47,672 nt of DNA from Neomelitea salexigens DSM 19753 (GTDB taxonomy: Bacteria > Pseudomonadota > Gammaproteobacteria > Pseudomonadales > Spongiibacteraceae), in assembly GCF_000422345.1 (NCBI RefSeq), contig NZ_AULP01000015.1, forward strand, positions 1-47,672, given 5' to 3'. This document shows, piece by piece, positions 1-47,672 of this stretch. The notes under the pieces are model-generated. The model searched no databases, had not been told where the DNA came from, and worked only from the letters and a program-made list of their open reading frames with translations. The position numbers and the translations under genes are program-made. Within the stretch, counting starts at the first letter, position 1. The number at the start of each line of letters is the position of its first letter.

Positions 1-309
1 GATCAGGGCAGCCAATACACAAGCCATGACTGGAGCGAGTTTCTCAGAGAGCATGGCTTGGAGGGGAGCATGAGCCGCCGAGGCAACTGCCACGACAACG
101 CGGTTGCGGAAAGCTTCTTCCAGTTACTAAAGCGAGAACGAATAAAGCGCAAAATATACGCGACACGAGATGCAGCAAGGAGCGATATATTTGATTACAT
201 CGAGATGTTCTACAACACAAAACGACAGCATGGTTCCAACAATGGGCTGTCGCCTGTAGATTATGAGCGTCAGTATTTAAAAGAGGCTGAAAAGCGTCTA
301 GTGAACTAG
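1..309 (+). CDS. IS3-family transposase OrfB, C-terminal part (5' truncated by window edge)
   Basis: The frame is open from the first base. It encodes the C-terminal part of an rve-type DDE transposase, about 102 residues. The first residues DQGSQYTS contain the second catalytic Asp of the DDE triad. MSRRGNCHDNAVAESFF contains the catalytic Glu, and LSPVDYE is typical near the C-terminus. The first Asp lies before the window. The enzyme would catalyse cut-and-circularise transposition, but only with the missing N-terminal part and OrfA. It is clearly different from the transposase at the other end of the window (for example CHDNAVAESF against [10 protein letters not shown]), so the two are different elements. 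Family assignment is secure; the subgroup is not determined. Confidence 0.9.
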   Translation, partial: DQGSQYTSHDWSEFLREHGLEGSMSRRGNCHDNAVAESFFQLLKRERIKRKIYATRDAARSDIFDYIEMFYNTKRQHGSNNGLSPVDYERQYLKEAEKRLVN

Positions 310-319
310 TGGCGATTCA
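1..319 (+). mobile_element. IS3-family insertion sequence, right-end fragment
   Basis: This is the 3' part of an IS3-family element whose left part lies outside the window. The transposase reading frame is open from base 1 and stops at 309. About ten bases later the sequence ggcgattca could be the element's terminal repeat, because IS3 elements end in CA and the transposase usually stops just before the end. The boundary at 319 is inferred, as the other end and target duplication are not visible. The element lies directly upstream of integron-cassette DNA, so it seems to have inserted into a cassette array. Confidence 0.75.
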
Positions 320-437
320 TTGATTATTTTCAGCGCAATAACGACTACCGGTTTCGTAGAGTGTGCTCAAAAGTTAAAGAGCCCGTGAGACTGGGCGTAC
401 TTGCGGACAAAGGATTACGAGTCTCAGGCAAGAAAAG
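320..437. other. Non-coding remnant between IS end and first attC
   Basis: I see no supported gene in this stretch. It lies between the probable IS end and an attC-like site, so it is probably the tail of an integron cassette whose gene was removed or separated by the IS. Confidence 0.4.
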
Positions 438-504
438 GCCTAACAATGGGCTCCAAGGGACGTCAGCGCTATCGCGCCGCCGCCACTGAGTCCAGGCGTT
501 ATGA
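438..504 (+). other. attC-like integron recombination site 1
   Basis: The site begins with gcctaac (R''-type RYYYAAC core) and ends with gcgttatg (R'-like GTTA core). Inner arms tgggctcca and tgagtcca pair with one extra base in the left arm, the usual arrangement that gives attC its strand-selective folding. The length of about 65 bp is within the attC range. It lies directly upstream of the lipoprotein gene, and two further sites of the same design follow. The site is read left to right, so the integrase and attI would lie to the left of the window. Confidence 0.65.
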
Positions 505-519
505 ATGTAGGAGAAATCG

Positions 520-909
520 ATGCATAGAATTGCCTTTATTTTATTGATTTTGGTTCCTTTGGTTTCATGTTCGACGTATGAATGGGTTTACGTTTTAGAT
601 CCTAAGCCGGAAATTCCTTCCGCTCAATTTGGAACGGATAAAGCTGATTGTTTAAGTAAAGCCTACGCAGCAGTACCCCAGCCGCAAACAAGTGTTACAT
701 CTATGCAGCAAACCCAAAATGTATCGGTGGGATCTAGCGGAATTCCAGTGGATCAACGAGGAGCGTCAGACGTCCAACAATCGCTAGCAAATCGGGAGGC
801 TATGAGAGCACAAGCCAATGCAATTGAAACTGCTAAACGTGCGCGTCAAGAATATTTTCTGGCATGTATGCAATCTAAGGGTTGGTCGTGGCAAGAGGTG
901 GCCGAATAA
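520..909 (+). CDS. Small putative lipoprotein encoded in an integron cassette
   Basis: The 129-residue product starts with a short hydrophobic signal peptide (residues 1-16) ending in a lipobox, LVSC, so Cys17 would be lipidated and the protein anchored in the envelope. The rest is Gln/Ser/Ala-rich and polar, with a QQTQNVSVGSSG-type low-complexity middle and a conserved-looking end, YFLACMQSKGW, of the kind seen in small cassette-borne lipoproteins. The start at 520 has the ribosome-binding site aggag eight bases upstream. The gene lies between attC-like sites 1 and 2, exactly as a cassette gene would, close behind the upstream site. It is AT-richer than the core genes of the window. I do not recognise a specific family and propose no function beyond an envelope lipoprotein. 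Confidence 0.75.
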   Translation: MHRIAFILLILVPLVSCSTYEWVYVLDPKPEIPSAQFGTDKADCLSKAYAAVPQPQTSVTSMQQTQNVSVGSSGIPVDQRGASDVQQSLANREAMRAQANAIETAKRARQEYFLACMQSKGWSWQEVAE

Positions 910-948
910 TTTTACTATCCAATTTTTAGGCCGCTCAGGCGTGAAAAT

Positions 949-1085
949 TCATAACAATCACGCGCAGTCGGCCGCTGAAAAACACGGCGGGACAGTCAAA
1001 GCTCCGCACCTTTTTGTGCAATCGCTGCGCTCATTTTTGCACAAAAACGCGCTCCACTTTGCCTGCCCCTGGCGTGGGCGTTATG
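949..1085 (+). other. attC-like integron recombination site 2 (long, VCR-like)
   Basis: The site starts cataacaat and ends gggcgttatg. The outer arms pair (CATAAC with GTTATG) and the inner arms cacgcgcag and ctggcgtg pair with one extra base. The interior carries gggacag and ctgcccc blocks, like the long attC repeats of Vibrio-type chromosomal integrons. At about 137 bp it has the length of such repeats. It closes the lipoprotein cassette and borders the toxin-antitoxin cassette. Confidence 0.7.
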
Positions 1086-1089
1086 GGTT

Positions 1090-1383
1090 TTAGAGGTGCT
1101 GCTCAACATCCATACTATTGTGGAGGATTCGGATCACAACGATCTTGGATTCCGTGCCAGCTCGGTAAAAGATGATATGGCTGCCTTGGCTGAACTTTTT
1201 GTACGCAGGTTTTATGTCATCCGCATCGCGACCTATCTCAGGTTGGCGAGCAAGCAGCTTGAAGGCATTATCAAGCTGCTTGAGGTACTTGTCGCGTTGC
1301 CGCTTTCCCCATTTTTCGTCGGTAAACCGGCCAATATCTATAAAGTCTTTTCGAGCAGCGGTGGTTAGTAGGTATGGGCGCAT
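1090..1383 (-). CDS. parE: ParE-type toxin of a type II toxin-antitoxin pair
   Basis: The 97-residue protein has the RelE/ParE fold signature: an N-terminal LTTAARKDFIDIGRFT helix, a central QPEIGRDADDIKPAYKKF segment, and the strand pair SHIIFYR and IVVIRILH near the C-terminus. ParE toxins poison DNA gyrase, which is family knowledge; RelE-like activity on the ribosome cannot be excluded from sequence. The gene lies downstream of its antitoxin and their stop and start codons share one base (TAATG), so translation is coupled. The pair is read against the direction of the cassette array, a common orientation for toxin-antitoxin cassettes, which stabilise silent arrays. At 97 residues it has full family length. 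Confidence 0.9.
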   Translation of the reverse strand: MRPYLLTTAARKDFIDIGRFTDEKWGKRQRDKYLKQLDNAFKLLARQPEIGRDADDIKPAYKKFSQGSHIIFYRAGTESKIVVIRILHNSMDVEQHL

Positions 1384-1622
1384 TAGTGAGCTTCGTTATC
1401 CAGCTCAGCAATAACGCTTTCAAGGGAGTAGTCCGCTATCCCACTTTGTTCACCTTCGTCCAAGAGGCGCCGGAGCCTTTCAAGCTTGCTCTCCGTTTCT
1501 TCAAGCAGCCGCAGCCCGGCACGCACAACCTCGCTCGCCGAGCCGTAACGGCCATTTTCAACCTGCGCGGCTATAAAATCGTCAAAGTGGGGCCCAAGTG
1601 TAATGCTGGTATTTCTAGCCAT
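1383..1622 (-). CDS. parD: ParD-type antitoxin
   Basis: The 79-residue protein begins MARNTSITLGPHFDDFIAAQV, a ribbon-helix-helix DNA-binding domain. It continues through GRYGSASEVVRAGLRLLEE, the classic ParD signature, to an acidic flexible C-terminus that would wrap the toxin. The start at 1622 was chosen because aggagg lies seven bases upstream and the domain starts there; the frame is open further upstream without support. It would neutralise the adjacent ParE and repress its own promoter. The palindrome about 15 bases upstream of the start is the likely operator. Confidence 0.9.
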   Translation of the reverse strand: MARNTSITLGPHFDDFIAAQVENGRYGSASEVVRAGLRLLEETESKLERLRRLLDEGEQSGIADYSLESVIAELDNEAH

Positions 1623-1635
1623 GGGGTGCCTCCTG

Positions 1636-1650
1636 TACCAAATATTGGTA
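1636..1650. promoter_or_regulatory. Palindromic operator upstream of parDE
   Basis: TACCAA and TTGGTA are perfect inverted 6-bp arms separated by ATA. The site lies just upstream of the parD ribosome-binding site. ParD ribbon-helix-helix antitoxins usually autorepress through short palindromes in this position, so this is the likely autoregulatory site. Binding is inferred. Confidence 0.55.
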
Positions 1651-1665
1651 TATTCTGCCAAAACA

Positions 1666-1726
1666 CCCATAACAAGGCAAGGCAGGCCGACGCCGATAAG
1701 CGGCGCGGTTGCTGGCGGCGTTAAAA
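1666..1726 (+). other. attC-like integron recombination site 3
   Basis: The outer cores are cataacaa and cggcgttaa. The inner arms gcaaggca and tgctggc pair with one mismatch and one bulged base. The length is about 60 bp. It has the same orientation as the other two sites and closes the parDE cassette. No matching site follows the next gene, so this is probably the distal end of the array. It is the weakest of the three. Confidence 0.55.
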
Positions 1727-1744
1727 TCAAGAGAACTTCATTAA

Positions 1745-2320
1745 ATGCCAGACGTTGCCCCATCACGAACCATAGCGTTTCCAACACCGAAGCAACTTGC
1801 TGCGTGGCTAGAGGTTAATCATGCCAGTGAGAGTGAGTTGTGGGTGAAGATTTTTAAGAAGCAGTCGTCAGTGACTAGTGTGACCTGGGATGAGGTGGTG
1901 ATTGAGGCCTTGTGTTGGGGATGGATCGACGGGGTAAAGAAGTCGCTTGATGAGCAGGCGTATCTTCAGCGGATTACGCCGCGCAAGGCGCGCAGTAGTT
2001 GGTCGAAGCGGAATCGGGCTCATGTGGAGCGTTTGATCGACGAGGGTCGCATGCAGGAGCCGGGGTTGGTGCATGTTCGCGCGGCGCAGGCGGATGGGCG
2101 TTGGGAAAACGCCTATGCGGTGAGTGAGATGACGGTGCCGGAGGATTTTCTGGCGGCGCTTGAAGGCGAACCGACGGCGAAGTCGTTTTTTGATACGTTG
2201 AATAAGGCGAACCGTTTTGTGATTGCCTACGGTTTGATCAGTGCCAAAAAACCGGAGACGCGGCAGCGGCGTTTTGCCAAATACCTAACCATGCTGGCAA
2301 ACGAGGAAAAGCCGAAGTAA
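1745..2320 (+). CDS. YdeI/OmpD-associated (OmdA) family protein
   Basis: The 191-residue protein matches the YdeI/OmdA family. The N-terminus FPTPKQLAAWLEVNHASESELWVKIFKK, the block EALCWGWIDGVKK, and ITPRKARSSWSKRNRAHVERL are typical. The C-terminal OmdA part has the pattern FFDTLNKANRFVIAYGLISAKKPETRQRR. Members have been linked to resistance to cationic peptides or bacteriocins, but no biochemical activity is certain. The gene begins about 20 bases after attC-like site 3 with only a weak ribosome-binding site (agagaa). It could be a final cassette lacking its attC or the first chromosomal gene beyond the array. Family assignment is confident, function is not. Confidence 0.85.
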   Translation: MPDVAPSRTIAFPTPKQLAAWLEVNHASESELWVKIFKKQSSVTSVTWDEVVIEALCWGWIDGVKKSLDEQAYLQRITPRKARSSWSKRNRAHVERLIDEGRMQEPGLVHVRAAQADGRWENAYAVSEMTVPEDFLAALEGEPTAKSFFDTLNKANRFVIAYGLISAKKPETRQRRFAKYLTMLANEEKPK

Positions 2321-2439
2321 CTGCAAGACGGGCAGTGGTTTGTCGATGGCGCTTGGCTGGTCTGCCCAGATTCCGATACCATTCGCTCTTTTTTTGCGTA
2401 TCACCCCATTTCTCGAAATCGATCTCCAGGACTTTTAAC

Positions 2440-2877
2440 ATGAAATTGAATGTCTATCTTTCCGGCGAAATCCATACGGACTGGCGGGAGCAAATTATTG
2501 CTGGCTGCAAGGGCAGTGGTATTACATTTTCATCGGCGGTGACGAATCATGAGGCCAGTGATGCCGCGGGTGATGTGTTGGGCGCGGAGGAGAACAGCTT
2601 TTGGCGCGATCACAAGTCGGCAAAGGTGAATGCGATGCGGATCTCCACGCTGATCGAGCAGTGCGATATCGCGGTAATCCGCTTTGGCGACAAGTATAAG
2701 CAGTGGAACGCGGCCTTTGACGCGGGGTACTGCGCGGCGAAGGGTAAGCCCTATATCACGCTGCATGGTGAGGAGATTATTCACCCATTGAAAGAGGTGG
2801 ATGCGGCAGCGTATGCCTGGGCGACGACACCAGAGCAGGTAGTGGAGATGCTTACCTACATTGTTGCTGAGTCGTAG
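2440..2877 (+). CDS. ytoQ: YtoQ-family protein
   Basis: The 145-residue product begins MKLNVYLSGEIHTDWREQI and contains the YtoQ hallmarks VTNHEASD, FWRDHKSAKVNAMR, and IRFGDKYKQWNAAFDAG. These recall nucleoside 2-deoxyribosyltransferase-like folds, in which the GEIHTDW segment and AFDAGYCAAKGKPYITLH form a nucleotide-binding half. The enzymatic role of YtoQ is not established. The start at 2440 has aggac about nine bases upstream; the frame is open further upstream to about 2335, but that extension looks non-coding. Length matches the family (about 145-150). A hairpin terminator follows. Confidence 0.9.
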   Translation: MKLNVYLSGEIHTDWREQIIAGCKGSGITFSSAVTNHEASDAAGDVLGAEENSFWRDHKSAKVNAMRISTLIEQCDIAVIRFGDKYKQWNAAFDAGYCAAKGKPYITLHGEEIIHPLKEVDAAAYAWATTPEQVVEMLTYIVAES

Positions 2878-2902
2878 TTTGTTGGTGTTTTGAGGGGTGA
2901 AG

Positions 2903-2946
2903 GCTGAGCTGTCGCGGTGGTTAACTGCGCCAGCTCACCTTTTTTC
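2903..2946 (+). terminator. Rho-independent terminator after ytoQ
   Basis: The arms tgagctg (2905-2911) and cagctca (2931-2937) form a stem with a 19-base loop, followed by six T residues. The position right after ytoQ and before the convergent ligase gene fits. The long loop makes it only moderately certain. Confidence 0.5.
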
Positions 2947-2956
2947 AAGCCTGGCG

Positions 2957-4507
2957 TTAATTAATAGCCCGTTCCTGGTTTTCCCAGTAGGGTTCGCGCA
3001 GCACTTTTTTCAGAATTTTCCCGGTTGGGTTTCTCGGCAGTTCGGCAAACACTTTGAGCTGGCGTGGAATCTTGTAGCCTGCTAGGTCATTGCGTAAGAA
3101 CTCGATCATCTCCGTTTCGTTTAGCTGCTTGCCCTCGGCAAGCACCACGCAGGCCAGTGGCGTTTCGCCAAAGTTTTCGCAGGGAATGCCCACCACGGCA
3201 ACATCGGCCACGGCCGGGTGTTGGCTGAGGGCGTTTTCGATCTCGATAGGATAGATATTTTCGCCGCCGCTAATAATCATGTCTTTAATGCGGTCTCGCA
3301 GGAAAATATAACCGTGTTCGTCGATCACCGCGGAGTCGCCGGTGTGCACCCAGCCGCCGGCCAGGGTTTCGGCGGTCGCGTCGGGGCGGTTGTAGTATTC
3401 CATCATGTTGGCGTCGCAGCGGATGAGTAGTTCGCCGGTTTCGCCATTGGGTAGTGGGTTGCCGTCGCGGTCGACCACTTTCACGTCAACGCCCGCTTGG
3501 GGTCGACCGCAGGACGCCAGCAGTTCGGGGGCGTCGTTCGCTGCGCGGCGATGATCGTCTGCCGAGAGTGACACGACAGCGCCGCAGGTCTCGGTCATGC
3601 CGTATACCTGATAGAAGTTGCAGTCGAATACCTCCATCGCCGCTTGCAATAGTGCGCTGTTGATGGGCGAGGCGCCGTACACAATTTGCCGCAGGTGGCT
3701 GAAGTCGCGTTGGCGCAGGTCGGGCACCATATGGATCAGTGCCATGATCATCGCGGGAACCATAAAGGTGTTTTCAATTTTATAACGCTCAAGATCTTCT
3801 GCGATTTTAAAGGGGTCGAAGGTCTTGTGGAGTACCACGCTGGCGCCGGATAACACCGGCAGGATCAGTGTGCCGGCACCGCCGATATGGAAGTTGGGCG
3901 CGCTAACGAGATCGCGGCCGCCAGGCCCGGACTTAACCTCCCAGGACGCGCTGGTCATGCAGTACAGCGACAGGATGTTTCGCTGGCTGAGCACCACCCC
4001 TTTGGGGCGGCCGGTGGTGCCGCTGGTGTAGAGCTGGAGTAGCGCTGCCGAGCTGTCACTGCTGTTGTCGACTTCGCCAGCATCACTCAGCGAGGACAGC
4101 CACTCTGTCCAGCTTTGGTTGTGGCTGGCAAGGATGTTCAGCCCGGGCTGAGCCTGTTGCACAGCGTCGCTCAAGGTGGTCAGTTCTTCGTCGGCAACAA
4201 TCAGTAATTTTGCTTCGCTGTCTTGTACAACGTAGCGAATTTCTTCCGGGGCAAGGCGGTAATTTACCGCACATAACACCGCGCCAATGCGGCTGCAGGC
4301 CAGCAGCACGGTGAGAAAGTCCGGGCAGTTTTGACACATGATGGCGATGCGGTCACCGGGTTGAATGCCCCGCGCCAGTAACCCCGCAGCAATGCGGTGA
4401 GATTGCTCGGTAATGTCGCCGTAGCTGAGGACGGTGTCTTGGTAAATGATGCAGTCGCTGCTAGCACGCACCCGCGCGTGATAGTCGACGAACTGGTGAA
4501 TCTTCAT
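2957..4507 (-). CDS. Acyl-CoA ligase (AMP-forming, fatty acyl-CoA synthetase family)
   Basis: The 516-residue enzyme would activate a fatty or aromatic carboxylic acid to its CoA thioester in the cytoplasm via an acyl-adenylate. The adenylation P-loop YTSGTTGRPKG is at residues 160-170. The VYGMTE motif follows in the middle, then the hinge region with GWVHTGDSAVIDEHGYIFLRDR. GGENIYPIEIEN and the C-terminal catalytic Lys in NPTGKILKK are also present. The start at 4507 was chosen for its aaggag ribosome-binding site eight bases upstream; the open frame extends 121 codons further without protein-like sequence. It lies 82 bases downstream of an AraC-type regulator on the same strand, probably in one operon. 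The substrate cannot be told from sequence; nearby beta-oxidation genes favour a fatty acid. Confidence 0.92.
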   Translation of the reverse strand: MKIHQFVDYHARVRASSDCIIYQDTVLSYGDITEQSHRIAAGLLARGIQPGDRIAIMCQNCPDFLTVLLACSRIGAVLCAVNYRLAPEEIRYVVQDSEAKLLIVADEELTTLSDAVQQAQPGLNILASHNQSWTEWLSSLSDAGEVDNSSDSSAALLQLYTSGTTGRPKGVVLSQRNILSLYCMTSASWEVKSGPGGRDLVSAPNFHIGGAGTLILPVLSGASVVLHKTFDPFKIAEDLERYKIENTFMVPAMIMALIHMVPDLRQRDFSHLRQIVYGASPINSALLQAAMEVFDCNFYQVYGMTETCGAVVSLSADDHRRAANDAPELLASCGRPQAGVDVKVVDRDGNPLPNGETGELLIRCDANMMEYYNRPDATAETLAGGWVHTGDSAVIDEHGYIFLRDRIKDMIISGGENIYPIEIENALSQHPAVADVAVVGIPCENFGETPLACVVLAEGKQLNETEMIEFLRNDLAGYKIPRQLKVFAELPRNPTGKILKKVLREPYWENQERAIN

Positions 4508-4589
4508 AGCCGGAGCTCCTTGGCGTGTTATCGGTATTATTTGCTCGCGGCTATCAATGTAAAACGCCTCAGCGCGTTTTGCCAGCCTG

Positions 4590-5633
4590 TTATGGCAGCG
4601 GTTTGGCTGTGTCTTGCTCGGTGCTAATTGTGTTGTTGCGCCGGTACTCGCCGGGGCTGCTGCCGGTCCATTTTTTGAAAGAACGGATAAAAGCACTGGG
4701 CTCAGAGAAGCCGAGTTGATAAGAAATACTTTTAATATCCAGCTCCGGGTCGGCGAGTAAGTCGATGGCGAGGTCGCGCAGTAATTCGTGCTTGAGCTGG
4801 CGATAGTCGCAGCCTTCCTGGGCAAGTCGTCGCCGCAGTGTTTGTGCGCCGACGCCAAGTGCCTCGGCAATGTGTTCGTAGTTGGGCAGCTGCGGCAGCG
4901 ACTTCTTCAGGTAGCGGCGAATCTGCTCGGTATAGCTGCCCTCTTGGTCGGGCATATGCAGCAGTTCGTAGGGGACCCGCTGTAGGTAATCCTCTAGCTC
5001 AGCATTACTGCGCACCACGGGCAGGCTCAGCAGTCGACGAGCAAATACGAAATCGGCATGGGGCTGATTGAAGCGCGTTTCAGTGTGAAACAGGTAGTGG
5101 TATTCATCGCGATGGCGCGGCGGCGGGTAGTGAAGGTTGACTCTTAGCAGGGGCAGGCGCGTACCACACAGCCAGCAAAAATAGCGGTGGTGCATCATCA
5201 TATGCTGTTCGCAGGTCCACGGCGCAAGCTCATAGCCAGCCTCAGGTTCAAGCCGATAAAAGGCGTAGTTGTCCCGTTGCTGCAAACTCACTTTATAGCC
5301 GCTGTCGAAAAGGTTGAACAGTTCGATGTGGCGCTCAAAGGCCTGAAGCAGGTCTTCGCTGTTATGGGCAAAACGCATTAGCGCCGCCATCGTGCCGGGG
5401 CGCTGAGGGTGTTTGTTGTAGCCGAGTGACTCGTCACCACTGAGTTGAGTGACCGCTTCGAGCAAGCGGGCAAATTGAATTGGACGCACACGGGCGCGGT
5501 CGCTAGTGAGCACGCTTTCCGGGATATCACACTCCGCGAGCAGCGCCGATTGTTGGTTTGCCGACAGGGGCTGGCGCGCACCGATGGCCCGCACAAAGGC
5601 GGCAGAAATCGTGCGGTGGTCACTGACACTCAC
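4590..5633 (-). CDS. AraC-family transcriptional regulator (Arabinose_bd-type N-terminal domain)
   Basis: The 347-residue regulator has an N-terminal effector domain of the type found in OruR/ArgR-like and lipid-responsive AraC proteins, with conserved [23 protein letters not shown]-terminal double helix-turn-helix spans about residues 250-335, with [16 protein letters not shown] and the AraC signature [25 protein letters not shown]. It lies directly upstream of the acyl-CoA ligase on the same strand and divergently from the thiolase operon. The 154-base region between the divergent starts is the natural place for it to control both. Effector and target sites are not visible; an acyl-CoA or fatty acid is a guess from context. 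Length is typical. Confidence 0.9.
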
Positions 5634-5787
5634 TACTGTGGCGCTCCGTCATTCTTTTGTCTTGGCGCGCCAGTCTACGTCGACCTGTAAGAAAATGTCT
5701 ATCGTCTGTCACAGCAGATCATTGTTCAGGCGGCCCCCCGCGTCCAATCTTTGGTGCACGATTTTCATGCAAAGTGAGAGAACCATC

Positions 5788-6996
5788 ATGAGCAACAGTG
5801 CTTTTATCTACGACGCGGTAAGAACACCGCGTGCCAAAGGCAAAATGGGTTCGCCCCTGAGTCAGGTGAAGCCCGTCGATCTTCTTGCTGGCCTGCTAAA
5901 CGGCCTGCGTGACCGCCACGGTTTAGATACCGCCCTGGTGGATGACGTAGTCATGGGCTGTGTAACGCCAGTGGGTGAGCAGGGTTCCTGTATTGCGAAA
6001 ACCGCGGTGATGAAGGCGGGCTGGGATGAGTCAGTGGCCGGTGTTCAGCTGGACCGCTTCTGCGCTTCCGGTTTGGAAGCTGTGAACCTGGCGGCGATGA
6101 AGATTGCCTCGGGCTGGGAAGAGCTGGTGGTTGCCGGTGGCGTGGAAAGCATGTCTCGCGTGCCCATGGGTGCCAACGGCGGCGCCTGGGGTGAAGACCC
6201 GCAGACCGCATCAGATACCGCGTTTGTTCCCCAGGGTGTGGGCGCAGACTTGATTGCGACGATGGAAGGCTTTAGCCGCGAAGACGTCGACGCCTTTGCG
6301 GTTCGCTCACAAGAGCGCGCGGCCGCGGCCCGCGAGGCCGGTTACTTTGACGGCTCGGTGATTCCGGTGAAAGACGGCAACGGCATGGTCATCCTGCAGC
6401 GCGACGACTTTATCAAGCCGGGCACCACTGTAGAGAGCCTGAGCAAGCTGAAGCCCTCCTTTGAGATGCTTGGCGGCATGGGTTTTGACGATATCGCCTT
6501 GAGCAAATACCCCCACGTTGCGCGTATTAATCACGTTCACCACGCGGGTAACTCCTCAGGTATTGTCGACGGCGCAGCCGCGGTATTGATCGGCAGCGAA
6601 GCAGCCGGCGCAAAATTGGGCCTGAAGCCCCGCGGCCGCGTAGTGGCGACAGCGGTTACCGGAACCGAGCCTACCATTATGTTAACGGGCCCTGGCCCTG
6701 CCACGTTTAAGGTGCTGGAAAAAGCCGGTATGACGATCGATCAGATCGACCTGTTTGAAATCAACGAAGCGTTTGCATCGGTGGCGATGCGTTTCCAAAA
6801 AGACACGCAAGCCCCCTGGGAAAAGATCAATGTAAACGGTGGCGCCATTGCAATGGGCCACCCCCTAGGCGCGACCGGTGCCATGCTGATCAGCACAGTA
6901 CTGGATGAACTGGAGCGTCGCCAACAGCGCTTTGGCTTGGTGACCTTGTGTGTGGGCGGCGGTATGGGTATCGCAACGATTGTTGAGCGAGTGTAA
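5788..6996 (+). CDS. Acetyl-CoA C-acyltransferase (thiolase)
   Basis: The 402-residue protein is a thiolase that cleaves 3-ketoacyl-CoA with CoA, releasing acetyl-CoA, the last step of beta-oxidation. The acylated nucleophile is Cys92 in DRFCASG. The general base is His358 in [10 protein letters not shown], and the second active-site Cys is Cys388 in LCVGGGMG. The start at 5788 begins the conserved [18 protein letters not shown]; sequence upstream in the same frame is unlike thiolases. Only a weak gagag ribosome-binding site is present. Forty-six bases downstream the multifunctional hydratase-dehydrogenase follows, giving a two-gene beta-oxidation operon with the thiolase first, like fadI-fadJ rather than fadBA. 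Chain-length specificity is unknown. Confidence 0.93.
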
Positions 6997-7042
6997 GCGC
7001 GCAGCCCTGCATTTTTCAGATTTAACAGAATAGGTAAGTCCG

Positions 7043-9190
7043 ATGACTGGAACATTCAACTACGAAAAAGATAGCGACAACATCGTAACGGTGACTATGG
7101 ACATGAGCGGTCCGGTCAATGCGATGAACGACGAATATGTAGCGCTGATGGGTGAGACTATTGACCGCCTGGAAGCGGAGCGCGAATCCATTGCCGGTGT
7201 GGTACTCACGTCTGCAAAAAGCAGTTTCTTTGCTGGCGGTGATATCAAAAGCATGCTCAGCCTGAAGCCCGGTGAGGGCGAGGCAGAGATGTTTGAGATG
7301 AACCTCAAGATCAAAGGCATGCTGCGCCGCATGGAGAAACTGGGTCGCCCAGTGGTTGCGGCCATTAACGGTGCGGCGCTCGGCGGCGGTTACGAGATTT
7401 GCCTGGCCTGCCACCACCGCGTTGCACTCGACAGCAAGGCCGTACAAGTGGGCCTGCCGGAAGTGAGCCTGGGCTTGCTGCCCGGCGGTGGCGGTATCGT
7501 GCGCATGGTGAACAAATTTGGTGTTGAGCGCGCCATTATGCCGCTGCTGGAAGGCACCCGCTTTAATGCCAAGAAAGCACTGGAAGCCGGTTTGGTTGAA
7601 GAGCTGGCTGACGACGTGCCAAGCATGATCAGCAAAGCCAAGGCGTGGATCAAAGCCAACCCAGAGGCGATGAACCCCTGGGATGCGAAGGGCTTTAAAA
7701 TTCCTGGCGGCAACGCCAAGAACCCGAAGATCACCCAAATGCTGCAGGGTGCTAACCCCATGCTGTTCCAAAAAACGCGGGGCTTGGTGCCAGCGCCCGT
7801 TAAGATTTTGGATGTGATTGCGGATGCTCTGCGTGTCGACTTTGACACCGCAATGGAAATTGAGGCGCGGGTTTTTGTTGGCTTGGTGACCACGCCAGTT
7901 GCCAAGAACCTGATGAGCTTCTTCCTGCAAATGAATCAGGTGAACGGCGGCGGCAGTCGCCCGGCAGGCATCGAGAAAACCGCTGTGAAGAAAGTCGGTA
8001 TTCTCGGCGCCGGTATGATGGGACAGGGGATTGCCTATGTGTCAGCGATGGCTGGCATCGAGGTCATCCTGAAAGATATCAGTCAGGATGCGGCGGACAA
8101 GGGTAAGGCTTACAGCGATACACTGCTGACCAAGCGTGTTGCCCGTGGACGCATGACCGAAGAGAAAAAAGCATCAGTGCTGGGCCTGATTACCCCTACG
8201 GATAACGCCGACCTGCTCGAAGGCTGCGACCTGATTATTGAGGCAGTGTTTGAAAACGTTGACCTTAAACATAAGATCACGGAAGAGCTGCAGGGCAAGC
8301 TGGCTGAAAACGGCGTGTGGGGCTCAAACACCTCAACCCTGCCTATTACCCTGCTGGCAGAGCCGGCAAAGCGCCCGGAGAACTTCATCGGTATTCACTT
8401 CTTCTCGCCCGTCGACAAGATGCCACTGGTGGAAATTATTACCGGCGAACAGACTTCTGACGAAACCCTGGCGCGAGCGTTTGACTACGCTCAGCAGATT
8501 CGCAAAACGCCGATTGTGGTCAACGACTCGCGTGGCTTCTTTACCTCGCGCGTATTCGCTACCTATATCGAGGAAGGGGCGCAACTCATTGAAGAAGGCG
8601 TTGATCCGGTATTGATCGAAAATCTGGGTCGCGCTGTGGGGATGCCGGTTGGCCCGCTCGCCGTACAAGACGAAGTGAGTCAGCAATTGGCGGTGAAGGT
8701 GAGCGAAACGAATCGCGAACTGGACGAGCGCCTCGGTGACAAGTTTGCCGGAGAAACGGCCAGCTACCGCATTGCCAGCAAAATGCTGAATGAATACGGC
8801 CGCGGCGGTCGCGCCCATGGCGGCGGTTACTACGACTACCCAGAAGGTGGCGAAAAGCAGTTGTGGTCGGAGCTTTACTCGCTGTACCACAAGCCCGAGG
8901 TGGACCTGCCCGTAGACGATATTAAAGACCGTTTGCTGTTTAGGCAGATTGTTGAGTCGCTGCGCTGCTACGAAGAAAACGTGGTGAACCAAGTGGCGGA
9001 TGCCAATATCGGCTCCATAATGGGCATTGGTTTCCCGCCTCACACCGGGGGTGTTTTGCAGTACGTGAATACCTACGGCTTGAAAGCCTTTGCCACGCGA
9101 TTGGCCGAGCTGGAAAGCCGCTACGGCGAGCGCTTCGCTGCACCGCAAGTCCTGCTCGACAAGGCTGAAAAAGGCGAGACCTTCGCCTAA
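7043..9190 (+). CDS. Multifunctional 3-hydroxyacyl-CoA dehydrogenase / enoyl-CoA hydratase (FadB/FadJ-like)
   Basis: The 715-residue protein fuses two activities. The N-terminal crotonase domain (about residues 1-190) hydrates enoyl-CoA and carries the oxyanion-hole sequence AALGGGYEICLA and the Glu in GLPEVSLGLLPGGGG. The NAD-binding 3-hydroxyacyl-CoA dehydrogenase domain starts near residue 318 with KVGILGAGMMGQGIAY. It continues with SNTSTLPIT, the catalytic His region FIGIHFFSPVDKM, and NDSRGFFTSR, followed by two C-terminal dehydrogenase domains. The length is normal for FadB/FadJ. The start at 7043 has an aggtaag upstream. It forms a complex-type pair with the thiolase just upstream. 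Its stop codon overlaps the end of the convergent lysR gene by four bases. Confidence 0.93.
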   Translation: MTGTFNYEKDSDNIVTVTMDMSGPVNAMNDEYVALMGETIDRLEAERESIAGVVLTSAKSSFFAGGDIKSMLSLKPGEGEAEMFEMNLKIKGMLRRMEKLGRPVVAAINGAALGGGYEICLACHHRVALDSKAVQVGLPEVSLGLLPGGGGIVRMVNKFGVERAIMPLLEGTRFNAKKALEAGLVEELADDVPSMISKAKAWIKANPEAMNPWDAKGFKIPGGNAKNPKITQMLQGANPMLFQKTRGLVPAPVKILDVIADALRVDFDTAMEIEARVFVGLVTTPVAKNLMSFFLQMNQVNGGGSRPAGIEKTAVKKVGILGAGMMGQGIAYVSAMAGIEVILKDISQDAADKGKAYSDTLLTKRVARGRMTEEKKASVLGLITPTDNADLLEGCDLIIEAVFENVDLKHKITEELQGKLAENGVWGSNTSTLPITLLAEPAKRPENFIGIHFFSPVDKMPLVEIITGEQTSDETLARAFDYAQQIRKTPIVVNDSRGFFTSRVFATYIEEGAQLIEEGVDPVLIENLGRAVGMPVGPLAVQDEVSQQLAVKVSETNRELDERLGDKFAGETASYRIASKMLNEYGRGGRAHGGGYYDYPEGGEKQLWSELYSLYHKPEVDLPVDDIKDRLLFRQIVESLRCYEENVVNQVADANIGSIMGIGFPPHTGGVLQYVNTYGLKAFATRLAELESRYGERFAAPQVLLDKAEKGETFA

Positions 9191-10122
9191 GCCGACAATG
9201 AGCTGCCGGCGTTCTTCGGCAGCTCTTTCTCTAATTCTTCGCAACACTGCACAAGCTGTTCCCGCAGCCAGTTGATGCTGGGCTCGTGGTCGGCATTTTT
9301 GTGCCAGAACATATGCAACTCCAAAGCGGCGCAGTCGAAGGGCAGGGGCTTGCTGTGCCAGGGGCCAAGTTGGGCCAGGCTCTGGGGAATGGCCGCAAGG
9401 TCATCGCTGCGTGCCAACAGGGATGGCAGGCTGGAGTAGTGTTGCAGGCGCAGGGCGATACGTCGTTGGTGGCCAAGGCTGCGCAGCGCCAGATCGATAT
9501 GCCCCGAGCCGCGGCTGCGACTGGAGATATGAATATGACGCGCGGCCAGAAAGTCCTCCAGACTCAGCTCGCGTTTGGCGAGCGGATGGTCGCGGCGCAT
9601 CACGCAAACGTAGTGGTCGCGGCGAAGGGGTTTCGATACCAGTTCACTGTGGTTGATCAGCGGCGCGTCAATCGCGAGCTGCAGCTCGCCAGCCGCCAGT
9701 GCCAGGGGGATTTCCCGTCGACGCATAAATTCCACTTCCAGGTTGATGCCGGGCGCGTGTTTGGCCAGCCGTTCCAGCAGGCGAGGGAGTAGGAAGATTT
9801 CGGCCTGCTCGGTGGTATGCAGGCGCAGCGTTTGTTTTGCCGTTGTGGCATCGAATTGCTGGCGGGTTTGTACGCACTGTTCCAGGCCCTGCAAGGCGTC
9901 GCGGATCGGCGTGATCAACTGCCGAGCCAGCGGCGTCGGGCTCATGCCCTGCGGGCTGCGCACGAACAATGGGTCGTCGAGGGTGTTGCGCAGTCGCGTG
10001 AGGGCATTGCTAACGGCGGGCTGAGTAACATGCAAAACACCCGCCGCGCGCGTGAGGCTGTGGTGGGTGTAAATGGCATCAAAGACGATAAATAGGTTTA
10101 GGTCGATGCGAGAGAGGTTCAT
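9187..10122 (-). CDS. LysR-family transcriptional regulator
   Basis: The 311-residue regulator begins MNLSRIDLNLFIVFDAI. It has a winged helix-turn-helix at about residues 18-60 (SLTRAAGVLHVTQPAVSNALTRLR), followed by the substrate-binding LysR domain with FLLPRLLERLAKHAPGINLEVEF. I chose ATG at 10122 because aaggtgag lies four to five bases upstream; an in-frame GTG at 10131 is possible. It is divergent from the histidine phosphatase/acyl-CoA dehydrogenase operon across a 106-base AT-rich gap, the usual arrangement for a LysR protein and its target. Its 3' end overlaps that of the beta-oxidation operon and contains that operon's terminator hairpin. The inducer is unknown. Confidence 0.92.
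   Translation of the reverse strand: MNLSRIDLNLFIVFDAIYTHHSLTRAAGVLHVTQPAVSNALTRLRNTLDDPLFVRSPQGMSPTPLARQLITPIRDALQGLEQCVQTRQQFDATTAKQTLRLHTTEQAEIFLLPRLLERLAKHAPGINLEVEFMRRREIPLALAAGELQLAIDAPLINHSELVSKPLRRDHYVCVMRRDHPLAKRELSLEDFLAARHIHISSRSRGSGHIDLALRSLGHQRRIALRLQHYSSLPSLLARSDDLAAIPQSLAQLGPWHSKPLPFDCAALELHMFWHKNADHEPSINWLREQLVQCCEELEKELPKNAGSSLSA
9200..9232 (+). terminator. Terminator hairpin of the thiolase-FadB operon, inside lysR coding sequence
   Basis: GAGCTGCCG (9200-9208) and CGGCAGCTC (9217-9225) are a perfect 9-bp inverted repeat with an 8-base loop. It is followed on the plus strand by a T-rich tail, tttctct. It lies ten bases after the FadB-like stop and within the last codons of the convergent lysR gene. 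Confidence 0.7.
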
Positions 10123-10228
10123 TTCGCTCACCTTGCTATAAGTTTCGATGATGATAACCGATAAGATAAATAAATTTCTTTAATTATTATCAGCTAGGTA
10201 GACTCCGTGTAGATGTTCAGGAGGCGAT
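10123..10228. promoter_or_regulatory. AT-rich divergent promoter region, candidate LysR operator
   Basis: This 106-base gap separates lysR from the divergent phosphatase operon. It is much AT-richer than its surroundings and contains GATAA (10165-10169) and TTATC (10187-10191) as inverted arms. LysR regulators normally bind partial dyads in such gaps. The dyad is short and could be chance; no clear -35/-10 pair stands out. Confidence 0.3.
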
Positions 10229-10888
10229 ATGAGCGAAGTGTATGTCGTGCGGCATGGTCAGGCAGCCTTTGGCACCGATGACTACGACCGCCTAACCGAG
10301 GTTGGCTGGGAGCAGTCGCGTTTGCTGGGAGAATACTGCCACGGCCGCGACCTGCATTTTGACGCGGTCTATACCGGCAGTATGCGCCGCCACCGCGAAA
10401 CGCTGGCGGGCGTGAAGGATGTGTTGGCCACGACACCCGAGGCCACGGTATTACCGGGGTTAAACGAATATGACTTCCACTCCTTGGTTGATGCGTATTT
10501 ACCCAGCCTCGACGAAGACATCGACCTGAAGGACGCCCGCGATTTTTACCGCTTACTGCGCCGCGCACTGCTGGCATGGAGCCGGGATGAAATAGCGGGC
10601 GTCAGCGAAAGCTGGCAACAGTTTGAACAGCGGGTGCGAGACACCTTGACGGAAATTGGCAGCCAGCGTGGCCGCGTGTTGGTGGTGACATCCGGTGGGG
10701 CGAGCAGTGCGATATTGCGCGAGGTGCTCACCTTGGATGTAAACACCATGATCCAGTTGAATTTGCAGGCGAAAAATACCGGCATCAGTCAGTACTTCTG
10801 CAAGGCGGGCCACTATCAGTTGAACAGTTTCAATGGCGTTCCCCATTTGGAGCGTCCGCAGGACCGCCACTTAATTACCTATACCTAA
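10229..10888 (+). CDS. Histidine phosphatase family protein (phosphoglycerate mutase-like)
   Basis: The 219-residue protein has the branch-1 histidine phosphatase motif VVRHGQA at residues 6-12, with the phospho-accepting His. It also has a central arginine/glutamate region (YTGSMRRHRETLAG) and the second catalytic His position near VVTSGGASSAI, where the usual His is not obvious: the family normally shows SHG or THG and here SGG is seen. The start has a strong aggagg six bases upstream. It is the first gene of the operon with an acyl-CoA dehydrogenase and an APH-type kinase. Substrate unknown; the kinase neighbour makes a phosphorylated acyl intermediate or by-product possible. The missing second His leaves activity open. 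Confidence 0.85.
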   Translation: MSEVYVVRHGQAAFGTDDYDRLTEVGWEQSRLLGEYCHGRDLHFDAVYTGSMRRHRETLAGVKDVLATTPEATVLPGLNEYDFHSLVDAYLPSLDEDIDLKDARDFYRLLRRALLAWSRDEIAGVSESWQQFEQRVRDTLTEIGSQRGRVLVVTSGGASSAILREVLTLDVNTMIQLNLQAKNTGISQYFCKAGHYQLNSFNGVPHLERPQDRHLITYT

Positions 10889-10930
10889 TTACCTACACCG
10901 CATTGGCCAGGGCTGCGGCCCAAGGAGAAT

Positions 10931-12163
10931 ATGATGGATTTACGATCCTCTGCGAAAGCGCAAGATCTGCTGGCGCGTTTAAAAGACTTTATGGACGCGC
11001 ATATCTACCCGAATGAGAAGGCCTATGCCGAGCAGCTGGCCGAGGCCAGTAATCGCTATGCGCCGATGCCACTGATGGACGAGCTAAAAGCCAAGGCGAA
11101 GGCGGCCGGGCTGTGGAATTTGTTTGTGCCGGAAGAGTACGGCCAGTACAGCGAGTGCGGCGGCTTGAGCTTTCTGGACTACGCCCCCCTGTGTGAGGAA
11201 ATGGGGCGAGTGCTGTGGGCGGCAGAAGTTTTTAACTGCAGCGCGCCGGACACCGGCAATATGGAAGTATTTATGAAATACGCCACTGACGCGCAGCGCG
11301 AGCGCTGGTTAACGCCGCTGTTGGCTGGTGAGATTCGCTCGTCCTACGCCATGACGGAACCGCAGGTGGCGTCCAGTGATGCCACTAATATTGAACTGCG
11401 CATCGAAAAAGACGGCGACGAGTGGGTGCTTAATGGTCGCAAGTGGTTCATCACCGGGGCGATGAACGAGCGCACCAAAATTTTTATCGTGATGGGTAAA
11501 TCTGACCCCGATAACCCCAGCCGACACAAGCAGCAGACACAAGTGCTGGTGCCTAAAGGCACGCCGGGTATGGAGATTATTCGCCCGCTGACAACCTTCG
11601 GTTACGATGATGCGCCGGTGGGCCACGCCGAGATGCGCTTTACTAATGTGCGTGTACCGCTGGAAAATGTCTTGCTGGGTGAGGGGCGCGGCTTTGAAAT
11701 TGCCCAAGGGCGTCTAGCACCCGGGCGTATGCATCACTGTATGCGGTTGATCGGCGCCGCCCAACGCTCCCTGGAGCTGGCCTGTCAGCGCGCGGTATCG
11801 CGAACCACCTTTGGTCGCACGCTGAGCCGCCATCAGTCGGTTCGCGAGGATATTTCGCGCAGTTTTTCTGAAATAGAAATGGCGCGCCTGCTCATTTTAA
11901 AAACCTGCAAACTGATCGACGAGCAGGGTCCCATGGCCACGGTGGACATGATTGCCGCAACGAAAACCACGGTGCCCTTGCTGGTGCAAACGGTGATCGA
12001 TCGCTGCATGCAATTGCACGGTGCGGGCGGCTTTACCGAAGACTATATGATGGCCGAGGCCTTCAACTATGCGCGCTGGTGCCGCCAGGCTGACGGCCCG
12101 GATCAGGTACACCAAATGGCGCTGGGCAAGCAGATTATCAACCGCTTTAGCGGTGAGGCATAA
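10931..12163 (+). CDS. Acyl-CoA dehydrogenase, ACAD10/11-like
   Basis: The 410-residue FAD-dependent protein has the full acyl-CoA dehydrogenase fold: an N-terminal helical domain, the FAD-contacting SYAMTEPQVASSDATN (138-153) and WFITGAMNE (172-180), and the C-terminal helical domain with LHGAGGFTED. GRMHHCMR (265-272) is characteristic of ACAD10/11-type proteins. At the usual catalytic Glu position the sequence is ADGPDQVH (387-394), with Asp388 in place of Glu, again as in ACAD10/11. Those enzymes act with an APH-type kinase domain to convert 4-hydroxyacyl-CoA through a 4-phospho intermediate. The next gene, 12 bases downstream, is such a kinase. Two ATGs overlap at the start (10931 and 10934) behind aaggag; either is possible. 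Confidence 0.9.
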   Translation: MMDLRSSAKAQDLLARLKDFMDAHIYPNEKAYAEQLAEASNRYAPMPLMDELKAKAKAAGLWNLFVPEEYGQYSECGGLSFLDYAPLCEEMGRVLWAAEVFNCSAPDTGNMEVFMKYATDAQRERWLTPLLAGEIRSSYAMTEPQVASSDATNIELRIEKDGDEWVLNGRKWFITGAMNERTKIFIVMGKSDPDNPSRHKQQTQVLVPKGTPGMEIIRPLTTFGYDDAPVGHAEMRFTNVRVPLENVLLGEGRGFEIAQGRLAPGRMHHCMRLIGAAQRSLELACQRAVSRTTFGRTLSRHQSVREDISRSFSEIEMARLLILKTCKLIDEQGPMATVDMIAATKTTVPLLVQTVIDRCMQLHGAGGFTEDYMMAEAFNYARWCRQADGPDQVHQMALGKQIINRFSGEA

Positions 12164-12175
12164 AAAGGAGGGAAT

Positions 12176-13201
12176 ATGGCAGCTTTTGATCTCGATACCG
12201 ACGCGCTATGCGCCTACCTGGAAACATCCATCGATGGATTTTCCGGGCCACTTACCGCAGAAAAATTTCCCGGAGGGCAGTCCAATCCCACCTACCGCAT
12301 TGATGCGGCAAGTGGAGCCTATGTGCTGCGCCGCAAGCCGCCGGGTAAGCTGCTTAAATCGGCACACGCGGTGGATCGCGAGTTTAGGGTGATGTCGGCG
12401 CTGGCCGGCAGCAAGGTGCCTGTGCCGACTATGCGCATTCTCTGCGAGGATGAGCAGGTGATTGGCTCCATGTTTTATTTGATGGACTATCTCGACGGCG
12501 ACATTTACTGGAACGCCGCGCTGCCGGAGCTTGACCCTGAGCGCCGCAGCGCGATGTACGACAATATGAATCAGCTCCTTGCTGATTTGCACAATGTCGA
12601 TGTCGACGCTGTTGGTCTGTCGGACTACGGCAAGCCCGGCAGCTACTTTGCCCGGCAACTGGATCGCTGGACCAAGCAATATCGGGCCAGTGAAACCGAG
12701 CGCCTGGAGCCGGTAGAAACCCTCATCAGCTATCTGGAGGCGAATTTGCCCGAGGATGACGGCCAGGTGTGTTTGGTGCACGGCGATTTCCGGCTGGACA
12801 ATATGATGTTCGCCAAGGGCGGCACCGATATTATCGCACTGCTGGATTGGGAGCTCTCTACCCTGGGCCACCCCTATGCAGACCTCGCCTATCAGTGTAT
12901 GCAGTGGCGCCTGCCTGGCAGTGCCGCAATCCCCGGCTTGGGGGATGTGGACCGCGAAGCACTGGGTATTCCCAGCGAAAAAGACTATGTGCGCCGCTAC
13001 TGTGAGCGCCGCGGTATCAGTGCTATTGATGATTGGGTATTCTACCTGGCCTTTTCATTCTTTCGCCTCAGTGCCATTTTGCAGGGTGTTTATAAACGCG
13101 CTCTCGATGGCAATGCCTCCAACGACAAGGCAAAACAGCTGGGTGGTATGACTGCCCCGCTGGCGCAAATGGGCGTTCAGGTGGTAGAGCAGGGGGCGTG
13201 A
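12176..13201 (+). CDS. APH-like phosphotransferase (ACAD11 kinase-domain / LvaA-like)
   Basis: The 341-residue protein belongs to the aminoglycoside phosphotransferase-like kinase superfamily. The N-lobe has FPGGQSNPTYRI as glycine-rich loop (31-42) and YVLRRKPPG with the ATP-binding Lys near residue 54. The catalytic loop is HGDFRLDN (202-209) and the metal-binding DWE is at 224-226, with LSTLGHPYADLAY following. This close variant, with VLRRKPPGKLLKSAHAVDREF, is the form found in the kinase domain of ACAD10/11 and in LvaA-like proteins, not in drug-resistance enzymes. It would phosphorylate the hydroxyl of a 4-hydroxyacyl-CoA for the dehydrogenase encoded just upstream. The start at 12176 has aaggaggg upstream. 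Confidence 0.9.
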   Translation: MAAFDLDTDALCAYLETSIDGFSGPLTAEKFPGGQSNPTYRIDAASGAYVLRRKPPGKLLKSAHAVDREFRVMSALAGSKVPVPTMRILCEDEQVIGSMFYLMDYLDGDIYWNAALPELDPERRSAMYDNMNQLLADLHNVDVDAVGLSDYGKPGSYFARQLDRWTKQYRASETERLEPVETLISYLEANLPEDDGQVCLVHGDFRLDNMMFAKGGTDIIALLDWELSTLGHPYADLAYQCMQWRLPGSAAIPGLGDVDREALGIPSEKDYVRRYCERRGISAIDDWVFYLAFSFFRLSAILQGVYKRALDGNASNDKAKQLGGMTAPLAQMGVQVVEQGA

Positions 13202-13250
13202 GTGCTGTGGGTCGCAACGATGGCGGCCTCAGTCCTATCAGGAGAGATTC

Positions 13251-14033
13251 ATGACAGACCGACAAACCGTAATGTTGAGTAGCGAGGGAGCGGTAGCCAC
13301 CATCCTTCTCAATCGCCCCGACTCGCTCAATGCCTTTACCCGTGAAATGCGCAGTGACTTGCTGACAGCGTTGCAAGAGGTCAGCCAGGACAGCGCCATA
13401 CGCGTGGTGGTGCTTGGCGCTCAAGGGCGCGGGTTTTCCTCGGGTGCAGACTTGTCTGAGGGCCCGGGCCCCGGTCAGAGTGTCGAGCGGCAACTGCTCG
13501 ATGAATACCTGCCTATTTTCACAATGATCGCTTCAATGGAGCAGACGGTTATTGCGGCGGTGCCCGGGGTGATGGCTGGTATTGGCGCGGCGCTGGCCAT
13601 GCACTGCGACCTGTCAGTCATGGCCGACAGCGGCAGCATGGTGATGGCATTTACCAATATTGGCTTGGTACCCGACGGCGGCGCCAGCTGGAATTTATTG
13701 CGCGGCATGGGCTATCAACGCGCCTTTGCCTTTATTGCTGAAGGTGGGCGTTTGGATGCGGGCCAGTGCCTGGAGCTCGGTTTGGTGAACAAGCTGGCGG
13801 CTGCCGACAAGGTTTTGAGCGACGCACAGTCGTGGGCGGCAGCCCTGGCCGAGCGAGCGCCGATCGCACTGCGCGAGACCAAGGCGCTGTTGCGCGGCGC
13901 GGCGGCGCAGAGTTTTCAGCAAACGTTTATGGCGGAAGCGCGGTCGCAGAACACTTGCCTTGGCAGTGAAGATGCCGCGGAGGCCATCGGCGCCTTTTTG
14001 GAAAAGCGCCAGCCGGTATTCAATGGTAAGTAG
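13251..14033 (+). CDS. Enoyl-CoA hydratase/isomerase family protein (PaaG/PaaF-like)
   Basis: The 260-residue crotonase-fold protein has the typical N-terminal ATILLNRPDSLNAFTREM and the CoA-binding RGFSSGADLSEG. The oxyanion-hole region is AAVPGVMAGIGAALAMHCDLSVMA, followed by IGLVPDGGASWNL. Such proteins hydrate or isomerise enoyl-CoA. The Asp in GLVPDGG and the general layout resemble 2,3-dehydroadipyl-CoA hydratase/isomerases such as PaaG. It is the fourth gene of the phosphatase-dehydrogenase-kinase operon with a 49-base gap and aggagag as ribosome-binding site. The exact substrate is unknown; a product of 4-hydroxyacyl-CoA conversion would fit the context. Confidence 0.9.
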   Translation: MTDRQTVMLSSEGAVATILLNRPDSLNAFTREMRSDLLTALQEVSQDSAIRVVVLGAQGRGFSSGADLSEGPGPGQSVERQLLDEYLPIFTMIASMEQTVIAAVPGVMAGIGAALAMHCDLSVMADSGSMVMAFTNIGLVPDGGASWNLLRGMGYQRAFAFIAEGGRLDAGQCLELGLVNKLAAADKVLSDAQSWAAALAERAPIALRETKALLRGAAAQSFQQTFMAEARSQNTCLGSEDAAEAIGAFLEKRQPVFNGK

Positions 14034-14080
14034 CAAGCACGGCATGAGTGCACATAATAACGATTGATAGGGAGTGGATT

Positions 14081-14845
14081 ATGGCCAATGAAGTTATCGT
14101 TGCGGTTGAAGACGGGGTGATGCTGATCACCATCAATCGCCCGGAGGCAAAAAACTCGGTCAATTTGGCCGTTGCCAAAGGGATTGCGGCCGCGATGGAA
14201 GAGCTGGACAGCAATGATGAGATTCGCGCTGCGATACTCACTGGCGCAGAGGGAACCTTTTGTTCCGGTATGGACCTGAAAGCCTTTGTCACCGGCGAGC
14301 TGCCCATTATTGAAGGCCGTGGTTTTGCCGGGCTTGTTGAAGCGCCGCCGCGCAAGCCGCTTATCGCCGCTGTTGAGGGCTTCGCGTTGGCGGGCGGTTT
14401 TGAGCTGGCGATTAGCTGCGACATGATCGTGAGCGCCGGTAACGCCAAGTTTGGTATTCCCGAGGTTAAGCGCGGGCTGGTTGCCGGGGCGGGTGGCTTG
14501 TTAAAACTGCCACGGCAAATTCCTCGCCGGGTGGCGATGGAATTGGCCTTGACCGGCGATGCCATCGACGCTCAGCGCGCGTATGATCTCGGCCTGATAA
14601 ACCGCGTGGTTGAGGCGGGCGCAGCGCTGGCAACTGCTCGTGAGTTAGCCGATAAAATTGCTGCCAACGGGCCGATGGCGGTACTGGCCAGTAAGCAGAT
14701 TATGAACGAGTCGGAAGAGTGGTCATCGGAAGAGATGTTCAATAAACAAAATGATATCGCATTGCCAGTCTTTGCCAGCAAGGACGCGATTGAAGGCGCG
14801 ACTGCCTTCGCCGAAAAGCGCCCACCCAAATGGCGGGGGCACTAG
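14081..14845 (+). CDS. Crotonase/enoyl-CoA hydratase family protein
   Basis: The 254-residue protein starts at MANEVIVAVEDGV; ATG 14081 has agggag upstream, whereas an earlier in-frame ATG at 14048 has no support. It shows LITINRPEAKNSVNLAV, GTFCSGMDLKAFV, EGFALAGGFELAISCDMIV (oxyanion hole) and FGIPEVKRGLVAGAGG (catalytic Glu), so the crotonase active-site residues are in place. It resembles the FadB1x/carnitinyl-type hydratases annotated in fatty acid and steroid catabolic clusters. It is the last gene of the operon and is followed by a strong terminator. Function beyond enoyl-CoA hydratase class is not certain. Confidence 0.9.
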   Translation: MANEVIVAVEDGVMLITINRPEAKNSVNLAVAKGIAAAMEELDSNDEIRAAILTGAEGTFCSGMDLKAFVTGELPIIEGRGFAGLVEAPPRKPLIAAVEGFALAGGFELAISCDMIVSAGNAKFGIPEVKRGLVAGAGGLLKLPRQIPRRVAMELALTGDAIDAQRAYDLGLINRVVEAGAALATARELADKIAANGPMAVLASKQIMNESEEWSSEEMFNKQNDIALPVFASKDAIEGATAFAEKRPPKWRGH

Positions 14846-14862
14846 GTCAGTACGAGTACGCT

Positions 14863-14891
14863 AAAAACCCGGCCCAGCGCCGGGTTTTTTT
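14863..14891 (+). terminator. Rho-independent terminator of the acyl-CoA dehydrogenase operon
   Basis: AAACCCGGC and GCCGGGTTT flank a five-base loop and are followed by a run of T; A residues precede the stem, so it could work in both directions. It closes the operon that starts with the histidine phosphatase. The following 237 bases before the lipase gene hold no gene that I can support. Confidence 0.9.
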
Positions 14892-15128
14892 ATCGCTGAA
14901 ATTAGACCGGGTGGACGGTGCAAATTGTGTTCAACAGCACAATTTTTCTCACCGCACTTGCTCAATGATAATTAGCTGCTATGTTACTTTTCGGTAATGT
15001 TTTCGGCGATTACTTGTCGCCGTGTCTTACTCATGCCTGTTGGCGTCGGCTGAATAGGCCATAACGGCGCCGTATTGAGCGCTTGCCTTAGTGGCGAGTG
15101 AACATAATAAAAAAATGGAGAAAGCAGC

Positions 15129-16244
15129 ATGAAGGTATTCAACCGCCGGGCCTTGTGTTCGGCTCTTTTACTCGTTCTGGTCGCTTTACCGGCGCATGCA
15201 AGGGACGCCAATAAAACGGCCTATCCGATTGTCTTTGCTCACGGTATGGCGGGTTTTGACGACATTCTTGGCTATGACTACTGGGGCGACGATTACGGGG
15301 TTTTTGTTCTCGATACCTGCCAGTGGGGGGAGTACTACTGTAATCACGATATTAATTCGGGGCAGGAGTCTTTTGTTGCTTCGGTAACGCCCTTTGCGAG
15401 CTCTGAGCAGCGAGGCTATGAGCTGTACCAGGACATTGAGGGCTATCTGGCCAGTTCGGGACACAGCTACGTGAATATTATTGGCCACTCTCAGGGAGGC
15501 TTGGACCTGCGCAAGGCGGCCCGCTTATTGCGAGAAAACCGCGGTTATAAAGTGGTTAAATATGGCATCAGTATTTCTTCGCCGCATCGCGGATCGCCGA
15601 TAGCACAGTATGTGCTGAATTTGCAGCCAGGTGTTCAGTCGGTCCTGGAAACGCTGGCGGAATATTTTGGTAACACTATTTACCAGGGTGGCAACGATGC
15701 AATCGCAGCGCTGAAACAGCTGGTTAACCATGACTTTGACCCCAATGATGGCGTTGTCACTGGCACCTATGCTTTCAATCAAAACTACCCCGCAGGTAGC
15801 GAGAATATCGAGCGCTCGCGGAGTTTTTTGACCGGGCAGGATAACGGCAATATGAACCCCGCTCTGTACCTGCTGAAAGAGCTGTGGACCGAGATCGATG
15901 GCGATGGCTATGCCAGTTATGATGCCAATGGCGATGGCGCATTAGGGACCGGCGACGGCAATGCCAGTGACCATGACGACGATGGATTGGTCGGCATCAA
16001 CTCTCAGCAAATGGGCTATCGGCTTGAGTATTGGGAATGCTATGGCTGCCTTGACTACGTTTGGACGCAGACTAACACCGGCTATGTGGCCGACCTGAAT
16101 GCCCCGAATAGCACGCAAATGACCTCGCACGCCTGGAAGATAAATCAAGATCACGTGGACGTAATAGGCGTGCCACCCGACACCTTTGATGAGATGGAGT
16201 TTTACGCAGCCATTACCGATTTTATTGCTGATAACGGCTATTAA
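15129..16244 (+). CDS. Secreted triacylglycerol lipase (Pseudomonas-type, foldase-dependent)
   Basis: The 371-residue alpha/beta hydrolase would be exported by Sec (signal peptide, residues 1-24, ending AHA) and secreted by a type II system. YPIVFAHGMAGFD contains the oxyanion loop. GHSQGG (119-124) holds the nucleophile Ser121; Asp285 in DDDGLVG and His342 in NQDHVD complete the triad. Compared with Pseudomonas lipases of about 310 residues it is longer. Part of the extra length is an Asp/Gly-rich stretch (257-287) with three DxDxDG-like, probably calcium-binding, loops just before the catalytic Asp. Cys64/Cys71 and Cys304/Cys307 could form disulfides. The next gene, 14 bases downstream, is its specific chaperone. 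Confidence 0.93.
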   Translation: MKVFNRRALCSALLLVLVALPAHARDANKTAYPIVFAHGMAGFDDILGYDYWGDDYGVFVLDTCQWGEYYCNHDINSGQESFVASVTPFASSEQRGYELYQDIEGYLASSGHSYVNIIGHSQGGLDLRKAARLLRENRGYKVVKYGISISSPHRGSPIAQYVLNLQPGVQSVLETLAEYFGNTIYQGGNDAIAALKQLVNHDFDPNDGVVTGTYAFNQNYPAGSENIERSRSFLTGQDNGNMNPALYLLKELWTEIDGDGYASYDANGDGALGTGDGNASDHDDDGLVGINSQQMGYRLEYWECYGCLDYVWTQTNTGYVADLNAPNSTQMTSHAWKINQDHVDVIGVPPDTFDEMEFYAAITDFIADNGY

Positions 16245-16258
16245 TTCGGAGTTTCAAG

Positions 16259-17293
16259 ATGTCGGAATCGAAGTCGTTTTGGCGGAGCCCTCGTGGCTCC
16301 GCCGTTATTGTCGCGGCAGGGCTGTTACTCATTGGTGCGGGCCTGTTGCTGCCGTCAGGCGACGAGCCCGTGTTAACGAATGCTGCTGACCTAGCGGACC
16401 TGCAAGGGCCGGCAGCGCCCCAGCTTGTTCGTAAAGCACCGTCAGAGAGCGAGCAGGAAGCCGCATTCGTTGAGGATATGCAACAGCGTTTTGCCCCGGT
16501 TATTGAGGTAAAGCATGCGCAGCTGCGAGTGATTGAACAGTTGATCGCCTATTTAAAACAACGCTATCCAGAGGATTGGCAGCAGCGCATAGCGGGGTTT
16601 TTACGGCAACTATTCCCTGAGCATGCCGAGGCACTGCTGGCGAAGTACTTCAGTCTTATGAGCTACAACGAATGGTTGGTTATGGAGCGCCGGGCCTTGC
16701 AGGCGATGTCCGCTGCAGAGCGGCGCGAGGCCTTGTGGGAGCAGCGTTACGCTGCCTTCGGTGCTGATGCTGAGCAGATATGGGCCGCTGAGCTGCGCAA
16801 TCAAAAAATTTCAGATGCCCTTTCCGAATTGGGTAGTCAGCCAGCGCTGGGGGCGCGGGGTTCGGCGGAGCAGTTTGTCGAGAGTTTGCGCGAGCAGTTT
16901 GGCGATGACGCTGAAGCGCTGTTGGCTTCGCGGCGCACCGAATTGCTCAATCGTATTGTTGAGCTGGAAACCGTGCAGTCAGATCTTCGTCGGCAGCCTG
17001 CCGAGCGCCGTCGGCAAACCTTGCGAGAGCTCAGGCAGGTAATGGGTATGGACGAGGCAGCACTGGACCGATGGCAAGCGTTGGATCAGCGTCGCGACGA
17101 GCGCTGGCAGCAGGGTGAGCTATACATGCGTGAACGCGAGGCGCTTGTTTCGCAATACCGTGGTGAGGCCAAAGAGGCCGAACTAGCGGCGCTGCGTGAG
17201 CGAATGTTTGGTGAAAATGCTGCTGCCATAGCACGTGAAGAACAGGGCGGTTTTTTTCGCTACGCTCGAGAGCGTCGCATCGGGCGTGAGTGA
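16259..17293 (+). CDS. Lipase-specific foldase (lipase chaperone, Lif/LipB family)
   Basis: The 344-residue protein has one N-terminal membrane segment (about 14-32) anchoring it in the inner membrane. It continues with a Pro/Ala-rich linker and a long, charged, all-helical periplasmic domain. Blocks such as RRQTLRELRQVMGMDEAALDRWQ and LRERMFGENAAAIAREEQ are typical of Lif proteins, although the RxxFDY motif near the start of the folding domain is not obvious. Its role is to fold the lipase from the preceding gene in the periplasm before secretion. Length is normal. It ends three bases before the convergent end of mltF. Confidence 0.9.
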   Translation: MSESKSFWRSPRGSAVIVAAGLLLIGAGLLLPSGDEPVLTNAADLADLQGPAAPQLVRKAPSESEQEAAFVEDMQQRFAPVIEVKHAQLRVIEQLIAYLKQRYPEDWQQRIAGFLRQLFPEHAEALLAKYFSLMSYNEWLVMERRALQAMSAAERREALWEQRYAAFGADAEQIWAAELRNQKISDALSELGSQPALGARGSAEQFVESLREQFGDDAEALLASRRTELLNRIVELETVQSDLRRQPAERRRQTLRELRQVMGMDEAALDRWQALDQRRDERWQQGELYMREREALVSQYRGEAKEAELAALRERMFGENAAAIAREEQGGFFRYARERRIGRE

Positions 17294-17296
17294 CGT

Positions 17297-18748
17297 TTAC
17301 AGCGCCTCAAGGCCGCGGTTGAGGCCGCTGGGCAAGTAGTCCGAAACAATGCGCGGCGGCGGCACGCGGTAGCGATTCAGTTCGTCCCAGGTCAACAGCG
17401 AATAATAGCGGCGTATGTTCTCTACATAACGTACCGGCTCATCGCCTCGGGCATAGCCGTAGCGGGTTTGTTTGTACCACTTTCGCTGTCGCAGTAGCGG
17501 CAGCGTTTCTTTTACATCGCTCCACAGGTTCGGATTACCGCCGCTTTTTTCGGTGAGAATGCGGGCATCTTCCAGATGACCCAGACCAATATTGTAGGCT
17601 GCCAGCGCAAACCAGCTGCGGTCCGGCGGCTCTATGCCGCTGGGCAGGCGGGTATACAGTTTTTTGTAGTAGCGCGCGCCGCCGCGCAGGCTCTGCAGTG
17701 GGTCCAGGCGATTGTCCACGCCCAATTCTTTGGCTGTGGGACGGGTGAGCATCATCATGCCCCTCACGCCCGTTGGGGATTTTGCTTTGGGATTCCAGAA
17801 CGATTCCTGGTAGCTGATGGCGGCGAGAAAGCGCCAGTCCATATCGTATTCTATGGCGACCTGCTCGATAAGGCCTTTATAGCTGGGTAGGCGCTGCTCT
17901 TTCATCTTGAGAAAGGTCTGTGTGCGAATAAATGACTGGCGCTCATTAAAGGTAAAGAAGCGATCGATCAGCCGGTCCAGCTCTCCGTTTGCCTTGATCT
18001 CTGCGAAGAATTTTTCAAGCGCCTGCTGCAGTGAGATGTTGTCTGCATTCTTGCTAAGTGCCCAGGCCAGCTTGCCCGGTTTGCCAGCGCTCATGGCGAT
18101 TCGAAAATCTGGGTAGAAGGCCCGGTTCGCGTGAAATTCGTTAGCGTCGACCATGGTGATATCGATCTCACCTTGCTGCAGCTGCTCAAGTAGGTCGATG
18201 GTTTCCTGGTCGCGGCTTTCGCTCCAGGTTAATGAAGGGTATTGCTCGCGCAATTCCCGCAGTACTTCGGCGTGTGAGCTGTTGCCCAGTACGCGAATGC
18301 GCAAGTCGGGCAGGGCGGCGTAATCGGCGGGCTTGTCGGTAAGGGTCCGGTTGTAGATAAATAGCTGCTTTACGCTCATGTAGCTGGGGCCGAATTGCAG
18401 TGCCGCGCTGCGCTCCGGGGTAATGGTGAGTCCCGCCGCGGCGAGATTGGCGCGACCTTCGTGGAGGTTTTCAAATAGCTCGTCCAGGCTGACTACCGGG
18501 ATCATTTCCAGCTCGACATTTAGGTAGTCGGCGAAATCCTTGACCAGATGGTATTCAAAACCGCTGGGGTTGCCCTGACTTTCGTAGTATGTGGTTGGGC
18601 CATTGCGGGTTAATACGCGCAGAACGCCTTCCTCGCGGATGGTGTCCAGGGCATCTTGCGGGGGAGAGCACGCGCCGCAAAACAGCAGTAGTAGCCAGAC
18701 GCCCAAGCGTCTAAAGGGCCACGAATGACTGTTTTTTGTGTTCCTCAA
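17297..18748 (-). CDS. mltF: Membrane-bound lytic murein transglycosylase F
   Basis: The 483-residue protein cleaves peptidoglycan glycan strands to 1,6-anhydromuropeptides at the outer membrane. A signal peptide ending in a lipobox (CGAC, Cys27) is followed by an extracellular solute-binding domain of family 3 (about 35-270). The C-terminal SLT domain (about 290-430) has the catalytic Glu in AAISYQESFWNPKAKSPTG and the RGMMMLTRPTA motif. This two-domain layout and length are those of MltF. The gene is divergent from purL, the same neighbourhood as in Pseudomonas. Confidence 0.95.
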   Translation of the reverse strand: MRNTKNSHSWPFRRLGVWLLLLFCGACSPPQDALDTIREEGVLRVLTRNGPTTYYESQGNPSGFEYHLVKDFADYLNVELEMIPVVSLDELFENLHEGRANLAAAGLTITPERSAALQFGPSYMSVKQLFIYNRTLTDKPADYAALPDLRIRVLGNSSHAEVLRELREQYPSLTWSESRDQETIDLLEQLQQGEIDITMVDANEFHANRAFYPDFRIAMSAGKPGKLAWALSKNADNISLQQALEKFFAEIKANGELDRLIDRFFTFNERQSFIRTQTFLKMKEQRLPSYKGLIEQVAIEYDMDWRFLAAISYQESFWNPKAKSPTGVRGMMMLTRPTAKELGVDNRLDPLQSLRGGARYYKKLYTRLPSGIEPPDRSWFALAAYNIGLGHLEDARILTEKSGGNPNLWSDVKETLPLLRQRKWYKQTRYGYARGDEPVRYVENIRRYYSLLTWDELNRYRVPPPRIVSDYLPSGLNRGLEAL

Positions 18749-18834
18749 TCGCTGTGCTCCGCAGAATTATTTAATCATTGTATCGGGCTTGCAGAGTTCA
18801 CACCATAAGCCTGAATTTTCCCCTGCGATTCCTG

Positions 18835-18840
18835 TACAAT
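18835..18840 (+). promoter_or_regulatory. Probable purL promoter (-10 box)
   Basis: TACAAT forms a good -10 element 39 bases upstream of the purL start. A weak -35 (ctgaat at 18811-18816) lies 18 bases upstream of it. No PurR-type operator could be recognised. Confidence 0.5.
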
Positions 18841-18879
18841 GTCGGCCTTTATTCCCGTCGACCGAGGTTCTAGACCTGC

Positions 18880-21800
18880 ATGCTGATCGTTCCCGGCGCT
18901 GCGGCGCTTTCTGAATTCCGTATTGAAAAACTGCTGACCACCCTGCGCACCGCGATTCCGGGGCTAAGGGCGCTCAGTGCTCAGTTTGTGCACTTGGCCG
19001 ACGTGGAGGGTGAACTCAGTCAAGAACAGCAGACAATACTTGAGCAATTGCTACAGTATGGACCCGGCTCAGGCGAGGCGCCGGCTGAGTTAAGCGGCAG
19101 TGAGTTTTTTGTTGTGCCGCGCCCGGGCACGATATCGCCCTGGTCGAGCAAGGCCAGTGATATTGCCCATATCAGCGGCTTGACGACGCTACGCCGCCTG
19201 GAGCGAGGCGTTCTCTACCGGCTGGAAAGTGCGCAACCGCTTAGTGAAAGTCAGCGCGCGACAGTGGCGGCGGCTATTCACGACCGGATGGTGGAGGTGG
19301 TTTTAGACTCGGTGCCCGCCGCCGCGCAATTGTTTAGCCAGCATTCCCCCAAACCGATGCAGCGCGTAGATGTGCTCGCCGGTGGGCGCGAGGCTCTGGT
19401 GGCCGCAAATGCCGAGCTGGGTCTGGCGTTGGCCGAGGATGAGATTGACTACTTGGTCGATAGCTTCAAAGAACTGCAGCGCAACCCCAGCGATGTTGAG
19501 CTGATGATGTTCGCGCAGGCCAACTCTGAGCACTGCCGTCACAAAATTTTCAACGCGAGTTGGACGATTGACGGCAAACCGCAAGACAAGTCGCTGTTCG
19601 CGATGATCAAAAACACCAACGAACTGGGCGGAGAGAATGTACTCAGCGCCTATTCGGATAATGCCGCGGTTGTAGTGGGTAGCCCCGGTGGGCGTTTTTA
19701 TCCCGACCCGGTAACGGCGGAGTACCAATTTCATCACGAAGATATTCACCTGTTAATGAAAGTGGAGACGCACAATCACCCCACGGCGATTGCGCCGTTC
19801 TCAGGTGCCGGCACGGGTGCGGGCGGTGAGATTCGCGATGAGGGCGCGGTGGGGCGTGGTTCCAAGCCCAAAGTCGGCCTGACCGGTTTTACCGTGTCTA
19901 ACTTGCAGGTGCCCGGCTTTGAGCAGGCGTGGGAGCAGGATTACGGCAAGCCTGAGCGCATAGTGTCGGCCCTGGATATTATGATTGAAGGGCCAATTGG
20001 TGGCGCGGCATTTAACAATGAGTTTGGCCGACCCAACCTGTGTGGCTATTTCCGCAGCTACGAGCAGAATATTGTTACCGCTGACGGCGAAGAGCGTCGC
20101 GGCTATCACAAGCCGATTATGTTGGCGGGCGGATACGGCAATATTAAGGCCGAGCATGTCGTCAAAGACGAATTCCCGGCGGGTTACAAGCTGATCGCCC
20201 TGGGTGGCCCGGCAATGCTGATTGGTCTGGGCGGTGGTGCGGCCTCGTCAATGAGTTCCGGGTCCTCCAGTGCCGATCTGGACTTTGCTTCTGTGCAGCG
20301 TCAAAACCCCGAAATAGAGCGTCGTTGCCAAGAAGTGATCGACCGCTGCTGGGCGCTTGGCGAGAACAACCCCATTGCCTTTATTCACGATGTGGGCGCT
20401 GGTGGCCTGTCCAACGCCTTCCCTGAGCTGGTGAAAGACGGTGGCTGCGGCGGTGATTTTGAGCTGCGCGAAGTCCCCAATGACGAGCCGGGCATGTCGC
20501 CGTTGGAAATCTGGTGTAACGAGTCCCAGGAGCGCTATGTTATTGCCATTGCGCCGGAAAACCTGGCGACCTTCGAAAGCATTTGCGAGCGCGAACGCGC
20601 CCCGTATGCGGTAGTGGGCGAATCGACCGAAGAGAAAACACTGCGTGTCGGCGACCGTCACTTTGACAACAACCCCGTTGATTTGCCGATGTCGGTACTG
20701 TTCGGCAAACCCCCGAAAATGCACCGTGAAGCGCAGCGCAGTGACGTGGTTCAGCCGGCTTTCGACTGTGCGCTGAGTGTTGAAGAGTCGCTGGATCGCC
20801 TGCTGTGTTTGCCAGCGATTGCCAGCAAAAACTTCCTGATTACCATCGGCGACCGCTCGGTTACCGGCATGGTTCATCGAGACCAAATGGTGGGCCCCTG
20901 GCAGGTACCTGTGGCCGACTGCGCGGTGACCACGGTGAGTTACGACAGTACCGCGGGTGAGGCGATGTCGATGGGCGAGCGCACGCCGCTGGCCCTGGTG
21001 AATGCGCCGGCATCGGGTCGCATGGCGGTGGCGGAAGCGATCACCAATATTGCGGCGACGCGAATTGCCCGGTTATCGGATATCAAACTCTCGGCAAACT
21101 GGATGTGCGCAGCGGGTCACGGTGACGAGGACGCGCGCCTGTACGACACAGTGCAGGCAGTTGGCATGGAGTTTTGCCCAGCGCTGGGGCTGACTATCCC
21201 CGTGGGTAAAGACAGTATGTCGATGCGCACCGCATGGCAGGAAGAGGGTGAGGACAAGGCCGTTACCGCGCCAATGTCGCTGGTAATTTCCGCTTTTGCG
21301 CCGGTGGTCGACGTGCGCAAGACCGTGACACCGGTCCTGGATGCGAAGCAGGACAGTGTGCTGTTGGCCATTGACCTGGGTGCCGGTCAGCGCCGCATGG
21401 CGGGGTCTTGCCTGGCGCAAGTTTGCGGGGAGCTGGGCAATGATGCGCCCGATATCGATGATCCCGCGCTGTTGAAAGCCTTCTTCAATGCCACCCAGGC
21501 CCTTTTGGAATCAGGCCACATTCAGGCCTATCACGATCGCTCTGATGGTGGCTTGCTGATTACCTTGCTGGAAATGGCCTTCGCTGGACATTGCGGTTTG
21601 GATATTGCGCTGCAGGGATCTGCGACGCCGCAAGCTGAGCTGTTTGCCGAAGAAGCGGGCGCCGTGATTCAGGTGCGTCGCAGTGATCTGGCCGCGGTGA
21701 TGGCGCTGTTTGCCGAATACGGCCTCAGTGATTTGGTTCAGGATATTGGTGTGCCTGTTCTGGGCAGCCAGATTAAGGTTTCGCTAAACGGCGACGAGAT

Positions 21801-22767
21801 TCTGCTGGCAGACCGGTTGACGCTGCACCGCCGCTGGGCGGAGTTGAGCTACCGTATGCAGGCCCTGCGCGATAACCCCGAGTGCGCCGAGCAGGAATTT
21901 GACGCCTTGCGCGAGGACGATACCGGCTTGTTTGTCGACCTGAGTTTCGATCCTCAGCAAGATATTGTGGCGCCCTATATTCAGCGAGGTGAGCGGCCCA
22001 AGCTGGCGGTGCTGCGTGAGCAGGGCGTAAATGGCCAAATGGAAATGGCCGCGGCCTTTGACCGCGCAGGCTTTGCCGCCGTCGATGTTCACATGAGTGA
22101 CATTCTCAGCGGTCGCCTCGATCTTGCCGGGTTTAAAGGCTTGGCTGCCTGTGGCGGCTTCTCCTACGGCGATGTGCTGGGTGCCGGCGAAGGCTGGGCG
22201 AAGAGCATTTTGTTCAATGCCCGCGCGCGGGATGTGTTCCAGCAGTTTTTCAACCGTCAAGACAGCTTCGCGCTGGGCGTTTGTAACGGTTGTCAGATGA
22301 TGTCGAATTTGCACTCGCTGATTCCCGGTGCCGAGCACTGGCCGCATTTTGTGCGCAACCGCTCAGAACAGTTTGAGGCGCGCGTGGCGATGGTTGAAAT
22401 TCCCGAATCGCCCTCCATATTGTTAAGCGGTATGGCCGGTTCGCGCCTGCCGGTAGCGGTGGCGCACGGCGAGGGCCGTGCTGAGTTTGCGAAAGCTGAG
22501 CAGCTTGAGGCGATGGCGTCGTCGGGGAATGTCGCACTGCGCTACGTGAATAACGCTGGTGAGCTTACCGAGCGGTATCCGGCGAACCCCAATGGTTCGC
22601 CCCAGGGTATTACCGGCGTGAGCTCCAATGACGGCCGTGTCACCATTATGATGCCGCATCCGGAGCGCGTATTCCGCAGCGTGACCAACAGCTGGGCACC
22701 TGCTGATCAGGGTGAAGATAGCGGTTGGATGCGTATGTTCCGCAATGCGCGGGTGTGGGTTGACTAG
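18880..22767 (+). CDS. purL: Phosphoribosylformylglycinamidine synthase, large single-chain form
   Basis: The 1295-residue cytoplasmic enzyme catalyses the fourth step of purine synthesis, FGAR plus glutamine and ATP to FGAM. It has the N-terminal PurS-like domain, two AIR synthase-type halves (for example [24 protein letters not shown] and HDRSDGGL), and a C-terminal class I glutaminase. The glutaminase nucleophile is Cys in GVCNGCQMM and the His/Glu pair is in [10 protein letters not shown]. Length matches the gammaproteobacterial single-chain PurL. The start at 18880 fits homologues. Confidence 0.97.
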
Positions 22768-22825
22768 CCGGCGATCAAATTTATAAAAATGGATACCGCC
22801 GTTGCGGTGGTTTTGGTGGATAACA

Positions 22826-24700
22826 ATGCTCAATAAATACCCCCTGTGGAAGAACCTGCTTATTTTGGCAGTTCTGGGGATTGGTTTACTGTATGCCTCG
22901 CCGAATTTGTACCGGCCAGATCCTGCGGTACAGGTCTCTGGTGAAAGCAGCGGCACGCAAATTTCTGCCCGGGAGATCGATAAAATTACGGCGGCGTTGA
23001 CGGCAGCGGATATCGACCATTTCGGTGCTGAAGCCGACGCTACTGGCAAAAGTGGTTTGGTGCGACTCAAGCATGCCGACGACCAGCTGCACGCGCAGAA
23101 ATTAATTCAGCGCGCCTTGGGTGATGGCTATGTGGTGGCGTTGAACATGGCCTCTAATACTCCGGACTGGCTAAACAGCCTTGGGGCTGGCGCAATGAAG
23201 CTGGGGCTTGACCTCAGTGGCGGTGTGCACTTTTTGCTTGAAGTCGACACTGACGCCGCCGTTGCTACCCGCTTGGAGCATTACAGCACAGGCATTAAAA
23301 AGAAGCTGCGTGAAGAGCGTATTCGCGGCTTTGTGCGTTTGGGGGAGCAGGGCATTATTCGTGGCAAATTCAGTAGCGAAGAAAATCGCGACAAAGCCTT
23401 GAGTGTGATTCGCAAGGAATATACCGAGCTTACCGCCCAGCGCGTTGCCGCTCCGGCAGGGGAGGAGGCGTTTTATCTTGAGGCGCTGCTTTCTGAAGCA
23501 AAACGCAAAGAGATTGAAGATTACGCCGTGGGCCAAAACCTGACCACTCTGCGCAACCGCGTCAATGAATTGGGCGTATCAGAGCCCTTGGTGCAGCGAC
23601 AGGGGCGCAACCGCATTGTTGTGGAATTACCTGGTATTCAGGATACCGCTGAGGCCAAGCGAATTTTGGGCAAAACGGCGAACCTGGAGTTCCGGCTTGA
23701 GGCGCGCTATGACGCCGAGCCCTCTGACCGGGAACAATTCAACTTCCGCAACCCCGGTCGCGGCGAGCCCAGTGCTTGGTTGGAGCGCGAAGTGGTGATC
23801 ACCGGCGAGCGCGTTGCCAATGCCCAAGCCAGCTTCGATGAAAACGGCATGCCTCAGGTAAGCATTACCCTGGACAGCGAAGGCGGCGCATTGATGCACC
23901 GGGTGACGCGCCACAATATCAACCGCCGTTTGGGTGTGCTGTTTATTGAACGCAAGAGCCGCACGCGTTATGAAACAAATGCCGCTGGGGAGGAGCAGGT
24001 TGTTCGCGTTCCCTACGATGAGAAAAAGATTATTTCTCTGGCAACCATTCGCGATGCGCTGGGTGTGCAATTCCGGATTACTGGTCTGGATGCGCCTGGT
24101 GAAGCGGCTGAACTGGCGCTGTTGCTCCGCGCTGGCGCCTTGGCAGCACCTATCGATTTTGTTGAAGAGCGAACAGTAGGCCCATCACTCGGGGCAGAGA
24201 ATATCTCCAAAGGCTTGTTGTCAGTGCAGATTGGTCTCGCCGCAGTGGCGTTGTTCATGCTGGTGTACTACCGCGTGTTCGGCATTATCGCCGTGGTGGC
24301 GCTGGCCTTTAACATTGTGTTGCTTGTCGGCGCCATGTCGCTGCTGGGCGCGACGCTAACCCTGCCGGGTATTGCCGGTATTGTCCTCACCGTGGGTATG
24401 GCGGTGGATGCCAATGTGTTGATCTTCTCGCGAATACGGGAGGAAATTGCCGACGGGGCGTCGCCGCAGCACGCCATTAACGCGGGCTACGGCCGTGCCT
24501 TTGTCACGATTATGGACGCCAATATTACGACCCTGCTGGTGGCGGTGATCCTCTATGCGGTGGGCACTGGCCCGGTGCGCGGCTTTGCCGTAACCCTGTC
24601 ATTGGGCATTGTGACGTCGATGTTCACGGCGATCATGGGAACGCGTGCAATTGTGAATCTGATCTACGGCCGCCGCCGTGTCAGCAAACTGGCAATATAA
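22826..24700 (+). CDS. secD: Protein translocase subunit SecD
   Basis: The 624-residue inner-membrane protein begins MLNKYPLWKNLLILAVLGIG. It has one N-terminal membrane segment, a large periplasmic part with the D1 motif KLGLDLSGGVHFLLEVD, and five C-terminal membrane segments containing LPGIAGIVLTVGMAVDANVLIFSRIREE. It uses the proton gradient to pull exported proteins through SecYEG, together with SecF. ATG 22826 was chosen because it matches the conserved N-terminus; the ribosome-binding site is weak. The usual upstream gene yajC is absent; purL ends 58 bases upstream. Confidence 0.96.
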   Translation: MLNKYPLWKNLLILAVLGIGLLYASPNLYRPDPAVQVSGESSGTQISAREIDKITAALTAADIDHFGAEADATGKSGLVRLKHADDQLHAQKLIQRALGDGYVVALNMASNTPDWLNSLGAGAMKLGLDLSGGVHFLLEVDTDAAVATRLEHYSTGIKKKLREERIRGFVRLGEQGIIRGKFSSEENRDKALSVIRKEYTELTAQRVAAPAGEEAFYLEALLSEAKRKEIEDYAVGQNLTTLRNRVNELGVSEPLVQRQGRNRIVVELPGIQDTAEAKRILGKTANLEFRLEARYDAEPSDREQFNFRNPGRGEPSAWLEREVVITGERVANAQASFDENGMPQVSITLDSEGGALMHRVTRHNINRRLGVLFIERKSRTRYETNAAGEEQVVRVPYDEKKIISLATIRDALGVQFRITGLDAPGEAAELALLLRAGALAAPIDFVEERTVGPSLGAENISKGLLSVQIGLAAVALFMLVYYRVFGIIAVVALAFNIVLLVGAMSLLGATLTLPGIAGIVLTVGMAVDANVLIFSRIREEIADGASPQHAINAGYGRAFVTIMDANITTLLVAVILYAVGTGPVRGFAVTLSLGIVTSMFTAIMGTRAIVNLIYGRRRVSKLAI

Positions 24701-24710
24701 GGAAGGGCCG

Positions 24711-25634
24711 ATGTCAGAGGAAAAGAAATTTATCCGTTTTATGAGTGCCCGCAAAGTGGCGGCGGCATTCTCGTTGGCGGCCGTGCTTGCCTCGATACTG
24801 TTGATCGCCGTGAAGGGGCTGAACTTCGGTTTGGACTTCACCGGCGGCACATTGATCGAAGTGATCTATGAGGAGTCCGTGCCCCTGCAAGAGGTGCGTA
24901 ATACGCTGGAGACCAATGGCTTTGAGAGTGCCATCGTTGTCAATTTTGGCTCAGACACCGATGTGCTCGTACGACTGCCCCAGGGTTTGAGCCCCACGTT
25001 AGGTGAGCAAGTGTTGTCGGCGCTGCGCGCGGACAGCCCCTACGATGTGGAGCTGCGTCGCATCGAGTTTGTTGGCCCACAGGTGGGTGAGGAACTGCGT
25101 GAACAAGGTGGCCTAGCGGTATTGCTGGCGCTGATTGTAGTGCTGATTTACGTGGCAATGCGCTTCCAAATGAAGTTTGCCTTTGGCGCCGTATTGGCGT
25201 TGGCGCACGATGTGGTCATCACCTTGGGGGTGTTTTCGCTGGTCGGCTGGGATTTCGACTTAACGGTTTTGGCGGCCGTGCTGGCGGTTATTGGTTATTC
25301 CTTGAATGACTCCATCGTTGTTGCTGACCGGATTCGCGAAAACTTGCGCGGCATGCGCGGATACGCTCCGGTCGATATTATTAATATCTCGCTTACCGAT
25401 ACGCTTGGCCGGACGTTGGTGACCTCGGGTACCACCTTAATGGTGCTGGCAGCACTGGCACTGGTGGGCGGCGAAATGATCCACAGCTTTGCACTGGCAC
25501 TGCTGGTTGGTGTGGGTGTGGGTACCTATTCTTCGGTATTTATTGTTGCGAGTTTGTTGGTGGCGATGAAGATCAGTCCAGAGGACTTGATGGTGCCGGA
25601 GAAAGAGGGCGCAGAGCTGGACGAACTGCCATAG
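24711..25634 (+). CDS. secF: Protein translocase subunit SecF
   Basis: The 307-residue inner-membrane protein is the partner of SecD. It has an N-terminal membrane segment, the motif LNFGLDFTGGTLIEV, a short periplasmic domain and five further membrane segments with VIGYSLNDSIVVADRIREN. The start at 24711 lies ten bases after the secD stop, preceded by aaggaagg. The two genes form an operon that ends at the terminator just downstream. Confidence 0.96.
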   Translation: MSEEKKFIRFMSARKVAAAFSLAAVLASILLIAVKGLNFGLDFTGGTLIEVIYEESVPLQEVRNTLETNGFESAIVVNFGSDTDVLVRLPQGLSPTLGEQVLSALRADSPYDVELRRIEFVGPQVGEELREQGGLAVLLALIVVLIYVAMRFQMKFAFGAVLALAHDVVITLGVFSLVGWDFDLTVLAAVLAVIGYSLNDSIVVADRIRENLRGMRGYAPVDIINISLTDTLGRTLVTSGTTLMVLAALALVGGEMIHSFALALLVGVGVGTYSSVFIVASLLVAMKISPEDLMVPEKEGAELDELP

Positions 25635-25657
25635 CAATATTGCGGCATTTTCGGCAA

Positions 25658-25690
25658 ATAAAAAGGGCGCATTTAGCGCCCTTTTTGGTT
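25658..25690. terminator. Bidirectional terminator between secF and suhB
   Basis: AAAAAGGGCGC and GCGCCCTTTTT flank a five-base loop, with A-rich sequence before and T-rich sequence after. It lies between the convergent secF and suhB genes and can serve both. Confidence 0.9.
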
Positions 25691-25711
25691 TTTACAAATG
25701 GCTAGTAGCGA

Positions 25712-26515
25712 CTAGCGAATGTGCTCAAGTGGTGGCTTCACTGCCTGCAGCAAGCCTTTTAAGCACTTCGGGTTAGCGGCCACGATGTTGCCGCTCTCCA
25801 GGTAATTGCCACCGCCTTGGAAGTCGCTAATCAGGCCACCGGCCTCGCGAACCAACAGCACACCAGCAGCAATATCCCACTTGCTCAGGCCGATTTCCCA
25901 GAAGCCATCCAGGCGACCCGCAGCAACATAGGCCAAGTCGAGAGCGGCTGAACCGGCGCGGCGGATTCCCGCAGTTTCGCGCGCGACGGCTTCCAGGCTT
26001 TTCATGTAAGCAGCGATATGTTGTTCACTGCGCGACTTAAATGGAATGCCGGTACCGATCAAGGTGCCTTCCAAGCTGGCGGCCATTGTCACGCGGACTC
26101 GACGACCATTTAGCTGGGCGCCGCGGCCACGGCTGGCGGTAAATTCTTCGCGACGGATTGGGTCCAATACAACGGCGTGCTCAATCTGCCCTTGATGAAG
26201 GCAGGCGATCGAGATGCAGTAGTGCGGGATGCCGCGCACGAAATTCGTGGTGCCATCGATGGGGTCGATAATCCACAAATAATCGCTGTCGGGGTTACCG
26301 GTTTCGCCGCCCTCTTCACCGAGGAAGCGGTGTTCGGGGTAGGCTTTTTGGAGGTGGTAGATGATTTCCTGTTCGGCCTTGCGGTCGATTTCGGTGACAA
26401 AATCATTCTCGCCCTTGGATTCAATTTTCAGGCGGTCAATCTGCTCGGCGGCGCGGGCGACCAGATCACCGGCCTTGCGCGCGGCGCGCAGGGCGATATT
26501 CAACATGGGTTGCAT
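25712..26515 (-). CDS. suhB: Inositol-1-monophosphatase / SuhB
   Basis: The 267-residue protein begins MQPMLNIALRAARKAGDLVAR. It has the metal-binding residues of the inositol monophosphatase family: GEEGG, WIIDPIDGTTNFVRGIP and, near the C-terminus, KWDIAAGVLLVREAGG. Besides phosphatase activity, SuhB acts in rRNA transcription antitermination in Escherichia coli. ATG 26515 was chosen because it matches the family N-terminus; an earlier in-frame ATG at 26539 adds eight unconserved residues. secF-suhB proximity is known from Pseudomonas. Confidence 0.95.
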   Translation of the reverse strand: MQPMLNIALRAARKAGDLVARAAEQIDRLKIESKGENDFVTEIDRKAEQEIIYHLQKAYPEHRFLGEEGGETGNPDSDYLWIIDPIDGTTNFVRGIPHYCISIACLHQGQIEHAVVLDPIRREEFTASRGRGAQLNGRRVRVTMAASLEGTLIGTGIPFKSRSEQHIAAYMKSLEAVARETAGIRRAGSAALDLAYVAAGRLDGFWEIGLSKWDIAAGVLLVREAGGLISDFQGGGNYLESGNIVAANPKCLKGLLQAVKPPLEHIR

Positions 26516-26625
26516 AGAACTAAGACCTTGAATGTGCAAGCAATTAGCCGGGCAGTATAACAGAGCATACGCCTGGCTCAGAGGCCTAATTTCATTGTCT
26601 AGGTCGATCCATGCTGTTAAACTGA

Positions 26626-28329
<1,704 letters not shown>

Positions 28330-28350
28330 TGATCGCGCCCGCGCCCCTAA

Positions 28351-29253
<903 letters not shown>

Positions 29254-29308
29254 ACCACATTCATTTTTAAAACAATAACGACGCTCGGCGTCGCGATACG
29301 ACTTATAG

Positions 29309-30607
<1,299 letters not shown>

Positions 30608-30669
30608 TCGCACTGTGTACGTGTGTTCAGAGACAAACGTGGTCTCTGAGCACCGACAAAGGATAAGCA

Positions 30670-30954
30670 ATGACCCGCCGCCGATTGCTGCTACTGCTAC
30701 TGGTATTACTGCTTGCGCTGCAATTGCGCCTGTGGAATGGCAGCGGTAGTTGGGAGCAGATTGTTAGTCTGCGGCGGGAAATTGGCGATCAACAGCAACA
30801 CAATACCGCGCTTCGGCAGCGCAATGATCGGCTGCTGGGCGAGGTGCATAGCCTCAAGAATAACCTCGACAGTATTGAGGAGAGAGCCCGGAATGATATG
30901 GGGCTGATTCGCGAGGACGAAACGTTTTATCTCATCATAGAAGACTCACCGTGA
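30670..30954 (+). CDS. ftsB: Cell division protein FtsB
   Basis: The 94-residue protein has one N-terminal membrane segment (about 5-20) followed by a periplasmic coiled coil (about 30-75) and the conserved end ARNDMGLIREDETFY. FtsB forms the FtsQLB complex that activates septal cell-wall synthesis. The start has aaagga upstream. It lies downstream of eno and overlaps ispD by four bases, the conserved order. Confidence 0.94.
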   Translation: MTRRRLLLLLLVLLLALQLRLWNGSGSWEQIVSLRREIGDQQQHNTALRQRNDRLLGEVHSLKNNLDSIEERARNDMGLIREDETFYLIIEDSP

Positions 30955-31661
30955 CACAGCGTTTGTGGGCCATTATTCCAGCGGCCGGCCGAGGCAGCCG
31001 TTTTGCCAGTGAGCGTCCCAAGCAGTATATGCCTCTCGCTGGTCGCACGGTTGTCGAACACAGTGCATCAGCCCTGCTGGCTGAACCTCAAATATCAGCC
31101 GTGTTGTTTGCTCTCCATCCCAGTGATGAGCAGTTTTCCTCTCTACCCATAAGCCATCATCCCCGAGTTCGGGCTGTGGTTGGCGGCAGTGAACGTGCAG
31201 ATTCTGTGGAGATGGCGCTGCTGACGCTGCGCGGTGAGGCCAGTGATGCCGATTGGGTATTGGTGCACGATGCCGCACGACCCTGCCTGACGTCGGCCGA
31301 TTTGTCGGCGCTGATTCAGGCTACGCTTTCTCAGCAGCGCGGTGGCCTGTTGGCGGCACCGATTGTCGATACGGTAAAGCGTGCCAGCCAAGCCAATGAG
31401 GTCCAAGCAACCCTGGACCGCAGCGGCTTGTGGCGAGCGTTGACGCCGCAGGTATTTCGCTATGGAGAGCTGGTGTCCTCGCTGCGCTACTGCCGAGAGC
31501 ACCGCTTGACGGTAACCGACGAAGCGTCTGCGATTGAACACTGTGGCGGCAGCGTACAGCTGGTGGCAGGCAGTGCGGCGAACATCAAAGTGACTTATCC
31601 CGAGGATTTAGCATTGGCGGAGTTCTATTTGCAGGCGCAGTCGCGCGAAGGGGTGCTCTGA
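30951..31661 (+). CDS. ispD: 2-C-methyl-D-erythritol 4-phosphate cytidylyltransferase
   Basis: The 236-residue enzyme transfers CMP to methylerythritol phosphate in the non-mevalonate isoprenoid pathway. The nucleotide-binding [11 protein letters not shown] is at residues 8-18, [11 protein letters not shown] lies in the middle and [14 protein letters not shown] near the C-terminus. The start codon is given as GTG overlapping the end of ftsB. The stop overlaps the ispF start by one base, so the pair is coupled. Confidence 0.95.
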
Positions 31662-32155
31662 TGAGTGGTGTGCGTATTGGTCATGGCTACGATGTTCATC
31701 GCTTTGGCAGCGGAGACCACATTGTTTTGTGCGGCATTCGGCTCGATCACCACCAAGGACTAGAGGCGCATTCCGACGGGGATGTTGCCATTCATGCGCT
31801 CTGCGATGCGCTGCTCGGTGCTTTGGCACTGGGCGATATCGGTCAGCATTTTCCCGACACCGATGCGGCTTACAAGGGCGCGGATAGTGCTGAGCTGTTA
31901 GCGCATTGCTACGCGCTGATAAAGCAGAAAGGCTATGTATTGGGAAATGCCGATATCACCATTGCCGCTCAGGCGCCGAAGCTCGCCCCACACATTCCCA
32001 TTATGCGTCAGCGCCTTGCGAGCGTCCTAAATGTTGCGCTGGCTGATATTAGCGTGAAGGCAACCACGACTGAAAAACTTGGCTTCGTGGGTCGGGAAGA
32101 GGGCATTGCCGTTGACGCTGTTGTATTGCTCGAGCGCGATGCCAATGCTGCCTGA
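31661..32155 (+). CDS. ispF: 2-C-methyl-D-erythritol 2,4-cyclodiphosphate synthase
   Basis: The 164-residue enzyme forms the cyclodiphosphate, the next-but-one step after IspD. The zinc ligands lie in [11 protein letters not shown], and [21 protein letters not shown] and [18 protein letters not shown] are typical. It directly follows ispD and overlaps truD, as in many gammaproteobacteria. Length is normal. Confidence 0.96.
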
Positions 32156-33167
32156 CTGGCCAACCTACCTCGGTGCTCCTCAGACGCGCGGACGCCTGCG
32201 CAGCGTGCCCGAGGATTTTGAAGTCGAAGAACAATTTGACGTTGAATTTAGCCTCGATGGTGAATTCGATTGGCTGTGGGTGGAGAAACGTGGCAACAAC
32301 ACCGAGTATGTTGCCCGCCGTATCGCTGACTTAGCCGGTGTTTCCCTCAAAGCCGTTACCTATAGTGGGTTGAAGGACCGACACGCCTTAACTCGGCAAT
32401 GGTTCTGCGTTCACCTGCCGGGTAAGCAGGGGCGAGACTGGGACGGTATTACTGAGGTATCCGGCGACAGTTTTTGGAGGGTAGAACGCTGGGGTCGGCA
32501 CCGGCAGAAACTGCGCCCTGGTAGTCACCGTGCCAATCGCTTTGTGATTCGTCTGCGTGAGGTGGTTGGCGACCGCGACGATATTGATCGCCGCCTGAAG
32601 ATGCTGTGCGCCGGCTACCCGAATTATTTCGGTGAGCAGCGCTTTGGCCACGATGGTGCGAATATCGAGCAGTGCCGCGCTTGGTTTGAGGGAGAGAGTA
32701 AGCCTCAGCGATTTCAGCGAAGTATTTACCTGTCCTCGGCGCGCTCTTACCTGTTTAATGAGGTTTTGGCATTACGATTGCAGGCAGGAACGTGGCTATC
32801 GCCCTTAGAAGGTGAGCTATATAGCTTGCGCGACAGCGGCAGTGTTTTTGCGGCTGAGCCGGATGAGGGGATCGCAAAACGTATCGCCGAGGGGGATATA
32901 CACCCCAGTGGCCCGCTGTTTGGCAAGGTGGCGCGCCACAGCGTTACCGCTGAGGTGGACGCCTTGGAGCAATCGGTGTTCGCCGCCCATAAAACGCTGT
33001 GCGACGGTTTACTGCGCCACGGTATGAAAATGGAACGGCGCAGTCTGCGGGTTATTCCAAAGGAATTATGCTGGCAGTGGTTAAGTGATGATCAGCTGCA
33101 GTTGCAGTTTTCACTACCCAGTGGCTGTTTCGCTACAGCGCTTGTGAGAGAATTTATTAACGCCTGA
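32145..33167 (+). CDS. truD: tRNA pseudouridine(13) synthase
   Basis: The 340-residue enzyme converts uridine 13 of certain tRNAs to pseudouridine. The catalytic Asp lies in [15 protein letters not shown] and NYFGEQRFG is the second conserved motif. I chose ATG 32145, which overlaps the end of ispF by 11 bases; ATG 32139 two codons upstream is equally usable. The ispF-truD order is conserved, normally followed by surE, which is absent here. Confidence 0.95.
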
Positions 33168-33193
33168 AGGCCATAAAACAGAGAAGAGCAAAG

Positions 33194-33862
33194 GTGAGTA
33201 GTATTAACTTGCAGGGCATTGGGATGACCTCCCAGCGTACCCGAGATCGAATGATCGAGCGCTTGCGCGCGCAGGGCATTAGCAATCAAAAGGTGCTGGA
33301 TACGATTCGGGCCACACCGCGGCATATCTTTCTGGATGAGGCGTTAGCTCACCGCGCTTATGAGGACAGTTCGCTGCCGATAGGCTTCCAGCAAACGCTT
33401 TCTCAGCCCTACATTGTTGCACGCATGACAGAGCTGTTGTTGGCCAATGGCCCGCGTGAGCGCGTGCTGGAAGTGGGCACGGGGTCGGGCTATCAAACAG
33501 CGATTCTAGCGCAACACGTCGGGCGCGTGTTCAGCGTTGAGCGCATCCGACCTCTGCAGGAGAAAGCGCGTAAGCGCCTTCGCCATTTGGGCCTGCACAA
33601 TGTGCATTTGCGCCATGCTGACGGCGGTATGGGCTGGCCTGAGCGTGGACCCTTCGATGCGATACTCTCGGCGGCGGCGCCAGAGGTGGTGCCAGCTGAG
33701 TTGTTAGAACAACTCGCGGTGGGCGGCAGGCTGGTTATTCCCGTCGGTGAGCAGGGCAAACCACAGAGCCTTTATGTTTACGACCGGCATGAAGACGGTA
33801 TAGAAGAGCAGTGCATTGAGCCGGTGTTGTTCGTGCCTCTGGTGGGTGGTGTTGTCGCCTAA
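33194..33862 (+). CDS. pcm: Protein-L-isoaspartate O-methyltransferase
   Basis: The 222-residue enzyme repairs damaged isoaspartyl residues by S-adenosylmethionine-dependent methylation. It has [25 protein letters not shown] and the cofactor-binding [15 protein letters not shown], followed by [21 protein letters not shown]. The start is GTG at 33194, only 26 bases after truD; an internal ATG at 33224 would shorten it by ten residues. It is normally encoded next to surE. Confidence 0.95.
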
Positions 33863-33893
33863 ACGTGTTGCCAAATTCAATTAAGGAAGATGT

Positions 33894-34799
33894 ATGAAGG
33901 GCTTTAGCGCTGGCGTGATGCTGCGCGGGGCGGCAATGGGTGCTGCCGATATTGTACCGGGAGTCTCGGGAGGAACTGTCGCCTTCATTACCGGTATTTA
34001 CGACCAGCTCATTGAAAGTTTGAAAGCCTGCAATCTGCAGGCACTCAAGTTACTGTTCACGCGCGGTCCATCGGCGGCATGGCAGTACGTCAATGGTGGT
34101 TTTTTGCTGAGTTTATTACTGGGAATCGCCTTCAGTGTGTTGTCGCTGGCGCGAGCGATATCCTGGGCTCTGGCTACTCACCCGCTGTTGCTGGCAGCCT
34201 TCTTTTTCGGGTTGATCCTCGCGTCGGCATTGTTTGTCTACCAGCAGATTCCCGGCCGGGGGCAGCCTATTGGTTTTGTTGTACTGGGCTTGGTTTTCGC
34301 GCTGGTCATCTCCGCGCTGCGCCCGGCGGAGGTGCCGGTGAATATGTTGACCGTTTATGGCGCGGGTGCGGTGGCGATATGCGCGATGATCTTGCCGGGA
34401 ATTTCAGGCAGTTTTATCCTGCTACTGCTGGGGATGTATGAGCCGATTATCAATGCCATTAAGTCGATGGACCTTGGCATGATCGCGGTGTTCATGCTGG
34501 GCTGTGCCACGGGCTTGATGTTGTTTGTTCGCCTGCTTAGCTACTTGATGCACACCCATAGGCGCTCGTTGCTGGCTACGTTGACAGGGATTCTGCTGGG
34601 GTCATTGGCGGTGATTTGGCCGTGGAAGCTTTCCTCAGCGGGGCTGTTATTGACCGATGAGCACAGCGTCGATTGGCGTAATGTCTGGCCCATGCAGTAC
34701 GCTGAACAAGCTGACCCTCAGTGGTTGATGTGCGCGCTGCTGATGGCCGTTGGTTTTGCTACTGTCTTTTTGCTTGAGCGCGTAGCCAGTAGAAATTGA
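33894..34799 (+). CDS. DUF368 family membrane protein (probable undecaprenyl phosphate translocase, PopT-type)
   Basis: The 301-residue polytopic membrane protein has about eight hydrophobic segments. It carries the DUF368 signature GAADIVPGVSGGTVAFITGIYDQLI at the N-terminus and its repeat-like counterpart MILPGISGSFILLLLGMYEPII in the second half. Members have been shown to recycle undecaprenyl phosphate across the cytoplasmic membrane, supporting cell-wall synthesis. The start at 33894 has aaggaag upstream. It lies between pcm and nlpD, an unusual location that I note as odd. Substrate is from family knowledge. Confidence 0.88.
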   Translation: MKGFSAGVMLRGAAMGAADIVPGVSGGTVAFITGIYDQLIESLKACNLQALKLLFTRGPSAAWQYVNGGFLLSLLLGIAFSVLSLARAISWALATHPLLLAAFFFGLILASALFVYQQIPGRGQPIGFVVLGLVFALVISALRPAEVPVNMLTVYGAGAVAICAMILPGISGSFILLLLGMYEPIINAIKSMDLGMIAVFMLGCATGLMLFVRLLSYLMHTHRRSLLATLTGILLGSLAVIWPWKLSSAGLLLTDEHSVDWRNVWPMQYAEQADPQWLMCALLMAVGFATVFLLERVASRN

Positions 34800-34971
34800 G
34801 ACTTTTTTAAGATTATTTTTACATAAGCCGAGGCGTTTAAATCACTGATAACAATCAAAACCCGCTTGATCCTGCTGCGGATAAAAAGAATCTTTTGTTC
34901 GCTTTAGGGTCAATCAGTCGTTGCCAATGACAAATTGCCACTGGAAAGCTCGCTATGAAGGTTCCGCGTCA

Positions 34972-35742
34972 GTGAAGAGGGTAGGATACACTCTGCTTAT
35001 GGCTGTGCTGTTGTTGGCGCTTGGCGCATGCAGCGCCCCTCATCGCCCTGCGCCGGTTGTTGATCGATACAACCCTTCAGAAAAGCCGCCGCCCTATTAT
35101 ATTGTCAGCCGTGGTGACACCCTTTTCTCAATCGCATGGCGTTACGGTTTCGACGTTAAACGGTTAGCGAACGCTAACAATATTCGATCGCCGTACACCA
35201 TCTTCCCCGGCCAGGCGATCATGTTGAAAGAGCGTTATGCCGCGCCGTCCACGCCGAAAAAAGTTGCGGGGAAATCCGTTTCTTCACCCTCAGTAAAAAC
35301 CCCTACGCCAACAGTAAAGCCTCAAAAAAAGACTATTGCGAAGAAGTCGTCGCCGCCGCGTAGCTCCGCGAAGGAGTCATGGCGCTGGCCGGTAAAGGGG
35401 CCGCTTACGCGAGGGTTTGTTGCGACAGGCCAGGCTCACAAGGGTATTGATATCAAAGGTAAAATGGGTGAGCCTGTAAGGGCATCGAAGAGTGGTGTTG
35501 TCGTTTACGCAGGCAGTGGCTTGGTAGGTTACGGCAACCTACTTATATTGAAACACTCAGAGCGCTACTTAAGTGCCTACGGTCACAATCGGCGCTTGCT
35601 AGTAAAAGAGGGAGAGAGCGTTAACGCTGGGCAAACCATCGCTGAACTTGGTGACAGCGGTACGAACTCGGCGAAGTTGCATTTTGAAGTTCGAATTGAC
35701 GGAAAACCGGTTGATCCCTTGAAGCTGCTTCCGCGGCGTTAG
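34972..35742 (+). CDS. nlpD: NlpD-like lipoprotein, LysM plus LytM (M23) domains
   Basis: The product (256 residues from GTG 34972) starts with a lipoprotein signal peptide ending LGAC. A LysM peptidoglycan-binding domain follows (YYIVSRGDTLFSIAWRYGF), then a Lys/Ser/Pro linker and a LytM domain. HKGIDI keeps the first His and Asp of the peptidase site, but the HxH motif is KLH in KLHFEV. Like Escherichia coli NlpD it is therefore probably an amidase activator rather than a peptidase. GTG 34972 is preferred because it starts the signal peptide (VKRVGYTLLMAVLLL) with gaagg upstream; TTG 34921 or ATG 34927 would add an unlikely extension. It precedes rpoS, as in other gammaproteobacteria. Confidence 0.88.
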   Translation: MKRVGYTLLMAVLLLALGACSAPHRPAPVVDRYNPSEKPPPYYIVSRGDTLFSIAWRYGFDVKRLANANNIRSPYTIFPGQAIMLKERYAAPSTPKKVAGKSVSSPSVKTPTPTVKPQKKTIAKKSSPPRSSAKESWRWPVKGPLTRGFVATGQAHKGIDIKGKMGEPVRASKSGVVVYAGSGLVGYGNLLILKHSERYLSAYGHNRRLLVKEGESVNAGQTIAELGDSGTNSAKLHFEVRIDGKPVDPLKLLPRR

Positions 35743-35807
35743 AGTAGGAGGAGCAAGAGGGCGTCACCCAAGTCGAAACAATAACAATCTTGCATAAGGA
35801 TTCGACG

Positions 35808-36785
35808 ATGCGGGTATATGAATCGAACGGAAAAGCGTCGCGGCCTGTTAAGGGCGTGGCAGATACGGATATAGAAAAACAACAAGAACCCACTACTGAG
35901 AAAGGCATCAGCCGCTTAAAACGCAGTAAGCGGCACAGCGCTGAGTTAGATGTTACTCAGTTATACCTCAACGAAATTGGCTATTCGCCGTTACTCACTG
36001 CCGATGAAGAAGTCTATTACTCGCGCCTAGCTCGCAAGGGTGATGAGGCTGGTCGCAAGCGCATGATAGAGAGTAACCTGCGCTTGGTGGTGAAAATTGC
36101 CCGCCGCTATCTAAATCGAGGTCTTACTCTGCTCGACTTAGTAGAGGAGGGGAATTTGGGGCTTATTCGCGCCGTCGAGAAGTTTGACCCCGAGCGCGGC
36201 TTTCGTTTTTCTACCTATGCCACTTGGTGGATACGCCAAACCATTGAACGGGCGATTATGAATCAGACCCGCACGATTCGTTTGCCGATACACGTGGTGA
36301 AAGAGCTCAACAGTTATTTGCGCGCGGAGCGCGAGCTGAGCCAAAAGCTGGACCACATGCCCTCGCCGGAAGAAATGGCAAGGGAGCTGGATCGCCCTGT
36401 TGCCGAGGCCAAGCGCCTGTGTGGGCTAAAAGAGCGTGTGGCGTCGGTGGATGTACCCCTGGCGCAGGACTCCGATCAAGTGCTGCTGGACACAATCGCC
36501 GATCACAACGCGCTAAACCCCAGTCAAATTCTGCAAAATGATGACCTCTCCGACAGCATTGACCACTGGCTCGATGAGCTGAGCGATAAGCAAAGAGAAG
36601 TGGTGGTAAGGCGATTTGGGTTGCGCGGCCACGAGGCGGCAACACTGGAAGAAGTCGGGCGCGAGATCGGCTTGACCCGCGAACGGGTGCGGCAGATCCA
36701 GGTCGAAGCCTTAAAAAGCCTGCGGGGCATGTTTGAAAGCAATGGCCTTAGCGCGAGTGCGTTGTTTGCCGACGAGCCCGACTGA
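35808..36785 (+). CDS. rpoS: RNA polymerase sigma factor RpoS
   Basis: The 325-residue sigma factor directs stationary-phase and stress transcription. Region 1.2 to 2 includes [22 protein letters not shown] and the core-binding [13 protein letters not shown]. The -10 recognition segment is [21 protein letters not shown]. Region 4 has the helix-turn-helix [27 protein letters not shown] 35808 has aagga eight bases upstream; an in-frame TTG at 35790 is less likely. nlpD-rpoS order is conserved, and in Escherichia coli the main rpoS promoter lies within nlpD. Confidence 0.96.
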
Positions 36786-36791
36786 GGAGAT

Positions 36792-37445
36792 TTACTCTGA
36801 CCTTGGAAAACACTCCCCCAGGCGATAGTGCTTGAGGCCTTGAGTATTTTCCAAACTGCACTCCAGCATCGCTTGTGCCAGCTGTGTACCTGAAATCGGC
36901 CGATAGTTTTTTAAGCCGGGGAGGTGGCAGGCGGCTTCCATAAGCGGGGCAGAGAGTGATTCTGCCCAGCGGCGTTGGTCGCGAGCACCTGTTAGCAGCG
37001 AAGGTTGAAATATGCTGGTGCTTGCGAAGTTGAGCGCAATGACCGCGTCCTCTAACTCGCCCTTCATTTGCATGTAGGCGCTTAAACTATTCGCATTGGC
37101 GCCCATGGCTGACACAAGCAAATAATGTGGCACGCCTTGTTGCGCGGCCATTTGAGCGGCGCGAAGCTGGTAGTCCACGTCAACGCGGCGCTGAGCGGCC
37201 AGTGAGCCCGCCTGCTTGCGCGTTGTCCCCAGGCAGGAAAATAGACAGTCGCCCTGAAACGCCTCTGCGTAATTTTCCAGTTGCTCAAAATCAGCGTGAC
37301 AATGCGCTAATTTGGGGTGGTCGAGGTGGGGAGCCCGGCGACTGATGCAGCGCACGTTCGAGAATGCAGGGCTGTGAACCAAGAGTTCCAGCAATGCACT
37401 GCCAACCAGGCCCGTGCCACCGAGTACCACTGCGGTTTTATTCAT
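36792..37445 (-). CDS. NAD(P)-binding Rossmann-fold protein (NAD(P)H-binding / HTATIP2-like)
   Basis: The 217-residue protein begins with the dinucleotide-binding loop VVLGGTGLVGSALLELL and shows CLFSCLGTTRKQAGS and YLLVSAMGANANS, with the Ser and Tyr-like pattern of extended short-chain dehydrogenases. The TSIFQPSLLTGARDQRR block is typical for the NAD(P)H-binding atypical SDR group that includes the human HTATIP2. Its substrate is unknown. It is convergent with rpoS; only six bases separate the stop codons. Confidence 0.88.
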   Translation of the reverse strand: MNKTAVVLGGTGLVGSALLELLVHSPAFSNVRCISRRAPHLDHPKLAHCHADFEQLENYAEAFQGDCLFSCLGTTRKQAGSLAAQRRVDVDYQLRAAQMAAQQGVPHYLLVSAMGANANSLSAYMQMKGELEDAVIALNFASTSIFQPSLLTGARDQRRWAESLSAPLMEAACHLPGLKNYRPISGTQLAQAMLECSLENTQGLKHYRLGECFPRSE

Positions 37446-37487
37446 TGATATGTCCTTGCCAATGGCTGGTTCAATTTACGCGCTTAC

Positions 37488-37517
37488 AAAAAAGGCGGCC
37501 TGAAGGCCGCCTTTTTC
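37488..37517 (-). terminator. Rho-independent terminator downstream of mdh
   Basis: AAAGGCGGCC and GGCCGCCTTT flank a TGAA loop, with T-rich runs on both sides. It lies 22 bases beyond the mdh stop codon and upstream of the next gene on the same strand, so it closes the mdh transcript. Confidence 0.9.
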
Positions 37518-37538
37518 TTTACTGCCTGGCAAAATGCC

Positions 37539-38519
37539 TTAGGGCAGCAAGTGCTTAACGCCGTCGCGCTCTTCAGCCAACTCTTGCTCAGTCGCCTGCA
37601 TTTTCGCACGGCTGAAATCGTTGATGTCAACGCCTTGAACGATCTCCCAGTCACCGCCTTTGCAGCGGCAGGGGAAGGAGTAGATCAGGCCTTCTTGAAT
37701 GCCGTAGCTACCGTCGCTGTAAACGCCCATAGATACCCAGTCGTCGCCTTCAGTACCCAGTGCCCAGCTGCGCATGTGGTCGATAGCCGCATTGGCTGCT
37801 GACGCTGCAGAAGACGCACCGCGCGCCTTGATGATGGCTGCGCCACGCTGCTGAACTGTTGGAATGAAGTCGTTCTCCAGCCATTCTTGATCAACCAGGT
37901 CGGAGGCAGTTTCACCCGCAACTTTTGCATTGAACAGATCCGGGTACTGAGTGGCAGAGTGGTTGCCCCAGATAGTCATGTTCGTTACGTCGTTAACGGT
38001 TTTGCCGGTTTTCTGAGCAATCTGCGTCATCGCGCGGTTGTGGTCCAGGCGAGTCATTGCAGTGAAGTTGCGCGGGTTGATAGACGGCGCATTGCGCTGA
38101 GTGATCAGAGCGTTGGTGTTGGCAGGGTTGCCGACTACCAGTACTTTGATATCTTTGCTGGCATTTTCGTCGATCGCTTTACCCTGAACAGAGAAGATCG
38201 CGGCATTTGCTTCCAGCAGATCCTTGCGCTCCATACCGGGGCCACGTGGGCGAGCGCCAACAAGCAGGGCGTAATCGCTGTCCTTGAAGCCAACATTGGG
38301 GTCGTCAGTGCAGACAACACCGCTCAGCAGTGGGAAGGCACAGTCTTCAAGCTCCATTTTTACGCCTTCCAGCGCGTCCAGAGCAGGAGTGATATCCAGC
38401 AGTTGCAGAATGACGGGCTGATCGTCGCCCAGCATAGCGCCGGAAGCGATACGGAAAAGCAGTGCATAGCCAATCTGGCCTGCTGCACCGGTAACGGTGA
38501 CACGAACGGGTTGTTTCAT
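37539..38519 (-). CDS. mdh: Malate dehydrogenase (NAD-dependent)
   Basis: The 326-residue enzyme interconverts malate and oxaloacetate in the citric acid cycle. It has the NAD-binding [21 protein letters not shown], the substrate-binding arginines in [27 protein letters not shown], and the catalytic His in [12 protein letters not shown]. This is the LDH-like type 2 MDH of about 326 residues found in many proteobacteria, not the 312-residue Escherichia coli type. A strong aaaggga precedes the start. It is divergent from the interrupted ttcA. Confidence 0.96.
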
Positions 38520-38701
38520 GGAGCGTTCCCTTTCTGGTAAATGATCTGGTCTTTAGCCGGTTGTGAGCGGGTGCGACCGGACGTGGATTACACAATCCGG
38601 CATGCACCCGTGCCGGGGTCTGGCCGTGTAAAAATAACACCTCATGCCAGCAGATTTTGGCGGGCTAATAATAGACACCTAAGGCAAAGATTACCAGTCG
38701 C

Positions 38702-38720
38702 AGCGGCGTTTTCCGCCGCT
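38702..38720. other. GC-rich hairpin in the mdh-ttcA intergenic region
   Basis: AGCGGCG and CGCCGCT form a perfect 7-bp stem with a five-base loop (ttttc), with no clear T run after it. The 295-base gap between mdh and the ttcA start holds this hairpin and a second dyad (ccgga and tccgg around 38576-38600). No gene is supported there. Confidence 0.4.
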
Positions 38721-38768
38721 CTAAGGGGAATTTTTCAAGCCTTTGTGGCTGATATTTAGTCAACTCTA

Positions 38769-38774
38769 TATAAT
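38769..38774 (+). promoter_or_regulatory. Probable native ttcA promoter (-10 box)
   Basis: TATAAT matches the -10 consensus exactly, 41 bases upstream of the preferred ttcA start. No good -35 is seen at the right distance. The promoter reads into the disrupted ttcA and on toward the mobile element's genes. Confidence 0.45.
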
Positions 38775-38814
38775 GCGCCGCTCGTCTTCGTTCACCGATA
38801 CACAGGCAACAGCT

Positions 38815-39003
38815 ATGTTTTCCGCTTCTGAAACCCCGAGTTCTGCGACGCCGGCAATGTCTAAGCTGGAGTTTAACAAGTTGCAGAAGCGCCTCCGCCG
38901 GCACACCGGGCAGGCGATAGAGGATTTTCAGATGATCGAAGAGGGCGACCGGGTAATGGTCTGCCTGTCGGGTGGTAAATTATGTCCGGTAAATATCTTG
39001 TAA
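38815..39003 (+). pseudogene. ttcA: ttcA 5' fragment, cut in its PP-loop by a mobile island
   Basis: This is the start of the native tRNA 2-thiocytidine synthetase. After a variable N-terminus it reads [19 protein letters not shown] and [16 protein letters not shown], then departs from all TtcA sequence at 38980. It runs only seven more codons (LCPVNIL) to a stop. The cut falls between the Lys and the Asp of the PP-loop SGGKDS, the ATP-pyrophosphatase motif, so the roughly 60-residue product cannot be active. The 3' part of the native gene is not in the window. Codon use is GC-rich like that of the core genes. ATG 38815 is preferred; ATG 38773 overlaps the -10 box. An intact ttcA lies 5.8 kb downstream in the island. 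Confidence 0.93.
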
Positions 39004-39083
39004 ACATTGGCTGAGAGCTGCCAACTGTGCTGCTAGGGTTATTGCATCTGTCACGACATGCTAATCTTGTTGGTATTACCTAG

Positions 39084-39113
39084 TTTTTCTCTTTTCTCTT
39101 TTCTCTTTTCTCC
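39084..39113 (+). repeat. Pyrimidine heptamer tandem repeat (CTCTTTT) near the island's left end
   Basis: Three to four direct copies of a CTCTTTT heptamer form a polypyrimidine tract about 105 bases inside the left end of the island. It lies just upstream of the probable gin promoter. It may be a binding site for the recombination proteins or a slippage-prone tract; the role is not known. Confidence 0.75.
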
Positions 39114-39148
39114 GTTTGTAGTTGACCCTCACTGTTGATTGATTATTT

Positions 39149-39177
39149 TTGACAAAATGTAAGCTTCAGCATACAGT
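39149..39177 (+). promoter_or_regulatory. Probable promoter of the gin operon
   Basis: TTGACA (39149-39154) matches the -35 consensus exactly. It is followed after 17 bases by TACAGT (39172-39177), four of six matches to the -10 consensus. It lies about 37 bases upstream of the first recombinase start, so the island can transcribe its operon without the host ttcA promoter. Confidence 0.6.
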
Positions 39178-39213
39178 CGTATAAAAATTATTGCCCGGTG
39201 CGATTTGTCAAGA

Positions 39214-40473
39214 ATGCTTGATGCGACCTTGAAGCGTTACAAATGGAATAAGAAGACCTTCTTCGCCATCGTTAATGGACATTCATGCCCGTTCGAGCCG
39301 TACGTTTCGGCATATCTCAATACGCTCAGTTCATACGCAAATAGCACACAGCACCGTTACGGCAGAGATCTGCTATTCATCCTCAAGTACTTTGATCGAA
39401 AGGGCATTGATCTGACTGGCCGAATAGCCTCCGGCGACCTGATTAGCATGGCTGAGTATTCGGATTTTCATACGCAGTGTGCCTTGAGCTCTGATATCGA
39501 CCTTGACTCAAAGGTGGTTCCGCTCTTGTCCCACGCTGAGAGCAAAACGTTCAGGAATATCATGGCGTCAAACAACTTTGTCGCCAGCAAGGTCTCCAGC
39601 GAGACTCAGCGTGGACGACTGAACCGGCTTCGAAGCTATATAACGTGGTTGTTTGAGCAATTCCATGATCCACTTTCCGTCGGTGAGAAGCTCGAACGCA
39701 ATTTCGAGAAATTAACAATGAAGATGCTCCAAGATGAGCGTTCATTGAATGTCGTTGAGGCGCATGTGAATCGACACCCAACTAAAGATGCGATTCCGCC
39801 AGACGTCTTTTGCAAGTTAATTGAGATCATTCGACCATCGTCCCCTAACAACCCATTCACCCAACGTAACCGATTGCGGAACTACCTGGTCGTCACATTA
39901 CTTCTCGACACGGGTATTCGGCGAGGCGCACTGGCAAAGTTAAAGATATCGGATCTACGCTCTGACAGCTCCGGTGCGGCGCTTTGGATTTATCCAGAGC
40001 GCGATGACGTATCGGACCCACGGTTGGAAAGACCGAACCAAAAAACCAAAGCTCACCTCGCGGCGCTGAACCCCACGGTCATGGATGCCCTTTTGTTCTA
40101 CATAGAAAGTGACCGGAAACTGATATGCGGATCAGCCGAGAACGACTTTGTCTTTGTAAGTAACAGCAATGCGAAGGGCACAAAAGGACAGCCTCTTGCT
40201 GCGAAATCAATCAATGAAGTGTTCTTCACGCTTTCAAAGGTGCTTGGTTACCGCGTACACCCACATTTGATGCGGCACATGTGGAACGACCTTTTTGATG
40301 ACAATAGCGATCATCAGAACTTCACATCACAACAGGTTGAAGATGCCAGAAAGTACGCAATGGGGTGGTCCGCTAACTCGGCAATGTCGGACATATACAA
40401 CGATCGAAGAACCTATCAGAAAGTTCGGAAAATCATGCAGTCCCACCAAGATCGTGTGGATGGTGCGAAATGA
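39214..40473 (+). CDS. ginA: Tyrosine recombinase GinA-like (first of trio)
   Basis: The product (419 residues from ATG 39214; TTG 39205 would add three) is a phage-integrase-family recombinase. The N-terminal half contains a SAM-like core-binding domain. In the catalytic half the first Arg lies in DTGIRRGALAKL (about 233-244), the Lys in NQKTKAHLAAL, HPHLMRH gives the HxxR box (351-354), GW is at 384-385, and the nucleophile Tyr is about 395 in SDIYNDRR. All six active-site positions appear to be present. It overlaps ginB by four bases (ATGA). Composition is AT-richer than the core genes. It would act with GinB, GinC and GinD in insertion and excision of the island. Confidence 0.88.
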   Translation: MLDATLKRYKWNKKTFFAIVNGHSCPFEPYVSAYLNTLSSYANSTQHRYGRDLLFILKYFDRKGIDLTGRIASGDLISMAEYSDFHTQCALSSDIDLDSKVVPLLSHAESKTFRNIMASNNFVASKVSSETQRGRLNRLRSYITWLFEQFHDPLSVGEKLERNFEKLTMKMLQDERSLNVVEAHVNRHPTKDAIPPDVFCKLIEIIRPSSPNNPFTQRNRLRNYLVVTLLLDTGIRRGALAKLKISDLRSDSSGAALWIYPERDDVSDPRLERPNQKTKAHLAALNPTVMDALLFYIESDRKLICGSAENDFVFVSNSNAKGTKGQPLAAKSINEVFFTLSKVLGYRVHPHLMRHMWNDLFDDNSDHQNFTSQQVEDARKYAMGWSANSAMSDIYNDRRTYQKVRKIMQSHQDRVDGAK

Positions 40474-42104
40474 ATGCCCTGTTGCAACAGGCAATGCGGT
40501 CGCATGAGCCAAACACAATTACCGCTCAAAGCGGCCTTAAAGTTGACGTAACCGCCGATTCTTGGCAGCTGCTCGCGACGACCAGTAAAGGTTGGAAGTT
40601 TGATATGAGCTGGGTCTGGAATACGGCTATTTCGGATGAAGACAGAAGCGACATGCTAACGGTCTATTCGCACTACGCGACGTCGAAGGCTGCCGGTACG
40701 ACCTCAACAATTGTATCTAATACCAAACTATACCTATCATCAGGAATCCCACCGTTGATTAAGTTGAGGTCGCTGTGGAGCGGCCTTCCGGTGTCTCATA
40801 AGAAGGGGCTTAACCAATTCTTTGGCACGCTTTGCAAACTTGGATACAAGCAATACAACGATTACCACGGATTCACGAAAGCCAACTTGGACAAGGAAAA
40901 AACACTCACATTTGATTCGAAAAGAGGTGCGCTAAGTCACCAAGAGTTTGATAGCTTTTGCGCCGCTTTGAACCTGCGCCTCCAGTCGATTGACTGGAAT
41001 GCAGACCGCTCGCTCGAATTTTTCCAATCACAATCCTTCAGCCAAATTTGCCGTTCCATTAGTAATAAACTAGCGGCAATCACTGTTCGTCGCCCCATAC
41101 AATTGTCGATGCTCAAATGGATAGATGTGATTCCAGTAGGCAGTGGGTTTGAAGACCAACGAATCGACCCATCCCAGGAAGTTGGAAATATTGGCATCGA
41201 CCAACTCCAGATAAGGTTTTTTCATGCAAAGGCTAGCGGCAGATCGTGGAGGACGGCACCAGAGAGGTTCCCGGTTGCTCTCAACGCGCAAAGCTCAGAG
41301 CTAATCGCCAGTTACAAACGGCTCTATATGCATGGTGTCCAGCTCTGGCTGAAAAATAGCGGTTGTCCGGTCACCCATGAAGAGACGCGTGATTTTTTGC
41401 CTCATATGCCGATGTTCCCGTTAACTGGCTTGTTCAATGAAAATATTGGCTCGATTGAGAGCTTGAGGTCGCTGTTTACTCAAGAGTCTCGTGGATTTCA
41501 TGTCAACGAATCTGCAATAGCGATGAGCATGAGATACGTTGCAGCTGAATCCAGCCGGACGAAGGATTGCACAGTGACGTCGAACAGAATTCGGCATACA
41601 GTGCTGACTCGGGGCGCACAGGCGGGCTACACCGCAGCGACGTTAGCAAAGATCACAGGAGTTACTGAGCCCGCGGCTCGGCATTACATTGACCTTGACT
41701 ACCGATCGCGTCGGATGATCGACGAACTCTATGATGGATCGGAGTTTTTAGCTGCTGTATTCAGCGATCCACTGGAGAGAGTCTCAGGCAAAGATGCGGA
41801 GGTCCTCGATCATCAGTTCAACAGCGTCGGCGGCATAAGAGATAAGCAAAGTTGCAACTCTTGCTCGGCTGTTACCGGGCGACCGATTGGCTGCTACGGG
41901 TGCAACAACTTTCGACCAATTCTGGAAGCTGATCACGCCGGAGTGCTTGAGCTGGCTGAACAGAAGCTGGCAGCCAATAGCAAAAAGCTACTTTCGCCCG
42001 TCGAAAAGCTCAGTGTGGAGAAGCTTACAAAACAGGTCGCGTGGATCAAGCGAACGATAGACGTGTGTAATCAAGTGCTGGAGGTACGACGTGGCGTTGA
42101 ATAA
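40470..42104 (+). CDS. ginB: Tyrosine recombinase GinB-like (second of trio), with C-terminal cysteine motif
   Basis: The 544-residue protein is a diverged tyrosine recombinase. Arg207/208 in AAITVRRPIQLSML is the likely first Arg. The HxxR region reads SNRIRHTVLTRG, with Asn372 where His is usual and Arg375 kept. The nucleophile is probably Tyr406 in AARHYIDLD. Beyond the catalytic domain there is a CxxC-x9-CxxC motif (Cys462, 465, 475, 478; SCNSCSAVTGRPIGCYGC), probably a small zinc site. It overlaps ginA by four bases and ginC by 14. Such trios of unlike recombinases act together. The Asn substitution suggests a specialised role rather than an independent integrase. Confidence 0.85.
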   Translation: MNALLQQAMRSHEPNTITAQSGLKVDVTADSWQLLATTSKGWKFDMSWVWNTAISDEDRSDMLTVYSHYATSKAAGTTSTIVSNTKLYLSSGIPPLIKLRSLWSGLPVSHKKGLNQFFGTLCKLGYKQYNDYHGFTKANLDKEKTLTFDSKRGALSHQEFDSFCAALNLRLQSIDWNADRSLEFFQSQSFSQICRSISNKLAAITVRRPIQLSMLKWIDVIPVGSGFEDQRIDPSQEVGNIGIDQLQIRFFHAKASGRSWRTAPERFPVALNAQSSELIASYKRLYMHGVQLWLKNSGCPVTHEETRDFLPHMPMFPLTGLFNENIGSIESLRSLFTQESRGFHVNESAIAMSMRYVAAESSRTKDCTVTSNRIRHTVLTRGAQAGYTAATLAKITGVTEPAARHYIDLDYRSRRMIDELYDGSEFLAAVFSDPLERVSGKDAEVLDHQFNSVGGIRDKQSCNSCSAVTGRPIGCYGCNNFRPILEADHAGVLELAEQKLAANSKKLLSPVEKLSVEKLTKQVAWIKRTIDVCNQVLEVRRGVE

Positions 42105-44418
42105 GTACCTTGTCCGTACTCATGCACTAATTCAAAAGTACAAGGATGAAGCGCCCTTCAAGCAGTTCCAAAACCTAGATGGCCAATTGGCAACTTTCGA
42201 TAATCTTGTCTGGTTTTACATTGATCCAAACAATGGCAAGAGAACTCGGATTTTAACCGGAAGGCACGGCACAAGAGGATCTGGATCGGCAGGTTCAGCC
42301 CCTAAATACGCATTGCCAGAGCCATACGGAGACTTGTTGAAGGTTTTCGTGATTGAGGCGTTTAATGCCTCTGTTTTCGCCTCGGAGATACAGGCACGTA
42401 TCGGAGCGGCGCGATACTTACTCACAAACATGCAGGGTAACCTCCATACACAAACAGGATCAACGATCATCGAATGTTTCGGGGAGACTAGGCTTGATCG
42501 GATGGTGGTATTCCTTGAGTTCTGTGAGCGACAAGGGCTGATGCCTCGTGCATCCGATCAGGTTCGTCGTAATATCAGGGATAAACGTGATCGGACGGGT
42601 CACAGTGTCGAAGCCACCCGCAGAGAGAAAATGGCCAATGAGGAGGTCATAAGAGCTGCTGGGAACATATATGCAAAAACAATCACCAGTCTCAAACAAG
42701 GAAATGCCGGACAAGGCTGTTTTCGAGATGCATTGACTACATTTATTGTTTTGCTTTGCTGCGCATCACCGAATCGAGCCGGGGCTGAAGTGCCACTTCT
42801 TGTCAATCAGAAGCTCCAAAGTTATTCAGAGGATGGTCGAGCAGATGTTTTTTATCTTGATTGGCCGGGTAGCAAAGGCTATCAAGACAATCGAACCCAT
42901 ATTCTTTCGGCACTTAGCGGTCATGTTGAGAAAGGGATAAACTACTTCTCAAAAGCCTGTCAGCCAGGTCGAATCGTAGCTTCCTATTACTCTCGGCCAG
43001 ACCAAACACTTGGGCAGCTACTAAAAGGGTTTCCAATCGACCCGGAAAGAAAAGTGCGTATAGACCTGAATCGTAAACCTCATCTTTTCACTTTAGGTTA
43101 CGCATTAGGTTTCTATGACGTTGATACAGAAGTTCATGTATTTATTCATGACGCTGAAGATCAGGGGGCACCGTACGAAAGAAGCAGACCGATAAAACTA
43201 GCCACACGCAAGAGCTGCTGGAAGTCCAAGTACATATTCGAACTGCAGATAGAGGATGAAATTTCATCAAACGCGATGAGATTGGCAAAACGACCCGGTA
43301 TTGAGCGTTTGTTGGGAGTCAATTTTAGTTTTTCTCAGGCTCCGAGGTTTGACCCAAATCAGAATCGTTTAATTTCTATTGGACAGCTTGAGAAAGTAGT
43401 GCGTGATTTGCAGAGAGAGGCATTCCCCAGCTTCCCTGCAGGTTTTTCTACTGGTGATTTGAATAGCGTCAAAATGGACGTTGCACTCTTCTGTGTTTTA
43501 GGTCATCAGTTCTTTAAGAACGGCGCTAATAGAAAAAGGGGAGGCGTGCCAGGCCAGCAGGGATACTACCATATACTGACCCCGCGCTCTCTTTCAACGA
43601 TGGCTAGTTGGGGGCTTGGTAAAAGTGGTGATATTTTCCTACGTCACGGTTTCAGTTCTAACTACTTTCTGAATCTACATCAACTCCGTCACTATACGAA
43701 TACCATTGCCGACAAAAGCGGTATTCCCAACGAAGTCTTGACAGCTTGGTCGGGTCGCAAAAGTCGCGAGCAAACATACGAGTACATTCATACCAGCCAT
43801 GCTGAGCGCAGTTCAAGAGTGGCGGGCGTTCAGAAAAAGGCGACCGAAACCACCCAACCGATTCGCTGGGTCTCAAGCAACGAAATTGCGCGGGAATTTA
43901 ACTTGCCCGCAAGTGTTACTTCGACGGGTCTTTGCACTCAGAATCTGGTTGTGATTCCGTGCGAATACCTGAACGATTTTGTATCGAGTTGCTTCATGTG
44001 TCCGAATGCCTGCCATGTAGCTGGAGATGGTGACGCTATCGATACACTCGAAAAGGACTGTCAATTCCAGCACCGGCGCCTGGAGGCGGTTAAAAATGAT
44101 AATCGCCTCGGTGCCTCACGTGCAATGCAGGAGTGGTTCGTTCTCCATAACTTTAATACACAAGTCCTAGCTCAGCTCGTCCAGCTAATGAAAGATATGC
44201 CAGTCGGCACTGTGATCTCTTTCAGTGAAAAAGCTCGACAGTTCAATCTCCTCGATGCTAAGTCCAAGAAACTTACACAAGTTTTGGCCAAGCTTACGGA
44301 TTCCCATAAGGATTTGCAGAACGCTCTTGCAAGACAAGAAAAGGCTACAGACGAGCCTCGCTCCAATAGAGATTTGAAGGAATTAATGGCCAAATACAGC
44401 CTTGCGGAGACAGAGTAA
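42091..44418 (+). CDS. ginC: Large tyrosine recombinase GinC-like (third of trio)
   Basis: The 775-residue protein starts at GTG 42091 within the end of ginB. Arg229 in ASPNRAGAEVPLL is the probable first active-site Arg. HQLRHY (530-535) is a canonical HxxR box, and the Trp region AWSGRKS is followed by the Tyr in QTYEYIHTSHAERS (563 or 565). The catalytic part is unusually expanded, with about 300 residues between the first Arg and the HxxR box. After it comes a cysteine-rich segment (SSCFMCPNACHV and a later Cys/His), probably metal-binding, and a helical C-terminus. Its stop codon is followed immediately by the ginD start. Size and domain layout fit the third recombinase of GInt operons. 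Confidence 0.85.
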   Translation: MALNKYLVRTHALIQKYKDEAPFKQFQNLDGQLATFDNLVWFYIDPNNGKRTRILTGRHGTRGSGSAGSAPKYALPEPYGDLLKVFVIEAFNASVFASEIQARIGAARYLLTNMQGNLHTQTGSTIIECFGETRLDRMVVFLEFCERQGLMPRASDQVRRNIRDKRDRTGHSVEATRREKMANEEVIRAAGNIYAKTITSLKQGNAGQGCFRDALTTFIVLLCCASPNRAGAEVPLLVNQKLQSYSEDGRADVFYLDWPGSKGYQDNRTHILSALSGHVEKGINYFSKACQPGRIVASYYSRPDQTLGQLLKGFPIDPERKVRIDLNRKPHLFTLGYALGFYDVDTEVHVFIHDAEDQGAPYERSRPIKLATRKSCWKSKYIFELQIEDEISSNAMRLAKRPGIERLLGVNFSFSQAPRFDPNQNRLISIGQLEKVVRDLQREAFPSFPAGFSTGDLNSVKMDVALFCVLGHQFFKNGANRKRGGVPGQQGYYHILTPRSLSTMASWGLGKSGDIFLRHGFSSNYFLNLHQLRHYTNTIADKSGIPNEVLTAWSGRKSREQTYEYIHTSHAERSSRVAGVQKKATETTQPIRWVSSNEIAREFNLPASVTSTGLCTQNLVVIPCEYLNDFVSSCFMCPNACHVAGDGDAIDTLEKDCQFQHRRLEAVKNDNRLGASRAMQEWFVLHNFNTQVLAQLVQLMKDMPVGTVISFSEKARQFNLLDAKSKKLTQVLAKLTDSHKDLQNALARQEKATDEPRSNRDLKELMAKYSLAETE

Positions 44419-44838
44419 ATGGCGCTACCCAGCATCTCAGCGCAAGACCAGCGGCGTATCGAGCGACTGATTTCCAACTGGAAAGGCAAACTGACTTGGA
44501 AACTGCTTGCGAAGGCGATTGAGCTTGAACTGGAGATCAAAACAACACGCCAAACGCTTTGTACCTATAGAGGAATTTACACTGCTTATTCGAACCGAAA
44601 AAGCGACCTTCGCGGCGTTACTCCTGAGGTTGTGGCTAGCATCACTCGGTCAGATATTAATGCCCAGGAGCGCATAGCACGCCTCGAAAAGGAAGTTCGC
44701 GATTTGGAAGAAAAGAACGCCCAACAATTACGAATGATTGATCGTATTTTTGCCAACGCAACCGCTATTCCGAATCTTGACCTTCGAGATCTCGTAAAGG
44801 AAAGACCTGAAGAACTTAATGTGAGACCGAAAGTATGA
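44419..44838 (+). CDS. ginD: Small helical/coiled-coil protein GinD-like
   Basis: The 139-residue protein begins at the base after the ginC stop. The N-terminal half is basic and helical ([25 protein letters not shown]) and could bind DNA. Residues about 75-105 ([20 protein letters not shown]) form a clear coiled coil, suggesting dimerisation. In GInts the fourth gene, a small helix-loop-helix-like protein, is needed for both integration and excision, probably as an architectural or bridging factor. Its stop overlaps the start of the next gene, a full ttcA, by four bases (ATGA). No closer family is recognised. Confidence 0.8.
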
Positions 44839-45677
44839 CAAACGCTGGAAAACGCCTTAAAAAGATATATCGTTTGGTAGGGAGAGCCGTTTCAGATTAT
44901 CAAATGATAGAGGATGGCGATAAAATTATGGCGGCGATAAGTGGGGGGAAAGACTCATTTTTAATGCTAGATGCACTGCTGCACTTACAGCGAGTCGCAA
45001 AAGTAAAATTTGAGGTTGTTGCTGTAAATATGGATCAAAAACAACCAGGCTTCCCTGAGGATGTGCTTCCAAGATATTTGGAAGAAAACAATATCCCATA
45101 CTTTATTCTGGAAAAAGATACCTATTCTATCGTCAAAGCGAAAGTTCCAGAGGGAAAGACAACTTGTGCGCTCTGTAGTCGCCTGAGAAGGGGCAGCCTT
45201 TACGGTTTTTCGGAAGAGATCGGGGCAACAAAAATTGCTCTGGGTCATCACATGGACGACATTGTTGAGACAATGTTTCTCAATATGTTTTTTCAGGCTA
45301 AATTATCAGCTATGCCGCCAAAATTGTTGAGCGACGACAAGCGGAATATCATTATCCGTCCTCTTGCATATTGTCGTGAAAAAGATATCGAAAAGGTTGC
45401 TAGGGATCGAGCCTATCCGATAATACCCTGCAATTTGTGTGGTTCCCAAGAAGGCTTAAAGCGCCAAGCAGCCAAAACAATGTTGGAAGAGTGGGACGCA
45501 CAAGACCCGGATCGTGTGGTTAATATTTTCCGCAGTCTTCAGACGGTTAAGCCCTCTCAGCTTGCCGACACTAGTCTATTTGACTTTGCCTCGCTCCATA
45601 TTGAGCGTCCTGCTCTGATACCCGTAACAAATCTTGCGGACGAGGTGAATACTGAAAGCCTCTTGAAGGAAGCCTAG
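44835..45677 (+). CDS. ttcA: Intact foreign tRNA 2-thiocytidine synthetase TtcA, carried by the island
   Basis: The 280-residue protein is a complete TtcA, which uses ATP and an iron-sulfur cluster to thiolate cytidine 32 of tRNA. The PP-loop is SGGKDS at residues 36-41. CxxC is at Cys111/Cys114 ([12 protein letters not shown]), followed by [11 protein letters not shown] and the second pair Cys199/Cys202 ([10 protein letters not shown]). LGHHMDD has Met where Arg is usual. It is diverged from the native N-terminal fragment at 38815, has a shorter N-terminus and is AT-richer. Its ATG overlaps the ginD stop, so it is the fifth, coupled gene of the gin operon. It would restore the modification that the insertion abolished; this is inference. 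Confidence 0.93.
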
Positions 45678-45716
45678 AGGCGTAATGATAGTAACGTTTC
45701 GGGCAATTGCGTTGGC

Positions 45717-45736
45717 GGGGGAGCTATGAGGCTCCC
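45717..45736. other. Hairpin after the island's ttcA
   Basis: GGGGAGC and GCTCCCC form a perfect 7-bp stem with a six-base loop between the convergent ttcA and the restriction-like gene. There is no T run, so it may be a weak or Rho-dependent stop, or an RNA-stabilising hairpin. Confidence 0.4.
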
Positions 45737-45777
45737 CAGTCTAGGGAAAGGTTTACGCAAGTTCTGATATTCAATTT

Positions 45778-47302
45778 CTAGAGTAATACTCTAAATTGCC
45801 TCTTGTCGGCATCCGATGATTTCAGGATACGGTACTCCATCCCGCTTGCCACCGCGATTTGCTGGGCAAAGTCCTTCTTGGCCTGTACAACAGCGTCCTC
45901 GATCTGGTTGTCGGCCTTCACCTCGACGATAACGTACTTCAGGCTGCCATCTGCTTCTTCACGTTGAAAAATGAAGTCAGGGTAGTAGCTGCGCACAGTC
46001 CGTGAATCGGGGTCGATGTACTGTATGAAGAAATCGGACTGGCCGTGTGTCAGCATTCCGGTGAAGTAGAGCTTTTTGACACGCTTCTCGCGTAGCAGAT
46101 CCCAGAATAGCCAGTTCTCCGAGCCGGAGTCGAAGCAGTAGGTGTCGAGGTGGAAGCTCTTGGCGCGCTCTTCATCGTTGATCTTCTCGTCGTGCATCCG
46201 AACGATCTTATCCTTCGCCGCCGACATCTCGTAGTAGCCGTTCGGGGGCAGCTTAATCAGATCGACCTCGTGCTCCTCGGTTTGCTGCGATTCGTCCAAG
46301 TCGTAGAGCTGGCGGAACAGGCGCGGTATGATTTCGTCGTAGAGAAGCTCGTTGAACTCATTGGTGATGGCCACCAGCTCGTCGGAACCCTCTTTCGTCT
46401 TGGCTAGCAGTTCCTCGATCTCCAGCGGACACCGGTTCAGATAGCGGGATACCTCGGCCACAAGCGATAGTTGTGAGAAGGTTCGCTTCTTCCGGCGCGA
46501 TGTGAGATCAAAGGTGCGGCTGCCGGAAGCGAGTGCCGCGTCGACGGCGGTCAAACCATCCTGCTGAGTTTCGATCAGACGGTATTTCTCGACCAGTTCG
46601 CCCCACTTCTGCGCATCCGCTCGCTCGGGCATCAACGCTTGCCCCGTCAACAACTGCTTTTCGCGTATCTCGTATTGCTTTCGCACACGCACTAGCTTGA
46701 TCTTGACCGGCGGCTCAACCACGCGCACCTCCACGCGCTCCTTGTCCTTGCCGGTTTTCTGCAGCTCGTCCGCGCTGATGCGGAAGTTCTGCTGCAGCTC
46801 GTCGTTCAGGGTGTTGAGGTTGTCCTCGGAGAGGAAGACATTACCAGTGTGCTGAGCCTGCCCGATAGCCCTTAGACAGCGCATGGTGGCTTGAAGTACG
46901 AATACCTTCGATTTAGGCGAACGAAATAGTCCAACGCCAAACAGCGAGCGGCAGTTCCAGCCTTCCCGGCCCTTGTTGACCAGCAGGATGAACTGCTTTT
47001 CCGATCCTTCGGTGTCGAGCCGGTTAAATTCGCGGATGTCATCGTTAGTGGTAATCTTGCTGTCACCCACGTTGATCAGAATACGCGAGGTCGGGATGCC
47101 GTGTTTGAGAAGCGCTCGCTCCACAGCAGGTTTCAGCTCTTCGGTCAGCTCTTCAACTGTTGCGGCGAAGAACGCCAGTTTGGGCAGCAAGCCTTCCGGG
47201 CGCAGTTCGCCAGACTCTTTCAGGAAGTTCTCGATGGCGATGTCGACAAACTCGTCAGTGCGGGTGTTGGCGTAGCCGTGGAGCGTAACCTTCTTGAGGA
47301 AG
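45778..47302 (-). pseudogene. Type III restriction-like helicase-nuclease (Res), 5' end cut off by an IS
   Basis: The remaining 508 codons encode the C-terminal part of a Res-type superfamily 2 helicase with a nuclease. The open frame begins at the IS junction with FLKKVTLHGYANTRTDEF, upstream of any start codon; the first ATG at 47190 is internal. Seen are the second helicase domain (NKGREGWNCRSLFGVGLFRSPK, and LQATMRCLRAIGQ as motif VI) and a C-terminal PD-(D/E)xK nuclease core (YYPDFIFQ and IVEVKADNQ). Walker motifs of the first helicase domain are lost. No modification subunit is seen in the window. It is probably defence cargo of the island, now inactivated. Similar proteins include stand-alone DEAD/DEAH helicase-nucleases of phage defence. 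Confidence 0.88.

Positions 47303-47672
<370 letters not shown>

Follow-up and report, generated by a model that had tools for sequence, protein, structure and literature searches.

The window, that is, the whole stretch of 47,672 nucleotides analysed here, contains an insert which by its gene content and its ends is a GInt island, with ginABCD followed by a complete ttcA. The features of the region, from the interrupted native gene to the contig end, are as follows.

38815..38979, + strand: 5' fragment of the native ttcA, 55 codons, ending in SGGK (model NF007972)
38974..38979, + strand: putative 6-bp crossover (spacer) GGTAAA, the Gly-Lys codons (junctions read, crossover position putative)
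38980..38992, + strand: left end of the island, TTATGTCCGGTAA, an inverted repeat of the right end, TTACCGGATACAA (from the sequence)
39149..39177, + strand: promoter-like TTGACA-17-TACAGT upstream of ginA (consensus scan, 10/12; weak)
39205..40473, + strand: ginA, tyrosine recombinase (Phage_integrase PF00589, E 1.5e-10)
40470..42104, + strand: ginB, tyrosine recombinase, overlapping ginA by ATGA (site-specific integrase model NF041502, E 7.5e-22)
42091..44418, + strand: ginC, large recombinase-related protein (homology to GinC-position proteins of other GInts)
44419..44838, + strand: ginD, small protein (41% identical to the same-position protein in genome G184)
44835..45677, + strand: complete island ttcA, its start overlapping the ginD stop by ATGA (NF007972)
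45778..47190, - strand: cargo gene for a nuclease-like protein with a TnsA-like N-terminal domain (PF08722, E 4.6e-9)
47311..47670, - strand: partial rve-type IS transposase at the contig end (likeness to the copy in genome G010)

The earlier note had placed the insert among the GInts, and both gene content and ends bear this out. The four genes show the order and overlaps of a ginABCD operon, GinA and GinB fall into the families listed above, and all four have homology to other sets. Neither GinC nor GinD matches a Pfam or NCBIfam family at E 0.001; their names follow from the order of the genes and from their homologues at the same positions in other GInts. The promoter candidate upstream of ginA is weak, as a scan of the region returned 10 sites where 8.8 are expected. 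Downstream, the open frame of the nuclease-like cargo protein, which has no PADLOC match, extends up to the IS, and a 246-aa copy of the IS transposase in G010 matches PF00665 (rve, E 2.2e-28).

The native ttcA had been described as interrupted right after its SGGK codons, and the profile search agrees, with 38815-38979 matching the TtcA model NF007972 at positions 9-52 only (E 4.8e-16). The 3' part was expected beyond position 47672 and is missing there because the contig, C14, ends inside the IS-type transposase gene; it was located on contig C4 of the same genome (G000:C4:252721-253413, minus strand), where it begins with GKDS and covers profile positions 51-280. The continuity of the island across C14 and C4 is modelled on G010. 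With the junctions read and both pieces found, precise inactivation of ttcA by the island is supported. Nor is a short ttcA fragment the normal state in relatives, since 53 of 57 genomes have one TtcA match and no fragment. The GGTAAA spacer recurs where the native 3' part begins, and the same junction codon is shared by 12 chromosomal ttcA genes (G000, G010, G019, G184, G889 and seven more), which rules out chance. At all 12 sites with both ends read, the spacers are GGN AAR on both sides; the left and right spacers are different in six of them, every difference being synonymous.

The whole island is found in Spongiibacter pelagi, the copy in G010 being complete, with 21,643 bp between the junctions, and the island also occurs in a host of a different genus, where the ttcA gene has diverged but is cut at the same codon. 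It is 99.5% identical over 8.7 kb to that of G019, a 9.7-kb alignment with G010 that includes native flank gives 97.3%, and 13-kb right parts of the island are 98.8% identical, while the native ttcA pieces of the island hosts are only 72-90% identical to those of the window genome. A near-identical island in three hosts with diverged native ttcA genes indicates that it was transferred as one unit, each time into the same codon. The last 150-odd bp of the G010 island are 68% AT, against 50% for the island, in keeping with the tripartite structure of GInts. Insertion is likewise site-specific, at the same codon in the three hosts and with six shared bases at the ends, the short imperfect direct repeats of GInts being judged here on these six bases, where those of the GInt paper have 10 or more.

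With regard to the carried gene, the proposal that the island brings a complete, diverged ttcA overlapping ginD by ATGA is confirmed. Its 280-aa product scores 426.6 bits against NF007972 (cut-off 272; E 4.6e-128). All four aligned island copies retain SGGKDS, CxLC and CNLC, and SGGKDS with both CxxC-type motifs we take to be the motifs known for TtcA. The island TtcAs form a single clade (support 99/98; 11 island against 33 native rows). Among 22 measurable pairs of island ttcA genes, all from the Pseudomonas branch and not independent of one another, 18 have dN/dS values of 0.049-0.085, and the remaining four, which differ at 9-10 sites, give 0.133-0.178; these values show clear purifying selection on the carried gene in that lineage. 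Against other lineages the dS of the window copy is saturated, and within the Spongiibacteraceae all three copies are identical. Judged from these sequences, a role of the carried ttcA as replacement for the cut gene appears well supported.

The native copy is broken and the island copy is the sole complete TtcA in G000, G010, G019 and G184, which also speaks for an addiction gene, whereby loss of the island without precise excision would be punished once the native ttcA has been cut. This is nevertheless an unlikely explanation, as ttcA appears dispensable in E. coli, where a viable deletion is in use according to the part of PMC4632033 available, and no TtcA match at 1e-10 was found in 14 of the order's 390 genomes, among which several are nearly complete.

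The carriage of ttcA recurs in diverged lineages, and its coupling to the gin operon is not constant. The Gin proteins of G184 are only 30-42% identical to those of the window, but the target codon and the ginD-ttcA order are the same, and the native ttcA 3' part lies elsewhere in that genome. A DNA-pattern search recovered island-type TtcA in seven of 248 genomes (probable family, Pseudomonadaceae). All seven have a related GInt with GinC, a 5' piece ending in SGGK and a 3' piece beginning with GKDS, and their island ttcA lies at the far end, as the last gene before the right end. The coupling of ttcA to the recombinase operon put forward in the earlier note thus holds in the window and G184 lineages and fails in these seven third-lineage genomes and on two P. 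aeruginosa plasmids, in which the island ttcA is also last before the right end. The GInts that cut PP-loop genes form a GinC clade (100/99; 11 against 8 rows).

In the order survey of 390 genomes, in which genomes were judged by number of matches and best E and 19 were followed up, a ttcA split after SGGK with a GInt was found, among the matches listed, in G000, G010 and G184, each of which has a complete island TtcA (3/3). The seven pattern-found genomes are excluded from this frequency because they were retrieved by the island TtcA itself. The extra TtcA matches in the 19 genomes were weak and paralogue-type, contig-edge pieces or, in one genome, frame-shifted pieces. The same insertion is present in G889, on a contig that ends 555 bp past ginD; those 555 bp contain no ttcA, and no complete TtcA was found in this 87%-complete genome. 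A GinC search of 369 genomes of the class returned the window's own genome only. G166 was considered as a further case, with a 5' piece that ends in SGG and then diverges, a complete but unusual TtcA that reads SGGADS and, on a second contig, a fragment, but no gin genes were found, which makes it a possible relic at most.

Outside chromosomes, 48 plasmid records match TtcA. Among the five opened, the ttcA genes of the Shewanella, Acinetobacter and Salmonella plasmids and of one P. aeruginosa plasmid lie among chromosomal-type genes and were set aside; island-type TtcA is encoded on pCA98 and on pPA942, the latter found via GinC. On these two P. aeruginosa plasmids the island is inserted in a gene of the PAPS-reductase family instead of ttcA (for pCA98, read at one end only), so that the gene carried and the gene cut are not always counterparts; these islands may already be covered by the IncpRBL16/Tn6571 paper cited in PMC10121019. 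Five IMG/VR loci (L006-L010) with island-TtcA matches were rejected as ordinary ttcA genes with no gin genes, L006 and L009 being the native TtcA of P. aeruginosa. Neither GinC nor the island-TtcA pattern had a match in viral_contigs, GinC had none in phages at 1e-5, and E. coli genomes contain nothing close to the Pseudomonas island ttcA.

Retention of the gene on plasmids where ttcA is not cut, together with a motif common to the island TtcAs, GHHMDD (24 of 25 other native rows with the motif have GHH(R/K)DD and one diverged copy has GHHADD), might point to a variant enzyme kept for another use, for instance a different choice of tRNAs or the shielding of tRNA from a nuclease, with replacement as a side effect; this is quite improbable, given that the known TtcA motifs are retained and that the plasmid islands could have come from ttcA. 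Less probable still is ordinary cargo, that is, chance capture of ttcA at the ginD stop, GInt cargo stemming mostly from related bacteria: cargo from the ginD stop onwards is the GInt rule in the available part of PMC5385486 and the position of the carried ttcA varies, but the gene is a homologue of the cut one and forms one clade in PP-loop-cutting GInts that are 30-50% identical in GinC, and four of four ssb-adjacent GInts lack a second ssb in the fetched 10-20 kb.

The window thus very probably holds the left portion of a GInt island that interrupts ttcA and belongs to a lineage that targets PP-loop genes and carries its own TtcA. The recombinases of this lineage target the DNA encoding the PP-loop (SGGKDS), with a putative crossover inside the six bases of the Gly-Lys codons, so that insertion cuts the catalytic loop, whereas precise excision would restore the gene and leave a synonymous change at most. 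The island lineage has kept its own TtcA and passed the copy on together with the gin genes, the carried ttcA presumably being read from the gin operon in the window and standing last before the right end in the other branch. The carried TtcA would make s2C32 and thereby lower the cost of insertion, and the island may still be able to move. A crossover in the Gly-Lys codons of the PP-loop would account for entry into ttcA across genera, and occasionally into another PP-loop gene, with six-base exchanges that are synonymous. More tentatively, and with some doubt, we would extend this to a mobile lineage with a resident replacement for the gene it breaks, in which the Gly-Lys crossover is combined with swapping of a core tRNA-modification enzyme of the host and with self-sparing: recoding of the target bases around the PP-loop would protect the island's own copy. 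The PP-loop Ser codon is AGY in 10 of 11 island copies (G184 has TCG) against 1 of 21 native genes, although the AGY rows share ancestry and represent few independent changes. The left arm is TCG/TCC in 12 of 12 cut ttcA genes, compared with 10 of 21 that are intact (p 0.002, Fisher test), the rows being related and codon bias a confounder.

Elements that insert into genes usually choose gene ends or rebuild the gene end. Here a mobile lineage appears to strike a widespread enzyme family at its most conserved codons and to bring a whole enzyme with it. If true, this would explain how an element can exploit a site that is both conserved and functional at low cost and in a wide range of hosts, would be a clear example of a tRNA-modification enzyme being swapped by a mobile element, and would yield a directly testable target rule, namely the Gly-Lys codons of the PP-loop; behind a full ttcA in a genome annotation there may also be a broken native gene.

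As far as the available parts of the sources describe them, several known systems share some of these traits. The GInt islands (ginABCD; Tn6571 family, PMC5385486) are alike in the left-end ginABCD, the cargo, the AT-rich right end, site-specific insertion and an inferred 6-bp crossover. As GInt targets that paper names an ABC-transporter gene and the ends of ssb and of a ribonucleotide reductase gene, and the term ttcA is absent from its main text; in contrast, the target here lies inside the catalytic loop of PP-loop genes, which are inactivated, and the island carries a homologue of the gene it usually targets. The Rac prophage (PMC4632033) also integrates in E. coli ttcA, but it uses one integrase and enters the gene at its 5' end, producing a TtcA variant by fusion with four residues changed; no second complete ttcA gene is described in the portion available. 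Strand-biased circularizing elements (SEs, PMC10214605) resemble the island in having several recombinases, a 6-bp footprint and selected targets; that study places the proteins of SEs and GInts in separate clusters, and its text does not mention ttcA.

The earlier note did not know this coupling as a described arrangement. Our literature search found no paper on ttcA in GInts, but the principle has a precedent in Tn552-II of Staphylococcus aureus (tnpABC/tgl/bla, PMC12486829), where a recombinase operon is likewise followed by a target-gene-like gene. Compared by description, the two differ in tnpABC versus ginABCD and in the yolD-like target, unrelated to ttcA, and the available part of the paper describes one element, without phylogeny or selection test. 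The incoming crossover sequence is brought at one end, as here, and its authors suggest rescue of the disrupted target; Tn552-II is the nearest precedent for a carried target-gene-like gene.

The native ttcA gene of N. salexigens is broken off directly after its SGGK codons, as the earlier note had proposed, and the DNA directly 3' of 38979 is unrelated. The junction is followed by ginA, ginB, ginC and ginD in a row, with frames that overlap or abut, and then by a second, complete ttcA of 280 codons whose start lies inside the ginD stop codon, which bears out the coupling to ginD that had been read in the window. The window is contig C14, which stops at 47672, and the 3' remnant expected beyond the island was found on another contig of the same genome (C4), with GKDS as its first residues. 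GGTAAA was read at both junctions. Apart from two differences, the ends of the island, TTATGTCCGGTAA and TTACCGGATACAA, are inverted repeats of each other, and by its gene content and its ends the island is a GInt. Its main features, including the cargo read on the fetched stretches L017 and L018, are:

38815..38979, native ttcA 5' piece, last codons SGGK, TtcA model match limited to positions 9-52
window 45778-47670, L017 9341-20000 and L018 1-4025, genes carried as cargo: a nuclease-like gene that continues into an IS; an RND-type transporter, its adaptor and a MarR-type regulator; proteins of the thioesterase and P450 types; an AraC-type regulator

The same island is present in two relatives. 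When 57 genomes, including that of the window, were searched with the TtcA model, three had a 5' piece up to profile position 52, a 3' piece from position 51 and a second TtcA that is complete: the window's genome, Spongiibacter pelagi KMU-158 and the metagenome-assembled Spongiibacteraceae bacterium UBA5047, which belongs to another genus. As for short ttcA fragments in relatives without the island, a point raised in the earlier note, 53 of the 57 have a single TtcA match; the one genome with no match in this search is 70% complete. GinC matches at 100% in both relatives. The S. pelagi island lies entire on one contig (21,643 bp from junction to junction), and the two contigs of the window's genome, when aligned against it, leave ~0.6 kb uncovered within the IS. 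Among the three genomes the left parts of the island are 97-99.7% identical and the right parts ~99%, while the native TtcA pieces of the two relatives share 72-79% (5') and 72-90% (3') protein identity with those of the window's genome. These are therefore differing ttcA genes that the island entered at one and the same codon.

Window GinC had matches in six of 390 genomes of the order at 1e-10, and among 369 genomes of the class only in the window's own. One of the six, G184, is more distant: its Gin proteins are 30-42% identical to those of the window, the SGGK codons that close its native 5' piece adjoin the island end, its complete ttcA begins at the stop codon of ginD, and its native 3' piece is on a separate contig. 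Its ginC and ginD are separated by ~1 kb (L035, contig C20) that contains relics of foreign reading frames, so that this operon may be damaged or rearranged; one relic resembles a small gene found after ginD in other GInts. In G889, a third lineage with Gin proteins 39-55% identical, the insertion is the same; a complete TtcA was not found in this genome, which is 87% complete and whose contig ends 555 bp past ginD.

Island TtcAs have a common GHHMDD motif, whereas 24 of the 25 native rows having the motif read GHH(R/K)DD and the remaining one GHHADD. Of the 248 genomes searched in family f21, seven contain a 27-base pattern for the island motif, and none contains the reversed control. The native 3' pieces of the seven resemble P. 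aeruginosa TtcA (93-94% identical in six, 78% in one), and f21 was therefore taken as Pseudomonadaceae. GinC is present in all seven, the native 5' piece ending in SGGK adjoins ginA upstream, and the 3' piece starting GKDS lies 166-174 bp past the island ttcA, which is at the right end and not behind ginD. In the four genomes where a single contig holds both ends, inserts measure 25.6 to 106 kb. On the P. aeruginosa plasmid pPA942-IMP45, a GinC 40% identical to that of the window belongs to an island sitting at SGGK|DS of a gene with a PAPS-reductase domain that is intact in plasmid pWTJH17; the 3' part of this gene is present in 113 plasmid records, with the intact gene confirmed in one. A complete ttcA is the last gene of this island, and pCA98 shares its right end and ttcA; the left end of the pCA98 island was not found within the stretches read. 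The coupling to ginD holds in the window and G184, but not in the seven f21 genomes or on the two plasmids.

Both ends were read for 12 insertions, and in every one the six bases at each junction are GGN AAR (Gly-Lys). The left and right bases differ in six, always synonymously, and the crossover would fall exactly at these bases. This agrees with reports that GInts make staggered cuts of 6 nt and exchange variants of the spacer (PMC5385486) and that Tn552-II brings in its spacer (PMC12486829).

Island TtcAs form one clade (support 99/98; 11 island and 33 native rows), also in a smaller tree of four island and 26 native rows (97/95), and the 11 GInts cutting a PP-loop gene likewise group together by GinC (100/99), apart from eight other GInts. 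In the concatenated GinABC tree, as in the small TtcA tree, the element of the window and that of Pseudomonas group to the exclusion of G184; larger trees leave part of this order unresolved. The two histories are therefore compatible, short of proof that they run in parallel. Among 22 island ttcA pairs with computable dS above zero, all from the Pseudomonas branch and with kinship between pairs, dN/dS lay at 0.049-0.085 for 18 and at 0.133-0.178 for four with few differences. Comparisons across the three deep lineages show saturation at synonymous sites (pS 0.80-0.91), a pN of 0.21-0.29 and conserved catalytic motifs.

Several observations weigh against strong host dependence on the island. 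TtcA can be lost, since 14 of the 390 genomes of the order lack a match at 1e-10. Four surveyed GInts adjoin a complete ssb gene (SSB domain confirmed for two), and the 10-20 kb read there, less than whole islands, showed no further ssb. In G871 (L066, contig C411) a GInt breaks a DJ-1/PfpI-type gene, not among the targets named in the accessible part of PMC5385486, and no second copy is evident within the fetched stretch. As a side observation, in several GInts a small protein of ~143-146 aa (annotated as VPA1267 family in L070) holds the post-ginD slot that ttcA holds in the window and G184:

L036 8874-9305, small protein after ginD
L038 10162-10593, small protein after ginD
L066 8687-9127 (reverse-complement coordinates), small protein after ginD
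L070 11793-12230, small protein after ginD

Genome G166 possibly holds a relic of a ttcA-cutting island: at L053 (G166:C25) 2258-3127 and L054 (G166:C58) near 6965-7111 a ttcA 5' piece stops at SGG and then diverges, and another contig carries a complete, unusual TtcA (SGGADS, GHHADD, long branch) next to a ttcA fragment in inverted orientation; gin genes were not found. Separately, five IMG/VR contigs (L006-L010) end at or close to ttcA, two with P. aeruginosa TtcA, and the viral-type genes beside it point to a prophage site next to ttcA.

The insertion, the broken native frame and a conserved second enzyme are all present. We propose, as the most probable mechanism, that the Gin recombinases would insert a circle at the PP-loop DNA, costing the host its native ttcA, and that the carried TtcA, if expressed and active, would supply tRNA thiolation from the gin operon or the right end. 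Precise excision across the six junction bases would restore an intact ttcA. None of the 11 native 3' pieces read so far has lost its open frame, which is what recent or reversible insertions would predict.

The earlier note took the arrangement to be undescribed, and no report on ttcA in GInts was found in a literature search beyond whose reach most subscription papers lay. What is new is a target within a catalytic loop and a carried homologue of the usual target, both recurring across one GInt lineage; a carried target-like gene as such has a precedent in Tn552-II (PMC12486829).
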